Assembly: GCF_018616375.1 (NCBI RefSeq) | Contig: NZ_JAEQBB010000003.1 | Location: forward strand, 248,001-312,000 | Direction: 5' to 3' | Source of the DNA: Exiguobacterium sp. J17977 | GTDB lineage: Bacteria; Bacillota; Bacilli; Exiguobacteriales; Exiguobacteriaceae | DNA: 64,000 bases | Shown here: in pieces, positions 1 to 64,000 of the stretch | Layout of the letters: every line of letters starts with the position of its first letter | How positions within the stretch are numbered: the stretch's first letter is position 1 | The notes under the pieces: model-generated | The model's input: the letters and a program-made list of their open reading frames with translations, nothing else | Told to the model about the DNA's origin: nothing | Databases searched by the model: none | Program-made: the position numbers and the translations under genes

Positions 1-153
1 GGTTGGATCGTCGAACTGTTAGGAGACATTCCAGAGAAAGGTGCGCGTGTCACGTATGAGGACATGACGTTCACCGTTCTCCACGTCGAAAAGCGTCGGA
101 TTCGCAAGTTGCTCGTCGAGACGGGTCAATCCGAATCGGCGGAACAAGCGTAA
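1..153 (+). CDS. CorC/HlyC-type (CNNM) transporter protein, C-terminal fragment
   Basis: This is the last 50 codons of a gene that starts before the window. The residues GWIVELLGDIPEKGARVTYE and the following FTVLHVEKRRIRKLLVE match the C-terminal transporter-associated (CorC_HlyC) domain that ends hemolysin/CNNM-family magnesium or cobalt efflux membrane proteins. The usual pattern there is GW...LG.IP..G....Y....F.V.....RRI. The membrane and CBS domains lie outside the window, so the full protein cannot be judged. A strong terminator follows at once. The family call rests only on this C-terminal domain. Confidence 0.8.
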   Translation, partial: GWIVELLGDIPEKGARVTYEDMTFTVLHVEKRRIRKLLVETGQSESAEQA

Positions 154-159
154 ACGAAC

Positions 160-194
160 AAAGGAGGGACCGCCAACCGGCGGTCCCTCCTTTT
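160..194. terminator. Rho-independent terminator, bidirectional
   Basis: A 14-base-pair stem (AAGGAGGGACCGCC / GGCGGTCCCTCCTT) with a 4-base loop is followed by T-rich sequence on the plus strand and preceded by A-rich sequence. It ends the CorC-like gene and lies just past the 3' end of the convergent NUDIX gene, so it can serve both. Confidence 0.9.
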
Positions 195-196
195 GT

Positions 197-973
197 TTAT
201 ACGGTATGATGGCGCTCGACGCGTTCGAGCAGCTCATATGGGCGAACTTTATAGATGGCGTGCGGCATATACGTCGGGTCGATCGCGTCAAGCAGGCGCA
301 TCTGGAAATGTTCGCGCTTGATATAGTCGCCGACGTTCGAGGCGTCGACTTTGAAGAAGCCGACTTCTTGCGTCTCGCCTTCTTGCGGTTGCAGGTCACC
401 CGAGACGTAGCGGGCACGGAACGTGACACAGAGCACGCGGGAGGACACGTTTTGATAGATGCCGGTGATCCCGTCGACCTCAATCTCAATCCCGGTCTCT
501 TCTCTCACTTCGCGATGCACGGCGTCGACGATCGATTCATGTTCCTCGACTTGTCCGCCCGGCATCTCATACGTATCGTTCCGGTGTGTGTTCTGGACGA
601 GGAGTACCTCGCCGTCGGCGTTCGTGACGTAAGCCGTCACGGAGACGATCGTGCGCGGCGGTGTGTAGTGACCGGTCGGCATCATGAACTCCTCGCTCGA
701 CTTAATATATAAATCTTTACCGAGACGGGCCCGCTTCTTCATCGCCTCGCGGCGGAGACTGCTCGAGCGGTAATCACGTTCGACTTGTTCGTAATGCTGG
801 CGGTCACGATATTCCCAGAGGGCCATGACCTCGTCTTTGTCTTCGGTCACCCAACGACCGACGAGACGGGCGCCGTGCGATACCTGAATCGGATACAGGT
901 ATGTATGAAAAAACTCGGTGAATTCTTCTAAGCGTTCAGGACGGATGGTATACGTTTTTCGACGATGGAACAT
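197..973 (-). CDS. NIPSNAP-NUDIX two-domain hydrolase
   Basis: The 258-residue protein joins two domains. Residues about 1-100 resemble the NIPSNAP/dimeric alpha-beta barrel fold (RRKTYTIRPERLEEF, then ALWEYRDRQHYE). Residues about 107-230 are a NUDIX hydrolase with a full NUDIX box near residues 139-161 (GGQVEEHESIVDAV, then REVREETGI), which fits the consensus GX5EX7REUXEEXGU. NUDIX enzymes cleave nucleoside diphosphates linked to another group; the substrate cannot be read from the sequence. The start ATG has a strong AAAGGAGG site 7 bases upstream. It is a single-gene unit, preceded by a 14-base perfect palindrome at 1041-1054 that may be an operator. The fusion is the notable feature. 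Confidence 0.85.
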   Translation of the reverse strand: MFHRRKTYTIRPERLEEFTEFFHTYLYPIQVSHGARLVGRWVTEDKDEVMALWEYRDRQHYEQVERDYRSSSLRREAMKKRARLGKDLYIKSSEEFMMPTGHYTPPRTIVSVTAYVTNADGEVLLVQNTHRNDTYEMPGGQVEEHESIVDAVHREVREETGIEIEVDGITGIYQNVSSRVLCVTFRARYVSGDLQPQEGETQEVGFFKVDASNVGDYIKREHFQMRLLDAIDPTYMPHAIYKVRPYELLERVERHHTV

Positions 974-1040
974 GGTAATTCCTCCTTTGAAGGTGGTAAT
1001 CTCTATTCCGAGAAAAAAAACGCTTTCCTCACTGTTCTTA

Positions 1041-1054
1041 ATTCGGTACCGAAT
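1041..1054. promoter_or_regulatory. Perfect 14-bp palindrome, candidate operator
   Basis: ATTCGGTACCGAAT is a perfect inverted repeat in the short gap upstream of the NIPSNAP-NUDIX gene and after the terminator of the DedA-like gene. Its place suggests an operator for the NUDIX gene, but I recognise no regulator motif. It could also be chance. Confidence 0.35.
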
Positions 1055-1072
1055 CTGTTTTTCCCTCTATTC

Positions 1073-1113
1073 AAAAAAGTCAGCTCGAGCGAATCTGCTC
1101 AGGCTGACTTTTT
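1073..1113. terminator. Terminator of the DedA-like gene
   Basis: The inverted repeat AAGTCAGC / GCTGACTT is flanked by A6 on the plus-strand left and T5 on the right. On the minus strand it gives a stem followed by T6, just past and partly inside the 3' end of the DedA-like gene. Confidence 0.75.
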
Positions 1114-1680
1114 AAATAGACGCGGATTTGCGCGGATATAGCGGATGAAGGCATACAGTCCGACGCCGATGGCGACATACGGCAAGAACCCGTGGGTGAC
1201 TTCGCCGATGTGACGCCAATTGCTGCCGAGCATCATCCCGAGTTTGACGAACACAAACGACCAGACGCCGAAGACGATAACGGTCACCGTCAAAAACTTC
1301 CGGAATGACAAGCGCATGACGCCGGCGCTGACGGCGAACAGCTGGCGCCAAATGACGCTCAGACAGACGATCCAGGCGCCATATGTCTCGAACCACGTCT
1401 CGGCGCGTTGTTGCTTCGCTTCACTGATCCGAAATGACTTATAGAGCCGAAGGGCGACAGGACGACCGCCATAGCGGCCAATCCAATAGAGAATGACTTG
1501 ACTGAGGACGAACGCCGACCACGCGAGGAGGAAGACGAGCAGGAACGAGACGTCGAGAGAACCAATCAAATGGCCGCCGTAGGCGAGCACGAGCTCGTTC
1601 GGGATGAATTGAATGAAGATGCCGAGCGGGACGCTGAAGACGCCGCAACCGAGCAACAGTTGTTCAAAGAAATGCCACAT
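1099..1680 (-). CDS. DedA-family (SNARE-associated) membrane protein
   Basis: A 193-residue integral membrane protein with four to five hydrophobic segments. It has the DedA layout: an early FIQFIPNELVLAYGG segment (like the family's P.E.....G), a YWIGRYGGRP loop (like the family's G...G), and a later WRQLFAVSAGVMRLSFRKF stretch (like the family's R.....AG...M....F). Family members are undecaprenyl-phosphate or phospholipid flippase-like transporters that support envelope integrity. A longer reading extends to 1770, but ATG 1680 has AAAGGAGGGG at ideal spacing and starts directly with the first hydrophobic helix. It is monocistronic, with its own terminator. The transported lipid is not inferable. 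Confidence 0.85.
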   Translation of the reverse strand: MWHFFEQLLLGCGVFSVPLGIFIQFIPNELVLAYGGHLIGSLDVSFLLVFLLAWSAFVLSQVILYWIGRYGGRPVALRLYKSFRISEAKQQRAETWFETYGAWIVCLSVIWRQLFAVSAGVMRLSFRKFLTVTVIVFGVWSFVFVKLGMMLGSNWRHIGEVTHGFLPYVAIGVGLYAFIRYIRANPRLFKKSA

Positions 1681-1754
1681 GACCGTCCCCTCCTTTCCAA
1701 ATTTTGTACGGTCTTTGTTCCATCCATCAGTATAACGGACATGAGCCGAAAGCA

Positions 1755-1786
1755 AAAGAAAAGATGTCACGTATTTGTGACATCTT
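1755..1786 (-). terminator. Terminator of the niaR-nadS operon
   Basis: On the minus strand the stem AAGATGTCAC / GTGACATCTT with a 6-base loop is followed by TTCTTTTGC. It overlaps the niaR stop codon and ends the desulfurase-niaR unit. Confidence 0.8.
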
Positions 1787-2324
1787 AGTCGAGCTCGGAG
1801 ACGAGAACGCCGAGTCGCTCGAGTTCCGAGACGGCGGCATCGATGGCGTCCTCGCTATCGGCCTCGAGCGTGTGGATATGCAAGCCACCCGTCAAATGCG
1901 ACAGCGGGGCGGCCTGATTCGCCTCGATTCGTTCGAGGAAGGCACGGACGTCGCGACGACTCTTCACCATCATCTGACCCGTCAACGAACCGTAAACCGG
2001 GTGATCGATGATGACGTCCCGAATCGTGACGCCTTCGTCGACGATGGCGTTCATCTCCGCTTCCATGGCCTCGGCCTCGTGACGACAGACGATTTTACGG
2101 CTGTAGGCGGACGGCGACGACTCGCCTGGTAGATAGACGTATCCGCGGGCGGTCGCGACGATCTGATGGCCTTTCGCCTTCAAGAGCGACAAGTCTTGGA
2201 CGACGACTTGTCGGCTGACGGCGACGCGGCGGGCGAGCTCAGAGCCGGTGATCGGCTCGGAACTCTGTTCAATCATTTCAAGTAACGTGCGCCGGCGTTC
2301 TTCACCGGCTAAGCGTTTGTTCAT
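1785..2324 (-). CDS. niaR: NiaR/YrxA-type transcriptional repressor of NAD biosynthesis
   Basis: A 179-residue regulator. Residues about 8-60 are a winged helix-turn-helix of the HTH_11/DeoR-like type (LARRVAVSRQVVVQDLSLLK). The rest is the 3H domain, named for conserved histidines, visible as CRHEAEAMEAE, IIDHPVYG and GGLHIHT. Members of this family bind nicotinic acid and repress NAD synthesis genes. It is co-transcribed with the upstream desulfurase, overlapping it by 23 bases, and diverges from nadBCA, which is the expected target. A TTG at 2333 also reads in frame but sits on top of the AAGGAGAG site. ATG 2324 has workable spacing and was chosen. Confidence 0.92.
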   Translation of the reverse strand: MNKRLAGEERRRTLLEMIEQSSEPITGSELARRVAVSRQVVVQDLSLLKAKGHQIVATARGYVYLPGESSPSAYSRKIVCRHEAEAMEAEMNAIVDEGVTIRDVIIDHPVYGSLTGQMMVKSRRDVRAFLERIEANQAAPLSHLTGGLHIHTLEADSEDAIDAAVSELERLGVLVSELD

Positions 2325-3432
2325 AAGATCCAACTCTCCTTGCTAAAGTGACGATGGCTTCGGCGAGTGCCGTCGTGGCTTCGACGGTCGTGTCTTCGCC
2401 GAAGGAAATGCGGACGAGGCCGTGGCAGGCGCTCGTCTCATAGCCGAGTGACTCGAGCATCCGGTTCGGTCCGTTCTGGCCGGCCCGGCAGGCCGAGCCT
2501 GCCGAGACTTGGAAGCCGAGCCCGTCGAGTTCGGTCATCCACCATTGGCCATCCCGCTGATTCGAGACGAACGAGAAGATGGCGGGGCTCTGCTGATCGA
2601 ACTCGAGCCAGTCCACGTAAGACGATGTCTTCTCTTTCAAGATAGCACGAAACGCCAAGAAATTTCTTTCATGACGTGTCCGCGCCTCGTGCCGATCGGT
2701 GAACGCTTTGACGAACGCGCAGATGCCGGGGACGTCAATCGTGCCGGGACGGATGCCATACTGATGGTGTCCCGGATAGTAGGGCGGCGGCAACAGTCGT
2801 TCCATATAGAGGCCGCCTACGCCTTTTGGACCGCCGACCTTATGGGCGCTGAACGAGTAGGCGTCAATCCCGTCGACCGAGACGGGAATCTTGCCGAGCG
2901 CCTGGACGCCGTCGATATGGAGCAACACTTTCTTATATTTCAATTGGCAGAGGATATTGTGGAGCGGCAGCGTCCAGCCGGTGTCAGAGTTGACGTGCTG
3001 GAACGTCACGAGCCCGATATCCCGGTCGAGCAGTCGCGTGAACGTCTCCTGGTCGAAGCGACCGTCCTTTAGTTTCAGGCGATGGACGGTCACGCCTTCC
3101 GCCTCCCATTCGTCGAGGAGGAGGGCGACAGAGTCGTGCTCTTGCCACGACGTGATCACTTCACTGCCTTTCATGCGCTTGCGGAGACTCGTCAGCGCGA
3201 TATAGTTGCTCTCCGAGCCGCTGCCGGTGAAGAGCAGTTTCCCACGGAGCATGTCGAGCCCGAGGGCCTGTTTCACCAGACGCCTGGCCTCGGTCAAGTA
3301 ATCTTCGGCCATATATCCGTGCGTGTGGAGGGAAGACGGGTTACCGTATACGCTCCGCGCCATGGCGACGTAATGGTCAAGGGCGGATTTTGTCATCGGG
3401 TGCGTCGCCGCATAATCAAAGTAACGGTTCAT
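2302..3432 (-). CDS. nadS: Cysteine desulfurase, NadS/NifS type
   Basis: A 376-residue class V aminotransferase fold enzyme that uses PLP to move sulfur from cysteine. The start motif FDYAATHPMT, the PLP lysine in SFSAHKVGGPKG, the HIDGVQALGK segment and the catalytic cysteine loop SAGSACRAGQ are all present. In Bacillales a NifS paralogue beside nadB is known to build the iron-sulfur cluster of quinolinate synthase NadA. The same position here, divergent from nadBCA and upstream of niaR, supports that role over general housekeeping. A second desulfurase, at 37002, sits by mnmA. The start ATG has AAAAGGGG upstream. Confidence 0.93.
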   Translation of the reverse strand: MNRYFDYAATHPMTKSALDHYVAMARSVYGNPSSLHTHGYMAEDYLTEARRLVKQALGLDMLRGKLLFTGSGSESNYIALTSLRKRMKGSEVITSWQEHDSVALLLDEWEAEGVTVHRLKLKDGRFDQETFTRLLDRDIGLVTFQHVNSDTGWTLPLHNILCQLKYKKVLLHIDGVQALGKIPVSVDGIDAYSFSAHKVGGPKGVGGLYMERLLPPPYYPGHHQYGIRPGTIDVPGICAFVKAFTDRHEARTRHERNFLAFRAILKEKTSSYVDWLEFDQQSPAIFSFVSNQRDGQWWMTELDGLGFQVSAGSACRAGQNGPNRMLESLGYETSACHGLVRISFGEDTTVEATTALAEAIVTLARRVGSYEQTLSR

Positions 3433-3470
3433 CGTAAAGTTCCCCTTTTCTCATGTTGTCTTCTTCACAA

Positions 3471-3498
3471 AATTATGCGAAACTAGTTTACAAGTCAA
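3471..3498 (-). promoter_or_regulatory. Candidate promoter of nadS-niaR with 10-bp palindrome
   Basis: On the minus strand TTGACT is followed after 15-17 bases by CATAAT/TAATTT. The perfect palindrome AAACTAGTTT (3480-3489) lies in the spacer, in the gap shared with nadB. It could be a NiaR operator controlling both directions; I did not match it to a published NiaR consensus. Confidence 0.4.
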
Positions 3499-3528
3499 CA
3501 TTACATATGAAAAACAGGTGATATACAG

Positions 3529-4962
3529 ATGTCTTTACAGTTTGAACAGGTCGATGTTTTGATTATCGGGGCCGGCCTGGCCGCCGTGACGGTCGCCCTC
3601 CATCTGCCCCGGACGTTGAACGTCCTGCTCGTCGCCAAACATGAAGTGACGAGTGCGAACTCGGACTTGGCTCAGGGTGGCATCGCGAGTTCGTACTTGG
3701 AACCGTCGAGCGTCGACCATGAGCGGGATACGCTCGTCGCCTCGAAACTCGCGGCCGTGCCCGAGCGTGTTTATACACTCGTCGAGGAAGGGCGGACGGC
3801 GATTCAAGAGCTGGAGCGGTTCGGCGTCGTCTTCGACCGCGACGCGACAGGTTATGCGGTCGGTCGGGAAGGCGCCCACGGTTTGAATCGAATCTTTCAC
3901 GTCGGGGGCGATGAGACGGGACGGCACGTGATGGCGACGCTGCGGCGTCAACTGCCGGACAATGTGACCGTCATGGAGCACGTCTTGATCGATGCGTTGA
4001 CGAAAAGCGATGGCCGTGTGAGCGGGGCGACCGGTTTCAACGGGGAGACGCGCCTCCACGTTCAGGCCGGGGCCGTCGTCTTGGCGACCGGTGGCATCGG
4101 CGGTTTGATCGATTGGACGTCGAATTGTCGCTCGGTCACAGGAGACGGGCTCGTCTTGGCGGAAGCGGTCGGGGCACGGCTGACGAACTTGTCCCGGATT
4201 CAGTTTCATCCGACGCTGCTCGCAATCGATTCACCCCATCTCGTGACGGAAGCGTTGCGCGGGGCTGGAGCCACGCTCGTCGATACGTCTGGGAAGCATG
4301 TGATGGGACAACATCCGCTCGGCAGTCTCGCCCCGAGGGATGAGGTCGCACGAACGCTCACGAACCATACGGGACCGGTGTATTTGGATACGAGCCGTGT
4401 CGAACGGCTCGATGAGCGGTTCCCGAAGCTGGTGGCGACATGTGCCACGCACGGCATCGATGTCCGACGCATCCCGGTCCGGCCGGGACTACATTTCCAT
4501 ATGGGCGGTGTCGACGTCGATGCCTTTGGCCGAACGACGGTCGAAGGACTGTACGCGGTCGGTGAGGTCGCCGATACGGGCATCCATGGGAAGAATCGAC
4601 TCGCGTCAAACTCGTTACTCGAATGCTGGGTGTTCGGGAAGCGGGTGGCGGCGGCGATGACGGTGGAGGAGAAGCCGTTCACGGTGAACGAGACGACCGC
4701 GTTTGAAGTGTCGGTGGATCTGTTCGGCCGCTATCGGCAACAGATTGGGGAATGGCTGACAATCTCGCCGCAACTCGGCAAAATCGTAAGTTTCTTAGAA
4801 AATACCCAACAACTGCCACGGACGAAACACGTGACAAGACAATTAAGTGAACAGACATTGAGTTTAGAAGCGGCACGGCTTTTGGCCCGCGCCATGATGA
4901 GGACGGAGGATGGTTATGAACAAGATCGCTTTGCGCGAACAGCTGACGGCATTTCTACATGA
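3529..4962 (+). CDS. nadB: L-aspartate oxidase NadB, C-terminally shortened
   Basis: A flavoprotein that oxidises L-aspartate to iminoaspartate, the first step of bacterial NAD synthesis. The N-terminal FAD site (VLIIGAGLAAVTVALHL), the SDLAQGGIA segment, the active-site region GREGAHGLNRIFH, and the RLASNSLLECWVFG segment near residues 360-375 are present. At 477 residues it is shorter than the usual 510-540. The end reads [12 protein letters not shown] instead of RAMMRTESRG.H.R.D.P, because the last 47 bases overlap the nadC start. The family's SRGxHxRxDxP motif is therefore missing. It is first in the nadB-nadC-nadA operon. Confidence 0.93.
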   Translation: MSLQFEQVDVLIIGAGLAAVTVALHLPRTLNVLLVAKHEVTSANSDLAQGGIASSYLEPSSVDHERDTLVASKLAAVPERVYTLVEEGRTAIQELERFGVVFDRDATGYAVGREGAHGLNRIFHVGGDETGRHVMATLRRQLPDNVTVMEHVLIDALTKSDGRVSGATGFNGETRLHVQAGAVVLATGGIGGLIDWTSNCRSVTGDGLVLAEAVGARLTNLSRIQFHPTLLAIDSPHLVTEALRGAGATLVDTSGKHVMGQHPLGSLAPRDEVARTLTNHTGPVYLDTSRVERLDERFPKLVATCATHGIDVRRIPVRPGLHFHMGGVDVDAFGRTTVEGLYAVGEVADTGIHGKNRLASNSLLECWVFGKRVAAAMTVEEKPFTVNETTAFEVSVDLFGRYRQQIGEWLTISPQLGKIVSFLENTQQLPRTKHVTRQLSEQTLSLEAARLLARAMMRTEDGYEQDRFARTADGIST

Positions 4963-5785
4963 GGACATCGGCTTCGGCGATATTTCGAGCGGACTAATCG
5001 ATCAGCGCGAGATGTCATTCGCCACGGTCACCGCCAAAATGGATGGGGTGTTCTGTGGCATGGACGTCGTCCTGGAGCTGGCCCAGATGCAACGTCTCGT
5101 CGTCGAGTCATGCCTGCCCGACGGCACGGTTGTCTCAACCGGGGATGAACTGTTCACGTTGCGGGGCAAGACACGGACGCTCCTCGAGACGGAACGAGTG
5201 CTGTTGAACCTCGTCCAACATTTGAGCGGGATTGCCACGATGACGCGGCGCTGCGTCGAACGACTCGCCGACCCGACGATCGCCGTCACCGATACGCGTA
5301 AGACGACACCAGGACTTCGCATGCTCGAGAAGCATGCCGTCCGTTCGGGTGGTGGGAAGAACCACCGGCTCCGGCTCGACGATGCCGTCATGATTAAAGA
5401 CAACCACATCACGGCACTCGGTGGGATCACGAACGCGGTCGCCCGGGCCCGGACGCTGGCCGGTCATACGACGCCGATTGAAGTCGAGGTCGAGACGCTC
5501 GAACAGTTGCATGAGGCAATCAAGGCGAACGCCGACATCATCATGTTCGATAACCGGACGCCAGAAGAACTGAAGGCGTGGCGCGCGCTCGTCCCAAGTC
5601 ATATCAAGACGGAGGCGTCAGGCGGCATCACCGTCGAGACGATCGCCTCGTATCGCGGTACGGGCGTCGACGTCATCTCAATCGGGCAGTTGACCCATTC
5701 GGTGACGGCGCTCGATTGTAGTTTAAATCTCGTAGGAGGAATCAAACATGCAGTTACTCGGAACGATGCCAGCGCTATACGCTGA
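4916..5785 (+). CDS. nadC: Nicotinate-nucleotide pyrophosphorylase (quinolinate phosphoribosyltransferase)
   Basis: Converts quinolinate and PRPP to nicotinate mononucleotide, the third step of the pathway. The 289-residue protein shows the N-terminal [30 protein letters not shown] (phosphoribosyltransferase barrel substrate arginines and lysine), [19 protein letters not shown] and the late ASGGITVET phosphate loop. An in-frame ATG at 4910 lies directly on the GGAGG site, so ATG 4916 (6-base spacing) is chosen. It overlaps both neighbours, 47 bases with nadB and 38 with nadA, so the operon is translationally tight. Confidence 0.95.
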
Positions 5786-6827
5786 TTTGACGGTTGAACA
5801 GATGGAACAACGAATAGAAGCCATCAAGGCACGGCTAGGCAGCCGCCTGTTTTTACCGGCCCACCATTATCAAAAGGACGAGGTCGTCCAGTTCGCGGAC
5901 GCGACCGGCGATTCGCTCCAGCTCGCACGGCTCGCCGAACAGATGAACGAGGCCGAATTCATCGTCTTTTGTGGCGTCCACTTCATGGCCGAGACGGCGG
6001 ACATGCTGACGCGCGACGACCAGATTGTCATCTTGCCGGACATGCGGGCCGGGTGTTCGATGGCCGATATGGCTGATATCGATCAGACGGAGATCGCATG
6101 GGAAGAACTGACGGACACGTTCGGTGACAGTATCGTCCCAATCACGTACGTCAACTCGACGGCAGCCATCAAGGCGTTCGTCGGGAGAAATGGCGGGGCG
6201 ACGGTCACGTCGTCGAACGCCCATGACATCGTGCGCTGGGCGCTCGAGGCCGGCGAACGGATTCTGTTCTTGCCGGACCAACATCTCGGACGCAACACGG
6301 CGTATGATTTGGGCGTGCCGCTCGAGGCGATGGCCGTCTGGGACCCGCTCCGGGAACGCCTCGTCTATGAAGGCGACATCGAGGACATCCGCGTCATTCT
6401 TTGGAAAGGGCACTGCTCGGTCCATGAGAAGTTCAACGTCGCCCAAATCGAGGCGTTACGGAAGAACGACCCGGAGCGACGCATCATCGTCCATCCTGAG
6501 TGTACGTTCGATGTCGTGCAGGCGGCGGATGAGGCTGGGTCGACATCATATATCATCGATCAAATCGAGGCGAGCGCGCCGGGGACGAAGTGGGCCGTCG
6601 GCACCGAGATGAACTTGGTCAACCGTCTTGCGGCAACGCACCCCGAGCTCGACATCAATTCGCTCAACCCGTACATGTGTCCGTGCTTGACGATGAACCG
6701 CATCGATTTGCCGCATCTGCTCTGGGCACTCGAGTCGCTCGAGACGGATCCGGTCAATATCATCCGCGTCGATCAAGAGACGACAAAGTGGGCGACACTC
6801 GCCCTAGAACGGATGCTCGCACGCTAA
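5748..6827 (+). CDS. nadA: Quinolinate synthase NadA
   Basis: A 359-residue [4Fe-4S] enzyme that condenses iminoaspartate with dihydroxyacetone phosphate to quinolinate. Cluster-ligand regions are visible as [19 protein letters not shown] and CPCLTMNR, and the substrate segment as [15 protein letters not shown]. The length fits the longer Bacillus-type NadA (about 360-370) rather than the 300-residue short type. Its cluster is expected to be supplied by the divergent nadS product. The start has TAGGAGGA 7 bases upstream. A strong terminator follows. Confidence 0.96.
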
Positions 6828-6853
6828 GGACAGGCAATCGCCTGTCCTTTTTT
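6828..6853 (+). terminator. Terminator of nadBCA
   Basis: Stem GGACAGGC / GCCTGTCC with a 4-base loop, then T6. It starts right after the nadA stop codon. Confidence 0.92.
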
Positions 6854-6866
6854 CGTGGCGATGGTT

Positions 6867-6876
6867 ATGGTACAAT
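6867..6876 (+). promoter_or_regulatory. Extended -10 promoter of ruvAB
   Basis: TGGTACAAT gives an extended -10 (TGn before TACAAT), with no good -35, 29 bases before the ruvA start. No LexA-like GAAC-N4-GTTC site is visible in the gap, although ruvAB is SOS-controlled in some relatives. Confidence 0.5.
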
Positions 6877-6904
6877 GAATGCAGTTTTCCTATGAAGAGG
6901 AGAT

Positions 6905-7498
6905 ATGACCGTGATTGAATTCGTAAAAGGCTCCGTCGCCTATGTGTGCGCGGAATATATAACGTTGGATGTTTCGGGCGTCGGCTACAAAGTAAGTGTG
7001 CCTAACCCGTTTTTTTATCGTGAACAAGACGAACATGTAATCGTATTTACGCACCATTACGTGCGTGAAGACCAGCAGACGCTGTACGGTTTCCGCTCAC
7101 GCCGGGAACGCGAACTGTTCAACAAACTGCTCGGTGTCAACGGCATCGGACCGAAAGGCGCACTCGCCATCGTCGCCTCGGGCGATATGGATGCCCTCAT
7201 CGACGCAATCGAGACCGAGAACGAAAAGTATTTGATGAAGTTCCCAGGAGTCGGCAAGAAGACGGCCAAACAGATGGCGCTCGACTTGAAAGGCAAGCTG
7301 TCCGAGCTCGCCCCGGACTATGTGCCGAACACGGGCTTATTTGCCCAAGGCGCGTCCGAACTCGACGAGGCGTGCGAGGCGCTCGTCGCCCTCGGCTATT
7401 CGGAACGTGAGATCACACGTGTCCGCAAGGAATTGAACTCAGAAATATTGACGACAGACGCTTACATAAAGCGCGCCCTGCAATTGCTATTGAAATAA
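6905..7498 (+). CDS. ruvA: Holliday junction branch migration protein RuvA
   Basis: A 197-residue DNA-binding subunit that forms tetramers on four-way junctions and loads RuvB. The N-terminal OB-fold ([21 protein letters not shown]), the helix-hairpin-helix pairs around [16 protein letters not shown] and [12 protein letters not shown], and the C-terminal RuvB-binding three-helix domain ([13 protein letters not shown]) are in the standard order. ruvB follows after 10 bases. The start ATG follows GAAGAGGAG. RuvX is encoded elsewhere in the window; no ruvC is seen. Confidence 0.96.
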
Positions 7499-7508
7499 GG
7501 AGGAGACC

Positions 7509-8504
7509 ATGGACGAACGATTGTTGTCACAATCCCATCAACAATATGAAGACTCAGAAGAGTGGAGCTTGCGTCCGCAAAAGTTCGAGCAGTATATCGG
7601 ACAGGAGAAGGCGAAAGGCAACTTGTCGATCTTCATCCAAGCCGCGAAGCTACGAAGCGAGACGCTCGACCACGTCCTCCTCTACGGTCCCCCGGGACTC
7701 GGAAAGACGACGCTCGCCCAAATCATCGCCAACGAGATGGGTGTCGGCATCAAGACGACGGCCGGCCCGGCCATTGAACGTCCGGGTGACCTTGCCGCGA
7801 TTCTGTCGACGCTCGAACCGGGCGACGTCCTGTTCATCGATGAGATTCATCGCTTGAGCCGCACGATTGAAGAGATTCTCTATCCAGCGATGGAGGACTA
7901 CTGTCTCGACATCGTCTACGGACAAGGCGAGATGGCACGAAGCGTCCGCATCGATTTGCCGCCGTTCACGCTCGTCGGCGCGACGACACGGGCCGGGATG
8001 TTGTCGGCCCCGCTCCGTGACCGCTTTGGTGTGACGTTAAAGCTCGAATATTACGAGACGCATGAGCTCGCCGCCATCGTCAGCCGGACGGCCCAACTGT
8101 TCCGCCTGTCCATCTCACCAGAGGCGAGTGGCGCCATCGCCAAACGTTCCCGTGGCACGCCGCGAATCGCCAACCGGCTATTGCGCCGTGTCCGTGACTT
8201 CGCTCAAGTGGCAGGGACGAAAGAAATCGACCCGGCCATGGCTTCGAGCGCGCTCGACCGATTGCACGTCGATGCCCTCGGGCTCGATGAAGTCGACCAC
8301 CGGCTGTTACGGGCGATGGTCGAACGGTTCGGAGGCGGACCGGTCGGACTCGAGACGCTTGCTGCGACGATCGGGGAGGACGCCCAGACAATCGAGGACG
8401 TGTATGAGCCGTACTTGTTACAGCAAGGGTTCCTTCAACGGACGCCGCGCGGCCGCATGATCACCCAGTACGCAAAGACGCATTTTGGCTATGAAGAGGA
8501 GTAA
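7509..8504 (+). CDS. ruvB: Holliday junction branch migration ATPase RuvB
   Basis: A 331-residue AAA+ motor that drives branch migration with RuvA. Walker A is [11 protein letters not shown] near residue 60, Walker B is FIDEIHRL near 115, sensor [18 protein letters not shown] follows, and the C-terminal winged helix ([12 protein letters not shown] ... [10 protein letters not shown]) is intact. A ruvA-ruvB-queA-tgt-yajC gene order is typical of Bacillales; here the spacing to queA is 5 bases. The start has AAGGAGGAGACC. Confidence 0.97.
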
Positions 8505-8509
8505 ACGAT

Positions 8510-10710
<2,201 letters not shown>

Positions 10711-10729
10711 TTGTTCTGACAGCGATTAT

Positions 10730-10758
10730 GTGACAACGTTTCAGTTTCACGGTATAAT
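10730..10758 (+). promoter_or_regulatory. Promoter of yajC
   Basis: GTGACA, a 17-base spacer and a perfect TATAAT stand 36 bases before the yajC start. This gives yajC a transcript independent of queA-tgt. Confidence 0.7.
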
Positions 10759-10793
10759 GAACCTGATATTGAAGGAAAGGGTGAATTTTACGC

Positions 10794-11072
10794 ATGGAAA
10801 CTCTCGTAGCACTATTACCGATGATCCTTATTTTCGTCGTGTTCTACTTCTTGTTGATCCGTCCGCAGACGAAACGTCAGAAGGAAGTACAATCGATGCA
10901 AAACGCGCTTGAGCGTGGGGATCACGTCGTAACAATCGGCGGCCTTCACGGCGTCGTCCACCAAATCGAAGACACACAAGTCACATTGAAATGTGACCAG
11001 TCACTCCTCAAATTCAATCGCAGTGCGATTGCTGAAGTGACGAAAAAAGGCAACTCGTCATTCGCCGAGTAA
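10794..11072 (+). CDS. yajC: Preprotein translocase accessory subunit YajC
   Basis: A 92-residue single-span protein that associates with SecDF at the membrane. One N-terminal membrane segment (LLPMILIFVVFYFLLIRPQ) is followed by the conserved RPQTKRQKEVQSMQNAL motif and the soluble GDHVVTIGGLHGVV domain. The start ATG is preceded by GAAAGGGTG. The secD-secF pair lies 4 kb downstream. Confidence 0.95.
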   Translation: METLVALLPMILIFVVFYFLLIRPQTKRQKEVQSMQNALERGDHVVTIGGLHGVVHQIEDTQVTLKCDQSLLKFNRSAIAEVTKKGNSSFAE

Positions 11073-11079
11073 CCAAACA

Positions 11080-11111
11080 ACGCCTGACCATCACTGGTCA
11101 GGCGTATTTTT
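11080..11111. terminator. Terminator after yajC
   Basis: Stem CGCCTGACC / GGTCAGGCG followed by TATTTTT. The 3' end of the convergent flavoprotein gene lies inside the stem, so one hairpin closes both units. Confidence 0.88.
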
Positions 11112-12252
11112 GTGCAGCAAATAGTTGGGGGATAATCCGCCGTGCCGCTTCTTGTCCGCCATAGATGGCGCGGGCGAACGGTCCGACGACTAAATCGGCA
11201 TAGGCTCCGGTCATGTAAAAGTTGTCGGTCCAAGCAAGGGTCTCGTCGAGGACGGGCGTACCGCATGGGGTGAGAGGCAAGTCGAGCTGCTCGAGGAGCG
11301 GTCGCAAAAACGACTGTCTCGTGTCGAGCGGTCGAATGCCCGTACAGCAGACAATCTCCGACGACGGTAGAGCGCGTCCATCGACATATAGCTGGTCGTC
11401 ACGACGGACCGCATCGCCAATGACGTGATCAATCACGCCTTGACGGATGAGTCGTTTCACTTTGAGGACGAGATCGTTCGGGGACGTCCCAGGTCGACGC
11501 TCAGCTTTGACGAAGGAGCGTTTCTCGACCCAATCGTCTTCGAGTTGATGGAAGGCCCGTAAGCCTTTCGGTCCCATGAAGCTACGGTCGGCGTCGAACT
11601 GGCTCACCTCGAGCGGTCGTTTCGTGACGAGCGTGACGTGATGTCCTTGTTGGTGCCGAGACAAGACGTAATGGAGCGCCGTAATGCCGCCACCGACGAT
11701 CGTCACTTCATGTTGTTCATGAGGTTGATCAGGCGAGAAGACATGTCGGCATCCCGGAAGTCCGGCCCAGTCCGGAAGATGGACGGTGTTCGATTGTCCC
11801 GTCGCGACGATCACCACGTCGGCCGTGATCCGCCGATTTGTCGTCTCGATTACGTAGACGTCATCGAATCGAGACACTCGTTCGACGGGTTCGTTCCCGA
11901 CGAAACGGGACGGTAGCTGCCAGTCATCGATCGTCTGGTCGCAGTGGTCGTTAAACAGGGCGAGCGACGGGCGTCCGAACGTGTCTTTAAAGTGATGGGA
12001 GCCGTAATCGTAATTGGCGGCAAACTGTTTCAGCGCGTGCGGGTTGGACGAAAGATGATGGACTCGCGTCGAACGTAAATGCGACATCGAGATACGGCCG
12101 GTTTGTGTCTTCCAATTGCGGAGCGGCGAGTCGTTCGCGTCGATGATCATCAAATCGTCGAGTGCCCCACCTTGTTCTAAGTAGGATACGGCGAGCGTCA
12201 TGCCATGAATGCCGCCACCGATAATCAAAATCCGTGTATGTGAAGAAATCAT
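11098..12252 (-). CDS. FAD/NAD(P)-binding oxidoreductase, candidate Zur-regulated
   Basis: A 384-residue two-dinucleotide-fold flavoprotein. The FAD site is ILIIGGGIHGMTLAVSYL at the N-terminus, and the NAD(P)H site is VTIVGGGITALHYVLS near residue 183. Between them is VVIVATGQSNTVHLP, and near the end is MTGAYADLVVGPFARAIYGG. The layout resembles the lysine/ornithine N-monooxygenase (SidA/IucD/PvdA) branch of flavoprotein monooxygenases. Substrate residues cannot be checked, so hydroxylase activity is not claimed. The start ATG follows GAGGTGACCC. A near-consensus Zur box covers the upstream region at 12266-12286, pointing to induction in zinc shortage. No siderophore genes adjoin it. Confidence 0.82.
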   Translation of the reverse strand: MISSHTRILIIGGGIHGMTLAVSYLEQGGALDDLMIIDANDSPLRNWKTQTGRISMSHLRSTRVHHLSSNPHALKQFAANYDYGSHHFKDTFGRPSLALFNDHCDQTIDDWQLPSRFVGNEPVERVSRFDDVYVIETTNRRITADVVIVATGQSNTVHLPDWAGLPGCRHVFSPDQPHEQHEVTIVGGGITALHYVLSRHQQGHHVTLVTKRPLEVSQFDADRSFMGPKGLRAFHQLEDDWVEKRSFVKAERRPGTSPNDLVLKVKRLIRQGVIDHVIGDAVRRDDQLYVDGRALPSSEIVCCTGIRPLDTRQSFLRPLLEQLDLPLTPCGTPVLDETLAWTDNFYMTGAYADLVVGPFARAIYGGQEAARRIIPQLFAAQKYA

Positions 12253-12265
12253 TGGGTCACCTCAT

Positions 12266-12286
12266 AAATAGTAATCGTTACGATTT
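12266..12286. promoter_or_regulatory. Zur-like operator
   Basis: Half-sites AAATAGTAAT and GTTACGATTT flank a single C. This matches the Bacillus Zur consensus (AAATCGTAAT, N, ATTACGATTT) at 18 of 20 positions. A Fur 7-1-7 match scores clearly lower. It lies 14 bases upstream of the flavoprotein start, a position suited to repression. Confidence 0.75.
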
Positions 12287-12364
12287 GTATCATAGCGGAA
12301 ATGACAGCTTTTTGTCAAACTGTGTCAATACGACGAATCATCCACCTTATTTCTAAAAATCAAA

Positions 12365-12393
12365 TTGAATCGTGAAAACGTTTGCATTATCGT
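12365..12393 (+). promoter_or_regulatory. Chemoreceptor promoter with cre-like (CcpA) site
   Basis: TTGAAT, a 17-base spacer and TATCGT form a candidate promoter. TGAAAACGTTTGCA at 12373-12386 fits the catabolite response element consensus TGWAANCGNTNWCA at 13 of 14 positions and fills the spacer, so CcpA binding would block polymerase. The -10 is weak, which lowers certainty for the promoter itself. Confidence 0.55.
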
Positions 12394-12429
12394 CAAGTTG
12401 AGAAGAATCGGAAAGAAGGAGAAGAAGAC

Positions 12430-14190
12430 ATGGATGTGAAACGATTGCTACGCCCGCTTAAAAAATTGAAGGTTCGACGTCGTCCTGTGAGAGTGAAAGG
12501 CCGGTCGTCGATGCGGCGTAAAATGGCGACCGCGCTCGTACCGACGTTGATTGCCTTATTGATGGTCGGTGCGCTCGGCTCGTATCAATTACAGAATGCG
12601 ACGTCCGAGTACGACCGGGTATTGAACGAACGTGTGCAGGACATGCTCGTCGCCGAGGATTTGGCGTTGACCGTGACGGATGCCGAACGCTATTTGAACT
12701 ACTATCTGCTCGTCTCGAACCCGAAGACGCTCATCAGCCTCGAAGCGGCGCAGACGAAACGCGACGAGTTGATGAACAAGCTCGAACAGTCGTCGTCCGA
12801 TTCGAAAGTCCTCGCCTGGATTGGCGACCTCGAGAAGTTCAATCAACATCTCGACACAGAAATGGCACGCGTCATCGATCTTCGTCAACAACAAGATGAA
12901 ATCGGCTATAAAACGGTACTCAATACGAGCGTGACGCCGACGACGGACCGCGTCCGGATGACGGTGACCGATCTCGTCACGTATCAAGGCGAGGCGCTCG
13001 CTGCTGAGTCGGAAGCGGTCCAAGCGAGTGCCGGGCAGTCAATCATTTGGATGATCGTCATTAGTATCATCGGTGTCGCCATCGGTCTATTCTCGCTTCT
13101 CGCGCTCCAAAAGCTGTTCTTGAAGCCGATCAATCGACTCGTGAGCGAAGCGCGCGTCGTCGCTGAAGGCGATTTGACTGGGAGCGATATCGAGGTCGGC
13201 TCGAACGATGAGCTCGGTGACCTCGTCACGGCGTTCAACGATATGAAACGCAATCTCGTCGGCCTGATTCGTCAAGTCGGGGCGGCCTCGGACAAAGTGA
13301 CGGCCTACTCGGAAGAACTGTATGCGAGCACGGACCACGTCGCCACGACGACGCAAGGTGTGGCCGGCTTGTTCGAACAGATGAACCTTGCCGCCCAAGT
13401 GTCGGCGAAACGGGCCGAGGAAGGGACGTCCGGCGTCAATCAAGCCGTCGTCGGCTTGAACCAAATCGCCTCTGCCTCGCAAGGTGTGAACGAGCAGACG
13501 ATTCATACACTCGAAGCGGCGAGTGGGGGACTCGAAACGATTCAGTTGGCCGAACAGCAGATGCGGGAAATTCAACAAGCGAACGACTTGACGCAACAGA
13601 TGGTCGAGCGCTTATCGAATCAATCGCTCGAGATTGAGAAAATCACGCGTTCCATCACGGCCATCACGGAACAGACGAACTTGCTCGCCTTGAACGCGGC
13701 GATTGAAGCGGCCCGAGCCGGAGAACACGGCAAAGGATTTGCCGTCGTTGCAGCCGAGGTCAGAAAACTCGCCGAAGAGTCGAAACAGTCAGCGAAACAA
13801 ATTCAAGCGGTCGTCGTCGATATTCAGCGCGACACGTCGGAAGTCGAGGCGGCGTTCGATGTCACGAGTCAGCATGTGACGAGCGGCGTGACCCAAATGG
13901 GCGAAGTCGCCGGTGCGTTCCGTGAAATCGTCACCGTCATCCAAGAGACGTCTCGTCAAATGAGTGAGATTGCGGCAGCGACGGAAGAAGTAAGTGCGAA
14001 TACGACCGAAGTCGCGGTCTCGGTCGAAGATATGTCGACGAATGCTGTCTCGACGCAACGAAGTGTCGAAGAGGCGGGCGCGAACGTCGAAGAGCAACTC
14101 GCCGCGATTCAAGAAATCAACGGCATCGCCGAGACGATGAGCCATATGTCGGTCGAGTTGAAAGATCTCGTACATCTCTTCAAAGCATAA
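12430..14190 (+). CDS. Methyl-accepting chemotaxis protein
   Basis: A 586-residue transmembrane receptor. A basic cytoplasmic leader of about 30 residues precedes membrane segment 1 (about 33-52). An extracellular helical domain of the four-helix-bundle type follows, then segment 2 (about 205-230), a HAMP linker ([20 protein letters not shown]) and the signalling hairpin with tip [20 protein letters not shown]. The C-terminus lacks a CheR-tethering pentapeptide. The ligand is unknown. A TTG at 12382 reads in frame but has no site; ATG 12430 has AAGGAG 9 bases upstream. The cre-like element upstream suggests carbon-source control. Confidence 0.93.
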
Positions 14191-14227
14191 AAATAGCGTC
14201 CCCTCGATTGTCGAGGAGACGCTATTT
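14191..14227. terminator. Bidirectional terminator
   Basis: AAATAGCGTC..CCTCGA / TCGAGG..GACGCTATTT forms a long stem between the convergent chemoreceptor and ZIP transporter genes. Confidence 0.88.
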
Positions 14228-14229
14228 CA

Positions 14230-15084
14230 TTACATTAACAAAATCAGGCTGGCTGCCATGACCATCATACCGGCGACCATGCCGTACACTGCATGGTGGG
14301 CCCGTCCGTATTCGCGGGCGGCTGGGAGCAATTCATCGAGCGAGATGAACACCATGATGCCACCGACGGCCGCGAAGATGATTCCGAACACCGTGTCGCT
14401 TAAGAACGGCATCAACAACAGGAAACCAACGGCCGCGCCAAGCGGTTCGGCGAGTCCGGATAAGAAGGACAGTTTCAGCGCCTTCTTCCGAGAGCCGGTC
14501 GCGTAGTAAATCGGGACCGAGACGGCAATCCCTTCTGGAATGTTGTGCAGTGCGATGGCGATGGCGATCGCTAAACCGACGGCCGGGTCATCGAGGGCCG
14601 AGATGAACGTAGCCAAACCTTCCGGGAAGTTGTGAATCGTGATGGCGAGTGCCATGAAGATTCCCATTTTATGAAGCCGCTGTTTCGTCTCATGATTCAA
14701 CGGGACGCGTTCGGTCGCCGTCGTCGCGAGTTCTTGGGACGACGGGTCGTTTTGCATCGTCTCGACGAATTTGACTTCATGCGGGTTCTCAGGAGACGGG
14801 ATGAACTTGTCAATCAAGGCGATTAACAACATACCGCCAAAGAACGCGAGGACTGTATAGAGTGTCCCGGTCTGCTCGCCATGGGCGCCGACGAGTTCAT
14901 CGAGCGCTTTTGGGAAAATCTCGATAAAGGATACGTAAATCATGACCCCGCCTGAGAAGCCAAGGGACACCGACAAGAAGGCTGTGTTAGTCCGTTTGGC
15001 GAAGAAGGCGATCATACTTCCGATCCCCGTCGCGAGTCCAGCGAACAACGTCAGTAAAAAGGCATAGATAATCGTGCTATCCAT
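14230..15084 (-). CDS. zupT: ZIP-family divalent metal transporter, ZupT-like
   Basis: A 284-residue transporter with about eight membrane segments, predicted to import zinc and related divalent metals. The paired metal-site motifs are TIHNFPEG and ALHNIPEG in the two central helices. A GFSGGVMIYVSFIEIFPKA segment comes early and a hydrophilic loop lies near residues 90-140. ZupT is the closest named subgroup; the metal preference is not proven by sequence. It stands alone, convergent with the chemoreceptor. I see no clear Zur box in the 220 bases upstream, in contrast to the flavoprotein 2 kb away. Confidence 0.85.
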   Translation of the reverse strand: MDSTIIYAFLLTLFAGLATGIGSMIAFFAKRTNTAFLSVSLGFSGGVMIYVSFIEIFPKALDELVGAHGEQTGTLYTVLAFFGGMLLIALIDKFIPSPENPHEVKFVETMQNDPSSQELATTATERVPLNHETKQRLHKMGIFMALAITIHNFPEGLATFISALDDPAVGLAIAIAIALHNIPEGIAVSVPIYYATGSRKKALKLSFLSGLAEPLGAAVGFLLLMPFLSDTVFGIIFAAVGGIMVFISLDELLPAAREYGRAHHAVYGMVAGMMVMAASLILLM

Positions 15085-15304
15085 TGGAAAGGACTCCTTT
15101 ACGTGTAGTGTGTAAGTTGATAATCACATCATAGCTCAAGTTTTGCCCTAACGCAACATTTAGTCGTATACGCAAAAAAACGTGGGAAATCAACGCTCCC
15201 GTGTTACAATTTTAGGAAAACGATTGATAAATGTTTAGAATATTTGTAATGTTAACGAGAGAAGTTTTTTTACGAGAACATGTGTTTAGAAAGGAATTTG
15301 TCGT

Positions 15305-16606
15305 ATGTACAAAAAAGGGAATATCGCGATCTTTGCGGTCATCATGATTGCAACGATCCTACTCGCCGTCTTGACGACACCTTGGGTCGTGAAGAACACG
15401 AACCTCGGCCTTGACCTCAAAGGCGGGTTTGAAGTACTTTACGAAGTCCAGCCGCTTGAAGACGGCGATGTCATCGATCAATCTGCGATGAATGCAACCG
15501 TTCGCGCCATCAACAACCGGGTCAACGTGCTCGGTGTGTCTGAACCGGACATCCGGATTGAGGACAGCAACCGAATCCGCGTTCAACTCGCGGGTGTTTC
15601 GAACCAAAACGATGCCCGCGAAGTGCTCTCGTCGACGGCACAACTCACGTTCCGTGACATCGACGACAACGTCCTCCTCGACGGGAAGGACTTGGCGCCG
15701 CGTGGTGCCTCGATCAGCTACGATCAGCAAGGGAACCCGGTCGTCGAATTGACGCTTCAGTCGGCAGAACAGTTCGGTGAAGTGACGTCTGAGATCGCAC
15801 AGCGTCCGGCACCGGAAAACCGTCTCGTCATCTGGCTCGATTATGAGGAAGGTGACACGTACGAAGAAGAGATTCAAAAAGAGAACTCGAAAATCGTCTC
15901 GGACGCTTCGGTCAACGGACCGATTCTTTCAGATAAAGCCATCATCTCAGGTGGAGATATCGATGCCGAGAGCGGTCAACGTTTAGCCGATATCTTGAAC
16001 GCCGGGGCACTCCCGGTCAAACTTGAAGAGATTTACTCGACGTCGGTCTCGGCCCAGTTCGGTCAAGACGCGCTTGAGAAGACCGTATTCGCGTCGGTCA
16101 TCGGTGTCATCGCCATCTTCTTGTTCATGTTGTTCTTCTATCGTTTACCCGGTCTCGTCTCAATCATCACACTCATTTTGTATATCAACTTGATTATGTT
16201 GTTCTTTAACGGCATTAACGCCGTCTTGACGTTGCCAGGGATTGCCGGTCTCGTCCTCGGAATCGGTATGGCGGTCGATGCGAACATCATCACGGCCGAG
16301 CGGATTAAAGACGAGCTTCGCTCAGGGAAGTCGGTCCTATCGGCGTTCCGTGCCGGTAACCGTCGCTCGCTCAGTACGATTATCGATGCCAACTTGACGA
16401 CGCTCATCTCGGCAGCGGTCTTGTTCTATTTCGGAACGAGTTCCGTCAAAGGGTTCGCGCTCATGCTCATGATTTCGATCGCGATGACATTCATCTCGAA
16501 CGTCTTCATCTCGCGTTATTTGATGCACCTCCTCGTCGCAAGTCGTCTGTTCGACAAGCGTAAAGGCTGGTTTGGTGTGAAGGAGAGTGAAATCCGTGAA
16601 CTTTAA
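15305..16606 (+). CDS. secD: Protein translocase subunit SecD
   Basis: A 433-residue membrane protein that uses the proton gradient to finish Sec-dependent export. It has one N-terminal span, then GLDLKGGFEVLYEV (SecD motif), a large extracytoplasmic P1 region to about residue 250, and five more spans. Those include GLVLGIGMAVDANIITAERIKDELR. In Bacillus subtilis SecD and SecF are fused in one chain, but here they are separate and overlap by 11 bases in different frames. The start ATG follows AGAAAGGAATTTG. Confidence 0.95.
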   Translation: MYKKGNIAIFAVIMIATILLAVLTTPWVVKNTNLGLDLKGGFEVLYEVQPLEDGDVIDQSAMNATVRAINNRVNVLGVSEPDIRIEDSNRIRVQLAGVSNQNDAREVLSSTAQLTFRDIDDNVLLDGKDLAPRGASISYDQQGNPVVELTLQSAEQFGEVTSEIAQRPAPENRLVIWLDYEEGDTYEEEIQKENSKIVSDASVNGPILSDKAIISGGDIDAESGQRLADILNAGALPVKLEEIYSTSVSAQFGQDALEKTVFASVIGVIAIFLFMLFFYRLPGLVSIITLILYINLIMLFFNGINAVLTLPGIAGLVLGIGMAVDANIITAERIKDELRSGKSVLSAFRAGNRRSLSTIIDANLTTLISAAVLFYFGTSSVKGFALMLMISIAMTFISNVFISRYLMHLLVASRLFDKRKGWFGVKESEIREL

Positions 16607-17519
16607 GCTCACTGAATTAAACTATATTAAACCGATGCGCACGATGTTCCTCATCTCGTGTGCCGTCGTCATCATCGGTCTCGGTATCTTGTTCTTCCGC
16701 GGGTTGAACCTCGGCATCGACTTTGCGTCTGGAACGCGGGTCGAAGTCCAGACCGAGTCGCAAGTGTCACAAGACGAGTTAGCGGCTGCCTTCACCGAGG
16801 CGGGCGTGGATGAAGACATCTCTTCTGTCCAATACGCAGAAGGCGGGACGCTCGCGAACGTGACCTTCGTCGGGCAGCTTACCCAAGAAGAAGTCGCATC
16901 GGTGAAGACCGTGTTCACGGAGACGTTCGGGAACGACCCGAACATCAGCACCGTCTCAGCCGAGGTTGGGCGAGACATCGCCCGTAACGCGATTTACGCC
17001 GTCGCGCTCGCATCGCTCGGGATTATCTTGTATATCACGTTCCGCTTCCAATTTTCTTACGGTGTCGCCACCGTGGTCGCCATGCTCCACGATGCGTTCT
17101 TCATGCTCGTGGCGTTCTCGATTTTTGGCATCGAGGTCAACTTGTACTTCGTCGCCGCCATCTTGACGATTATCGGGTATTCGGTCAACGATACAATCGT
17201 GACGTTCGACCGGGTACGCGAGAACATTCAAGCGTATGAGAAAGAACGGAAAATCAAGACGATGGACGAGTATCGTATGCTTGTGAACAAAGCGATTCAA
17301 GAGACGATCGTCCGGTCGATCAACACGGTCGTCACTGTATTGTTCACCGTCATCGCTTTGTACATCTTCGGCGCCGAATCGATTCGCGGCTTCTCGCTCG
17401 CGCTTCTCGTCGGCCTCATCATGGGAATGTACTCGTCGATCTTCATCGCCTCATACCTTTGGTTGCTTATCAAAGGCATGTCGCTCAACAAAAAGAAATC
17501 AGCTGCCCCAGAGGCGTAA
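16596..17519 (+). CDS. secF: Protein translocase subunit SecF
   Basis: A 307-residue partner of SecD with six membrane segments. Motifs LGIDFASGTRVEVQ after span 1, EVGRDIARNAIYAV, and IGYSVNDTIVTFDRVREN (the SecF signature) are intact. A GTG at 16587 reads in frame but touches the AGGAG site. GTG 16596 gives 10-base spacing and was chosen. It overlaps the secD end by 11 bases, so translation is probably coupled. Confidence 0.95.
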   Translation: MNFKLTELNYIKPMRTMFLISCAVVIIGLGILFFRGLNLGIDFASGTRVEVQTESQVSQDELAAAFTEAGVDEDISSVQYAEGGTLANVTFVGQLTQEEVASVKTVFTETFGNDPNISTVSAEVGRDIARNAIYAVALASLGIILYITFRFQFSYGVATVVAMLHDAFFMLVAFSIFGIEVNLYFVAAILTIIGYSVNDTIVTFDRVRENIQAYEKERKIKTMDEYRMLVNKAIQETIVRSINTVVTVLFTVIALYIFGAESIRGFSLALLVGLIMGMYSSIFIASYLWLLIKGMSLNKKKSAAPEA

Positions 17520-17524
17520 TCACT

Positions 17525-17554
17525 GGTCTCCCGAATCAATCGGGGGACCTTTTT
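17525..17554 (+). terminator. Terminator of secDF
   Basis: Stem GGTCTCCCGA / TCGGGGGACC (one G-T pair) followed by T5, six bases past the secF stop. Confidence 0.88.
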
Positions 17555-17620
17555 GAATGTCAAGACGGCACTTCACTCGCTCGTTCTGATATAATCTACA
17601 ATTGATTGGAGTGAGGCATT

Positions 17621-19912
17621 ATGTATCATGCGAAGAAACGTTGGGTGTATCCAGAGACGGATACAGCGGCGGTTGAACAGTTACAGACAGAACTAAATAT
17701 ATCGGAGCAACTCGCGACGCTCCTCACGCAACGGGGGCACCGCGACGTCGAGGCGGCCAAGGCGTTTTTATACGTCGAGGATGAATTGACGTTCCATGAC
17801 CCGTTTTTATTTGAACAGATGCCAAAAGTCGTCGAACGTTTGAAACAGGCGGCCGACGAAGGTGAGATGGTATTGATTTATGGTGACTATGACGTCGACG
17901 GTGTCAGTGCCTCGGCCGTCATGTGGCACGCCTTGACCGAGATTGGCGTCATGGCGGAATGTTATATCCCGAACCGGTTCACCGAAGGGTATGGACCGAA
18001 CAAAGAGGCGTTCAGCTGGGCCGCTGGTGAAGGGTTCACCCTAATCATCACGGTCGACTGCGGCATCTCAGGGATTGAAGAGGCGGCGCTCTTGAAAGAG
18101 CTCGGTGTCGACTTGATTATCACCGACCACCATGAACCGAAAGAGACGTTACCGGACGCGTTCGCCATCATCCATCCCCATATCGACCCGTCGTATCCGT
18201 ACGATAAACTCGCCGGGGCAGGCGTCGCCCTCAAAGTGGCCCACGCCGTGCTGGACCGGATGCCGGATGAGCTGCTCGACTTGGCCGTCCTCGGCACGAT
18301 CGCCGACCTCGTCCCGCTCGACGGGGAGAACCGTCTGCTCGCCAAACTCGGACTCAAGGCGCTCGACGATTCGAAGCGTCCAGGGATTTTGGCGCTCCGT
18401 GAAGTGTGCGCGCTCACGGACGGGACACTGAACGAGGAGTCGGTCGGGTTTGCCTTCGGACCGCGTATCAATGCCGCCGGTCGTCTCGATTCGGCGATGC
18501 CGGCGCTCCAGATGCTGCTCGCCGAAAGCGTTGAGGAAGCACTCGAACTGGCCCAGAAGCTCGATAAACAGAACAAAGAGCGTCAAGACATCGTCAAGAC
18601 GATTGCCAAAGAAGCGACGGAACTCGTCGAAGCCTCGATGACGGACGACCGCGTCCTCGTCGTCGCCAGTGAACGCTGGAATCCAGGCGTCGTCGGAATT
18701 GTCGCCTCACGGCTCGTCGAGGCGTATTATCGTCCGGTCATCCTGTTATGCCATGATCCGAAGACAGGGAAGGCGAAAGGGTCGGGCCGCTCGATTGACG
18801 GTTTCGACTTGTTCAAAGAACTATCGAAGAATGAAGACATCTTGCCGCATTTCGGTGGCCATCCGGCCGCAGCCGGGATGACGCTTCAATCGGAGAACGT
18901 GGCCGAACTGCGCCGCCGTCTGAACGAACAAGCCGAGTCGATTCCGGATGAGACGTTCGTCGCCCGCGTCAACGTCGACTTGAAGCTCAACGTGAACGAT
19001 GTGTCGCTCGATTTGATCTCAGAAATCGGCAAGCTCGCCCCGTTCGGGATGGGCAATCCATCACCGCGTGTCGTCGTGGCAGATGCGAGACTGCGCGACA
19101 TCCGTCAAATCGGACGCGACAACACCCATTTGAAAGTCCAGCTCGCCGGGGACAAACGGGAACTCGATGGCATCGGCTTCGGTTTCGGTCATGTCGTCTC
19201 CGAGATTTCGAAGATGGCCCACGTCTCGGTCATGGGCAGTTTGCAAGTGAACGAATGGAACGGGATGCGCAAGCCACAGCTCATGATTCAAGACATCCGT
19301 GTCGACGGGTTCCAAGTGTTCGATTATCGGGGCAAGAAAAACTCGCTCGACGAATTGAAACAGCTGCCGGGCGACACGACGTCGTTCATCTCGTTCCAAG
19401 GGCGAGACGACTTCCCGCTCCACGACCTCGATACGCCGCTCAAGCCGTTCGTCGTCTTGCTCGATTTGCCGGACGAGGAAGACGTATTGGCAGACTTGTT
19501 GACCGAGGACGTTGAGCGCGTCTACTGTGCGTTCGGACAAGGCGGCTCGTTCTTCGAGAAGTTGCCGACACGGGAAGATTTCCGAACATACTACGTCCAT
19601 ATGGCGACGTGCGAACGGAAAAACCTGCGCGAAAACTTGATTCGATTGTCAATCGAGCGAAAATGGTCAAAAAATACGATTCAATTTATGCATCAAGTAT
19701 TCTCTGAACTCGAATTTCTTGTTACAATGGAAGACGGACTGCCTGGAGTGAATCCAGAAGCGCCGAAACGCGATTTGACCGAAGCGCCGTGTTACAAGCG
19801 CCGGGTCGGACGAGTCCAACTCGAGGAGCGTTTCATTTATGCGTCGTTGGCAGAACTGAAAGAGCGGTTACAATCATTGCGATCGAACAAGATGCAGGAG
19901 GCTTACACATAA
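17621..19912 (+). CDS. recJ: Single-strand-specific 5'-3' exonuclease RecJ
   Basis: A 763-residue DHH-family nuclease acting in recombination and mismatch repair. Metal-site motifs are [12 protein letters not shown] near residue 88, TVDCGISG, the DHH triad in [10 protein letters not shown], and the DHHA1 motif [10 protein letters not shown] near residue 415. The OB-fold and a C-terminal extension typical of Bacillales RecJ bring it to 763 residues, against about 577 in E. coli. A TATAAT at 17590 lies upstream. apt starts 2 bases after the stop. Confidence 0.95.
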
Positions 19913-19913
19913 A

Positions 19914-20432
19914 ATGGATTTCAAACAGCATATTAAAGAAGTAGCGGATTACCCGAAAGAAGGAATCAGCTTCAAAGACATCACGTCACTCATGCAAGAC
20001 GGCCCAGCTTACAAAAAAGCGGTAGACGAACTCATCGCTTACGCACAGGAGCGCGGTGCTGAACTCATCGCCGGTCCGGAAGCACGTGGATTCGTCGTCG
20101 GTTGCCCGGCAGCGTACGCACTTGAACTCGGGTTCGTCCCGGTCCGTAAAGAAGGCAAGTTGCCACGTGAGACGGTTCGCGTCGCATACGGCCTTGAATA
20201 CGGTACAGACATTTTGACGATGCACAAAGATTCAATCAAACCGGGCCAACAAGTCGTCATCTTGGATGACTTGCTCGCAACAGGTGGCACGATTGAAGCG
20301 ACAATCAAAATGATTGAACAACTCGGCGGCGTTGTCGCGGGGATCGGATTCTTAATCGAACTTGATGGACTTGGTGGACGTGAGCGTCTCGAAGGGTACG
20401 ACGTGTTCTCACTCATCCGTTACGAAGATTGA
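19914..20432 (+). CDS. apt: Adenine phosphoribosyltransferase
   Basis: A 172-residue purine salvage enzyme that makes AMP from adenine and PRPP. The PRPP loop [16 protein letters not shown], the N-terminal [14 protein letters not shown] and [10 protein letters not shown] are all typical. It follows recJ by 2 bases in the Bacillus order recJ-apt-relA, with a terminator and a separate relA promoter after it. A GGAGG site overlaps the recJ end. Confidence 0.96.
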
Positions 20433-20437
20433 CCTAG

Positions 20438-20464
20438 ACGGGAAGCGATTAGCTTCCCGTTTTT
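20438..20464 (+). terminator. Terminator of recJ-apt
   Basis: Stem ACGGGAAGC / GCTTCCCGT with a 5-base loop, then TTTT. Confidence 0.88.
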
Positions 20465-20496
20465 GAATAGTTTTTGAGGAAAATAACCCACAACCT

Positions 20497-20525
20497 TTGA
20501 CAGGTCGTCAGATTTTTTCGATAAT
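20497..20525 (+). promoter_or_regulatory. Promoter of relA
   Basis: TTGACA, a 17-base spacer and GATAAT, about 100 bases before the relA start. It gives relA its own transcript after the apt terminator. Confidence 0.75.
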
Positions 20526-20622
20526 AGTAAATAAAATTAGAACATATTCTGTACGTTAACTACTACCATGCTGCGACGAGTCCAAGTCGATTGGAGCGGT
20601 AAGAAAAAGGGTGTCGAATGTT

Positions 20623-22812
20623 ATGACCAAAAAACAAATCGTAAGTATTGAGGACCTTCTCGACGCGCTCGGGGAGTATATGGGTGAAGACGAGATTGCC
20701 GAAGTGAGACGCGCTTACGAATACGCAAAACTGCATCATACCGGTCAGTTCCGACGTTCAGGCGAACCCTACATTCTGCATCCGGTCCAAGTGGCCGGTA
20801 TTCTCGTTGATATCGGGTTAGACGCGACGACGATTATCGGCGCGCTTCTTCACGACGTCGTCGAAGACACGGACATCACGCTCAAACAACTCGCTGACGA
20901 GTTTGGGGTCGAGGTGGCTATGCTCGTCGACGGTGTGACGAAGCTCGGTAAAATCAAATATAAATCGAAAAAAGAAGAGCTCGCTGAGAATCACCGCAAG
21001 ATGATTATCGCGATGGCGGAAGATGTCCGTGTCATCTTGATTAAGCTCGCTGACCGTCTGCATAACATGCGGACGCTTCAACATATGCCGAAAGAGAAAC
21101 AAGTTCAAAAAGCGGAAGAGACGCTCGAAATCTTCGCACCGCTCGCCCATCGGATGGGGATTTCGACGATCAAATGGGAGCTCGAGGATATTTCGTTACG
21201 TTATATCAACCCGCAGCAATACTATAAAATCGTCTCGATGATGAAACAGAAGCGGACCGAGCGGGAAGCGCTCGTCACTTCCGTCATCACAGAAGTAAAT
21301 ACCGTCCTCGAGGACGTGAGCATCGAGGCAGACGTCAACGGCCGTCCGAAGCACATCTACTCGATTTACAACAAGATGGTGAAGCATAAAAAAGAGTTCA
21401 ATGAGATTTATGACTTGATGGCCGTCCGCATTATCGTCGATTCGATTCGTGACTGCTACGCCGTCCTCGGCATCATCCACACGCAATACAAGCCGATGCC
21501 AGGCCGGTTCAAGGATTATATCGCCATGCCGAAACCGAACATGTATCAGTCGCTCCACACGACGGTAATCGGACCGAAGGGTGAGCCGCTCGAAGTGCAA
21601 ATCCGTACAAAGGACATGCACTTCATCGCCGAGTTCGGGATTGCCGCGCACTGGGCCTATAAAGAAGGAAAGAGTGTCGCGACGAACGGGTTCGATGAAA
21701 AGATTGCCCATTTGCGCGAGATTTTAGAGCTACAAAAAGATACGACCGACGCCGAGGAATTCATGGAGTCGCTCAAAGTCGATTTCTTCAGCGATATGCT
21801 CTACGTCTTCACACCGAAAGGGGACGTCTTCGAGTTACCGAAGGGCTCGGTCCCGATCGATTATGCCTACCGCATCCATACCGAGATCGGTCACCGGATG
21901 ACGGGGGCGAAAGTGAACGGACGAATGGTGCCGCTCGACCATAAACTCGAGACAGGTGACATCATCGAGATCATCACGTCGAAACATAGTTATGGGCCGA
22001 GCAAGGACTGGCTCAAACTCGCCGTCTCGAGCCAGGCGAAGAATAAGATTCGCCAATGGTTCAAGCGCCAACAGCGTGAAGAGAACGTCGAGAAAGGCAA
22101 AGAGCTCGTCGATGTCGAGATTAAGAAGCTCGGTTTCGAGCCGAAAGAAGTGATTGACGACCAATCGCTCGCCGTCGTCGTCGAGAAGTTCAACTTCGGG
22201 AACGAGGAAGAGATGTACGCCGCGGTCGGCTATCATGGCATCACAGCCGCACAAGTCGCCCATAAGTTGACGGAGAAGCAACGCAAAGAGCCGAAACTCG
22301 AGCTATCGGACGCGATTAACGAACTGAAAGTCAGTCAGTCGCCGAAGAAGAAGACGGCCGAGGCCGGCGTCTCGGTCAAAGGGATCGACAACATGCTCAT
22401 CCGCATGAGCCGCTGTTGTAACCCCGTGCCGGGCGATGAAATCGTTGGCTATATCACACGCGGACGCGGTGTGTCGATTCACCGGAAGGACTGCTTGAAC
22501 ATCATCAATGAACAGCACCCGGAGCGGCTGCTCACGGTCGAGTGGGAAGTCGGTCAGGCGAAAGAGAAGAACTATAACGTCGATATCGAGATTACCGGCT
22601 ATGACCGTTCAGGCTTGTTGAACGACGTGCTCCAAGCCGTCTCGGCGACGAACACGAATATCGTGGCCGTGAGCGGACGCGGGGACCAGAACAAACAGGC
22701 CCGCATCTCGATGACGATCTCGATTCCGAACGTGAATCATCTGCAAAAAGTCGTCGACCGGATTAAGCAAATCTCGGACGTGTACTCGGTCAGCCGAGTC
22801 ATGATGACGTGA
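20623..22812 (+). CDS. relA: Bifunctional (p)ppGpp synthetase/hydrolase RelA (Rel)
   Basis: A 729-residue stringent-response enzyme. In order: the HD hydrolase domain ([10 protein letters not shown] near residue 75), the synthetase domain ([13 protein letters not shown] near 305), TGS ([15 protein letters not shown] near 395), the zinc-finger region ([20 protein letters not shown]) and a C-terminal ACT domain. The intact HD motif and single-gene context fit the bifunctional Firmicutes Rel rather than E. coli RelA. GTG 20611 is also in frame, but ATG 20623 fits the homologue start and the AGGGTG site. Confidence 0.96.
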
Positions 22813-22828
22813 CGAAAGGAAGATTTCT

Positions 22829-23272
22829 GTGCGTGTATTGTTGCAACGAGTAAAAGAAGCATCCGTCACCGTCGATGAGGAGACGATTGGTCAAATCGAG
22901 GCCGGTTATCTGCTCCTCGTCGGGGTGACCCACGAGGACACCGAGACGGAAGTGAACTGGCTCGCCGACAAGGTGGCCGGGCTCCGTGTCTTTGAGGACG
23001 CGGACGAAAAGATGAACTTATCGATTCAAGACGTCGCCGGCAAGGTGTTGTCCGTGTCGCAGTTCACGCTTTACGGGGACACGCTCAAAGGCCGTCGTCC
23101 CGCGTTCACGCAAGCAGCGAAGCCGGATATCGCCGAACGCCTTTACGAGAAGTTCAACGAGCGTTTGCGGACGCACGGGCTCGTCGTCGAGACAGGGAAG
23201 TTCGGGGCGATGATGGACGTCGCGCTCGTCAATGACGGTCCGGTCACGCTTATGCTCGAAAAAAACGCTTGA
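22829..23272 (+). CDS. dtd: D-aminoacyl-tRNA deacylase Dtd
   Basis: A 147-residue proofreading enzyme that frees D-amino acids and glycine from mischarged tRNA. It has the N-terminal [15 protein letters not shown], the SQFTLYGD motif (catalytic TQF/SQF loop) and the cross-subunit GPVT segment near the C-terminus ([10 protein letters not shown]). The start is GTG 22829, 16 bases after relA, with GAAAGGAAG upstream. Its TGA stop lies inside the -35 of the hisS leader promoter. Confidence 0.95.
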
Positions 23273-23298
23273 CAGAAGCAGGCGTGATTCGGCATCAT
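23269..23298 (+). promoter_or_regulatory. Promoter of the hisS-aspS T-box leader
   Basis: TTGACA at 23269-23274, an 18-base spacer and CATCAT. The -35 includes the dtd stop codon TGA. Confidence 0.6.
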
Positions 23299-23334
23299 GA
23301 ACCATATAACCTAACACCTACGATAAAGAAAAGT

Positions 23335-23566
23335 ACGGTCACCCCACCAGCAAAGAGAGCGATGTCAAGGCTGAAAGCATCGACTGGATGATGACCCGAA
23401 CGACACTTTGGAGGTGCTTCCTTGAACTTAGAGTAGGGGGAGCCGTTTCATCGGGCGTTAACCGATTTCGAGTGGCAGAGTATCGATTATGGCTCTGCAA
23501 CGAGGGTGGTACCACGGGAAACTTACACAGGCTCTCGTCCCTTTGCGGACGAGGGCCTTTTTGTAT
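23335..23566 (+). promoter_or_regulatory. T-box riboswitch leader of hisS-aspS
   Basis: The T-box sequence AGGGTGGTACCACG (23503-23516) is followed by the terminator stem GCTCTCGTCC / GGACGAGGGC and T5 (to 23564). The specifier region reads CGAACGACACT; GAC (Asp) at 23402-23404 and CAC (His) at 23404-23406 overlap by one base. Uncharged tRNA pairing with the specifier and T-box should prevent termination and switch on hisS-aspS. Family and position are firm; which codon is read is inference. Confidence 0.9.
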
Positions 23567-23584
23567 TCTAAGGAGGGAATTTAG

Positions 23585-24865
23585 ATGAAAGCACCACGCG
23601 GCACACAAGACCTGCTTCCGGGCACGGTCGAGACGTGGCAGTATGTCGAAGAGAAGTTACGCGACATCAGCGCCCGTTACAACTATAAAGAGATTCGTAC
23701 CCCGATTTTTGAAACGACCGACCTGTTCACACGCAGCGTCGGCGAGACGACAGACATCGTCCAAAAAGAGATGTTCACGCTCGTCAAGAAAGGCAAGGAC
23801 GAGTATACGCTCCGTCCGGAAGGGACGGCCTCGGTCGTCCGCGCTTTCGTCACGAACAAGCTGTTCGGTAGCCCCGACCAGCCGACGAAACTGTACTACA
23901 TGGGACCGATGTTCCGCTACGAGCGTCCACAAAAAGGACGCTTCCGCCAACTGCACCAATACGGTGTCGAGGCAATCGGTAGCAGCGACCCGGCCGTCGA
24001 CGCAGAAGTGATTAGCCTCGCCTACACGATTTACAAATCGTTCGGCCTGAAGCAAATCAAGGTCGTCGTCAACTCGCTCGGTGACGCCGAGAGCCGCAAC
24101 GCTCACCGCGAAGCGCTCATCCGTCACTTCGAACCGGTCCAGCATGAGCTGTGCCAAGATTGCCAGACGCGCTTGCACCAGAACCCGCTTCGCGTCCTCG
24201 ACTGCAAAGTCGACCGCGACCACCCGTCGATGAAGTCGGCGCCGTCGATTCTCGATTTCTTGAACGAAGAGTCGAAGACATATTTCGAGAAAGTGCTTGC
24301 GCACTTGGATGCGCTCGGCGTCGCCTACGTCGTCGACCCGACGCTCGTCCGCGGGCTCGATTACTACACGCACACGGCGTTCGAAATTATGTCCGAGGCA
24401 AAAGGCTTCGGCGCGATCACGACGCTTTGCGGCGGTGGACGCTATAACGGTCTCGTCCAAGACATCGGTGGACCGGACATGCCGGGCATCGGTTTCGGGA
24501 TCGGACTCGAGCGTCTCATCCTCGCTCTCGAGAACGAAGGGGTGCTCCCGGCGCTCGAGACGGGACTTGACGTCTTCGTCGTCGCCCAAGGCGGATCAGA
24601 AGTTGAAGTGACGGCGACACGCCTTTTGCAATTGCTTCGCATCGAAGGCTTCAAGGCGGACCGCGACTATCTCGGCCGCAAATTCAAAGGACAATTCAAA
24701 CAAGCCGACCGCTTGAACGCGAAATTCACCGTCATCCTCGGAGACGATGAAGTCGAACGCGGCTCGGCCTCCCTCAAGGTCATGGCGACCGGGGAACAAG
24801 TCGACGTGCCACTCTCGGCCGTCGCAGACAAAATTCGTGAACTATCGGAAGGAGCAGGACAATGA
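23585..24865 (+). CDS. hisS: Histidyl-tRNA synthetase
   Basis: A 426-residue class II synthetase. N-terminal [10 protein letters not shown], motif 2 region [19 protein letters not shown], the histidine-binding [14 protein letters not shown] near residue 257 and motif 3 GFGIGLERL are complete, and the anticodon-binding domain follows. It shares its leader with aspS, whose ATG overlaps the hisS TGA by four bases. The AAGGAGG site lies 8 bases before the ATG. Confidence 0.97.
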
Positions 24866-26634
24866 TCGGACGCACACATATGAACGGCCGCGTGACAGAG
24901 TCACTCATCGGCCAAGATGTACAATTGAAAGGATGGGTCCAGAAACGTCGCGACCTCGGAGGCCTCATCTTCATCGACCTTCGTGACCGCACGGGAATCG
25001 TCCAAGTCGTCGTTCGCCCGGAAAACGAAGCGGTGCACAAGCTCGCCGAGTCAATCCGCAGCGAATACGTACTCGACATTAAAGGTACCGTCCTCGAGCG
25101 TGAGAATAAGAACCCGAACATGCCGACTGGGAACATCGAAGTCATCGCCTCTGAAATCAACATCTTGAACGCAGCGAAGATGACACCAATCCCAATCGGG
25201 GACGAGGCCGAGAACGTATCGGAAGACCTCCGTCTCAAATACCGTTATCTCGACCTCCGTCGTCCGGCACTCCAAGAGACGTTCCGTCTCCGCTCGAAGG
25301 CGTCGAACACGATTCGTAACTTCTTGACAGAAGAGGAGTTCCTCGAAGTCGAGACGCCGATTTTGACGAAGTCGACACCGGAAGGCGCGCGTGACTACCT
25401 CGTCCCGAGCCGTGTTCACGGCGGCGAATTCTACGCACTTCCACAGTCCCCACAGTTGTTCAAACAGCTCCTCATGGTAGCTGGATTCGACCGTTATTTC
25501 CAAATCGCACGCTGCTTCCGTGACGAAGACCTTCGGGCCGACCGTCAACCGGAATTCACGCAAGTCGATATCGAGACGAGCTTCATGGACGTCGAAGACT
25601 TGATGGCGATGATGGAATCGATGATGGCGCAAGTCATGGAAGCGACGCTCGGTCGTACCGACACTCCGGCCAAGTTCGAGCGCATGACGCATGAAGAGGC
25701 GATGCGCCGTTTCGGTTCAGACAAACCTGACACACGTTTCGGTCTCGAACTCATCGACGTCGCGGATGCGGTAACAGGTGCCGGCTTCAAAGTGTTCGAC
25801 ATGGCGCTCGAGTCAAACGGACAAGTGAAAGCGATCAACGTCAAAGGCGAGGCGGACAAGTTCTCACGTAAAGACATCGACAAGCTTCAAGAGTTCACAG
25901 CCGTCTACGGAGCGAAAGGCCTCGCTTGGCTCAAAGTGACGCCAGAAGGCTTGAACGGACCGATCGCCAAGTTCTTCGACGAGACGTACGCCCAGAAGTT
26001 GATGGAAGCGACGAACGCAGAAGCGGGCGACTTGCTCCTCTTCGTGGCGTCAAAACCGACTGTCGTCGCCGACAGCCTCGGCGCGCTTCGCGTCAAACTC
26101 GGTCATGAGCTCGGACTCATCGACGAAACGAAGTTCAACTTCCTCTGGGTGACGGACTTCCCGCTCGTCACGTTCGAAGAAGAAGACGGCCGTTTCTACG
26201 CCAACCACCACCCGTTCACGATGCCAAACCGTGAAGACCTGCATCTTCTCGAGACAGATCCAGCGAGCGTACGCGCCCTCGCCTATGACCTCGTCTTGAA
26301 CGGTTATGAGCTCGGTGGCGGATCGCAGCGGATTTATGAGCGTGACATCCAAGAGCGCATGTTTAAATTGCTCGGCTTCACAGAGCAAGAAGCAGTCGAC
26401 CAGTTCGGCTTCTTGCTCGAAGCGTTTGAATACGGCACACCGCCACACGCGGGTATCGCGCTCGGTCTCGACCGTCTCGTCATGATCCTTGCGGGCCGTT
26501 CGAACCTTCGTGACACGATCGCCTTCCCGAAAACGGCGTCGGCGAGCGACTTGCTCACACAAGCACCAAGCCCGGTAGCGGACGCACAACTCCAAGAGTT
26601 GTCGATTCGTACAGCCGTGAAAGAGAAGAAATAA
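24862..26634 (+). CDS. aspS: Aspartyl-tRNA synthetase
   Basis: A 590-residue bacterial-type class II synthetase. The N-terminal OB anticodon domain ([20 protein letters not shown]), motif 2 [20 protein letters not shown], the bacteria-specific GAD insertion (about 290-420) and motif 3 [13 protein letters not shown] are in order. Translationally coupled to hisS by an ATGA overlap. The long form with GAD distinguishes it from archaeal-type AspS. Confidence 0.97.
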
Positions 26635-26644
26635 CGTCTAGTCA

Positions 26645-26674
26645 AAAGGACCCGTCAATTGGCGGGTCTTTTTG
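26645..26674 (+). terminator. Terminator of hisS-aspS
   Basis: Stem GACCCG / CGGGTC with an 8-base loop containing CAATTG, then T5. Confidence 0.82.
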
Positions 26675-26750
26675 CGTATATATGAATAAGGAAGAAGATG
26701 ATATGATTATGGAATAAATTGTATGTTGAAAATGGGGGACCCGGATAAGG

Positions 26751-27896
26751 ATGAAATTAACAAGAACGATGAAAGTGATGGGAATCACGGTCGGACTGAG
26801 TGTCATGTTAGCAGGTTGTTTCAAAGAGACAGAAGCGACGCCGCAAGTGAAGGAGACAACCGAGGAGGCGAAGGCTCCTACCGAAAGTGATGGGGCAAAT
26901 CCAATCGTGTTACGAAGCAATGGAGAGCTCGAGTCGTTAGGGGATGTGACGACGCATGATCTGACGTTGTTCTTCGCGCACAAGGCGGCGATGGTTGGGC
27001 CGGAACACGTGGTCGATGACCGCATCATCTACACGGATTCGGTCGGGGAAATTGGAAATGACGTATACGTGTATGATGCGACCGACAAGTCCAACAACCG
27101 CATATATCAAACATCTAAGACGATCGGTAATCTCGTCGGCATCAAAGACGTACTGATTTGGATTGAATATGAGATGACGAAGGACAATGCCTACGCATGG
27201 ACGATTTATCGAATGAAGCTGAATGAAACAAAACCGACCGAACTCGCGGAAGGGGTCAGTGCGTTCGAGACGCCGGTTCCACATTTGAGCGCGACGGACG
27301 AACATGTCACATGGGTCGATTATGAGGCATCGGAAACGGTGACGACATCGGCGATTATGCAGTTTTCTCCGGCGACGGATGCGGTCGAAACGGTACAAAC
27401 GTATACCCTTCAAGAAGGAGAGCGTCGAGACGGAGAGTACGTCTTCGACTATCGCGACAGCGAAGGTGGGGTCATCGTCCATCGAAGCGAATTCGAGGAT
27501 GGGGAAAAGACGACAAAACTGACCACGCTCGAAGGGACGTTCGATGAAGAGATGGATGCGTTAATCGACTTTGAGGCGGGAGAAGACTACGTCGCCATCG
27601 GAAAAGAAGGACGGGCTGAATTCATCACGTCGGCACCGAAAGGGAAACAGTTCCAGCACAAGGGCTTGCAATCGAAGATTTCATTTGACTCGTTTCGTTT
27701 CTTGCCGAATGAGCGCATCCTGTTCCGCGAAGGCATGAATCGCTTATTAGTTGCAGATTTGAACGAAGCGACGGTCTCGTATTTGCCGAGTCGAGGCGGC
27801 ACGACGTCCAAGCCGATTTATCGGGATGGCCAAATCGCCTACGCCGAACTCGGGGATGACGGGTTGATTACATTCTATACCATCGATGTGAACTGA
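26751..27896 (+). CDS. Predicted lipoprotein of unknown function
   Basis: A 381-residue exported lipoprotein. The signal peptide MKLTRTMKVMGITVGLSVML ends in the lipobox LAGC (cysteine near residue 23), followed by an acidic linker rich in E, T and K. The body has recurrent W and Y strands (VLIWIEYEMT, HVTWVDYEAS, YVFDYRDSEGG) spaced like beta-propeller blades, as in TolB-type or DUF5050 proteins. That fold is only a guess. The ribosome site is unusual: AAGG touches the ATG, and GGGGG lies further upstream. Monocistronic, in an accessory stretch after aspS. Confidence 0.75.
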   Translation: MKLTRTMKVMGITVGLSVMLAGCFKETEATPQVKETTEEAKAPTESDGANPIVLRSNGELESLGDVTTHDLTLFFAHKAAMVGPEHVVDDRIIYTDSVGEIGNDVYVYDATDKSNNRIYQTSKTIGNLVGIKDVLIWIEYEMTKDNAYAWTIYRMKLNETKPTELAEGVSAFETPVPHLSATDEHVTWVDYEASETVTTSAIMQFSPATDAVETVQTYTLQEGERRDGEYVFDYRDSEGGVIVHRSEFEDGEKTTKLTTLEGTFDEEMDALIDFEAGEDYVAIGKEGRAEFITSAPKGKQFQHKGLQSKISFDSFRFLPNERILFREGMNRLLVADLNEATVSYLPSRGGTTSKPIYRDGQIAYAELGDDGLITFYTIDVN

Positions 27897-27910
27897 CAGC
27901 GAACCAACAA

Positions 27911-27947
27911 ATCGTCACTTCCAGTTATGGAGGTGACGATGTTTTTG
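27911..27947. terminator. Bidirectional terminator between two lipoprotein genes
   Basis: Stem ATCGTCACTTCC / GGAGGTGACGAT followed by GTTTTTG on the plus strand, between convergent genes. Confidence 0.8.
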
Positions 27948-27950
27948 TAG

Positions 27951-28238
27951 TTATTCAAGTGTCTCAATCTCAAACTTCAAATGATTCAAGTCCCATACAT
28001 CCTCGTCCGTATTCGAAAAGACGGTGATGTTCAATTTTTGTCCGACTTGATATGGACGAATGTCTGAGACCGGGATGTCATATGTGGTCTCTGACGAATC
28101 AGCCACGATGAGCAGTTGATGTGCCTCGTTGATTTGTTTGACGACGCCAGTGAACTCCGATTCGATTTCATACGGTTGCGCACAGCCGGGTAACAAAAGA
28201 CATAGGCTTAACATGAAGATGAACTTCAATTTCAACAT
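27951..28238 (-). CDS. Small predicted lipoprotein
   Basis: A short secreted protein of about 92-95 residues. Signal segment FIFMLSLCLLLPGC ends in lipobox LPGC. The mature part is one small beta-rich domain (TGVVKQINEAHQLLIVADSS, IRPYQVGQKLNITVF), reminiscent of small YobA/DUF3221-like OB folds but not assigned. The start is uncertain: ATG 28238 is only one base from GGAGG, while in-frame TTG codons at 28235 and 28229 have spacings of 4 and 10, so TTG 28229 is a good alternative. It follows the YqkB-like pair on the same strand but is separated by a terminator. Confidence 0.6.
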   Translation of the reverse strand: MLKLKFIFMLSLCLLLPGCAQPYEIESEFTGVVKQINEAHQLLIVADSSETTYDIPVSDIRPYQVGQKLNITVFSNTDEDVWDLNHLKFEIETLE

Positions 28239-28256
28239 TCCTCCAAACTGTATGTA

Positions 28257-28294
28257 TAAAAAAGAAGGGCCGACCGAATTGTCCGACACCTTCT
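28257..28294 (-). terminator. Terminator of the YqkB-like operon
   Basis: On the minus strand GAAGG..GTCGG / GGTCGGCCCTTC forms an imperfect stem followed by T6. It lies between the small membrane protein and the small lipoprotein. Confidence 0.65.
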
Positions 28295-28313
28295 CTTCAT
28301 TCTGTATTCGTGG

Positions 28314-28508
28314 TTATTTTTCCTCTTGCTCATTCATCTTCTTCGCCGTCCGCTGCAACGCGAAACCGAAGGCGAACAGCGAGGCGATCACAGCCGTCAT
28401 CGTGTAGACCGAGTCCGCGAACGCGAGGTAAATGCCGAACAGGCCGAGCCCGAAGCTGAGGATGAACCATAGCCAGAGGCTAGGATGGTTTTGTAACGCC
28501 TGCTTCAT
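28314..28508 (-). CDS. Small membrane protein, 64 residues
   Basis: Two predicted membrane helices (SLWLWFILSFGLGLFGIYLAFA and TMTAVIASLFAFGFALQ) with a charged tail ending KKMNEQEEK. I do not recognise a family. ATG 28508 overlaps the stop of the upstream YqkB-like gene as ATGA, so translation is coupled; this decides the start over an in-frame TTG at 28532. The coupling suggests a shared process with the YqkB-like protein, but no function can be read. Confidence 0.65.
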   Translation of the reverse strand: MKQALQNHPSLWLWFILSFGLGLFGIYLAFADSVYTMTAVIASLFAFGFALQRTAKKMNEQEEK

Positions 28509-28855
28509 CGGCTCGGGACGTTCAACTGGCAACCGGTCCCATCGGTCACGAGCAAGTTCGAGTTGAACACTTGGCCGTTGCTCTTCAAGACGAGCGTCCG
28601 TTTATCGTCACGATAGTCGATGATCATGTCCTCGTCTAAAAAGATTTTCGTCCAGTTCTTGATGAGGATGGGACCGACGTTCGAGTCAATCTCGACGTCT
28701 TCCGATGTTGTCTCGGTCACGTAGCGAATCTCGAAGATACCGCTGTTACCACAGCCGCAACCTTCCGTCTCATAAAACAAGTGCATCTGTCCGTCACGGT
28801 CACCTTTCAAGGCATCAATCCGCTCCTGAGCGGGTTCTGTAATGTGTACGTTCAT
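28505..28855 (-). CDS. YqkB-like HesB/IscA-fold protein
   Basis: A 116-residue protein. The start NVHITEPAQERIDAL and the compact GCGCGNSGIFEIRYV segment near residues 34-48 match the YqkB family, a Firmicutes offshoot of the A-type iron-sulfur carriers. Canonical IscA proteins end in a CxC motif, which is not present here, so cluster binding is uncertain. A GTG at 28864 overlaps the AAGGAGTG site, so ATG 28855 is chosen. The downstream small membrane protein overlaps by four bases. Confidence 0.75.
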   Translation of the reverse strand: MNVHITEPAQERIDALKGDRDGQMHLFYETEGCGCGNSGIFEIRYVTETTSEDVEIDSNVGPILIKNWTKIFLDEDMIIDYRDDKRTLVLKSNGQVFNSNLLVTDGTGCQLNVPSR

Positions 28856-28973
28856 ATCTATCACTCCTTACCTCTATTATACCTCGCTGGAAAAAAGATT
28901 GAAAAAGACGTGCTTCCCGTTTTCCACTTCCTGCAAAAAGGCGTAAACTATTTGTTTAGAAGGGGGAAACGAC

Positions 28974-30686
28974 ATGATCTCACGTTTTTTTAGTTATTAC
29001 CGTCCACATAAGAAGTTATTTATCCTCGATTTCTCGTTCGCCATCCTCGTCGGCCTGCTCGAGCTCGGCTTTCCGCTCGCCGTGCAATGGTTCATCGACG
29101 ACCTGTTGCCGGGTGGGGAATGGAACTGGATTATCATCATCAGCATCGGTTTGCTCATCCTTTACATACTCGCCATGATGATGCAGTACGTCGTCAATTA
29201 TTGGGGGCACAAGCTCGGCATCAATATTGAGACCGATATGCGAGAAGAGCTGTTCACCCATATCCATAAACAATCGTTCCGGTTCTTCGATAACCATAAG
29301 ACCGGCCATCTGATGAGCCGGGTGACGAACGACTTGTTCGATATCGGCGAAGTGGCGCACCACGGACCTGAAGATTTCTTCATCGCCATCATGACGCTGC
29401 TTGGTGCGTTCGGAATTATGTTCTCGATCGACCCGCAACTCGCACTTGTCACGGTCGTCGCCGTGCCGTTCCTCGTCATCATGATCACGTACGCCAACAA
29501 AAACATGAACAAGGCGTGGCAAAAGATGTATACGAACATCGGCGAAGTGAACGCCCGCGTCGAGGACAGTGTCTCGGGCGCACGTGTAGTCCAATCGTTC
29601 ACGAACGAGACGTTCGAAATCAAGCGGTTCCAGAAAGACAACAACTTCTACCGTGGCTCGAAAATCGAGGCGTACCGGGTCATGAGTAAATCGCTCGCCG
29701 GCATTTATATCACGACGCGGCTCATGACGTTGCTCGTCCTCGTCTACGGCGCCTATTTGACGTATCAAGGGCAACTGTCTTACGGGCAGCTCGTCGGGTT
29801 CATCCTCTATATGAACTTGCTTATCAAGCCGATCGAGAAAATCACGGCCCTCCTTGAAATGTATCCGAAAGGGATGGCCGGCTTCAAACGATTCACGCAA
29901 TTATTGGACGAGGCCCCGGACATCGAGAACCGTCCGGACGCCGTCGACGTCACGGCACTGAAAGGTGATATCGCCTTCCACAACGTCTCGTTCGGCTATT
30001 CGGACTATCGCCAAGTATTGACCGACATCGACCTCGATATCAAGTCGGGTACGACGGTCGCCCTCGTCGGGACGAGCGGTGCCGGGAAGACGACGATTTG
30101 TTCGCTCATCCCGCGTTTCTATGACGTGACGAGCGGTGCCATCACCATCGATGGCATGGACATCTGCGATATGACGAAAGAGAGCCTGCGTCGCCAAATC
30201 GGGATCGTGCAACAAGATGTGTTCTTGTTCGCGGGAACGCTCCGTGAGAATATCGCTTACGGGAAACTGGACGCGACCGATGAAGAAATCATGCATGCGG
30301 TCGAGAAGGCGCATTTGAACTCGCTCGTCGACGAGTTACAGTACGGACTTGATACACAAATCGGGGAGCGGGGCTTGAAACTGTCGGGTGGGCAGAAACA
30401 ACGGATCGCCATCGCCCGGATGTTCCTCAAAAATCCGCCGATCTTGATTTTGGACGAGGCGACGTCCGCGCTCGATACGGAGACGGAAGCGATCATTCAA
30501 GATTCGCTCAATGAACTCGCGGCCGATCGGACGACGCTCATCATCGCCCACCGCTTGGCGACGGTGAAAAATGCCGACCGCATCCTCGTCGTCAACGCCG
30601 ACGGCATCGTCGAGGACGGGACCCACGATGAACTGAGCGCGAAAGGCGGCGTCTTCGCCGGATTACTCAGACGGCAACAATTATAA
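28974..30686 (+). CDS. ABC exporter, fused permease-ATPase half-transporter
   Basis: A 570-residue homodimer- or heterodimer-forming exporter. Residues 1-310 carry six membrane helices with the exporter motif FFDNHKTGHLMSRVTND. The ATPase follows, with Walker A VGTSGAGKTT, signature LSGGQKQR and Walker B ILILDEATSALD, plus the H-loop IIAHRLATV. The layout resembles Bacillus YknU/YgaD-type multidrug or lipid exporters; the substrate is unknown. No partner half-transporter adjoins it. ATG follows AAGGGGG. Confidence 0.9.
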   Translation: MISRFFSYYRPHKKLFILDFSFAILVGLLELGFPLAVQWFIDDLLPGGEWNWIIIISIGLLILYILAMMMQYVVNYWGHKLGINIETDMREELFTHIHKQSFRFFDNHKTGHLMSRVTNDLFDIGEVAHHGPEDFFIAIMTLLGAFGIMFSIDPQLALVTVVAVPFLVIMITYANKNMNKAWQKMYTNIGEVNARVEDSVSGARVVQSFTNETFEIKRFQKDNNFYRGSKIEAYRVMSKSLAGIYITTRLMTLLVLVYGAYLTYQGQLSYGQLVGFILYMNLLIKPIEKITALLEMYPKGMAGFKRFTQLLDEAPDIENRPDAVDVTALKGDIAFHNVSFGYSDYRQVLTDIDLDIKSGTTVALVGTSGAGKTTICSLIPRFYDVTSGAITIDGMDICDMTKESLRRQIGIVQQDVFLFAGTLRENIAYGKLDATDEEIMHAVEKAHLNSLVDELQYGLDTQIGERGLKLSGGQKQRIAIARMFLKNPPILILDEATSALDTETEAIIQDSLNELAADRTTLIIAHRLATVKNADRILVVNADGIVEDGTHDELSAKGGVFAGLLRRQQL

Positions 30687-30693
30687 AAATGAG

Positions 30694-30722
30694 CAGCCAC
30701 CAGATTTTTTGGTGGCTGTCGT
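30694..30722 (+). terminator. Hairpin after the ABC exporter
   Basis: Stem CAGCCACCA / TGGTGGCTG around a T-rich loop. It lacks a clear T tail after the stem, so it may be only a partial terminator. Confidence 0.5.
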
Positions 30723-30774
30723 GCGTGATAGGGTATAGAAAGGAATATAGTTGTGATGAGGAGGAAGACAAGTG

Positions 30775-31809
30775 ATGAAAGCTGTACAGGTCATCGGGTA
30801 CGGTGACGTCGATCAATTGCAAGTCACCGATGTCCCGGTTCCAAGCCTAAAACAAGGAGAAGTGCTCGTGCGCGTGAAGGCGTGCGGGATTAACAATACC
30901 GAGATTTGGATGCGAGAAGGGGCGTACGGGACGGACAAGGAGTCTGGCTGGCGACCCGAAGGGGTCCAGTTCCCCCGAATCCCAGGTTCTGATATCACGG
31001 GCGAGATCGTGGAGGTCGGCAGTGGGGTCGAGGAATCGATGATGGGTCGTCGTGTCATTCTGTTCCCGTTCACGTCGAGTGGTCCAGACGATACCGAACA
31101 TATCGCTGACGATATGTCGTTCATCGGTTCCGAGTACGATGGCGGGTATGCCGAATATGTCGCTTGGCCGGCCGCGCTCTGTTACGATATGCCGCTCGAT
31201 AGTTTCGTCGACAGTGCCGTCTTCACGGTGAGCGGATTGACGGCGTGGCATATGAATGAACAGATTGAGATTCAGCCGGGGCAGACGATTGTCGTCACCG
31301 GTGCGAGCGGTGGGGTCGGTTCGTTCAACGTCCAAATCGCGGCAAACGTGCACGGTGCGAACGTCTTCGCCATCGTTGGCGACTTGAAAGATGAGGCGAA
31401 GCTGATAGAACTTGGCGCGAGCCGTATTTTTTCATACCGCTCCGAGACGCTCGCCGACGAGATTCTCGAGGCGAACGGCGGGCCGGTCGATGCCGTCCTT
31501 GATGTCGTCGGTGACGCCTTGTTCGCGACGTCGCTGGAGGTGTTGAAAAACGGCGGTAAGTTCTGTATTTCCGGTTCGGCCGGGGGACAACAGACGAACC
31601 TCGATTTCCGGAAGCTGTATTTGAAACATATCACCATGTACGGCTCCGTACTCGGCACGCGGGCCGAGTTCCAAGCGATGCTCGAGGCGATTGAGGCCGG
31701 TAAGATTCGGCCACTCGTCGATCGGACGTTCCCGCTTGCTGAGGCGCGGGACGCCCAAACGTATTTCAAGCAACGGGGCAAGTTCGGGAAAATCGTTCTC
31801 GTCCCATAA
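30775..31809 (+). CDS. Medium-chain dehydrogenase/reductase, quinone-oxidoreductase-like
   Basis: A 344-residue MDR-family enzyme. The GroES-like catalytic domain (VLVRVKACGINNTEIW, IPGSDITGEIVEVGSG) is followed by a Rossmann fold with the nucleotide loop VVTGASGGVGSFNVQIA near residue 180. The four-cysteine structural zinc lobe is absent, and the GINNTE position replaces the usual catalytic-zinc neighbourhood. This favours an NADPH:quinone-reductase-like or crotonyl-CoA-type enzyme over zinc alcohol dehydrogenase. The substrate is not inferable. GTG 30772 is adjacent; ATG 30775 better fits GGAGGA. Monocistronic. Confidence 0.85.
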   Translation: MKAVQVIGYGDVDQLQVTDVPVPSLKQGEVLVRVKACGINNTEIWMREGAYGTDKESGWRPEGVQFPRIPGSDITGEIVEVGSGVEESMMGRRVILFPFTSSGPDDTEHIADDMSFIGSEYDGGYAEYVAWPAALCYDMPLDSFVDSAVFTVSGLTAWHMNEQIEIQPGQTIVVTGASGGVGSFNVQIAANVHGANVFAIVGDLKDEAKLIELGASRIFSYRSETLADEILEANGGPVDAVLDVVGDALFATSLEVLKNGGKFCISGSAGGQQTNLDFRKLYLKHITMYGSVLGTRAEFQAMLEAIEAGKIRPLVDRTFPLAEARDAQTYFKQRGKFGKIVLVP

Positions 31810-31811
31810 CG

Positions 31812-31858
31812 AAAAGAGAGGAGACCGGACGACGATGTCCGATTTCCTCTCTTTTTTA
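31812..31858. terminator. Bidirectional terminator
   Basis: AAAGAGAGGA..CCGGAC / TGTCCGATTTCCTCTCTTT forms a long imperfect stem with T6, between the convergent dehydrogenase and YczE-like genes. Confidence 0.85.
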
Positions 31859-32500
31859 TGCGGCCACTTTCGCCCGGTCGATGACTGAGACGAGGCGCCG
31901 GAACTGTTCAAGCCAAAACTGGAAGAACGGGCCGATCAGGAAAATCGACAGCACCGTCCCGAAAAAGACCGGTCCGCCGAGCACCCAGCCGATGAGGCAA
32001 GCCGTCAGTTCCATCCACGTCCGCATCATGCGGACCGACGTGTTGAACCGGTCGGCCAAGGCGAGTGTCAACCCGTCACGTGGGCCGGCCCCATAGCCGA
32101 TGGCGACGTACAAGCCGGCACCCATCCCGATGACGAAGATGCCGAGAATGAGCCAGGCGATGTTGAGTGCGATGCCGTCAAGTTGCGGCAACCAATGATG
32201 GTCGAGAATCAGGTTCATGAATACGCCGACGAAGACGGCGTTGACGAGCGTCCCGAACTGGGGCCGAATCCGGTCCAGTATGTACTTGCAGAGGACGAGC
32301 AAGAGACCGACGAGCAAGATGATCGTCCCGACGGAAATCGGGGTGTGCCGGGCGAGCCCGAGATGGAGCACGTCCCATGTCGATACGCCGAGGTCGGCCG
32401 TAATCATCATCGAAGACCCGAGGGCGAGCAAGAACAGACCACCCATGAATAACGCCCACTTCAAACTGATTCGTAAAGATTGTACCCATACCGCGTGCAT
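31856..32500 (-). CDS. YczE-like multi-pass membrane protein
   Basis: A 214-residue protein with five to six membrane helices. The motifs ADLGVSTWDVLHLGLA near residue 35 and YGAGPRDGLTLALADR near residue 134 are typical of the YczE/YitT-like integral membrane family, in which members are unassigned or implicated as transporters or in antibiotic export control. Function is not known. ATG 32500 is preceded by GAGGCGACC. The C-terminus lies in the shared terminator. No regulator is adjacent, unlike some YczE genes that sit beside a GntR/MocR gene. Confidence 0.78.
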   Translation of the reverse strand: MHAVWVQSLRISLKWALFMGGLFLLALGSSMMITADLGVSTWDVLHLGLARHTPISVGTIILLVGLLLVLCKYILDRIRPQFGTLVNAVFVGVFMNLILDHHWLPQLDGIALNIAWLILGIFVIGMGAGLYVAIGYGAGPRDGLTLALADRFNTSVRMMRTWMELTACLIGWVLGGPVFFGTVLSIFLIGPFFQFWLEQFRRLVSVIDRAKVAA

Positions 32501-32561
32501 GATGGTCGCCTCGATTCCCTAAAATGTTCCATCATCATATCATATTTGGTTTCAACACAAG

Positions 32562-32592
32562 AAAAAAACGCCTCGGATGAAATCCGAAGCGC
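32562..32592 (-). terminator. Terminator of the 38-residue gene
   Basis: On the minus strand CGCTTCGGAT / ATCCGAGGCG with a 3-base loop is followed by T7, a few bases past the stop of the small ORF. Confidence 0.88.
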
Positions 32593-32597
32593 TTGGC

Positions 32598-32714
32598 TCA
32601 CTTTTTAGGTGTCGATGCTTTTTTTGCTTTGTTCTTTTTATAGTAATCGTAGACGAACGGTGCGACCGCCGTCGCGACTTTAATGAGTGTACCAAATTTA
32701 CCTTTTCTAGCCAT
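32598..32714 (-). CDS. 38-residue cationic small protein
   Basis: Reads MARKGKFGTLIKVATAVAPF then VYDYYKKNKAKKASTPKK and stop. It has AAAGGGGTG 8 bases upstream and its own strong terminator, so it is a complete small transcription unit. The sequence is strongly basic (about 11 K/R) with a short hydrophobic middle (LIKVATAVAPFV) that could form an amphipathic or membrane-touching helix. I do not recognise a family. It could be a membrane-associated small protein, a regulator, or a nucleic-acid-binding peptide. Real coding status rests on the signals around it. Confidence 0.7.
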   Translation of the reverse strand: MARKGKFGTLIKVATAVAPFVYDYYKKNKAKKASTPKK

Positions 32715-32844
32715 GTTGCTGCACCCCTTTCTGTTCTAATGATGTATATTCCACCTGTTCCAGAAATGAAAACATATTTCATACAGTTTCGTCTAAGCGA
32801 ACACCGGCAGCCATGTCCCATAATGGGGGGAGGAGGCGAAAAAG

Positions 32845-34059
32845 ATGAAGACGATTATCTGGTATCAAAACGATTTGCGGGTCGATGACCATCGCCCGCT
32901 CGAGGAGGCGCTCCGTCATGGTGATCCGATTGAAGGCCACTACGTCATTCCGCAAGAAGAGCTGATTGAAAACCGGTTCGGCCACATTCCGCACGGACCA
33001 CGGCGACTTCAGTTTTTGAACGAGGCACTCGACGACTTGGCCGGTTCGCTCGCAGCGCTCGGCATCCCGCTCTTCGTCCATGTCGGTCATCCGCTCGACA
33101 TGTTCGACCCAACCGACCGCTTGTTGTTCCAACGAGCGATTGGCTATAACGAACGGAGACGCGAACGTGAGGTCATGACCGCGTGGCAAGGCGAGTGTCA
33201 GTCGTTCGACGGGTTCACCCTCTATCCACGGGACGAGATTCCTTTCGAGAAACTGCCATTTCTCTTCACCGAGTTTCGGAAAGCAGTGGAGGCTGATGCG
33301 AGACCGGACCGTTTGATTGAGCGCTCACCTGCGAAGGAACTGCGCTCCGTCGATTTTCCGATTGCTTATGAACAGCCGGAGCATGACGCACGGACTGCGT
33401 TTCCGTTTCGAGGCGGGGAAAGGGCGGGGCGAGAGCGGCTCGACGCCTATCTGGCCGGTCCGGTCCGGACGTATAAAGAGACACGAAACAGCTTCGGGGT
33501 CGACGATTCGTCGAAGTTGTCGGCGTATCTCGCCAACGGCTCGTTGTCACCACGCCGGGTGCTGCACGAGCTCGAGCAACATGAGCGGTCATACGGGGCG
33601 AACGAGTCGACGTATTGGCTCTATTTCGAACTGCTCTGGCGCGAGTTCTTCCAATGGGTCGCCCTCGAGCAAGGAAAACGACTGTTCCGCGCGCAAGGCA
33701 TCCGTTCAAAACAGAAGACATGGCGCGTGGACGATGACGTCATCGGACGTTGGCAAGCGGGCGAGACGGGCGTCGACTTTGTCGATGCGTTCATGCGCGA
33801 ATTGAACACGACGGGATGGATGTCGAACCGGGGTCGTCAAATCGTCGCGAGCTATTTTGCGAAAGAGCTCGGACAGGACTGGCGCATCGGCGCGTCGTAT
33901 TTCGAATCAATGCTGATTGACTATGATGTCGCCAGCAATACCGGCAATTGGGCGTATCAGGCCGGGGTCGGCAACGACTCGCGGGATCGCCGTTTCAACG
34001 TCACGCGGCAACAAGATACGTACGACTCGACCGGTGCGTTTCGTAACAGTTGGTTGTGA
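32845..34059 (+). CDS. DASH-family cryptochrome/photolyase
   Basis: A 404-residue flavoprotein. The N-terminal antenna domain starts TIIWYQNDLRVDDHRPLEEA. The FAD domain has TYKETRNSFGVDDSSKLSAY, SPRRVLHELEQHE, ELLWREFFQW and the DASH hallmark TGWMSNRGRQIVASYFAKE, then DYDVASNTGNWAYQAGVGND. DASH members repair cyclobutane pyrimidine dimers, mainly in single-stranded DNA, using blue light. It is slightly shorter than many DASH proteins but ends at a plausible place. The GGGAGGAGG site is strong. It is a single gene just before the 6S RNA. Confidence 0.93.
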   Translation: MKTIIWYQNDLRVDDHRPLEEALRHGDPIEGHYVIPQEELIENRFGHIPHGPRRLQFLNEALDDLAGSLAALGIPLFVHVGHPLDMFDPTDRLLFQRAIGYNERRREREVMTAWQGECQSFDGFTLYPRDEIPFEKLPFLFTEFRKAVEADARPDRLIERSPAKELRSVDFPIAYEQPEHDARTAFPFRGGERAGRERLDAYLAGPVRTYKETRNSFGVDDSSKLSAYLANGSLSPRRVLHELEQHERSYGANESTYWLYFELLWREFFQWVALEQGKRLFRAQGIRSKQKTWRVDDDVIGRWQAGETGVDFVDAFMRELNTTGWMSNRGRQIVASYFAKELGQDWRIGASYFESMLIDYDVASNTGNWAYQAGVGNDSRDRRFNVTRQQDTYDSTGAFRNSWL

Positions 34060-34090
34060 CGAAACTGTCATGAGAAGTCATCGTTTCTGA

Positions 34091-34120
34091 TTGACTTCTT
34101 TTTACAGACAGTGCTATAGT
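34091..34120 (+). promoter_or_regulatory. Promoter of the 6S RNA candidate
   Basis: TTGACT, an 18-base spacer and TATAGT, 30 bases after the cryptochrome stop. Confidence 0.7.
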
Positions 34121-34126
34121 AAGGAC

Positions 34127-34330
34127 AACAGATGGGATACCTGAGGTGTACGAGAGCCGCCTTCGTTATTTTGAGCCAACACTTTGAATACGGGAGACCG
34201 AACTGCCATCCAGATCAACTGCCTCATCACGTGCAGGAGGACTTGTGAAGGGGACGCTAGGTCACCCACCTGCTTAAGCAGGTTCAAAAGCAGGGCATCG
34301 TCACGGCACTCCGGGTCCCATCGATTTTAT
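34127..34330 (+). ncRNA. ssrS: 6S RNA candidate (SsrS/BsrA)
   Basis: An untranslated region of about 200 bases with its own promoter and a following terminator (ACGTC/GACGT stem, then T8, at 34333-34360). The ends pair over a long stem: GATGGGA..CC.GAGGTG near 34131 with CACTCCGGGTCCCATC near 34308-34323, leaving a large middle that can form the open bubble of 6S RNA. Its place just upstream of tcdA (yrvM) matches B. subtilis bsrA, which lies between aspS and yrvM. It has no plausible ORF. Role by family: binds the vegetative RNA polymerase holoenzyme in stationary phase. The boundaries are approximate. Confidence 0.75.
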
Positions 34331-34332
34331 TG

Positions 34333-34360
34333 TAAAAACGTCGCTAGACGTCTTTTTTTT
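34333..34360 (+). terminator. Terminator of the 6S RNA candidate
   Basis: ACGTC, a 4-base loop, GACGT, then CT8. Confidence 0.75.
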
Positions 34361-34416
34361 GATTATAATTCCGAGTAAAATAGTGTGAGAAAATAGAATT
34401 AATTTGGAGGAAGAGT

Positions 34417-35184
34417 ATGTTACACCAGTTTTCACGTAATGAGTTGGCCATCGGTCAAGAAGGTTTAGAAGCATTAAAAGGTAAGACGGTCGCCATCCTT
34501 GGCGTCGGCGGTGTCGGGTCTTTCGCGGCCGAGGCACTCGCCCGGAGCGGTGTCGGACGCATCGTCCTCGTTGATAAGGACGACATCGACATCACGAACG
34601 TCAACCGCCAAATCCACGCGCTCTTGTCGACGGTCGGGCAACCGAAAGTCGAAGCGATGGGAACACGTCTCCTCGACATCAACCCGGAGCTTGAGCTCGT
34701 CAAATTGAAGATGTTTTATACAGAAGAGACGTTCGAGGAGTTCTTCGCCCAAGACCTTGATTTCGTCATCGACGCCTCGGACACGATCATCTATAAGATT
34801 CATTTGATCGTCGAGTGCAAACGCCGGGGCATCCCGGTCATCTCGAGTATGGGCATGGCCAACAAGATGGACCCGACGCGCATTAAAGTCGTCGACATCA
34901 AGGATACGACGTACGACCCGATCGCCAAAATGGTCCGGACGCGTCTCCGTAAAGAGCGTATCCATAAAGGTGTCCCGGTCGTCTTCTCGGACGAGTCACC
35001 GATCGTGACACGCGAAGACGTGAACGAGGTCGTCGGGAAGAAAGATGCCCCGATCCGTAAAGCGAAGATGCCACCGAGTTCGAACGCGTTCGTCCCGTCG
35101 GTCGCAGGACTCGTCGCTGCGGGCTACGTCATCAATCAAATGCTCGAGACAGCGGGTGTCGAGATTAACCGCATCCAGAAATAA
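34417..35184 (+). CDS. tcdA: tRNA threonylcarbamoyladenosine dehydratase TcdA
   Basis: A 255-residue E1-like ATP-dependent enzyme (YrvM/CsdL) that cyclises t6A37 to ct6A in tRNAs reading ANN codons. The adenylation fold shows VAILGVGGVGSFAAEALARS and VLVDKDDIDITNVNRQ, then the SMGMANKMDPT segment and VPSVAGLVAAGYV near the end. ATG follows TTGGAGGAAGAG. It is a single gene with a bidirectional terminator shared with rarA. Confidence 0.94.
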   Translation: MLHQFSRNELAIGQEGLEALKGKTVAILGVGGVGSFAAEALARSGVGRIVLVDKDDIDITNVNRQIHALLSTVGQPKVEAMGTRLLDINPELELVKLKMFYTEETFEEFFAQDLDFVIDASDTIIYKIHLIVECKRRGIPVISSMGMANKMDPTRIKVVDIKDTTYDPIAKMVRTRLRKERIHKGVPVVFSDESPIVTREDVNEVVGKKDAPIRKAKMPPSSNAFVPSVAGLVAAGYVINQMLETAGVEINRIQK

Positions 35185-35223
35185 AAAAACGACGCCGGCT
35201 CATCAGAGTCAGCGTCGTTTTTC
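35184..35223. terminator. Bidirectional terminator
   Basis: AACGACGC / GCGTCGTT stem flanked by A7 and T5 between convergent tcdA and rarA; the rarA stop lies in the stem. Confidence 0.87.
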
Positions 35224-36516
35224 CCAATAGTCGAGCCGTTTTTGCAGCTGTTGCTCGAAGCCTCGGCTCGTCGGCGTATAATATTTAGGACGTTTCCGGG
35301 CCAGATTCTCCGGCCAATAGTTTTGCGGGACGTATCCGTCTTTCTCGTCGTGTGGATACTTGTAGCCGGCACCGTTGCCGAGCTCACGGGCACCCGGGCT
35401 ATGGGCGTCACGAAGGTGGACCGGGACCGGACCGCCTTCGACTGTGCGGACATGATGGATTGCCTTGTCGATGGCGGTGATGACCGCATTCGATTTTGGT
35501 GCCGTCGCAAGATAAAGGACGGCCTGGGCCATCGGTATGCGCGCTTCTGGGAAACCGACATGTTCGCTCGCGCGAGCGGCCGCGTCGACGATGACGAGCG
35601 CGTTCGGGTCACTGAGGCCGATATCTTCGGCCGCATGGACGTAGAGACGGCGCATGATGAAGCGCGGTGATTCACCGGCCTCAATCATGACGGCGAGCCA
35701 ATAGAGGGCCGCATCCGGGTCGGAACCACGAATCGACTTGATGAACGCCGAGATGACGTCATAATGTCGGTCGCCCGTCTTATCGTATTTGATCGCTTTT
35801 TGTTGAATCGATTCTTCGGCGACTTCAAGCGTGATGTCGATGTTGCCGTCAATCTCGGGCGTCGTCAACACGGCCAATTCGAGGGCGTTCAACAGCACAC
35901 GGTAGTCACCGTCTGCCATTTTGATATAATGGTCCACGGCGGCTTCCTCGATGTGAACCGGATAGTTGCCGAGTCCTTTCTTGTCAGACAAGGCCCGCTC
36001 CAAGACGACACGAAGTTCGTCTGGTCCAGGCGGTTCGAGCCGAAACACGGTCGCGCGCGACAGTAACGCCGCGTTGACCTCGAAACTCGGGTTTTCGGTC
36101 GTCGCCCCGATCAAGATGAGCTTTCCGGCCTCGAGTGCCGGGAGCAGGGCGTCTTGCTGCAGTTTATTGAAACGATGAATCTCGTCTAAAAATAAAATCG
36201 TTCGTTCTTGTTCGAAGTCGAATCGGGACTCAGCCTCACGGATGACACTTCGCAGTTCATCAAGTTTGGCCGTGACGGCGTTCAATTGGACGAACGTTGC
36301 TTTCGTATAATTTGAAATGACGCGGGCGAGCGTCGTCTTGCCCGTTCCCGGCGGTCCATACAGGATAATTGTGCCGAGGCGGTCGGCCTCGATGGCCCGG
36401 CGCAACAGCTTGCCTTCGCCGATGATGTGGCGTTGACCGATGACTTCGTCTAACGTTTCCGGCCGCATTCGGTTGGCGAGCGGTCCGCTATTCGATTGCT
36501 GAAATAAATCACTCAT
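35209..36516 (-). CDS. rarA: Replication-associated recombination ATPase RarA (MgsA)
   Basis: A 435-residue AAA+ protein related to clamp loaders and acting at stalled replication forks. Walker A is YGPPGTGKTTLARVIS near residue 50, Walker B FLDEIHRFNKLQQDALLPALE and sensor 1 IGATTENPSFEVN follow, and the C-terminal tetramerisation domain has GSDPDAALYWLA and ARRASEHVG-like AARASEHVGFPEA. A longer reading goes to 36696 across cymR, but ATG 36516 has AAAGGA and the homologue start. A LexA-like box sits between it and cymR. Confidence 0.95.
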   Translation of the reverse strand: MSDLFQQSNSGPLANRMRPETLDEVIGQRHIIGEGKLLRRAIEADRLGTIILYGPPGTGKTTLARVISNYTKATFVQLNAVTAKLDELRSVIREAESRFDFEQERTILFLDEIHRFNKLQQDALLPALEAGKLILIGATTENPSFEVNAALLSRATVFRLEPPGPDELRVVLERALSDKKGLGNYPVHIEEAAVDHYIKMADGDYRVLLNALELAVLTTPEIDGNIDITLEVAEESIQQKAIKYDKTGDRHYDVISAFIKSIRGSDPDAALYWLAVMIEAGESPRFIMRRLYVHAAEDIGLSDPNALVIVDAAARASEHVGFPEARIPMAQAVLYLATAPKSNAVITAIDKAIHHVRTVEGGPVPVHLRDAHSPGARELGNGAGYKYPHDEKDGYVPQNYWPENLARKRPKYYTPTSRGFEQQLQKRLDYWEKRR

Positions 36517-36535
36517 ACGTACACATTCCTTTCGA

Positions 36536-36549
36536 CAAACGTTTGTTCG
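36536..36549. promoter_or_regulatory. LexA-like SOS box between rarA and cymR
   Basis: Read on the minus strand, CGAACAAACGTTTG follows the Gram-positive LexA pattern CGAACRNRYGTTYG. It also holds the perfect palindrome ACAAACGTTTGT. It lies just downstream of TATACT (minus, 36553-36558), a candidate rarA -10, so LexA binding would cover the start of transcription. It also lies in the cymR promoter region. Confidence 0.55.
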
Positions 36550-36576
36550 ATTAGTATAGCAGAAGGAGACATGAAG

Positions 36577-36984
36577 ATGAAAATATCTACAAAAGGTCGT
36601 TATGGATTGACGATCATGATTGCACTGGCCCGGGAAACCGACAACAAACCGCTCAGCTTGAAAAAGATTGCGGCCCGGCATGAACTGCCGGAACATTACT
36701 TAGAGCAATTGATTGGTCCGCTCCGCAACGGCGGGCTCGTCAAGAGCGTCCGCGGGGCGTACGGCGGCTATCAGCTCGTCAAACCGGCGACGGACATCAC
36801 AGCGGGAGAAATCATCCGCTTGCTCGAAGGCCCGCTCACGATTGTCGAGGACTCGGAAGCGGACGATGCCGTGAAACGGAAGCTGTGGGATAAAATCAAA
36901 GCAGCGATTGAGAAAGTGCTCGAAGAGACGACACTCGCCGATCTCGCTGAGGAAGATTCAGACGGCTATATGTTCTATATTTAA
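36577..36984 (+). CDS. cymR: Rrf2-family cysteine metabolism regulator CymR
   Basis: A 135-residue winged-helix repressor. KISTKGRYGLTIMIALA, HYLEQLIGPLRNGGLVKSVRGAYGGYQL and the terminal DGYMFYI closely match CymR of Bacillales. There CymR with CysK represses cystine uptake and cysteine synthesis genes. There is no cysteine in the protein, so it is not an Fe-S sensing IscR type. ATG 36571 is only 2 bases from AAGGAG; ATG 36577 is chosen. The desulfurase gene follows after 17 bases, a sulfur-linked operon. Confidence 0.93.
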   Translation: MKISTKGRYGLTIMIALARETDNKPLSLKKIAARHELPEHYLEQLIGPLRNGGLVKSVRGAYGGYQLVKPATDITAGEIIRLLEGPLTIVEDSEADDAVKRKLWDKIKAAIEKVLEETTLADLAEEDSDGYMFYI

Positions 36985-37001
36985 AGGTGAGGTGAACGAA
37001 C

Positions 37002-38138
37002 ATGAACTACTTTGATCATGCCGCAACGACACCGATGCGTCCGGAAGTGCTCGAGGCGATGACGCCGTATTTGCTCGAGCAATACGGTAACCCGTCGAGC
37101 ATCCACGGCATCGGACGAACGGCCCGCGCCGCGTTGGACGCTTCGCGCCGGACACTCGCCACGTGGATTGGGGCGACGCCGAACGAGATCGTCTTCACGT
37201 CGGGCGGGACCGAGTCGGATAACTATGCGTTGTTCGGCACGGCTTATGCGAATCAACATAGAGGCAAACACTTGATTACGACGAAAATCGAGCACCACGC
37301 CGTCCTGCACGCGATGGAGCAACTCGAACGGGAAGGCTTCGAGGTGACGTATCTCGATGTCGACGCGACGGGCGCGGTGACGCTAGAATCCGTTCGTGCC
37401 GCGCTTCGGGACGATACGATTCTCGTCTCGGTCATGTACGGCAACAACGAGGTCGGCACACTACAACCGATTGCGGAAATCGGGGCGCTCCTCGCCGACC
37501 ATCAGGCCTATTTCCATACGGACGCGGTCCAAGCACTCGGCACGGAAACGATTGACGTCAAGGCGCTCGGTGTCGATTTATTGTCGGCCTCGGCCCATAA
37601 AATCAATGGCCCGAAAGGTATCGGTTTTCTTTTTATGAAAACAGGTGTAAAATTAGCGACGCGTTCTTTTGGAGGACAACAAGAACGGAAACGTCGAGCC
37701 GGCACGGAAAACGTTCCGGGTGCCGTCGGGTTCCAACAAGCAGTCGAACTGGCTAACATCGAACAGGCCGAACGGGTGAACACGTACCAGCAAATGGCTA
37801 CGGCGCTCTTCGGGCGACTCGATGAACTCGGAGTCGAGTATGACGTGAACGGGGCGAACCGCCTGCCGCACATCGTCAACTTGTATCTCCCGGGCATCGA
37901 GCTCGAACCGTTCCTCATCATGATGGACATGCGCGGCTTTGCCATCTCGAGCGGCAGTGCCTGCACGGCCGGGTCGATTGAACCGTCACACGTATTGACG
38001 GCGATGTTCGGGACATCGGAACGGACGAAACAATCCGTCCGCATCAGCTTTGGACACGGTAACTCGGTCGAAGACGTGGAACGGCTCGCCGAACGACTAT
38101 CGGAAGTCGTCTCGACATTCACGAACGGAGTGAGATAA
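37002..38138 (+). CDS. yrvO: Cysteine desulfurase, YrvO/IscS type
   Basis: A 378-residue PLP enzyme. The motifs FDHAATTPMRPEV, EHHAVLHAMEQLE, HTDAVQALGT, PLP lysine SASAHKINGPKG and cysteine loop SSGSACTAGSIEPSH are complete. It stands directly before mnmA (3-base gap), the arrangement in which YrvO passes sulfur to MnmA for 2-thiouridine in tRNA. It differs from the nadS copy at 2302 in context and sequence. The GAGGTGAACGAAC site precedes its ATG. Confidence 0.95.
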   Translation: MNYFDHAATTPMRPEVLEAMTPYLLEQYGNPSSIHGIGRTARAALDASRRTLATWIGATPNEIVFTSGGTESDNYALFGTAYANQHRGKHLITTKIEHHAVLHAMEQLEREGFEVTYLDVDATGAVTLESVRAALRDDTILVSVMYGNNEVGTLQPIAEIGALLADHQAYFHTDAVQALGTETIDVKALGVDLLSASAHKINGPKGIGFLFMKTGVKLATRSFGGQQERKRRAGTENVPGAVGFQQAVELANIEQAERVNTYQQMATALFGRLDELGVEYDVNGANRLPHIVNLYLPGIELEPFLIMMDMRGFAISSGSACTAGSIEPSHVLTAMFGTSERTKQSVRISFGHGNSVEDVERLAERLSEVVSTFTNGVR

Positions 38139-38141
38139 TAA

Positions 38142-39263
<1,122 letters not shown>

Positions 39264-39273
39264 GGTGATGAGG

Positions 39274-39933
39274 ATGAACGCAAACGAATTAGGTATTCAA
39301 GCGATGCAACAAGGTGAGTTCGAACAGGCGGCCAAGCAGTTTAACGCGGCCATCGAAGCGGACTCGACCGACCCGACCGGTTACGTCAATATGGGTACAC
39401 TCTTGCAAGCGATCGGGGACCATGAACGGGCCGTCGTCTTTTACGATAAGGCGCTCGAACTCGACAACGCGTTCGGCGCGGCCCACTATGCGAAGGGGGC
39501 GCTCGCCTATGAGCTCGAACAGCTCGACTTGGCCGAGGCTTCGCTTCGTCAGGCGCTCCTTGCCGGGATGGACGACGCCGACCTTCATTTCATGCTCGGC
39601 TTGACGTACAAGGCGATGGGCGATTTCGTTCGCGCGTTGCCACGTCTTCGCGAAGCGATGAAGCAGGCGCCGGAAGACGTCGAGATTTCGTTCCAGTACG
39701 GGCTCGCGCTCGCACAGAACGAACAACTCGACTTGGCCGTCGAAGCGCTCGAGCATACGCTCGACCTCGACGCGAGCCATACGGACGCCCGTTACAACTT
39801 AGCGATCGCCTACGCGTTCCTCGGTGAACAAGACAAGACGTACGCCGAGCTTGAACGTGTGCTCGAGTTGCAACCGGATCACGCGCTCGCCTTTGACGCA
39901 AAAGCGAAAATGGATGAGCTGCTCGGCAACTGA
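39274..39933 (+). CDS. Tetratricopeptide repeat protein, YrrB-like
   Basis: A 219-residue all-helical protein made of about six TPR units. Repeat landmarks are QQGEFEQAAKQFNAAIEADS, GDHERAVVFYDKALELD, LDLAEASLRQALLA, GDFVRALPRLREAM, LDLAVEALEHTLDLD and GEQDKTYAELERVLEL. Such proteins are binding scaffolds. Bacillus YrrB occupies the same place, between mnmA and recD2, and is suggested to link tRNA thiolation or recombination genes, without a firm role. ATG 39268 touches the GAGGTG site; ATG 39274 is chosen. Confidence 0.9.
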   Translation: MNANELGIQAMQQGEFEQAAKQFNAAIEADSTDPTGYVNMGTLLQAIGDHERAVVFYDKALELDNAFGAAHYAKGALAYELEQLDLAEASLRQALLAGMDDADLHFMLGLTYKAMGDFVRALPRLREAMKQAPEDVEISFQYGLALAQNEQLDLAVEALEHTLDLDASHTDARYNLAIAYAFLGEQDKTYAELERVLELQPDHALAFDAKAKMDELLGN

Positions 39934-39940
39934 ATCAATA

Positions 39941-39977
39941 AAGCGCTTCTCGCAGTGTTTGCGAGAAGCGCTTTTTG
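39941..39977. terminator. Bidirectional terminator
   Basis: Stem AAGCGCTTCTCGCA / TGCGAGAAGCGCTT followed by TTTGTT; closes the mnmA operon and the convergent hypothetical pair. Confidence 0.92.
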
Positions 39978-40424
39978 TTAGTCCCAATAATGGAAGATGA
40001 CGTTACCAATCGTCTTTGGCTCCCAATATTCGATTTGGTTCCGCTCTGCATCGTTTAATAACGGCTGCAGCGTCACATCGAACCGTTCGTTAAGCTCCAC
40101 CGCCGATGGAGTCTGGTAAGTGTCAGCAAACAAGTCGGTCAGCTCGGGTACATCGATGAATTCATACTGGAACGGTTCGAGCTTCGAGATGCCTATGATC
40201 GGATACACTCTGCTGAGCAGCACATAGATGCTTCGTCCTCGGATGGTGATCGTCGCTTGGTCATAGTTCGGGGTGACCGAGTCCCCGAGGATGATGCTAC
40301 ACGTCCCACCTTTCCGACGGGCGTAATCGAAACAAACCATTTGGAATGTTCGATCATCAAACTCGGGGGTGGGGCAGTCGCCGTATGAAAAACCGGTGAT
40401 GCATGTTGGGAGAATAAGCGTCAT
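39978..40424 (-). CDS. Protein of unknown function, 148 residues
   Basis: A soluble-looking protein starting MTLILPTCITGFSYGDCPTP, with paired cysteines (TCITG, DCPTP, QMVCFDYARRKGGTC) in the first 50 residues and an aromatic C-terminus (IEYWEPKTIGNVIFHYWD). I recognise no domain. The start ATG 40424 has GGGGAGGTG and overlaps the upstream membrane-protein stop as ATGA, so the two are coupled. The cysteines do not form a classic zinc motif. Function unknown. Confidence 0.65.
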   Translation of the reverse strand: MTLILPTCITGFSYGDCPTPEFDDRTFQMVCFDYARRKGGTCSIILGDSVTPNYDQATITIRGRSIYVLLSRVYPIIGISKLEPFQYEFIDVPELTDLFADTYQTPSAVELNERFDVTLQPLLNDAERNQIEYWEPKTIGNVIFHYWD

Positions 40425-40696
40425 GCCGACACCTCCCCGATAATCCAAACCGAAATATTAAACATCGTCACGAACAACATACCGGCGAGCGCGATATAGC
40501 TCCATATGACGCCCGTTCCTGATTTGGCCCGACGTATTCCGTCCGTTACGATAAGCAACATGGCGCCGAATGACAAAAACGACAACGCTGCAAACGAAGT
40601 CGGCCGGTCGAGTGTGGGAAACGTATCAATCACGAAATAGAGTCCGAGTGTGAGTAGGATTAACCCCGTCATAATGAGAAGCGGAAAGAAACGCAT
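40421..40696 (-). CDS. Small membrane protein, 91 residues
   Basis: Three predicted membrane helices (FFPLLIMTGLILLTLGLYFVI, SFAALSFLSFGAMLLIV, VIWSYIALAGMLFVTMFNI). No family is recognised. A GTG at 40705 reads in frame, but ATG 40696 has AAAAGG at usable spacing. It is translationally coupled to the following 148-residue gene, and the pair ends at a strong shared terminator. Confidence 0.6.
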   Translation of the reverse strand: MRFFPLLIMTGLILLTLGLYFVIDTFPTLDRPTSFAALSFLSFGAMLLIVTDGIRRAKSGTGVIWSYIALAGMLFVTMFNISVWIIGEVSA

Positions 40697-40758
40697 AAGA
40701 CACAACCTTTTCCATTTTCTCTCATCGTATCATGCAGGTGGTCGAGCGTATATGTGAA

Positions 40759-41307
40759 TCAGAGCTGCTTCGTCGTGATTTTCACGGGCTCGCCACCGAA
40801 CTTCTCATACGCCTCGTCCATGTTTTTCGTATACAGCTCGATGACGTTTTTGCTCGGGTCTTTAAAGTAGGCCGAACGCTCTTTGCCATTGACCGTCTCG
40901 TCTTCGTCCCACGTCCGGAGTTTCGTCGGGATGTTTGACGCCTCTAACACCTCGAGCGCTTGATCGAACGAGTCCATCGGCACGTAGAACGCGCAGTGGA
41001 CGTGGGCACCGCCCTCATCATAGAGTGTGTCCCACTCGGTCACGTCCTCTTGGCGATTCGATTCTTCTTCCGATGTGAAATCACGTTTCAGCCAGAGACC
41101 AAGACGGGTGTTCCCGCCGACATAGAGCCACGTCGCCCACGGTTCGTCCGCCTGTTCTTGTGCTTCGCTCGGCTCGGCATCGTCACCGACCCATTGTTCG
41201 ACGACGGGGAGTCCGAGTTTGCCGTGCCAAAAGTCGACGGCTGCCTCCATATCGGTCACTTCTAACACGAGTTCACACAAGCCACTAATTGGAATACGTT
41301 TCGTCAT
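40759..41307 (-). CDS. VOC (glyoxalase/bleomycin resistance fold) protein
   Basis: A 182-residue vicinal oxygen chelate protein. One half has ISGLCELVLEVTDMEAAVDFW, with the helix GKLGLPVVEQW; the other has GGAHVHCAFYVPMDSFDQAL and AYFKDPSKNVIELYTK. The H and E positions that usually bind metal (CELVLEV lacks the H; HVHCAF and VIELY keep H and E) are only partly kept. Family members include lyases, dioxygenases and resistance proteins; no specific role can be given. ATG 41307 follows GGAGGG. Monocistronic. Confidence 0.82.
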   Translation of the reverse strand: MTKRIPISGLCELVLEVTDMEAAVDFWHGKLGLPVVEQWVGDDAEPSEAQEQADEPWATWLYVGGNTRLGLWLKRDFTSEEESNRQEDVTEWDTLYDEGGAHVHCAFYVPMDSFDQALEVLEASNIPTKLRTWDEDETVNGKERSAYFKDPSKNVIELYTKNMDEAYEKFGGEPVKITTKQL

Positions 41308-41423
41308 ACATAGTCCCTCCTTCATAGGTTCACTCCGACAGTTCCCGCTTTGATTCGACGAAAAACGTGCATAGCCGTCCGATTGTTCGGGAAATGAGAT
41401 AACAATTGAGAGGGGAGAAGTGT

Positions 41424-42110
41424 ATGCGCTTAATCAGTCTGGTCAGTGTCTTTGTCTTTTTGATTATCGAATGGTTCATGCTCGGTCGTCTGTTTGCCGC
41501 CATCGACGAACGTTTAGCGACGGGCGAATGGACGAATAATCTGTTGTTCCGTGTCGTCGTCGAGTCGGAGCGGGCGACGACTGTCCTGTTACTTTTATTT
41601 GCGACGTTCTTCGTGATTGGTGTCCTTATGCACTGGGTGTTGTCGGCCCAGCGGTCTTGGTCTGTAACGCTCGGGACGGTCGGGGTGGCCTGGGTCGTAC
41701 CGGCCCTGCTCGCGATTGTGGCTTGGTTCATCCCGAATCCATACGTCCAGCTCGTCATCATCGTGTTGCAACTGTCGTTCATCCCGCTCATCCCGTTCGT
41801 CGGACAGACGGTGCGGCTCGGTCATGTCGTGCTCAATTGGGGCGTCCATGTCGTTGCCGCAGGGCTTGTCTTGTTGCTTCAGCGGCCATCGCTCGAGCAA
41901 CTGTTCCGCATCGAACGGACCGAATTGTTCGAGCGGATCGAAGGCTACGTCAATTCGGGCGAACTGGAGCGGTTCGAGCGGTTGCTCGAGAATGTAGACT
42001 TGGAACAGCTGGAACGGATTTTGAACCGAATCGACGTCGATCAACTGATTCGCATCCTCGAACGGGTCGACCTCGACCAACTCGAGCGCATCCTCAACTT
42101 GTTCAGTTAG
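41424..42110 (+). CDS. Membrane protein with C-terminal 12-residue repeats
   Basis: A 228-residue protein of unknown family. Four hydrophobic segments lie within residues 1-150. The cytoplasmic-looking tail repeats a 12-residue unit: FERLLENVDLEQ, LERILNRIDVDQ, LIRILERVDLDQ, LERILNLFS. The period keeps L/I and acidic residues in register. It is preceded by a looser LEQLFRIERTELFERI stretch. The tail should form a helical solenoid or coiled interaction surface. ATG 41424 follows AGGGGAG. It is the last gene of the accessory insert before recD2. Confidence 0.75.
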   Translation: MRLISLVSVFVFLIIEWFMLGRLFAAIDERLATGEWTNNLLFRVVVESERATTVLLLLFATFFVIGVLMHWVLSAQRSWSVTLGTVGVAWVVPALLAIVAWFIPNPYVQLVIIVLQLSFIPLIPFVGQTVRLGHVVLNWGVHVVAAGLVLLLQRPSLEQLFRIERTELFERIEGYVNSGELERFERLLENVDLEQLERILNRIDVDQLIRILERVDLDQLERILNLFS

Positions 42111-42177
42111 GCGATTTGTCCTATCGTTTCAACTCGGGCTATAATGGGGGATGGAAAACTAGCTGGAGGTGGCTCGA

Positions 42178-44388
42178 ATGATGGCAGCACCTTACGAGTT
42201 GACAGGAAAAGTCATCCGCGTCCTGTTTCAATCGGAAGAAGAAGCGCACACGATCGCGCTCGTACGTATAAAAGAAAAGAATTTTGAGACAGACGAGACC
42301 GAGATGGTCATCGCCGGCGTCGGCGTCGGTATTGAGAAAGGCGAGACGTATAAGGCGCACGGCCGGCTCGTCGACCATCCCCGGTTCGGGAAACAGATGA
42401 AAGCAGAGTGGATTCGCCGGGTCGTCCCGATGACGAAGCGCGCCGCCGTCCGCTTTTTGACGAACGGTTCGTTCCCCGGGATCGGCCAAAAGACGGCCCA
42501 GAAGATTGCCGATGCACTCGGAGACGACTGCATCGACCAAATCGTCAAGCATCCGAGCCTTTTGTCAAACGTCGATGGCTTGAAAGAGAAACAAGCCCGC
42601 GTCATCACCGAACGGTTGAACATCTTGTATGGGGTCGACCAGTTGCTCTTATTTTTAGCGCCGTTCGACGTGACGCCGCGCCTCGCCTCAAAGATTCATA
42701 AAGAGTATGAAGGACGGGCGATGGAGACGATTGAAAAAAATCCGTACGCCCTCATGTATGACGTCCCTGGAATCGGCTTCAAGACGGCCGATGCCATCGC
42801 CGCCCACTTCGGGATTCAAGGAATTCACCCGGAGCGGATTGCCGCAGCCGTGTTATACGTCCTTGAGCTCGAGCAAGGCAACGGGCATTTGTTCGTCACG
42901 GCCGACCAACTCGCGAGCGAGATGCCACGCATCATCGGCGGCGATCCGGGCGAGGCACTCGTCTCGGCGCTCGAGACGCTCGCGAATGACGAGCGTGTCA
43001 TCGTCGAAGACGGGGTCGTCTATCATCCGCGGGTGTACCGGGCCGAACAAAAAGCGGCCGAGGAACTCGCGCGCATCATGTCGACCTCGACGACAGAAGA
43101 CGTCGATATGACGACGATTTTCGATGCGGTCGGACGCGTCGAAGAGATGTTCTCAATCGAATATGCGACGCAACAACGGGAAGCGATTGAGCTCGCCTTG
43201 AAGTCGCCGCTCATGGTGCTCACCGGTGGACCGGGGACCGGGAAGACGACCGTCGTCCGCGGCATCATTCACGCGCTCAGCGACGTGTTCGATTGGAAGC
43301 TCGAACCCGTACAGAATCAACCGTTCCCGTTCGTGCTCGCCGCACCGACCGGCCGGGCCGCGAAACGGCTCAGTGAGTCGACGGGGCTGCCGGCCTCGAC
43401 GATTCACCGGTTGCTCAAGTTTGACGGCAGTTCATTCCAAGTCGATGATACGAATCCGCTCGTCGGAAAAGTGCTCATCGTCGACGAGGCGTCGATGATT
43501 GATATCTTCTTGTTCCGGAGTCTGCTCCGGGCCGTGCCGAACGGGATGAAGATTCTGTTCGTCGGGGACCGTGATCAATTGCCTTCGGTCGGACCTGGCC
43601 AAGTGCTCGCCGATTTGATGGCAACCGACGGCATCCCGGTCGTCCGACTCGATGTCGTCCATCGGCAGGCGTCCGAGTCGAGCATTCTGCGCCTGGCGCA
43701 CGCGCTCAACGCGAAACAAATGCCAGACGATTTACTGGCGGCACTGCCGGACCGTCGTTTTTACACGGCCAACCAAGAGACGGCGCTGCAGGCCATCTGC
43801 CAAATGGCAGGGGCCGCGCTCCGGAAAGGCTATTCGCCGTTCGACATCCAAGTGCTCGCTCCGACGTACCGTGGGATTTGCGGCATCGACGGGTTGAACG
43901 AGGCGCTCCAAAACGTGTTCAATCCGAAATCGGCCGCCCGTGAAGTGAAGCACGGCAACCGGACGTATCGAAACGGGGACAAAGTGCTCCAACTCGTCAA
44001 TAACGCCGAGGAGAACGTCTATAACGGTGACATCGGCGAAATCACGAACATCTTTTACGCCAAAGAGAACGTCGATAAGGTCGATAAAATCTATATCCGT
44101 TTCGATCAAACCGAGGTCGAGTATAACCGGAGCGAATGGGACCAGTTCACCCACGCCTATGCCATCACGATTCATAAGTCGCAAGGGTCCGAGTTCCCGA
44201 TCGTGCTCATGCCCGTCTTCTTCAACGGCGGTTTCCGCTCGTCGCGCAACTTGATTTATACGGCTGTCACGCGGGCGAAGAAGAGCTTGCTCTTGTTCGG
44301 GGACGTGCGTGCGCTCGAGGCAGCGACACGGGAAGAGGAACCGGTGCGCCGGACGAAACTCGTCGAACGGCTAGGCGGCAAGTCTTGA
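42178..44388 (+). CDS. recD2: ATP-dependent DNA helicase RecD2
   Basis: A 736-residue SF1B 5'-3' helicase of the RecBC-independent RecD2 type. The N-terminal region has helix-hairpin-helix DNA-binding motifs (FPGIGQKTAQKIAD, VPGIGFKTADAIAAHFG). Walker A TGGPGTGKTTVVRG lies near residue 352, motif II is VDEASMIDIF, and the C-terminus has HAYAITIHKSQGSEFP and YTAVTRAKKSL. RecD2 acts in mismatch repair and fork restart. ATG 42178 has GGAGG 8 bases upstream. The stop overlaps the alaS leader -35. Confidence 0.95.
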   Translation: MMAAPYELTGKVIRVLFQSEEEAHTIALVRIKEKNFETDETEMVIAGVGVGIEKGETYKAHGRLVDHPRFGKQMKAEWIRRVVPMTKRAAVRFLTNGSFPGIGQKTAQKIADALGDDCIDQIVKHPSLLSNVDGLKEKQARVITERLNILYGVDQLLLFLAPFDVTPRLASKIHKEYEGRAMETIEKNPYALMYDVPGIGFKTADAIAAHFGIQGIHPERIAAAVLYVLELEQGNGHLFVTADQLASEMPRIIGGDPGEALVSALETLANDERVIVEDGVVYHPRVYRAEQKAAEELARIMSTSTTEDVDMTTIFDAVGRVEEMFSIEYATQQREAIELALKSPLMVLTGGPGTGKTTVVRGIIHALSDVFDWKLEPVQNQPFPFVLAAPTGRAAKRLSESTGLPASTIHRLLKFDGSSFQVDDTNPLVGKVLIVDEASMIDIFLFRSLLRAVPNGMKILFVGDRDQLPSVGPGQVLADLMATDGIPVVRLDVVHRQASESSILRLAHALNAKQMPDDLLAALPDRRFYTANQETALQAICQMAGAALRKGYSPFDIQVLAPTYRGICGIDGLNEALQNVFNPKSAAREVKHGNRTYRNGDKVLQLVNNAEENVYNGDIGEITNIFYAKENVDKVDKIYIRFDQTEVEYNRSEWDQFTHAYAITIHKSQGSEFPIVLMPVFFNGGFRSSRNLIYTAVTRAKKSLLLFGDVRALEAATREEEPVRRTKLVERLGGKS

Positions 44389-44413
44389 CGTCTTTCGACT
44401 GACGTGTGATAAT
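44385..44413 (+). promoter_or_regulatory. Promoter of the alaS T-box leader
   Basis: TTGACG, a 17-base spacer and GATAAT. The recD2 stop TGA (44386-44388) is part of the -35. Confidence 0.7.
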
Positions 44414-44424
44414 GACGAATAGAA

Positions 44425-44670
44425 AACTGAAACGATTAAAGACGATGAAGGAAATGAGTACGTCGTAACCGCCTCACCAGAGACATCTTCCTAGGCTGTG
44501 AGAAGATGGGGATCCGGTCGACCGAAGCTAGTCTGGAGTCCCCACTCACCCTGGGCGCCTCATCCGCGTTATCGGATGTTCGAGGCACGGCTTTGCCGTG
44601 CGAACGAGGGTGGTACCACGAAGCGATGCTTTCGTCCCTTTCCACAGGGATGAGCATCGCTTTTTTTCGT
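44425..44670 (+). promoter_or_regulatory. T-box riboswitch leader of alaS
   Basis: T-box AGGGTGGTACCACG at 44607-44620, then a terminator stem AAGCGATGCT / AGCATCGCTT with T7 at 44621-44669. The specifier loop reads GAAGCTAG, giving GCT (Ala) at 44527-44529. Uncharged tRNA-Ala should stabilise the antiterminator and allow alaS expression. It fills the 310-base gap before alaS. Confidence 0.93.
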
Positions 44671-44698
44671 TTCGTTTAAACTGAAGGAGGAATTGTTG

Positions 44699-47338
44699 AT
44701 GAAACCGCTCAAACCATTAACTGGCGCACAGATTCGCCAAATGTATTTAGATTTCTTCAAATCAAAAGGACACAGTGTCGAGCCGAGTGCCTCACTCGTA
44801 CCGGTCGAGGATCCGACGCTTCTTTGGATCAACTCAGGTGTCGCGACACTTAAAAAATACTTTGATGGCCGCGTCATTCCAGCCAACCCGCGCATCGTCA
44901 ACGCGCAGAAGTCGATTCGGACGAACGACATCGAGAACGTCGGGAAGACGGCTCGTCACCATACGTTCTTCGAGATGCTCGGGAACTTCTCGGTCGGCGA
45001 CTACTTCCGCGAAGATGCGATTAAATGGGGCTGGGAACTCCTCACGAGCGATGAGTGGTACGGACTCGATCCGGACCGTCTGTCGGTGACGATTCACCCA
45101 GAAGATGAAGAAGCGAAACAAATCTGGCTCGGATTAGGCGTTCCGGCTGACCGCATCATCCCGCTCGAAGAGAACTTCTGGGAAATCGGGGAAGGCCCGT
45201 CTGGCCCGAACACAGAAATCTTCTTCGACCGCGGACCGGCGTTCGGTGACGACCCGACCGACCCAGAACTGTATCCGGGTGGCGAGAACGAACGCTACTT
45301 GGAGATTTGGAACATCGTCTTCAGTCAGTTCAACCATGATGGGCACGGGAACTATACCGAGCTCCCACGGAAGAACATTGATACGGGGATGGGTCTCGAG
45401 CGGATGGCGAGCGTCATGCAAGACGTGCCGACGAACTTCGATACAGACCTGTTCATGCCAATCATCCGCGAGACGGAGAAAATCAGCGGCGAGACGTATC
45501 GCGCCGACAGCAGCAAAGATGTGGCGTTCAAAGTCATCGCCGACCATATCCGGACCGTGTCGTTCGCGATTGGGGATGGGGCCCTCCCATCGAATGAAGG
45601 CCGTGGCTACGTCCTTCGTCGTTTGCTCCGTCGTGCCGTCCGCTATGCGAAGATGCTAGGCATCGAGCGTCCGTTCATGTATGAGCTCGTCGATGTCGTC
45701 GGTGATATCATGGTTGATTTCTACCCGCAAGTCCGTGAGAAGAAAGACTTCATCAAAAAAGTCGTCAAGAACGAGGAAGAACGTTTCCACGAGACGCTTC
45801 ATGACGGTCTTGCCATCTTGAACGAAGTCGCGAAAGCACAAAAAGCAGCCGGTTCGAACGTCATCAGCGGAGAAGATGCGTTCCGTCTGTACGATACGTA
45901 CGGTTTCCCGCTCGAATTGACGATCGAGTATGCGGAAGACCATAACCTCTCAGTCGACGAGGACGGCTTCAAACAAGCGATGAACGCACAGCGCGAACGT
46001 GCCCGGACAGCCCGTGCCGACGTCGAGTCGATGCAAATCCAGTCAGGTGTACTCGCAGACATCACACTTGCCTCATCATTCGTCGGTTACACGAACCTCG
46101 GCACGGAAGCAAAAATCATCAGTTTGATTCATGATGGTGAGCTCGTCGACGTCGTCGCAGCAGGGGAAGAAGCGCAAGTCATCCTTGACCAGACGCCATT
46201 CTATGCGGAGAGCGGTGGTCAAATCGGTGACAAAGGTCAAATCGTCGGGTCGGACTTCGTCCTTCACGTGAAAGATGTCTCGAAAGCACCGAACGGCCAA
46301 AACTTGCATACGGTCACGGTCACATCGGGTGTCGCCAAGGCAGAGGTCGCAGTGACGGCAACGGTCGACTTTGACTCACGTCAAGCGATTATCAAAAACC
46401 ACACGGCGACGCACTTGTTGCATCGCGCGTTAAAAGACACGCTCGGTGAACACGTCAACCAAGCGGGTTCACTCGTGACACCAGATCGTCTTCGCTTCGA
46501 CTTCTCGCACTTCGGTCAAGTGACGGCTGAAGAGCTTCAGTCGATCGAGCGTCAAGTGAACGAACGCATCTGGGCGTCAATCGGTGTCGATATCGAAGAG
46601 ATGAACATTGCCGACGCGAAAGCGAAAGGTGCGATGGCACTCTTCGGTGAGAAATACGGGGACGTCGTCCGCGTCGTCGCGGCCGGTGACTCGGTCGAGC
46701 TTTGCGGTGGTTGCCACGTCGGGAACACGGCTGAAATCGGACTCTTCAAAATCTTGTCGGAGTCAGGAATCGGAGCCGGCACACGTCGCATCGAGGCGGT
46801 CACAGGAGCTGGGGCTTACGAAGTGATGAACCAGCATATCGAGACGCTCGAGACGGCAGCGAAATTGCTCAAGACGAAACCGCTCGAAGTGCCGACACGT
46901 GTCCAAGCGCTTCAAGCTGAAATGAAAGAACTCGAACGTGCGAGCGAATCGCTTAAAGCGAAGCTTGCGAACATCGAAGCGTCGTCACTCACAGATGCCA
47001 TCGAGACGTTCGGTGATGTCCAATTGATCGCCAAGCGCGTCGACGGACAAGATATGGACGCGCTCCGTGGTATGGTCGACGAATTGAAAGGCAAGCTCGG
47101 TTCAGCCGTCATCTTGCTCGGTTCGGCGAACGGCGACAAGGTCAACCTCGTCGCAGGGGTGACGAAAGACTTGAACGACCGCGGCTTCCATGCCGGGAAA
47201 TTGATTAAAGAAGTGGCGACACGTTGTGGCGGAGGCGGCGGTGGCCGTCCTGACATGGCGCAAGCCGGTGGCCGTGATGCGACAAAACTGGACGAAGCAT
47301 TGAAGTTTGCTTCACATTACGTTCAATCACTGGCATAA
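44699..47338 (+). CDS. alaS: Alanyl-tRNA synthetase
   Basis: An 879-residue class II synthetase. Activation-domain motifs [17 protein letters not shown] and the editing domain are present, with [12 protein letters not shown] and CGGCHVGNT as zinc and editing-site residues. The C-terminal C-Ala domain carries the glycine-rich [18 protein letters not shown] 44693 is also in frame; ATG 44699 has AAGGAGG 8 bases upstream. ireB follows after 37 bases in the usual Bacillales order. Confidence 0.97.
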
Positions 47339-47375
47339 TAGAATGTGAAGTGCAAACGGAAAGAGGTGGATTCTT

Positions 47376-47642
47376 GTGAGCCAAATGGATCGCACGATGC
47401 AATTCAATTTTCCAGAAGATGATAATCGAGCCAACACTCGGGAAACACTGATTACGGTGTATCAAGCACTCGAGGAGAAAGGCTACCAACCGATCAATCA
47501 AATCGTCGGATACTTGTTGTCAGGTGACCCTGCCTACATCCCGCGTCATAACGATGCGCGAAACTTAATTCGCAAAATCGAACGAGATGAACTGCTCGAA
47601 GAACTGGTCAAATCGTATTTGAACGATCGTAGAGAGGATTAA
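47376..47642 (+). CDS. ireB: IreB family protein (UPF0297, YrzL)
   Basis: An 88-residue protein with the family core [39 protein letters not shown] and [17 protein letters not shown]. In Enterococcus IreB is a phosphorylation substrate of the PASTA kinase IreK and affects cephalosporin resistance. The TR within NTRETL holds the threonine region. Start GTG 47376 follows AGAGGTGG. It is first in the tight ireB-ruvX-DUF1292 cluster. Confidence 0.93.
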
Positions 47643-47643
47643 T

Positions 47644-48066
47644 ATGAAGCGAGTCATGGGGCTCGATGTCGGTTCGAAGACGATTGGGGTCGCCGTGAGC
47701 GATCTCATGGGATGGACGGCGCAAGGTGTGGAGACGGTCTACTGGACCGAGCCGGATTTTGAAGAAGCTGTCCGTCTGCTTCAACCGATTATTGAGCAGT
47801 ACGATGTGAAAGAAGTCGTCGTTGGTCTACCGAAGAACATGAACGCGACGATCGGACCTCGGGGCGAGGCGTCACAGGCGTTTGCCGCAGCCCTCACCGA
47901 GGCGACCGGTTTGCCGACGATTCTCGTCGACGAGCGTTTGACGACGATGCAAGCGGAGCGGATGCTGATTTCAGCAGACGTCAGCCGAAAAAAGAGAAAG
48001 GCCGTCATCGATAAGATGGCAGCCGTCATGATTTTACAAAACTACCTGGATCGCGCAGGCAAATAA
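47644..48066 (+). CDS. ruvX: Holliday junction resolvase-like RuvX (YqgF/YrrK)
   Basis: A 140-residue RNase H-fold nuclease. The first acidic residue is in [16 protein letters not shown], followed by [24 protein letters not shown] and [15 protein letters not shown]. The family has been assigned Holliday junction resolution and 16S rRNA 5'-end processing. It starts one base after the ireB stop. RuvX may substitute for RuvC alongside RuvAB, since no ruvC is in the window. Confidence 0.94.
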
Positions 48067-48079
48067 GGAGGAATTACGT

Positions 48080-48379
48080 ATGGCAGAACTTAGCCGTAAC
48101 GAAGAAGAAATGTACCGTATTCCAGATGAAAATGGAGACGAGCATTTATTCGCAGAAATTTTCCGTATGACGAGTGACCGCACGAACAAGACGTTTGTCG
48201 TTCTTGAGCCGGTCGGTAACCCGGAAACGGAAGATGAAGACACAATCGAAGTATACGCGTTCGAAATCGAAGAACTTGAAGACGAAGAGTTCGTCTTGAA
48301 GATCGTCGAAGACGACGCTGACTTCGAGGAAGTCATGGAAGCGTTCGATATCGTCAATGACGAAGTAGGATTAGACTAA
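48080..48379 (+). CDS. yrzB: DUF1292 family acidic protein (YrzB)
   Basis: A 99-residue highly acidic protein with DENGDEHLFAEIFRM, TFVVLEPVGNPETEDEDTIEVYAFEIEE and a D/E-rich C-terminus. DUF1292 proteins almost always follow ruvX in Firmicutes; their job is not settled. AAGGAGG lies 8 bases before the ATG. The 85 bases to mltG suggest a separate start of translation but a possible shared transcript. Confidence 0.9.
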   Translation: MAELSRNEEEMYRIPDENGDEHLFAEIFRMTSDRTNKTFVVLEPVGNPETEDEDTIEVYAFEIEELEDEEFVLKIVEDDADFEEVMEAFDIVNDEVGLD

Positions 48380-48450
48380 TACGTGGGCGGGCGGCTAGGG
48401 GAAACCCTCGTCGCCCATCTTCATAACAGAAGAACAGGGGAGAAATGCGC

Positions 48451-49593
48451 ATGAACCATCCATCGATGTTTGATGAGAAGCGTGCACGTAACCGGATCGT
48501 TCGGCGAATTACGGTCATCATCCTTGCTGTCTTTCTTCTAGTTATCGCCACAGGTGCCGCGGTGTCGTATGCGTTCGTGAAACGATCGCTCGAACCCGTC
48601 GATCCGTCTTCGACCGAATCGGTCGAGGTCGAGGTCCCGCTCGGTGCAGGTTCAGGGTACATTGGCGAACTACTCGAAGAGAATGGGCTCGTGAGGAATA
48701 GCACGATTTTCCGTTTTTATACACGATTTAAAAATGAATCATCGTTCCAAGCGGGGACGTATACATTGTCTCCGTCACAGTCGCTTGACGAGTTGATCGC
48801 CACGCTGAAGACCGGGAAAGTCATCGTCGTCCCGGACATCAAATTGGTGATTCCGGAAGGCTTTACGATCGACCAGGTCATCTCACGTCTCGCTAAAGTT
48901 GCGGAGATTCCGAAAGAAGAGATTTCGGCCCAGCTGAGCGACGAGGAGTATATCCGCTCGCTCGTCAATGAGCATGAGATGTTGACCGACGAAGTACTCG
49001 CCGATGGGATTTATCATCCACTCGAGGGGTACTTGTTCCCGGCCACGTATGAGTTCGACAAAGGTGTCACACTCACACAAATTATCGATGAGATGTTGAA
49101 GCCGACCGAACAGCTCTATGTCGAGTATCAAAGTGAAGTCGAAGCTTCAGGGCGCACGTTCCATGAGACGCTCGCGCTTGCCTCGGTCGTCGAGAAAGAG
49201 GCCGTGTCGACGGAAGACCGACAAGAGATTGCCGGCGTGTTTGAAAATCGTTTAGCCGATGGCATGAAATTGCAGTCTGACCCGACCGTCTGGTACGGCA
49301 CTGGGGAGACGTCAATCTTCACATCGTTCAACGACCTTCAAAACGATTCGCTTTACAACACGTACCGCTATGAAGGCATCCCGATTGGGCCGATCGCTTC
49401 GGTCAGTCGTGACGCGTTCGTCGCCACACTCAACCCGAACGATACGGATAACGTTTATTTCTACGCCCGACCACCACGTGAAGGATTCCCGAACGGGGAA
49501 GTCTTGTTCGAAGTGGACTATGAGGCGCACCAACAAAACGTCAACAAGTACCGTCCGGAGTGGGAAGCGTTCGAAGAAGCAAACAACAATTGA
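48451..49593 (+). CDS. mltG: Endolytic peptidoglycan transglycosylase MltG
   Basis: A 380-residue membrane-anchored enzyme that cuts nascent glycan strands. One N-terminal span (VIILAVFLLVIATGAAVSYAFV) is followed by a LysM-like domain with VVPDIKLVIPEGFTIDQVI, then the YceG catalytic domain with HETLALASVVEKEAV (catalytic glutamate) and LQSDPTVWYG, NTYRYEGIPIGPIAS, DNVYFYARP. ATG 48445 touches the AGGGGAG site; ATG 48451 is chosen. Confidence 0.95.
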   Translation: MNHPSMFDEKRARNRIVRRITVIILAVFLLVIATGAAVSYAFVKRSLEPVDPSSTESVEVEVPLGAGSGYIGELLEENGLVRNSTIFRFYTRFKNESSFQAGTYTLSPSQSLDELIATLKTGKVIVVPDIKLVIPEGFTIDQVISRLAKVAEIPKEEISAQLSDEEYIRSLVNEHEMLTDEVLADGIYHPLEGYLFPATYEFDKGVTLTQIIDEMLKPTEQLYVEYQSEVEASGRTFHETLALASVVEKEAVSTEDRQEIAGVFENRLADGMKLQSDPTVWYGTGETSIFTSFNDLQNDSLYNTYRYEGIPIGPIASVSRDAFVATLNPNDTDNVYFYARPPREGFPNGEVLFEVDYEAHQQNVNKYRPEWEAFEEANNN

Positions 49594-49659
49594 CGGATAT
49601 GCGACCGGAAGCCTAGGCTTCCGGTCGTTTGAATGAATAGAGAGTAAGAGGTGTACGAC

Positions 49660-50301
49660 GTGGAACATTCATCCTATGAAGGTTACGTGGAAAACTTGGT
49701 CACGCCGCGGTCCCCGCTCTTGGCGGAGATGGAGGCGTTCGCGAAAGAACACCACGTGCCAATCATGGACTTGACCGGTTCAGAAGTGTTGCTGTCGCTT
49801 CTGGCGTTGCAGCGCCCGGCCCGCATCCTCGAGGTCGGGACAGCCATCGGCTATAGCGCGATTCGGATGGCCGAGCTGTTACCGGACGCTGAAATCGTCA
49901 CAATCGAGCGGAATGCGCGACGTCACGAAGAGGCGCTCGGCTTTATCGGACGCTCGGACGTGTCGGACCGAATCACCGTCATCCATGGAGATGCGGTCGA
50001 ATTGATTGGGACGATTGAAGGAGAATTCGATGCGGTCTTTATCGATGCGGCCAAAGGCCAGTATCAAAAATTCTTTGATGGGTATGGCGCTTTAGTACCA
50101 ATTGGTGGTACGATTTACAGCGATAATTTATTTTTACGAGGGGACGTCCTGCTCGAAGACGTGTCAGTGCTTGACCGCCGCCGCCGCCGGCTCGTCCGTC
50201 TCGTAAAAGAGTTTACTGAGCAATTGATGGCACGGACCGATTATCATACTGCAATTTTGCCCCTTGGTGATGGCCTAGCAATCAGTCGTAAATTACGATG
50301 A
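49660..50301 (+). CDS. trmR: SAM-dependent O-methyltransferase TrmR (YrrM)
   Basis: A 213-residue class I methyltransferase. The SAM site is [18 protein letters not shown], the acidic residue after strand 2 lies in VTIERNARR, and the metal-binding region is [14 protein letters not shown] with YSDNLFLRG. It belongs to the COMT-like methyltransferase_3 family. B. subtilis YrrM is TrmR, which methylates 5-hydroxyuridine 34 in tRNA; the same place between mltG and udk supports this. Start GTG 49660 is six bases after GAGGTG; a GTG at 49651 lies in the site. Confidence 0.88.
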
Positions 50302-50317
50302 GGAGGATTTAACTTTG

Positions 50318-50953
50318 ATGCAACATAAACCCGTCATTATCGGCGTGGCCGGGGGCACCGGATCAGGCAAGACGACCGTGGCCCGCGCGCTCGTGGATGC
50401 GTTCAAAGGACAATCGGTCGTCATGATCGAGCAAGACGCGTATTATAAAGACCAGTCAGAGATGACGATGGAAGAACGGTATAAGACGAACTATGACCAT
50501 CCGTTCGCATTCGATAACGATTTATTGATTGAACATATCAAACAGTTACAAGAACATAAGGCGGTTGAGAAGCCGGTATATGATTATGCCGCACACACAC
50601 GTTCGGATCAGACGATTTTGATTGAACCGGTCGATGTCGTCATCGTCGAAGGTATTTTGGCGCTCGAGGACGACCGTCTCCGTGATTTGATGGATATTAA
50701 AGTATTCGTCGACACGGACGCGGACGTGCGGATTTTACGCCGGATGCAACGTGATTTGAATGAGCGGGGCCGGTCAATCGACTCGGTTGTCGCCCAGTAT
50801 ACGAACGTCGTCCGGCCGATGCATCTTCAATTTTGTGAGCCGACGAAACGCTACGCGGATATCATCGTCCCTGAAGGCGGAGAGAACTTTGTCGCCATCG
50901 ATTTGCTCGTGACGAAGATTCGCTGGGTGCTCACGGAACGCAACCGGGCATAA
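50318..50953 (+). CDS. udk: Uridine kinase Udk
   Basis: A 211-residue pyrimidine salvage kinase that makes UMP and CMP. Walker A is [17 protein letters not shown], with [19 protein letters not shown] (family hallmark) and [14 protein letters not shown] 50315 is adjacent, but ATG 50318 matches the homologue start, with AGGAGGA overlapping the trmR stop. B. subtilis has the two peptidase genes yrrN and yrrO between yrrM and udk; they are missing here. Confidence 0.96.
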
Positions 50954-50966
50954 AGGAAATAAATCG

Positions 50967-50995
50967 TTTTCAATTTAACCTAGCTGTAATATACT
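50967..50995 (+). promoter_or_regulatory. Promoter of greA
   Basis: TTTTCA, a 17-base spacer and TATACT, 26 bases before the greA start. Confidence 0.6.
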
Positions 50996-51020
50996 AGGAG
51001 ACAATGAAGGAGTGACAGAA

Positions 51021-51494
51021 ATGGCTGAAAAACAACATTACATGACGTTAGACGGAAAAGCGAAAATCGAAAATGAATTGAACGAACTGAAGACGGTACG
51101 CCGTAAAGAAGTCGTTGAGAATATTAAGATTGCCCGCGATTTCGGAGACTTGTCTGAGAACGCTGAATACGATGCAGCGAAAGAAGAGCAGGCAATGGTC
51201 GAAGGACGGATTGCTCAACTCGAAGAGATGCTTCGTAACGCAGTCATCATCCAAGACGATGTGGCTGATAACTCGATGGTCGCAATCGGAAAGACCGTGA
51301 CGTTCTTCATTCAAGAAGATAACGAGAACGAGACGTACACAATCGTCGGTGGCGCTGAGGCTGACCCGTTCACAGGGAAAATCTCGAACGAATCACCGAT
51401 TGCAAAAGCACTTCTCGGCCGTACGGTCGGAGATGTCGTCAACGTGCAAACGCCAGGCGGCGACATGGTCGTCGAAATCAAAGAAATCAAGTAA
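51021..51494 (+). CDS. greA: Transcript cleavage factor GreA
   Basis: A 157-residue RNA polymerase factor that rescues backtracked complexes. The N-terminal coiled coil carries [22 protein letters not shown] and the tip acidic pair in [17 protein letters not shown]. The C-terminal FKBP-like domain ends [19 protein letters not shown] 51012 overlaps the AAGGAGTG site; ATG 51021 is used. Confidence 0.97.
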
Positions 51495-51502
51495 CACAAA
51501 TG

Positions 51503-51534
51503 AGCGACTTCCACATGGATGTCGCTCTCTTTCT
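51503..51534 (+). terminator. Weak terminator after greA
   Basis: GAGCGAC..CCA / TGG..GTCGCTC hairpin, then CTCTTTCTG. The broken T run suggests partial read-through into mtnN. Confidence 0.5.
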
Positions 51535-51549
51535 GAGGAGGCACTTATA

Positions 51550-52254
51550 ATGAAAATTGGAATCATTGGAGCAATGGAAGAAGAAGTGAACTTGCTCCGC
51601 AACGAATTGACAGAACGGACGGACACGGAAATCGCTAACTATCACTTCTACGAAGGGTACCTCGGCAACGTCGAAGTCGTCATTTTGAAGTCAGGGATCG
51701 GGAAAGTGAACGCGGCCATCGGCACGACGCTTCTTATTGATAAGTTCAAACCAGATGTCGTCATCAATACCGGTTCGGCGGGTGGCTTCAAAAAAGGAAT
51801 GAAAGTCGGAGATGTCGTCGTCTCGACCGAAGTCCGTCATCACGATGTTGACGTGACCGCGTTCGGCTACGAGTATGGCCAAGTGCCAGGCATGCCGGCA
51901 GCGTACAAAGCTGATGCTCATCTGATGGATGTCTGTAAAGAAGTGATTGAGAGCCTCCATGATGTGAACGTGCATACGGGTCTCATCGTGACTGGTGATT
52001 CATTCATCAACGACTCGAAACGTGTCGCCGACATCCTCGGGCATTTCGAAGGCGTCGCGGCCGTCGAGATGGAAGCCGCACCGATTGCGCAGACGTGCTA
52101 TCAGTTCGGGATTCCGTTCGTCGTGACCCGTTCAATCTCGGACAGTGCCGACGAAGAAGCAAACTTGTCGTTCGACGAATTTTTAGAGACGGCATCAATC
52201 AACTCGGCAAAAATGGTCATGGCCGTCACGAAACGACTCGGTCAAAGTGAATAA
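51550..52254 (+). CDS. mtnN: 5'-methylthioadenosine/S-adenosylhomocysteine nucleosidase
   Basis: A 234-residue Pfs-type hydrolase that releases adenine from MTA and SAH, recycling methionine and clearing SAM by-products. [13 protein letters not shown] holds the catalytic-region glutamate, followed by [30 protein letters not shown] and the catalytic aspartate in [10 protein letters not shown]. It follows a site at GAGGAGG. A longer in-frame reading from 51349 crosses greA and is not used. Confidence 0.96.
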
Positions 52255-52257
52255 TCG

Positions 52258-52285
52258 AGAGGGATGCGTTGACATCCCTTTTTTA
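52258..52285 (+). terminator. Terminator of mtnN, overlapping the fabH promoter
   Basis: GGGATG, a 6-base loop and CATCCC, then T6. The loop and 3' arm contain the TTGACA of the fabH promoter. Confidence 0.85.
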
Positions 52286-52297
52286 TTCCCTTATATT
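52269..52297 (+). promoter_or_regulatory. Promoter of fabH-fabF
   Basis: TTGACA, a 17-base spacer and TATATT. The spacing is ideal. The -35 lies inside the mtnN terminator hairpin and the -10 overlaps the start of the FapR box. Confidence 0.8.
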
Positions 52298-52312
52298 AGT
52301 ACCAGATACTAA
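52296..52312. promoter_or_regulatory. FapR operator
   Basis: TTAGTACCAGATACTAA: perfect inverted hexamers TTAGTA/TACTAA around five bases, as in the FapR consensus TTAGTACCNNGTACTAA-like sites. FapR represses fatty acid synthesis genes until malonyl-CoA releases it. It covers the transcription start of fabH. Confidence 0.88.
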
Positions 52313-52329
52313 GAATAGGGGTCATCAAT

Positions 52330-53289
52330 ATGAACATTGGAATCATTGGAATCGGTTCGTTCCTTCCGGAGCACCGGGTCACGAACATCGATTTGGAAAA
52401 ACGAATGGATACGAGCGATGAATGGATTCGGACCCGCACCGGGATCGAGGCGCGACATTTGGCCGACGCTGATCTCTCGGTCGCCGATATGGCCACACAT
52501 GCTGCCGAGCGGGCGCTCCAAAGCGCAGGCGTCTCAATTGAAGATATCGACGCGATTATTTGTGCGACGGCGACGGCGCCCTCGTTCCCGGCGACAGCGT
52601 GTCTCGTTCAGGCCAACCTCGGAGCCAAGCGAGCGGTCGCTTTCGACGTCAGTGCCGCCTGTAGCGGCTTCATCTTCGCAATGGATACGGCGAAGAGCAT
52701 GATGCAGGCGAAAGGCTTGAAACGGACGCTCGTCATCGGGGCCGAGAAGATGGGGAACCTCATCGACTGGGACGATCGCTCGACGGCCGTCTTGTTCGGT
52801 GATGGGGCAGGTGCCGTCGTCCTCGGTGAAGACGACGTCGCCGCCATCGATTCCATCGTACTCGGCAGCGACGGGACCGGCGGAAAGTTCTTATATGAGA
52901 ACGAAGAAGGTAAAATCGTCATGAACGGACGCGAAGTCTTCAAGTTCGCTGTTCGTAAAATGCCGGATATCGTGCTCGAGGCATTAGAAGGAGCCGGGAA
53001 ATCGATTGATGACCTGGACGTCCTCGTGCCGCACCAAGCCAACCGTCGCATCATCGACGCTGCGATTGAACGGTTAGGGCTTCAAGAAGAAAAAGTTGTC
53101 GTCACGATTCAAGACCATGCGAACACGTCAGCCGCTTCGATTCCGCTCGCTTTGGCCGAAGCGGTCAAGCACGGGAAGATTTCAAACGGTCAGACGGTCG
53201 TCGTCGCCGGATTCGGCGCCGGGCTCACATGGGGAGCGAGTTGTCTAACATGGAATAACGCTAACATCACGGAGGAGATTAACGCATGA
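52330..53289 (+). CDS. fabH: 3-oxoacyl-ACP synthase III FabH
   Basis: A 319-residue condensing enzyme that starts fatty acid synthesis by joining an acyl-CoA primer to malonyl-ACP. The triad is cysteine in [13 protein letters not shown], histidine in VPHQANRRI and asparagine in [29 protein letters not shown] is the N-terminal signature. It overlaps fabF by four bases (ATGA) and is under the FapR-type promoter. Confidence 0.97.
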
Positions 53290-54518
53290 AACGAGTAGTC
53301 ATCACAGGATTAGGAGTCGTATCCCCACTCGGGAACGATGTTACGGCAATGTGGGAGCGACTGTTGAACGGGGACAATGCAGTCGATACGTTAACGAAGA
53401 TTGATATTAGCCAATATCCCGCCAAAGTCGGGGCTGAAGTCAAAGAATGGAACATTGATCACTTGGTCGAGCCGAAAGAGGCGCGCAAGATGGATTCGTT
53501 CATCCAATATTCGATTTTAGCCGCTGACGCCGCGCATCGGGATAGCGGTCTAGATGTGAAAGCAATCGCGAACGAAGTCGGGATTTGGATTGGAAGCGGA
53601 ATCGGTGGGGTCGAGACAATCGACAAACAAGCGAGCATCTTGCATGAGCGGGGACCACGCCGCATCAGCCCGTTCTTCATCCCGATGATGATTCCGAACA
53701 TGGCGAGCGGTCAAGTCTCGATTTATCTCGGGGCGAAAGGACCAAGCAACTGTTCGGTCACGGCTTGTGCCTCTGGAACAAACTCAATCGGGGAAGCATT
53801 CAAAGTCATTCAACGCGGCGATGCGCTCGCGATGTTCGCGGGTGGGGCCGAGGCGCCAATCACACCGCTCTCGTTCTCAGGATTCTGTGCCAACAAGGCG
53901 CTATCGACGAATCCGGACCCGAACACGGCGTGCCGACCGTTCGATGCGAACCGTGACGGGTTCATCATGGGTGAAGGTGCGGGCGTGCTCGTTCTCGAGG
54001 AATACGAGCATGCGAAAGCGCGCGGTGCGAAAATGTATGCGGAAGTCGTCGGATACGGCATGAGTTCGGACGCCTACCATATCACGGCGCCGTCACCAGA
54101 AGCGGAAGGTGGATCGAAAGCGATGAACGAGGCGCTTCGGGACGCGGGGATTCGTCCAGAAGATGTGCAATATATCAACGCTCACGGGACGAGCACACCG
54201 CTCAACGATATGTTGGAGACGAAAGCCATCCACAACGTCTTCGGTGACCATGCGCACAACTTGGCCGTCAACTCATCAAAATCGATGATCGGGCACTTGC
54301 TCGGTGCAGCCGGCGGAGTCGAGGCCGTCATTACAGCGCTATCGATTCATGAGGGACGGATTCACCCGACGATCAACTGTGAGACACCGGCAGACGATTG
54401 TGATTTAGATTATGTCCGTGACGGAAATCGGGAACTTGATATCCAGTACGCACTCAGCAACTCACTTGGCTTCGGAGGCCATAACGCGACGCTCGCGTTC
54501 GCAAAAGTAAACGACTAA
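53286..54518 (+). CDS. fabF: 3-oxoacyl-ACP synthase II FabF
   Basis: A 410-residue elongating condensing enzyme. The nucleophile is in [14 protein letters not shown], the histidines are in [11 protein letters not shown] and [15 protein letters not shown], and the gate region is [11 protein letters not shown]. The start [15 protein letters not shown] is typical. Translationally coupled to fabH as in B. subtilis fabHA-fabF. Confidence 0.97.
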
Positions 54519-54584
54519 TAGTAGAAAAAAGTGGCAAAAACGGGTAGGGTATAAGGGTTGAGCTAACAGAGAGGAGAATGCCAG

Positions 54585-56117
54585 ATGAAACGATTTTTCA
54601 TCGGTGCCGCCTTGTTGAGTTCAGTCCTTATCCTTTTTTTCGTTATATGGTACGGACAACGAGAGCAGGCACGAGAATTAGTACCACCTGAAGAACAAAT
54701 CGTGACGATTCATGGGGAGATGTTGCCGGAGCAACCGAATACGCTGCTCGCCATCGACCCGAGTTCACAGACCGTGCTATCGCATATTTATGAAGGATTG
54801 TATCGCTTCGGTGCGGACGGGGAGATCGAACCGGGACTCGTCGAGACGATGACCCGATCAGAAGACGGCGCGACATACACGTTCAAGTTGAAAGAAAGTC
54901 AAACCGTGAACGGGAATACGGTCACAGCCGAGACGTTCGTCGATCATTTCCGGATGCTCGCTGATGACGACACGAACTCTCCGTTCAGTTTCCTCTTGGA
55001 GGACGTTCTGAACGGAAAAGCAATCAGTCTCGGGACGAAAGAACCAGAGACGCTCGGCGTGAAGGCGGTCGATGCGCGGACGCTTGAGTTGACACTCGAA
55101 CGTCCGATGGAAGGGTTCGAGCAGATTTTGGCGATGCCGGCCTTTCTGCCGCAGACGATGGTCGGTGAATGGCAAGAGCTTGATGCGAACGGACCGTTTC
55201 AAATCGAATCGTTGGATGCGGCCCAAATCACACTGACGAAAAACGAGGCGTATTACGATGCCGACCGTATCACGCTTGAAAAGATTATGCTATTGGCGGA
55301 TGAAGGACTGGATTCAGAACCGGATGGCATCCATCCGATTCCGTACGGCACGGACGAAGCGACCATCGACTCGCTTGAAGGGAAGCTCGTCGACGTCCCG
55401 CGGAGCGGCGTCTTCTATTTGAAACCGAATGTGGATGAGTATCCGTTCGATGATGCCGATTTCCGGCGCTCGCTCGCCCTCGCTTTAAATCGGGAAGCCT
55501 TGGAAGATTCGCTCGCACGGGCCGAAGTGACGACCGAACGATTGCTCGTCACCGATGAAGCGGAACTCGATCCTTCACTCGACGGGGAAGCGGCCGCGCT
55601 GTTCGAGGATGTGCTCGAGCGACTCGAGGAAGACGAGATTGAAATCGAGTTGCTCAGTTTTGTCGATGACGAGGCACGTCAAATCGCCCAGACGATTGAA
55701 ACGGAACTTGAAAAACTTCCGGGTCTGCAAGTGAACGTCGTTGAACTCCCGCTCGGGGACAAAGTTAGGCAAGAAGTCGCAGGAGAGTATGCGTTGTCGC
55801 TTTCAGGTTGGCAGCCAGACTATCCGCTATTCAGTGCCTATTTGACCCAATTTGAGACAGATAATTATTTGAATTCGAGCGGATTTGCCGACCAAACGTT
55901 TGATCGATTGATGAATCAGGCCAGTTCGACGGAAGAGCTCGATGCCCGCGATGAGGTGTATCGAGAGGCGGAAAAACGACTGCTGGAAGAAGCTGTCGTT
56001 ATCCCAATCTACCAAGCTGGAAGATCTTACGCGGTCGATTCCAAATATGCGGAAATCGGCTTTCCGACCATCGGTCCTTCGTACGTCCTAACATTTTCTA
56101 AAGTTTATGAAAAATGA
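54585..56117 (+). CDS. Peptide-binding (SBP_bac_5) protein with a non-lipidated N-terminus
   Basis: A 510-residue solute-binding protein of the OppA/DppA class 5 family. It has the landmarks LSHIYEGLYRFGADGEIEPGLVE, YTFKLKESQTVNGNTVTAETFVDHF, NGPFQIES, RRSLALALNREALEDSL, ALSLSGWQPDYPLFSAYLTQF and LLEEAVVIPIYQAG. Unlike the two OppA paralogues downstream it has no lipobox cysteine; its N-terminus is one hydrophobic helix (FFIGAALLSSVLILFFVIWY) that should anchor it. It could serve another importer or act as a sensor. It follows fabF by 66 bases, and a strong hairpin ends it. Confidence 0.85.
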   Translation: MKRFFIGAALLSSVLILFFVIWYGQREQARELVPPEEQIVTIHGEMLPEQPNTLLAIDPSSQTVLSHIYEGLYRFGADGEIEPGLVETMTRSEDGATYTFKLKESQTVNGNTVTAETFVDHFRMLADDDTNSPFSFLLEDVLNGKAISLGTKEPETLGVKAVDARTLELTLERPMEGFEQILAMPAFLPQTMVGEWQELDANGPFQIESLDAAQITLTKNEAYYDADRITLEKIMLLADEGLDSEPDGIHPIPYGTDEATIDSLEGKLVDVPRSGVFYLKPNVDEYPFDDADFRRSLALALNREALEDSLARAEVTTERLLVTDEAELDPSLDGEAAALFEDVLERLEEDEIEIELLSFVDDEARQIAQTIETELEKLPGLQVNVVELPLGDKVRQEVAGEYALSLSGWQPDYPLFSAYLTQFETDNYLNSSGFADQTFDRLMNQASSTEELDARDEVYREAEKRLLEEAVVIPIYQAGRSYAVDSKYAEIGFPTIGPSYVLTFSKVYEK

Positions 56118-56151
56118 GCTAAAAGCCCGTCTCCCTAGGCGGGCTTTTAGC
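56118..56151. terminator. Terminator after the anchored binding protein
   Basis: GCTAAAAGCCCG / CGGGCTTTTAGC stem with a 10-base loop, starting right after the stop codon. The T run is inside the 3' arm. Confidence 0.75.
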
Positions 56152-56190
56152 CTATAGTAAAAATTTTTTAGAAAAATCAAAATAAACACT

Positions 56191-56218
56191 TTGCAAAATT
56201 ATCAGAATATTGTATTAT
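56191..56218 (+). promoter_or_regulatory. oppA (first copy) promoter with CodY-like box
   Basis: TTGCAA, a 16-base spacer and TATTAT. The spacer holds AATTATCAGAATATT (56197-56211), 13 of 15 matches to the CodY consensus AATTTTCWGAAAATT. A weaker copy (11 of 15) lies at 56257-56271. CodY bound here would block polymerase when amino acids are plentiful. Confidence 0.72.
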
Positions 56219-56320
56219 TGCTTCAACGGGATTGTGGTAACAAATTTTGTAAAGTAAACTATCAGAATTTTCTACCATCGTTCATTTCGTTAAAACGAAA
56301 AAAATCAGGGGGTCATCGCA

Positions 56321-57979
56321 ATGAATAAGAAAAAAGGTTTTGCTTTAGCAACGTCGGTAACGCTTCTATCTAGCGCATTCCTAGCGGCATGTTCGACAGG
56401 GGAGGAAGAGGGAGCAACAAATGATAACAACGCATCAGAAAATACTGATGAAGCGCAAGTCCTCAACTTGCTCGATAGCTCAGACATCCCTTCACTTAAC
56501 CCAACGCTTGCAACAGACGCAGTTTCATTCAACGTCTTGAACAACGTTAACGAAGGTCTTTATCGTATGGACGACGAAGATAATCCAACACCAGGGATCG
56601 CGGAGTCACACGAAGTTTCTGAAGACGGTAAAACGTACACGTTCAAAATCCGTGAAGGCGCAACTTGGTCTAACGGCGAGCCTGTAACAGCTAACGACTT
56701 CGAATACGCTTGGAAAGAAGTCCTTAACCCGGACAACGCTTCACAATATGCTTACGTAATGTCAATCATCGAAGGTGCTGAAGCCTATAACACAGGCGAA
56801 GGCGAGCGCGACGCTGTCGGCGTCACAGCTACTGATGAGCAGACACTTGAAGTTAAATTGACTGCACCAGCTGAGTACTTCCTCGGTCTCACAAGCTTCG
56901 GCGTATTCATGCCTAAACTTGAGTCGTTCGACAAAGAGCAAGGCGAGAACTTCGGTACATCTGCAGAGACAACTCTCTACAACGGACCGTTCAAACTCGA
57001 AAGCTGGGAGCGCGAGCAAGGCTGGAAAATGGTCAAAAACGACGACTACTGGGATGCTGAAGCCGTCAAACTTGACGAAATCAACGTCAAAGTCGTTAAA
57101 GAAGTTTCAACAGGCGTAAACTTGTACGAGAACGGTGACGTTGACCGCACTGGTTTGACTTCTGAACTCGTTGCTCAATACCAAGATAACGAAGACTTCT
57201 CGACTGTCGTTGAGCCAACACTCTTCTACCTCCAGTTCAACACTGCGGTTGAAGCACTCGACAACCAAAACATCCGTAACGCGATCGACGCGGCATACGA
57301 TAAAGCAGCGATCTCTGAAACGCTCCTTGCGAACGGTTCAATCCCTGCCAACTACCTCGTACCAAAAGACTTCGTAACTGGACCAGACGGCGCAGACTTC
57401 CGTGAAGCGAACGGCGACATCGGCGGCTACGACGTGGACAAAGCGAAAGATCTTTGGGAAAAAGGACTTGAAGAAATCGGTCAAGACTCTGTCGAAATCG
57501 AGCTCCTCAACTACGACTCAGAATCTGCGAAGCAAATCGGTGAGTTCATCAAAGGTGAACTTGAGAAGAACCTTCCAGGTATCACGCTTACAATCAAGCA
57601 ACAACCGTTCAACAACAAACTTGACCTTGAGAACAAAGGTGAGTTCGAGTTGACATTCGCTGGATGGGGCCCTGACTACCAGGATCCAATGACATTCGTT
57701 GACCTCTTCGTCACTGACGGACCATACAACCGTGGTAAGTGGTCGAACGAAGAATTCGATGCACTCATCGAATCTGCGAAATCAAGCACAGATGCTGAAC
57801 AGCGTTGGGCTGACCTTCAAGCTGCAGAGAAAATCGTTCTTGAAGAGAACGCAATCTCGCCAGTTTACCAACGTGGATCGGCTCGCCTCACGAAGCCATA
57901 CGTTAAAGGAATCGTTGAACATGCGTTCGGCGCTGACTACTCGTACAAGTGGGCATTCATCGAAGGCAAAGAGCAATAA
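56321..57979 (+). CDS. oppA: Oligopeptide ABC transporter substrate-binding lipoprotein OppA, copy 1
   Basis: A 552-residue exported lipoprotein. The signal peptide ends SSAFLAAC with the lipobox cysteine near residue 26, and an acidic N-rich linker follows. Class 5 SBP landmarks are VLNNVNEGLYRMDDEDNPTPG, YTFKIREGATWSNGEPVTANDFEYAW, YNGPFKLESW and ELTFAGWGPDYQDP. It captures peptides for OppBCDF. It is single and terminated, upstream of trpS, while a second copy heads the oppBCD side. AGGGGGGTCATCGCA before the ATG resembles the second copy, consistent with duplication. Codon choice is biased like an abundant protein. Confidence 0.93.
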   Translation: MNKKKGFALATSVTLLSSAFLAACSTGEEEGATNDNNASENTDEAQVLNLLDSSDIPSLNPTLATDAVSFNVLNNVNEGLYRMDDEDNPTPGIAESHEVSEDGKTYTFKIREGATWSNGEPVTANDFEYAWKEVLNPDNASQYAYVMSIIEGAEAYNTGEGERDAVGVTATDEQTLEVKLTAPAEYFLGLTSFGVFMPKLESFDKEQGENFGTSAETTLYNGPFKLESWEREQGWKMVKNDDYWDAEAVKLDEINVKVVKEVSTGVNLYENGDVDRTGLTSELVAQYQDNEDFSTVVEPTLFYLQFNTAVEALDNQNIRNAIDAAYDKAAISETLLANGSIPANYLVPKDFVTGPDGADFREANGDIGGYDVDKAKDLWEKGLEEIGQDSVEIELLNYDSESAKQIGEFIKGELEKNLPGITLTIKQQPFNNKLDLENKGEFELTFAGWGPDYQDPMTFVDLFVTDGPYNRGKWSNEEFDALIESAKSSTDAEQRWADLQAAEKIVLEENAISPVYQRGSARLTKPYVKGIVEHAFGADYSYKWAFIEGKEQ

Positions 57980-57994
57980 GAAACAACACGCATA

Positions 57995-58029
57995 CAAAAA
58001 AGAGACAGGGACGCCTGTCTCTTTTTTTT
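57995..58029 (+). terminator. Terminator of oppA copy 1
   Basis: A6 then AGAGACAGG / CCTGTCTCT with T7. Confidence 0.9.
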
Positions 58030-58055
58030 GTGCCTTCAGTTTGAGCTACCGCGTT

Positions 58056-58094
58056 GTAAAAACAAGCCGCCCTTTGAACGCAAAGGGCGGCTTC
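58056..58094 (-). terminator. Terminator of trpS
   Basis: On the minus strand AAGCCGCCCTTTG / CAAAGGGCGGCTT with a 4-base loop, then GTTTTTAC. Confidence 0.85.
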
Positions 58095-58097
58095 ATG

Positions 58098-59365
<1,268 letters not shown>

Positions 59366-59374
59366 CCATAGTGT

Positions 59375-59404
59375 AGCATATCAACCGTGAAATCGGAAGG
59401 TCAA
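59375..59404 (-). promoter_or_regulatory. Promoter of the trpS leader
   Basis: TTGACC, an 18-base spacer and TATGCT on the minus strand. The stop TGA of the upstream DUF3899 gene is inside the -35. Confidence 0.55.
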
Positions 59405-59769
59405 ACGAGCGTGATCACGTAGGAAAGAATGACGCTTGCGACACCGACATACACCCATCGCCAAGCCGAACGTCTTTGATCGGCGCGCTCTTCCGGTGAC
59501 GCTTCTTCGTCTTCCTCGTAGTCGGGGTCGATTTCTTTCAGCTTGGCCCGGCGATTGCGTCTGAAGCCGTACATGAATCCATCGAATAATCCCGTGGCAC
59601 CCATGTGAGAAAACATACCGACGGCAAAGACAAGAATGCCGCCAACGAACAAGCCGCCGCTTAAATGGAACCAGACCGTCTCATCTTGATAGTAGGAGAC
59701 AGTCGACCAAATCGTGTAGGCAATTGTGACAATTCCCCAAACGATTAATATACTTCTAAAATTTTTCAA
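59401..59769 (-). CDS. DUF3899-like membrane protein
   Basis: A 122-residue protein with three hydrophobic segments (SILIVWGIVTIAYTIW, SGGLFVGGILVFAVGMF, WVYVGVASVILSYVITLV) and an acidic linker EEDEEASPEERADQRR. The GLFVGGILVF...G.....FDGF..G pattern matches DUF3899 proteins of Bacillales, of unknown function. The start is TTG 59769 with AAAGGAG 10 bases upstream; no ATG fits. It is followed by the trpS leader on the same strand. Confidence 0.75.
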   Translation of the reverse strand: MKNFRSILIVWGIVTIAYTIWSTVSYYQDETVWFHLSGGLFVGGILVFAVGMFSHMGATGLFDGFMYGFRRNRRAKLKEIDPDYEEDEEASPEERADQRRSAWRWVYVGVASVILSYVITLV

Positions 59770-59894
59770 TATGACAAACTCCTTTCAGCGTGGATGCGCT
59801 CCACCGAGTCATCCGCCCTATGGCTCTATAATACCGTTGTACAGCATGTATGGCGAGAAGTTCGTGATAAAAATGACAGCAGTTTATTGGGGAG

Positions 59895-59924
59895 TTGACA
59901 GTTTGATTAAAAATTTTTTACAAT
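59895..59924 (+). promoter_or_regulatory. Promoter of oppA copy 2
   Basis: TTGACA, an 18-base spacer and TACAAT. Confidence 0.7.
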
Positions 59925-59957
59925 AGCCCTAACGTTCTTTCGTCGGATACAAAATGA

Positions 59958-59972
59958 AATATTCAGAAAATT
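59958..59972. promoter_or_regulatory. CodY-like box
   Basis: AATATTCAGAAAATT matches the CodY consensus AATTTTCWGAAAATT at 14 of 15 positions. It lies about 30 bases downstream of the expected start of transcription, a road-block position. Confidence 0.78.
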
Positions 59973-60040
59973 AAAGAAAAAGTAAGATGTTACGGTTCGA
60001 CGAAACGCCATGCTTCACGATACAGAAAGGGGACATCGCA

Positions 60041-61657
60041 ATGAAGAAAAAATCGATTTTGCTCATGATGACACTCATCTTGGCACTCGGTTCAGTGCTC
60101 GCCGCTTGCTCGACTGGCGGAGACTCTGACGGCGGTTCGTCTTCGAACGGAGAAAAGATTCTCCGGTTGACGGACACGTCTGACATTACAACAGCTGACC
60201 CGGCACTCGCGACGGACGCTGTGGCGTTCAACTTGATTGCCAACACGATGGAAGGTCTTTACCGTCTTGACCAAGACGGAAATGCCGTTCCAGCAATCGC
60301 CGAAGGAGAGCCAGAAGTGAGTGAAGACGAAACAGTCTACACGTTCACACTCCGTGACGCGGAATGGTCAAACGGCGAACCTGTCACAGCAAACGACTTC
60401 GTCTACGCTTGGCAACGCGCTGTAGATCCTGAAACAGGTTCACAATACGCATACATCATGAACACGGTTAAAAATGCCGAAGCCATCAACACAGGAGAGC
60501 TTCCTAAAGAAGAACTCGGTGTGAAAGCACTCGATGAAAAGACACTTGAAGTCACACTCGAGCGTCCAGACCCATCGTTCATCTCGCTCACATCGTTCGG
60601 TACGTTCACACCGATCAACGAAGCGTTCGCGACTGAAAAAGGCGCAGACTTCTCAACGTCACCAGAAAACCACATTTACAACGGTCCATTCACATGGTCG
60701 GAGTGGGATCGCGAGCAAGGATACGTCTTGACAAAAAACGAATCGTATTGGGATGCTGAAAATGTAGCTCTAGAGAAAGTCGACGTTCGCGTCGTCAAAG
60801 ACACATCGACAGTCGTCAACTTGTATGAAGCAGGAGAAGTCGACTACGCCGGCCTCTCATCTGAACAAGTTGCCGCGTTCCAAGAGAATGATGACTACAG
60901 CACAGGTCTTCGTTCAACAGTCGGTTACTTCAAGTTCAACCACGAAGATGAACTCTTTGCTGACGTCAACGCCCGTAAAGCAGTCGCTCGTGCGGTCGAC
61001 CCAACCGGGATTATCGACCAGCTGTTGAACAACGGCTCAATCGCAACGACTTCGTTTGTCCCGAAAGAATTCATCAAGTATGAAGACGGAACAGATTATG
61101 CAGAAGGCGTAACACACTTTGAGACGAACGCTGACGAAGCAGCATCGCTTTGGGAAGAAGCGACTGGCGGCGAAGCTGTCACAATCGAACTTCTCTCATT
61201 CGATAGCGAAGTAGCGAAACAAATCTCAGAGTATATGAAAGGTCAAATCGAATCGAACTTGCCGAACGTGACCGTGAACATCTCACAACAACCGTTCAAC
61301 AACAAGCTCGAACGCGAAGCGAACGGAGAGTATCAAATGTCATTTGCCCTTTGGGGACCTGACTATCAAGATCCGCTCACAAACCTTGGCATTTTCACAT
61401 CAGACAACGGTCAGAACGACATCAACTACAAGTCGGAAGCATACGACAAGTTGATTGATGAAGCATCAGCTGAAACAGCCATCGATGCGCGTTATGACAA
61501 GTTCAAAGAAGCAGAGACGCTCTTGATTGAACAAGACCAAGCCATCATGCCGCTTTACCAAGCCGGTGTCGCTTACTTGCTCCGTCCGAACGTCGAAAAC
61601 TTCAACCGTCAACTATTCGGTGCTGATTATCAGTACAAATACGTCGATATTAACTAA
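60041..61657 (+). CDS. oppA: Oligopeptide ABC transporter substrate-binding lipoprotein OppA, copy 2
   Basis: A 538-residue lipoprotein. Signal MKKKSILLMMTLILALGSVL ends in lipobox LAAC (cysteine near residue 23), then a G/S/D-rich linker. It shares with copy 1 EGLYRLDQDGNAVPAI, EWSNGEPVTANDFVYAWQRA, YNGPFTWSEWDREQGY and LWGPDYQDPLTNLGIF, and is clearly a paralogue. It heads the oppBCD cluster but has its own terminator, so binding protein and permease are separate transcripts or attenuated. A reading from 59987 extends it without a ribosome site; ATG 60041 has AAAGGGG. Confidence 0.93.
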   Translation: MKKKSILLMMTLILALGSVLAACSTGGDSDGGSSSNGEKILRLTDTSDITTADPALATDAVAFNLIANTMEGLYRLDQDGNAVPAIAEGEPEVSEDETVYTFTLRDAEWSNGEPVTANDFVYAWQRAVDPETGSQYAYIMNTVKNAEAINTGELPKEELGVKALDEKTLEVTLERPDPSFISLTSFGTFTPINEAFATEKGADFSTSPENHIYNGPFTWSEWDREQGYVLTKNESYWDAENVALEKVDVRVVKDTSTVVNLYEAGEVDYAGLSSEQVAAFQENDDYSTGLRSTVGYFKFNHEDELFADVNARKAVARAVDPTGIIDQLLNNGSIATTSFVPKEFIKYEDGTDYAEGVTHFETNADEAASLWEEATGGEAVTIELLSFDSEVAKQISEYMKGQIESNLPNVTVNISQQPFNNKLEREANGEYQMSFALWGPDYQDPLTNLGIFTSDNGQNDINYKSEAYDKLIDEASAETAIDARYDKFKEAETLLIEQDQAIMPLYQAGVAYLLRPNVENFNRQLFGADYQYKYVDIN

Positions 61658-61660
61658 ATG

Positions 61661-61697
61661 AGAAGGGGGCATGCATTACGCATGTCCCCCCTTTTCT
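61661..61697 (+). terminator. Terminator between oppA copy 2 and oppB
   Basis: AAGGGGGCATGC / GCATGTCCCCCCTTTT stem with T4. Confidence 0.82.
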
Positions 61698-61728
61698 AAA
61701 AAAAAATTAGAAATCAGAGAAAAAACTA

Positions 61729-61959
61729 TTCAAAAGTTTTGTTGGTAAAGTATAATGTAGTAACAGTGAAAATTCAGAATACTTTACAAACTAAGGATTC
61801 TTCAATTTTCATGTGCTGTGCTAAGAGCCTTGAGATGACGTTTGACCTATTCTTTCAGAAAATTCCTTTCATTTTGTGAATTCATGAAAAGGGAAATATG
61901 TCATAGTGATGCTGTTGGTGCAAGCATAGACACATTAGAAAAACAGGGGGTATTTATTT
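61729..61959 (+). promoter_or_regulatory. oppB promoter and leader with CodY-like boxes
   Basis: TATAAT at 61751-61756 with a weak TTCAAA at 61729 (16-base spacer). Two CodY-like sites follow: AAAATTCAGAATACT (61769-61783, 11 of 15) and TTCTTTCAGAAAATT (61850-61864, 12 of 15). The leader to the oppB ATG is about 195 bases and holds no convincing ORF. A long regulated leader is likely. Confidence 0.55.
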
Positions 61960-62886
61960 ATGGGACGTTATATTCTTCAGCGGCTGACTTACGGCCTCAT
62001 CACGTTCTTCTTGATTGCGACGTTCACGTTTTTCCTGATGGACCTGCTTCCAGGTTCGCCGTACCAAAACCAGGAGAAATTGACGGACACACAAATTCAG
62101 CTCTTGAACGATCGTTACGGACTCAATGATCCGCTTCCAGTTCGTTACGCGACTTATTTAGGAAACCTTGTGCAAGGGGACCTTGGTGTATCGTTCCGTA
62201 CGGCCAACCGGCCAGTGACGGAAATGATTATGGAACGAATCGGGCCTTCTGCTCAATTAGGTCTTCAGGCTCTAGTTCTAGGAACGTTAGCAGGACTATT
62301 GTTAGGGATTGTGGCGGCCATTCGTCACAACACTGTACTTGACTACGGTGCTATGTTCATATCGGTAATCGGTATTTCTGTCCCATCGTTCGTCTTTGCA
62401 GCCCTTCTTCAGTACTATGTTGGAGTTAAGTTGCAATTGCTCCCTGTTGCGTTCTGGGATTCTCCGGCTCATACAATTTTACCGACCATCTCGCTCTCGC
62501 TCGGGGTCACGGCGTCCATCGCTCGTTTCGTCCGGACCGAGATGCTAGAAGTTACCGGACAAGATTACGTCACGCTCGCGAAAGCGAAAGGATTGACCGG
62601 GAATGCGATCGTTTGGAAGCACATGGTGCGTAACGCGATGATTCCAGCGATCACAATCCTCGGGCCAATGACGGCCGGTCTATTGACCGGAACGTTTGTT
62701 ATTGAACGGATTTTCTCTGTACCAGGACTCGGTGAATTGTTCGTCACATCCATTACATTGAATGATTACTCGGTCATCATGGGCACGACGCTCTTCTTCT
62801 CTGGCCTATTCATTATTATCATTCTACTTGTCGACTTGCTCTACGGAGTCGTTGACCCACGTATTCGTCTTGGGGGGAATAACTGA
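61960..62886 (+). CDS. oppB: Oligopeptide ABC transporter permease OppB
   Basis: A 308-residue inner-membrane permease with six spans. N-terminal YILQRLTYGLITFFLIATFTF, and the ATPase-contact EAA loop VTLAKAKGLTGNAIVWKHMVRNAMIP near residue 205 are intact. It pairs with OppC, whose ATG shares one base with the oppB stop. ATG follows ACAGGGGG. Confidence 0.95.
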   Translation: MGRYILQRLTYGLITFFLIATFTFFLMDLLPGSPYQNQEKLTDTQIQLLNDRYGLNDPLPVRYATYLGNLVQGDLGVSFRTANRPVTEMIMERIGPSAQLGLQALVLGTLAGLLLGIVAAIRHNTVLDYGAMFISVIGISVPSFVFAALLQYYVGVKLQLLPVAFWDSPAHTILPTISLSLGVTASIARFVRTEMLEVTGQDYVTLAKAKGLTGNAIVWKHMVRNAMIPAITILGPMTAGLLTGTFVIERIFSVPGLGELFVTSITLNDYSVIMGTTLFFSGLFIIIILLVDLLYGVVDPRIRLGGNN

Positions 62887-63911
62887 TGATTGAAAACAAA
62901 AAGAATTTCGAGCAGTTCGACCAAGACATGTTCCAACGTGTCGAGATGAACGAACAGCTCGCAGAACGAATTTCTGGTAAAAGCTTGAGCTTCTGGCAAG
63001 ATGCTTGGATGCGCTTAAAGAAAAACAAAGCAGCCATCTTGTCGTTATCGATTATCGTCATTCTTGTCTTGCTCGCTCTATTCGGCCCGATGCTGTCTGG
63101 CCGTGATGCATATGAACAAAACATCTCACAAGCCAAACTTCCGCCAAAAGTCACAGGACTTGAATGGGCTGGATTTGACGGGATGGCCAACCTTGGTGGC
63201 AATGACATTAACTTCTATGAACAGAAGAACGTCGAAGAGAACTTCTGGTTCGGTACGGACTATCTCGGCCGTGATCTTTGGTCACGTGTTTGGGAAGGGA
63301 CGCGCATCTCGCTCTTCATCGGTTTGGTGGCGGCCATCGTTGATACGGTCATCGGTGTCGCTTACGGTGGGATCTCGGCTTACTTCGGTGGTCGTACCGA
63401 TAACATCATGCAACGGATTGTTGAGATTTTGACTGGTGTTCCTAACTTGATTTTAATTATCTTGTTCATCTTGATTTTTGACCCGGGTGTCTTCACCATC
63501 ATCTTGGCGATGACCATCACCGGCTGGATCGGGATGAGTCGACTCGTCCGTGGTCAGATTTTGAAATTGAAAAACCAAGAGTTCGTCTTGGCTGCCCGTA
63601 CGCTCGGTGCCTCAAGTACACGTTTGATCTTCAAACACTTGATTCCGAACACGCTCGGCGCCATCATCATCACACTTATGTTCACGATTCCAGCTGCCAT
63701 TTTCTTCGAGGCATTCCTTAGTTTCATCGGGATCGGACTTCAACCACCACAAGCGTCGCTTGGTACGTTGATTAACGACGGATACAAAGAGTTGCGTACA
63801 TTCCCGTACTTGCTCGTCATCCCGTCAATCATCATCGTCTTGCTCATGGTCAGCTTCAACCTGCTCGCCGATGGCTTGCGTGATGCGTTCGACCCGAAAA
63901 TGCGTAAATAA
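62886..63911 (+). CDS. oppC: Oligopeptide ABC transporter permease OppC
   Basis: A 341-residue permease. The cytoplasmic N-terminus (about 1-45) has SFWQDAWMRLKKNKAAILSL, the first span is followed by an extracellular insert about residues 60-125 with WFGTDYLGRDLWSRVW, and the EAA loop is FVLAARTLGASSTRLIFKHLIPNTLG near residue 230. It overlaps oppB by one base. oppD starts 24 bases on. Confidence 0.95.
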   Translation: MIENKKNFEQFDQDMFQRVEMNEQLAERISGKSLSFWQDAWMRLKKNKAAILSLSIIVILVLLALFGPMLSGRDAYEQNISQAKLPPKVTGLEWAGFDGMANLGGNDINFYEQKNVEENFWFGTDYLGRDLWSRVWEGTRISLFIGLVAAIVDTVIGVAYGGISAYFGGRTDNIMQRIVEILTGVPNLILIILFILIFDPGVFTIILAMTITGWIGMSRLVRGQILKLKNQEFVLAARTLGASSTRLIFKHLIPNTLGAIIITLMFTIPAAIFFEAFLSFIGIGLQPPQASLGTLINDGYKELRTFPYLLVIPSIIIVLLMVSFNLLADGLRDAFDPKMRK

Positions 63912-63935
63912 TTATAGAAACAGGGGGACTCGTGC

Positions 63936-64000
63936 ATGGAAACGATTTTATCTGTCCGCGACTTAGCGGTCTCGTTCCATACGTATGCTGGAACGGTACA
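63936..64000 (+). CDS. oppD: Oligopeptide ABC transporter ATPase OppD, N-terminal fragment
   Basis: The window ends after 21 codons: METILSVRDLAVSFHTYAGT and V. LSVRDLAVSFHTYAG is the standard first strand of OppD/DppD ATPases, before Walker A, which lies outside. ATG follows CAGGGGG 8 bases upstream. Position after oppC supports the call. Confidence 0.88.
   Translation, partial: METILSVRDLAVSFHTYAGTV

Follow-up and report, generated by a model that had tools for sequence, protein, structure and literature searches.

Zur regulons are mostly understood as sets of importers, COG0523 GTPases and zinc-free paralogues. The locus described here, in which the gene of a flavoprotein oxidoreductase stands behind a near-consensus Zur box, raises the question of whether the gene belongs to such a regulon and what use a flavin enzyme may have in a zinc-starved cell. 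The gene lies in a window of 64,000 nucleotides (the whole stretch of DNA that was analysed), and its features are collected in Table 1. The box is formed by the half-sites AAATAGTAAT and GTTACGATTT with a central C, and it matches the Firmicute Zur consensus AAATCGTAATNATTACGATTT at 18/20 positions. The half-sites around a single base and their score, described in an earlier note on this DNA, were confirmed, with the correction that 13 bases, not 14, separate the box from the ATG.

Table 1. Coordinates of the flavoprotein gene and its upstream elements in the window.
Feature	Position	Strand	Remarks
Flavoprotein CDS	11098..12252	(-)	384 aa FAD/NAD(P)-binding oxidoreductase
Ribosome-binding site GAGGTG	12258..12263	(-)	assigned from sequence
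Zur box AAATAGTAATCGTTACGATTT	12266..12286	(.)	18/20 to consensus; kept in orthologues
-10 hexamer TATGAT	12289..12294	(-)	5/6; 18-nt spacer
-35 hexamer TTGACA	12313..12318	(-)	6/6

Within the window, the flavoprotein box was the sole match at three or fewer mismatches, with 0.01 expected from dinucleotide shuffles, and the second-best site reached 14/20. The whole 2.94-Mb genome contained only three sites at this threshold, the flavoprotein box being the best of them (2 mismatches), and a reversed control pattern gave no match over the whole genome. The other two sites, each 17/20, precede a COG0523 GTPase gene and znuCB-zur, an operon for a zinc-transporter-like ATPase, a permease and a FUR protein; the znuA site scored 16/20. 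Therefore, the best box of the genome is found in the right company. The FUR gene located directly behind the ATPase and permease genes (L164), in the operon with its own 17/20 box, is taken to be zur on the basis of this arrangement. The predicted sigma-A promoter of the flavoprotein gene (TTGACA-18-TATGAT) is near-perfect, with 11/12 matches, and ends immediately before the box, so that the predicted +1 would be placed inside it. Such a position of the box over the predicted +1 is a layout suited to the blocking of the promoter by a repressor.

Two neighbouring genes deserve mention. A chemotaxis receptor gene (12433-14187, + strand) is divergent from the flavoprotein gene and shares with it the intergenic region containing the Zur box, an arrangement seen likewise at two other loci (L160, L161). 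Regulation of this receptor by the same box was unsupported, as the receptor gene has only a weak candidate promoter (9/12), located beyond the box. A report on V. cholerae links chemotaxis genes to Zur (PMC8248653). A ZupT zinc transporter gene (NCBIfam equivalog, 388 bits; 14233-15084, - strand) lies 2 kb from the flavoprotein gene, and no Zur box was present upstream of it, the top site there reaching 12/20.

The conservation of the box was followed among the Bacilli. Of the 19 genomes of the same genus, 13 have a homologue (62-90% identity); in the sister genus it is 6 of 19 (45-50% identity), with other neighbours. The remaining 6/19 and 13/19 genomes lack the gene, which is therefore accessory. 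The search for the box upstream of orthologues, which had been set beforehand as a refuting test of Zur control, returned it for each of the 19 Exiguobacterium-type orthologues, which are found in two genomic contexts. Its score is 17-19/20, and it usually lies 9-25 nt ahead of the start; in one orthologue (L019), the frame is disturbed near the start and the apparent gap between box and start is longer. Full-length homologues were present in 65 of the 400 drawn Bacilli genomes, representing 16 genera, and many of them belong to one family (f10), which in the tree also includes the S. aureus homologue. Outside Exiguobacteriaceae, a box of at least 17/20 was located near the start at 37 of the 46 homologue loci in other Bacilli families, or at 40/46 with a wider search region allowing for over-long frames, and the box scores observed at these 46 loci were never attained in shuffles. 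A box of this quality was also carried by 21 of the 281 control genes of the same loci; these were for the most part COG0523 and ZnuA genes, a carbonic-anhydrase-like gene, and genes that use the same intergenic region. The box has C, A and T positions that are invariant across divergent orthologues. The Metabacillus copy has a 19/20 box and is followed by a COG0523 gene with a perfect box, and an S14 gene is found in the same locus. At another locus (L110), a beta-carbonic-anhydrase-like gene (2065-2629 relative to the flavoprotein frame, - strand) has an 18/20 Zur box region in common with a COG0523 gene.

Published expression data are available for distant homologues. SA0806 of S. aureus is taken by us to be the homologue locus after mnhG, on the gene order from SA0802 (ndh) to SA0807 (mnhG), which agrees with the annotated map. 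In S. aureus Newman, this gene (NWMN_0815), named 'pyridine nucleotide disulfide oxidoreductase', was increased 229-fold with calprotectin, alongside the Zur regulon, 17.5-fold with sulfide and 8.4-fold with nitroxyl (PMC5480029). The genes NWMN_2481-2483, encoding a COG0523 protein, a hypothetical protein and another FAD oxidoreductase, increased 43-152-fold with calprotectin and form a second zinc-responsive flavoprotein unit (PMC5480029). No biochemical study of NWMN_0815/SA0806 was found. The pAQ7 Zur cluster of Synechococcus 7002 contains a single FAD-dependent oxidoreductase, which is derepressed in the zur mutant and by TPEN (PMC4628125) and which the PCC 7002 homologue matches in position and sequence. 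In C. glutamicum, a Zur-repressed oxidoreductase, Cg0795, is encoded next to a COG0523 gene (PMC2823685). Zinc- or Zur-responsive homologues from S. aureus and Synechococcus 7002 have therefore been published, and the view that Zur regulons had no known member of this kind proved incorrect. A term search of one major survey of COG0523 proteins and of a review on Zur returned no flavoprotein of this type, and the family appears to have gone unrecognised as such in the literature searched. The box conservation in orthologues and distant homologues, the orthologue test and the published zinc-limitation data strongly support the proposed Zur control: the flavoprotein gene is very probably repressed by Zur and derepressed in zinc shortage, and, by analogy with the homologues, it is probably switched on when zinc runs short.

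The type of enzyme is more difficult to determine. The protein has the FAD motif GGGIHG at residues 12-17 and a second dinucleotide motif, GGGITALH, at residues 187-194, and its AlphaFold2 model reached a pLDDT of 95.4. Near-invariant residues of the family include R60, S61, H65, P95, F100, D220, R252, G305 and P333, and neither an NCBIfam equivalog nor a useful PHROG match was found for the protein. In the Foldseek comparison with the PDB, the top structures by TM-score were SsDesB, KtzI, SidA and PvdA (0.71-0.78 over the query), which have the two-dinucleotide-domain fold of N-hydroxylating monooxygenases (NMO), and the best E-value belonged to Bdr (TM-score 0.59-0.65). The NMO likeness suggested earlier thus holds for the fold and fails in the motif and Pfam tests of the window protein. 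Its PF13434 score of 14.6 bits is under the gathering cut-off of 21.3; the profile is matched by 52 of 68 relatives (E<=0.01), with 24.6 bits for the S. aureus protein and 33.1 bits for that of PCC 7002. The strict NMO motif, D(x)3[LF]ATGY(x)4[HP], occurs in 0/143 sequences and a relaxed version in 65/143, the window protein not among them, and the FMO/BVMO (class B) fingerprint FxGxxxHxxx[WYF] was likewise absent from all 143.

Assignment to the disulfide reductases was also rejected. The catalytic Cys of the GxGPCG motif of Bdr/YpdA is absent, GGGIHG standing here against GAGPCG in the genus's own YpdA, and the cysteine position is occupied by H, Q or A in nearly all family members; the NCBIfam score for Bdr/YpdA is 32.6 against 339.9 bits. 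A thioredoxin-reductase-like enzyme was rejected on the missing CxxC of the NAD(P)H domain, and the window protein contains no CxxC anywhere. A motif near the C terminus, CxxCG[YF]P (LPCAPCGYP type), is present in 38/143 sequences, e.g. L109-L115 and L180-L183; Exiguobacterium retains only one of its cysteines (PCGTP), and the motif has been lost from the protein of PCC 7002. A mechanism based on this CxxC was not adopted, the full motif being missing from the proteins of the window, of S. aureus and of PCC 7002. The protein represents a distinct family within the two-dinucleotide-domain flavoprotein superfamily, with a predicted shape nearest to the N-hydroxylases.

The genome scan revealed distant homologues, with about 30-35% identity, in Planctomycetota, Chloroflexota, Balneolota, Myxococcota, Spirochaetota and other phyla. 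At 25 of the 68 loci in other phyla, a COG0523 gene, counted with HMMs, was located within about 3 kb, and about 16 of these were co-oriented and adjacent or overlapping; the chance expectation, calculated from two clear COG0523 genes in the host's 2.94 Mb, is ~0.5% per locus. In haloarchaea, the gene is found behind zinc/metal ABC transporter genes (ZnuABC) or near COG0523-type GTP-binding and S14 genes, and in cyanobacteria it occurs with hemB, folE, ZnuA or a GTP-binding protein. In a 142-row tree, built with a quick method and SH-aLRT support only, the zinc-linked members were scattered over the family yet clustered (20 label changes vs 46 in shuffles). No zinc context was present in the stretches seen for Spirochaete homologues, many Chloroflexi/Anaerolineae homologues and most actinobacterial ones; in Actinobacteria, 15 of 397 genomes had a homologue, on short flanks from which zinc context was mostly absent. 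It is therefore possible that the roles of the family members are not all the same. At some Balneolota and Chloroflexota loci (L181, L194, L197, L209; also L179, L229), the COG0523 and flavoprotein genes adjoin a further flavoprotein gene, which is thioredoxin-reductase-like. In one of them, a Chloroflexaceae MAG (L179), a 158-aa ORF for a Fur-family regulator, possibly a local Zur, lies directly downstream of the flavoprotein gene, between it and COG0523.

On the whole, we consider it somewhat probable that the gene encodes a Zur-regulon, NAD(P)H-using flavin oxygenase-like enzyme for cytosolic zinc sparing or allocation. When zinc is sufficient, Zn-Zur would bind the box over the transcription start and block the strong sigma-A promoter. 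When zinc is short, Zur would leave the box, and a soluble FAD protein would be made, with two Rossmann domains (FAD, NAD(P)H) and, by prediction, a fold most like that of the N-hydroxylating flavin monooxygenases. NAD(P)H would reduce the FAD, and a small cytosolic N- or S-containing substrate might then be oxygenated or oxidised; for this oxygenase-like, NAD(P)H-dependent chemistry the chances appear even. The reaction may serve zinc sparing or reallocation, beside the COG0523 GTPases and zinc-free paralogues. A role of this kind in the cytosol, rather than in uptake or metallophore synthesis, is put forward tentatively, at slightly less than even chance, on two grounds: the gene often occurs by itself or next to COG0523, and the protein sequence starts directly at the FAD Rossmann strand, with no room for a signal peptide.

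This reading has to be weighed against several others. The premise of Zur control would fail if the box were a chance palindrome, or a Fur or PerR site, and the organism does encode three FUR paralogues, the boxes of the Fur family having one common layout. However, the box is the genome's best Zur match, it is kept over divergent orthologues with the invariant positions given above, and relatives have zinc-gene neighbours; a direct count against palindromes of the Fur and PerR types, arranged in the same way, gave 15/20, as against 18/20 for Zur, and the box is therefore Zur-like, not Fur- or PerR-like. Such an origin of the box is extremely improbable. If Zur control is accepted, the flavoprotein could act as a zinc-free stand-in for a zinc-dependent enzyme, whose reaction it would carry out under scarcity. 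FolE2, HemB2 and zinc-free ribosomal proteins are known cases of such sparing, and the homologues found in zinc-linked clusters with hemB, folE and S14 paralogues, together with the stand-alone Exiguobacterium and Staphylococcus genes, which lack an obligate partner, are in agreement with it. Replacement nevertheless seems rather unlikely, as no zinc enzyme was identified that catalyses an obviously equivalent oxygenase or oxidase reaction, and the fold, in contrast to the known sparing pairs, is not that of a zinc paralogue.

The co-oriented, adjacent COG0523 genes across many phyla may point instead to a redox partner of these GTPases, which would keep the zinc-binding thiols of the GTPase or its clients reduced, or free zinc from thiolate sites. 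The fold near the bacillithiol disulfide reductase Bdr and the CxxCG[YF]P motif of some members fit this proposal, whereas the replacement of the Bdr cysteine in nearly all members, the lack of the CxxC in Exiguobacterium, S. aureus and PCC 7002, and the absence of an adjacent COG0523 gene from the Exiguobacterium and Staphylococcus copies make it distinctly unlikely. A reading in which the members form a hitherto unrecognised, cross-phylum zinc-starvation flavin oxygenase family working with the COG0523 metallochaperone pathway, is also unlikely, if a little less so; an intracellular zinc ligand might, for example, be oxidised and its bound zinc released or redirected to essential clients. 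Metallophore modification, considered in the earlier note, would make the protein an N-hydroxylase acting on a zinc- or metal-binding siderophore-like compound. The fold similar to ornithine and diamine N-hydroxylases and the TonB system adjoining the cyanobacterial copies could be cited for it, but the gene context gives no support: no synthetase or N-acyltransferase gene was recognised nearby in Bacilli or at other loci, and the S. aureus gene is outside the cnt metallophore cluster. With the sub-threshold PF13434 score of the window protein and no strict NMO motif in the 143 sequences, this function is very improbable.

Summarizing, the flavoprotein is an accessory yet widely conserved, probable component of the zinc-starvation response. 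It recurs with importers, COG0523 genes and zinc-free paralogues in Bacilli, other bacterial phyla and haloarchaea, and its apparent S. aureus homologue is one of the genes with the highest induction by calprotectin. The relatives beside zinc genes in many bacteria and haloarchaea suggest a widespread, unexplained part of this response, and once the family is recognised, entries scattered over tables come together in a single question that can be tested, namely the use of a flavin oxidoreductase to the zinc-starved cell.

Among the known systems, the N-hydroxylating monooxygenases SidA, PvdA, KtzI and SsDesB are alike in overall fold and in the two dinucleotide domains, although the window flavoprotein shares only 11-18% identity with them, is shorter, lacks their hallmark motif and has another genomic context. 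Bdr (YpdA) is similar in the sequence of the second domain and differs in the catalytic Cys, exchanged here for H or Q. The S. aureus homologue (CP052031.1, HIK73_14940), with 31% identity over 98% and an 18/20 Zur box, lies downstream of the mnh antiporter genes, and it is named a disulfide reductase, yet the Bdr cysteine is missing. Cg0795, compared by description alone, resembles the window flavoprotein in Zur repression and the COG0523 neighbour. The PCC 7002 gene (G0132, SYNPCC7002_RS15860) encodes a full-length homologue with 28.6% identity that shares the LRS..VHH and FDAD..W.GPK motifs, whereas its operator is of the cyanobacterial type and its neighbours are hemB-II, folE-II and a small P-loop protein.

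Follow-up and report, generated by a model that had tools for sequence, protein, structure and literature searches.

The DNA considered here is a stretch of 64,000 nucleotides from Exiguobacterium sp. J17977, referred to below as the window. On its forward strand lies a gene for a protein of 228 residues, in which a predicted membrane domain is followed by a linker and by a C-terminal tail of 12-residue repeats (Table 1). The gene, which an earlier note on this DNA had described, is real; its frame begins with an ATG and is closed by a stop codon, and a purine-rich, ribosome-binding-like stretch, gaggggag, can be recognized by eye upstream of the start.

The gene is flanked on the left by a divergent gene, which we take to be VOC/glyoxalase-like, and on the right by a helicase gene that is presumably recD2-like. 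Before the latter stands a promoter-like element, TTGTCC-18-TATAAT, and its TATAAT is found in all 19 orthologous loci. Since the left neighbour runs divergently and the recD2-like gene carries this conserved promoter-like site of its own, the membrane-protein gene appears, on sequence grounds, to form its own transcription unit and not to belong to an operon. Co-function with recD2 is therefore not indicated.

Further to the left, between a TPR gene and the VOC-like gene, an overlapping gene pair is present on the reverse strand (39978-40448 and 40421-40705). Within flanks of about 1.5 kb at the 19 orthologous loci, some of them ended by contig ends, the first of these genes was found in 9 (L001-L008, L011) and the second in 10 (L001-L006 and L008-L011, partial in L009), while in L012-L019 the TPR gene directly adjoins the VOC gene. 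This stretch looks like an accessory-gene spot.

Table 1. Features of the locus, in positions of the window
Feature	Position	Strand	Evidence
Whole gene, 228-aa five-span (predicted) membrane protein with C-terminal repeats	41424..42110	+	ORF (ATG at 41424, stop ends at 42110); 19/19 genus genomes; purifying selection in frame
Membrane domain, residues 1-153, five predicted helices (3-32, 48-73, 79-102, 106-125, 132-152)	41424..41882	+	AlphaFold, hydropathy
Linker, residues 154-179, predicted one long helix 154-178	41883..41960	+	AlphaFold, low confidence
Unit 1, residues 181-192, LERFERLLENVD, most diverged	41964..41999	+	Repeat analysis; AlphaFold helix 180-190
Unit 2, residues 193-204, LEQLERILNRID	42000..42035	+	Repeat analysis; AlphaFold helix 193-202
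Unit 3, residues 205-216, VDQLIRILERVD	42036..42071	+	Repeat analysis; AlphaFold helix 205-214
Unit 4, residues 217-228, LDQLERILNLFS	42072..42107	+	Repeat analysis; AlphaFold helix 217-226
VOC/glyoxalase-like (presumed) divergent neighbour; conserved left flank of the site	40759..41325	-	ORF, locus comparison
Promoter-like TTGTCC-18-TATAAT between the membrane-protein gene and the recD2-like gene	42116..42145	+	Sequence
recD2-like (presumed) helicase gene; conserved right flank of the site	42178..44388	+	ORF, locus comparison

The membrane domain and the repeats

Four membrane spans had been counted earlier; five are now predicted, both by AlphaFold and by hydropathy. The AlphaFold means over 10-residue blocks lie at 83-95 in the membrane domain, but at 59-63 in residues 31-50, and the helix 79-102 is kinked at 90. 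Hydropathy peaks near residues 12, 60, 94, 117 and 143; the window protein shows one further shoulder, at 105, and two orthologues (L010, L013) have exactly five peaks. With five spans, the N terminus and the tail would therefore sit on opposite sides of the membrane. As for the charges near the membrane, the more positive side is that of the tail in 11 of 12 proteins of the subclade to which the window protein belongs, and that of the N terminus in 7 of 7 proteins of the other subclade, a count in which two members without an ATG (L018, L019) have a start chosen by hand.

The 12-residue period of the tail is real. When residues 156-228 are compared with themselves, 23 of 61 positions are identical at lag 12 and 19 identities occur at lag 24, with at most 10 at any other lag from 1 to 24. 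None of 100,000 shuffles reached 23 identities at lag 12, and none of 20,000 did so at the best of lags 5-24. The last 48 residues make up four units, LERFERLLENVD, LEQLERILNRID, VDQLIRILERVD and LDQLERILNLFS. The 'exact' repeat of the earlier note is thus exact in its period; no two units are identical, as pairs of them share 4-8 of their 12 residues. At the DNA level, unit pairs share 18-22 of 36 bases and, summed over the six pairs, different codons are used in 23 of 36 identical-residue codon pairs, in agreement with the remark that the DNA copies differ. This low sharing of bases, together with the differing codons, argues that the array is old and has been held by selection at the protein level. 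The view that the tail is no heptad coiled coil also stands. The seven-residue hydrophobic period was not found in residues 156-228, where lag 7 gives 5 identities vs 23 at lag 12, and the hydrophobic moment of a continuous 48-residue helix would be 0.19 at 100 degrees.

Orthologues, unit number and selection

One orthologue is present in each of the 19 genus genomes examined, the window genome included. Identity to the window protein is 48-93% for the other 18, and 93% for each of the closest named relatives, Exiguobacterium sp. s146 and E. chiriqhucha RW-2. A pattern scan of named genomes, which detects close relatives only, returned four loci, all from Exiguobacterium. In the other 379 of the 398 sampled class genomes, 19 of the sister genus among them, no match was obtained at E 0.001 or less. 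The gene occupies one site in all 19 genus genomes, between the divergent VOC-like gene and the recD2-like gene. In the sister genus, these two flanking genes are directly adjacent in all 19 genomes and the membrane-protein gene is absent; their starts are 104-117 bases apart in 17 genomes and 51 in two, where the VOC gene has no recognizable Met and the edge of the open frame was taken instead. The site being occupied in one branch and empty in the sister genus, the gene must have been gained in one or lost in the other. The Exiguobacterium branch that carries it may be, as we infer from genome sizes, the group II described in the excerpted text of PMC8407118.

The earlier note had pointed to the orthologues as the place where the repeat could fail. 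Tandem units in a fixed register of 12 residues, as in an array with one helix per unit, are kept in 19 of 19. The number of units is not constant; fourteen orthologues have four and five have five (L008-L012), the additional unit being aligned as unit 2. Proteins with five units are not grouped together in a tree of residues 1-179, where most forks are unresolved and three label changes are needed.

Purifying selection acts more strongly on the repeats than on the membrane part. pN/pS was lower in the repeats in 16 of 17 comparisons, drawn from 171 possible pairs, including all 11 that involve the window protein and 5 of the 6 others. These ratios are rough, as pS is often near saturation (0.5-0.9); examples are 0.01 in the repeats vs 0.15 in the membrane part with L004 and 0.26 vs 0.55 with L018, and the one exception, the pair L010-L012, has 0.15 vs 0.14. 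The high silent divergence argues against a constrained antisense frame. With its register kept in the orthologues and its lower pN/pS, the tail is indeed, as had been proposed, old and selected.

Likeness to known families and folds

The earlier note recognized no family, and database searches have come to the same result. Over the 19 orthologues, the best match had an E value of 6e-4 in Pfam (MgtE_N) and 0.009 in NCBIfam, and in the 11 orthologues whose Pfam scores were seen, every match lay under its curated cut-off. The search for the repeat in Firmicutes that had been suggested gave no convincing match beyond the genus among the 398 phylum genomes and 299-398 class genomes sampled, and plasmids and phages held no relative at E 1 or less. 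When the 398 phylum genomes were scanned with the tail profile, a single match fell beyond the genus (G766, E 3.2e-4 for that genome). It is taken as chance; the frame concerned has 97 aa, with two stretches resembling a unit, and is overlapped on the opposite strand by a frame of 240 residues. A scan of 299 class genomes returned 14 genomes beyond the genus at E 0.005-0.1; at six loci from these (L105-L110), with frames read by eye, no multi-span protein with such a tail was seen. At one of them, L110 of an unrelated Bacilli genome, an ERLEQLERPEQ-type repeat frame overlaps a collagen-like Gly-x-Thr repeat frame, a reason for caution when repetitive helical sequences are used as queries. The family scan gave weak matches in the sister genus (best E 0.014), among them MgtE at one locus examined.

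Among known structures, the best matches of the tail profile in a PDB sequence search were designed armadillo proteins (E 4e-4 and 8e-4), in which no individual stretch passes by itself, and after these only E values of 0.018 or more occurred; with the whole-protein profile, nothing better than E 0.04 was found. In Foldseek, the best match of the whole model had an E value of 1.4, and the tail had none at E 10 or less. VIA-align of the whole model reached a Z of 6.7 at best, which is the chance level for helical models, in rows that span residues 1-177 and barely cover the tail. Among the matches listed, the literature held nothing on this protein or its repeat.

Two families were considered for the membrane part. 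Like Yip1 (PF04893), it has several membrane helices, and 3 of 19 orthologues give a weak Yip1 match (best E 0.0015), as does none of 7 reversed or shuffled controls. The highest hmmscan score seen was 17.4 bits vs a cut-off of 28.6, with 14.0 for the membrane part of one orthologue alone. In a genome scan for Yip1, the protein was matched in one of five genus genomes (23.8 bits, E 5.5e-5) and unmatched in the other four, and profile-profile comparison with 13 of 16 Yip1 loci from Bacilli gave 0.3%, at a query Neff of 1.9. With this profile-profile value, kinship with Yip1 was left as an unsupported lead. The membrane domain of MgtE, for its part, has five membrane helices according to the sections consulted of PMC8104411, as is predicted here. 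Homology to it was rejected, there being no Pfam match at E 1 or less to that domain in the 19 members and a profile-profile value of 0.2%.

The tail itself recalls MgtE_N (PF03448), the domain of MgtE, MotE and a related region of FliG. They have in common a hydrophobic rhythm of about 12 residues, short helices, as predicted for the tail, and a tie to membrane machinery; unlike MgtE_N, the repeat tail here is C-terminal, and by Pfam the protein has no CBS domain. MgtE_N forms a superhelix of short helices. It is the best Pfam match of the window protein, at 20.7 bits, or 21.5 for the tail alone, yet both fall below the curated cut-off of 25.9. Matches to it at E 1 or below are found in 12 of 19 orthologues; the remaining seven, which make up the other subclade, give no match of any kind. 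In a scan of the protein's own genome, the tail protein ranks below what we take to be MgtE and a MotE-like protein, and above a presumed FliG. Of eight shuffles that keep only the hydrophobic/polar pattern, however, four match MgtE_N, with a top score of 20.6 bits vs 21.5 for the real tail; the reversed tail scores 13.2. As the match is reproduced in this way, it is no evidence of kinship. Profile-profile comparison, a weak test with a tail profile as thin as this one (Neff 1.5), gave 10.4% with MgtE_N and 10.2% with MotE, against 91.7% for the control pair MgtE_N-MotE, and a CBS domain is not among the Pfam matches of the orthologues. Hence it is very unlikely that the tail is a true MgtE_N-type domain, akin to those of Mg channels and MotE/FliG, which would regulate the membrane part through Mg2+ sensing or docking. 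Such kinship was rejected on the reproduced match, its absence in the other subclade and the want of profile support. The likeness is one of rhythm, though in its working the tail may still resemble a short-helix array of this kind.

Elsewhere in the window genome, a presumably MotE-like protein of 195 aa, with one membrane span and an MgtE_N match at its C terminus, lies about 3.3 kb from a frame that we take to be FliG-like (loci L079 and L089; C2:382484-382666 and C2:386014-386151).

A more general comparison is with the two-helix alpha-solenoids (TPR, HEAT, ARM and PPR), which are also built of tandem helical units and use them for binding. Their units are longer, those of PPR being of 31-36 residues in the available portion of PMC11514114, whereas the units here have 12 residues and one predicted helix.

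A predicted helix in each unit

Helix starts follow known rules, in which an N-cap, a capping box and a hydrophobic staple take part. Positions 1, 4, 7, 8 and 11 are hydrophobic in nearly all of the 81 units of the 19 orthologues, a single Pro occurring at position 8. In a tally of the 62 internal junctions from the unit table, position 12, as the N-cap, is Asp in 57 and Asn in 5. All 62 junctions have V, I or L just before the N-cap (N') and L, I or V four residues beyond it (N4); three residues beyond it (N3) stands Gln in 55 and Arg in 7. This pattern reads as a helix-start signature with all three elements. Replacement of Asp by Asn preserves the cap and removes the charge, which is easier to reconcile with a helix start than with an acidic metal site. 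Taken singly, the units are strongly amphipathic, with hydrophobic moments of 0.67-0.94, to be set against that of the continuous helix given above. In the AlphaFold model of the whole protein, the tail helices are 180-190, 193-202, 205-214 and 217-226, and nearly the same ones (180-189, 193-202, 205-214, 217-226) were obtained for the tail alone. Both models have one helix per unit, with the packing at low confidence (tail pLDDT about 45-60 in both runs; pTM 0.28 for the tail alone), and both were built on the same 19 sequences, of low diversity. The helix boundaries are thus predicted from the sequence and from two agreeing low-confidence models on one alignment. Most likely, each unit is one self-contained amphipathic helix of 10 residues, and the helices would pack on each other.

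The explanation that we favour, with somewhat better than an even chance of being right in structure and mechanism together, is that of a lineage-specific five-span protein whose one-helix-per-unit array serves as a docking or self-association arm. Five membrane spans would be followed by a helical linker of 25 residues and then by four or five units of 12 residues. The start of each unit would be set by the Asp/Asn N-cap, with a D-x-x-Q capping box and a hydrophobic staple; a helix of 10 residues would follow, and then a turn of two. By their hydrophobic faces, the short helices would stack into a compact array, which could act as a rigid arm beside the membrane. The structure is moderately supported; its function as an arm is conjectural, and the array would bind either a partner or another copy of itself.

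Other arrangements of the same residues have to be weighed against this one. The tail is leucine-rich, highly charged and helical throughout in both AlphaFold models, as one long oligomerising helix, in a coiled coil or a bundle, would be. On a straight helix, however, the 12-residue phase gives no common face, as the low moment indicates, an Asp or Asn N-cap recurs at every junction, and both models break there, so that we hold this arrangement to be unlikely. The high moment of each unit and the tethering of the tail to the membrane would also suit short amphipathic helices that lie flat on the lipid surface and are not packed together. Against this stands the charge of residues 154-228 of the window protein, 11 K/R vs 18 D/E; such a net negative tail is unfavourable on the anionic membrane of bacteria, and lipid-bound helices seem improbable as well. 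The low pLDDT of the tail could mean that it is disordered, or that it folds only upon binding. Its strong purifying selection, its fixed register and the helix-start signature at every junction speak against disorder, to which we give only a small chance.

Tentatively, and with considerable doubt, the tail could be regarded as a 12-residue single-helix repeat solenoid that has not been described before and belongs to one Exiguobacterium branch. Whole units would be gained or lost while the N-cap Asp/Asn keeps every helix start, and the tail would then be a minimal natural extendable helical repeat on a membrane anchor. The finding is genuine and well conserved, but narrow: an orphan membrane protein whose repeat tail probably has one helix per unit. 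Without a partner or a phenotype, it raises no larger question. Its interest is that the most conserved part of a lineage-specific membrane protein is a very short, apparently helical repeat. Should the proposed fold of the array be right, nature would have here a one-helix repeat of very small size, and a convenient example of how repeat proteins arise and change in length.
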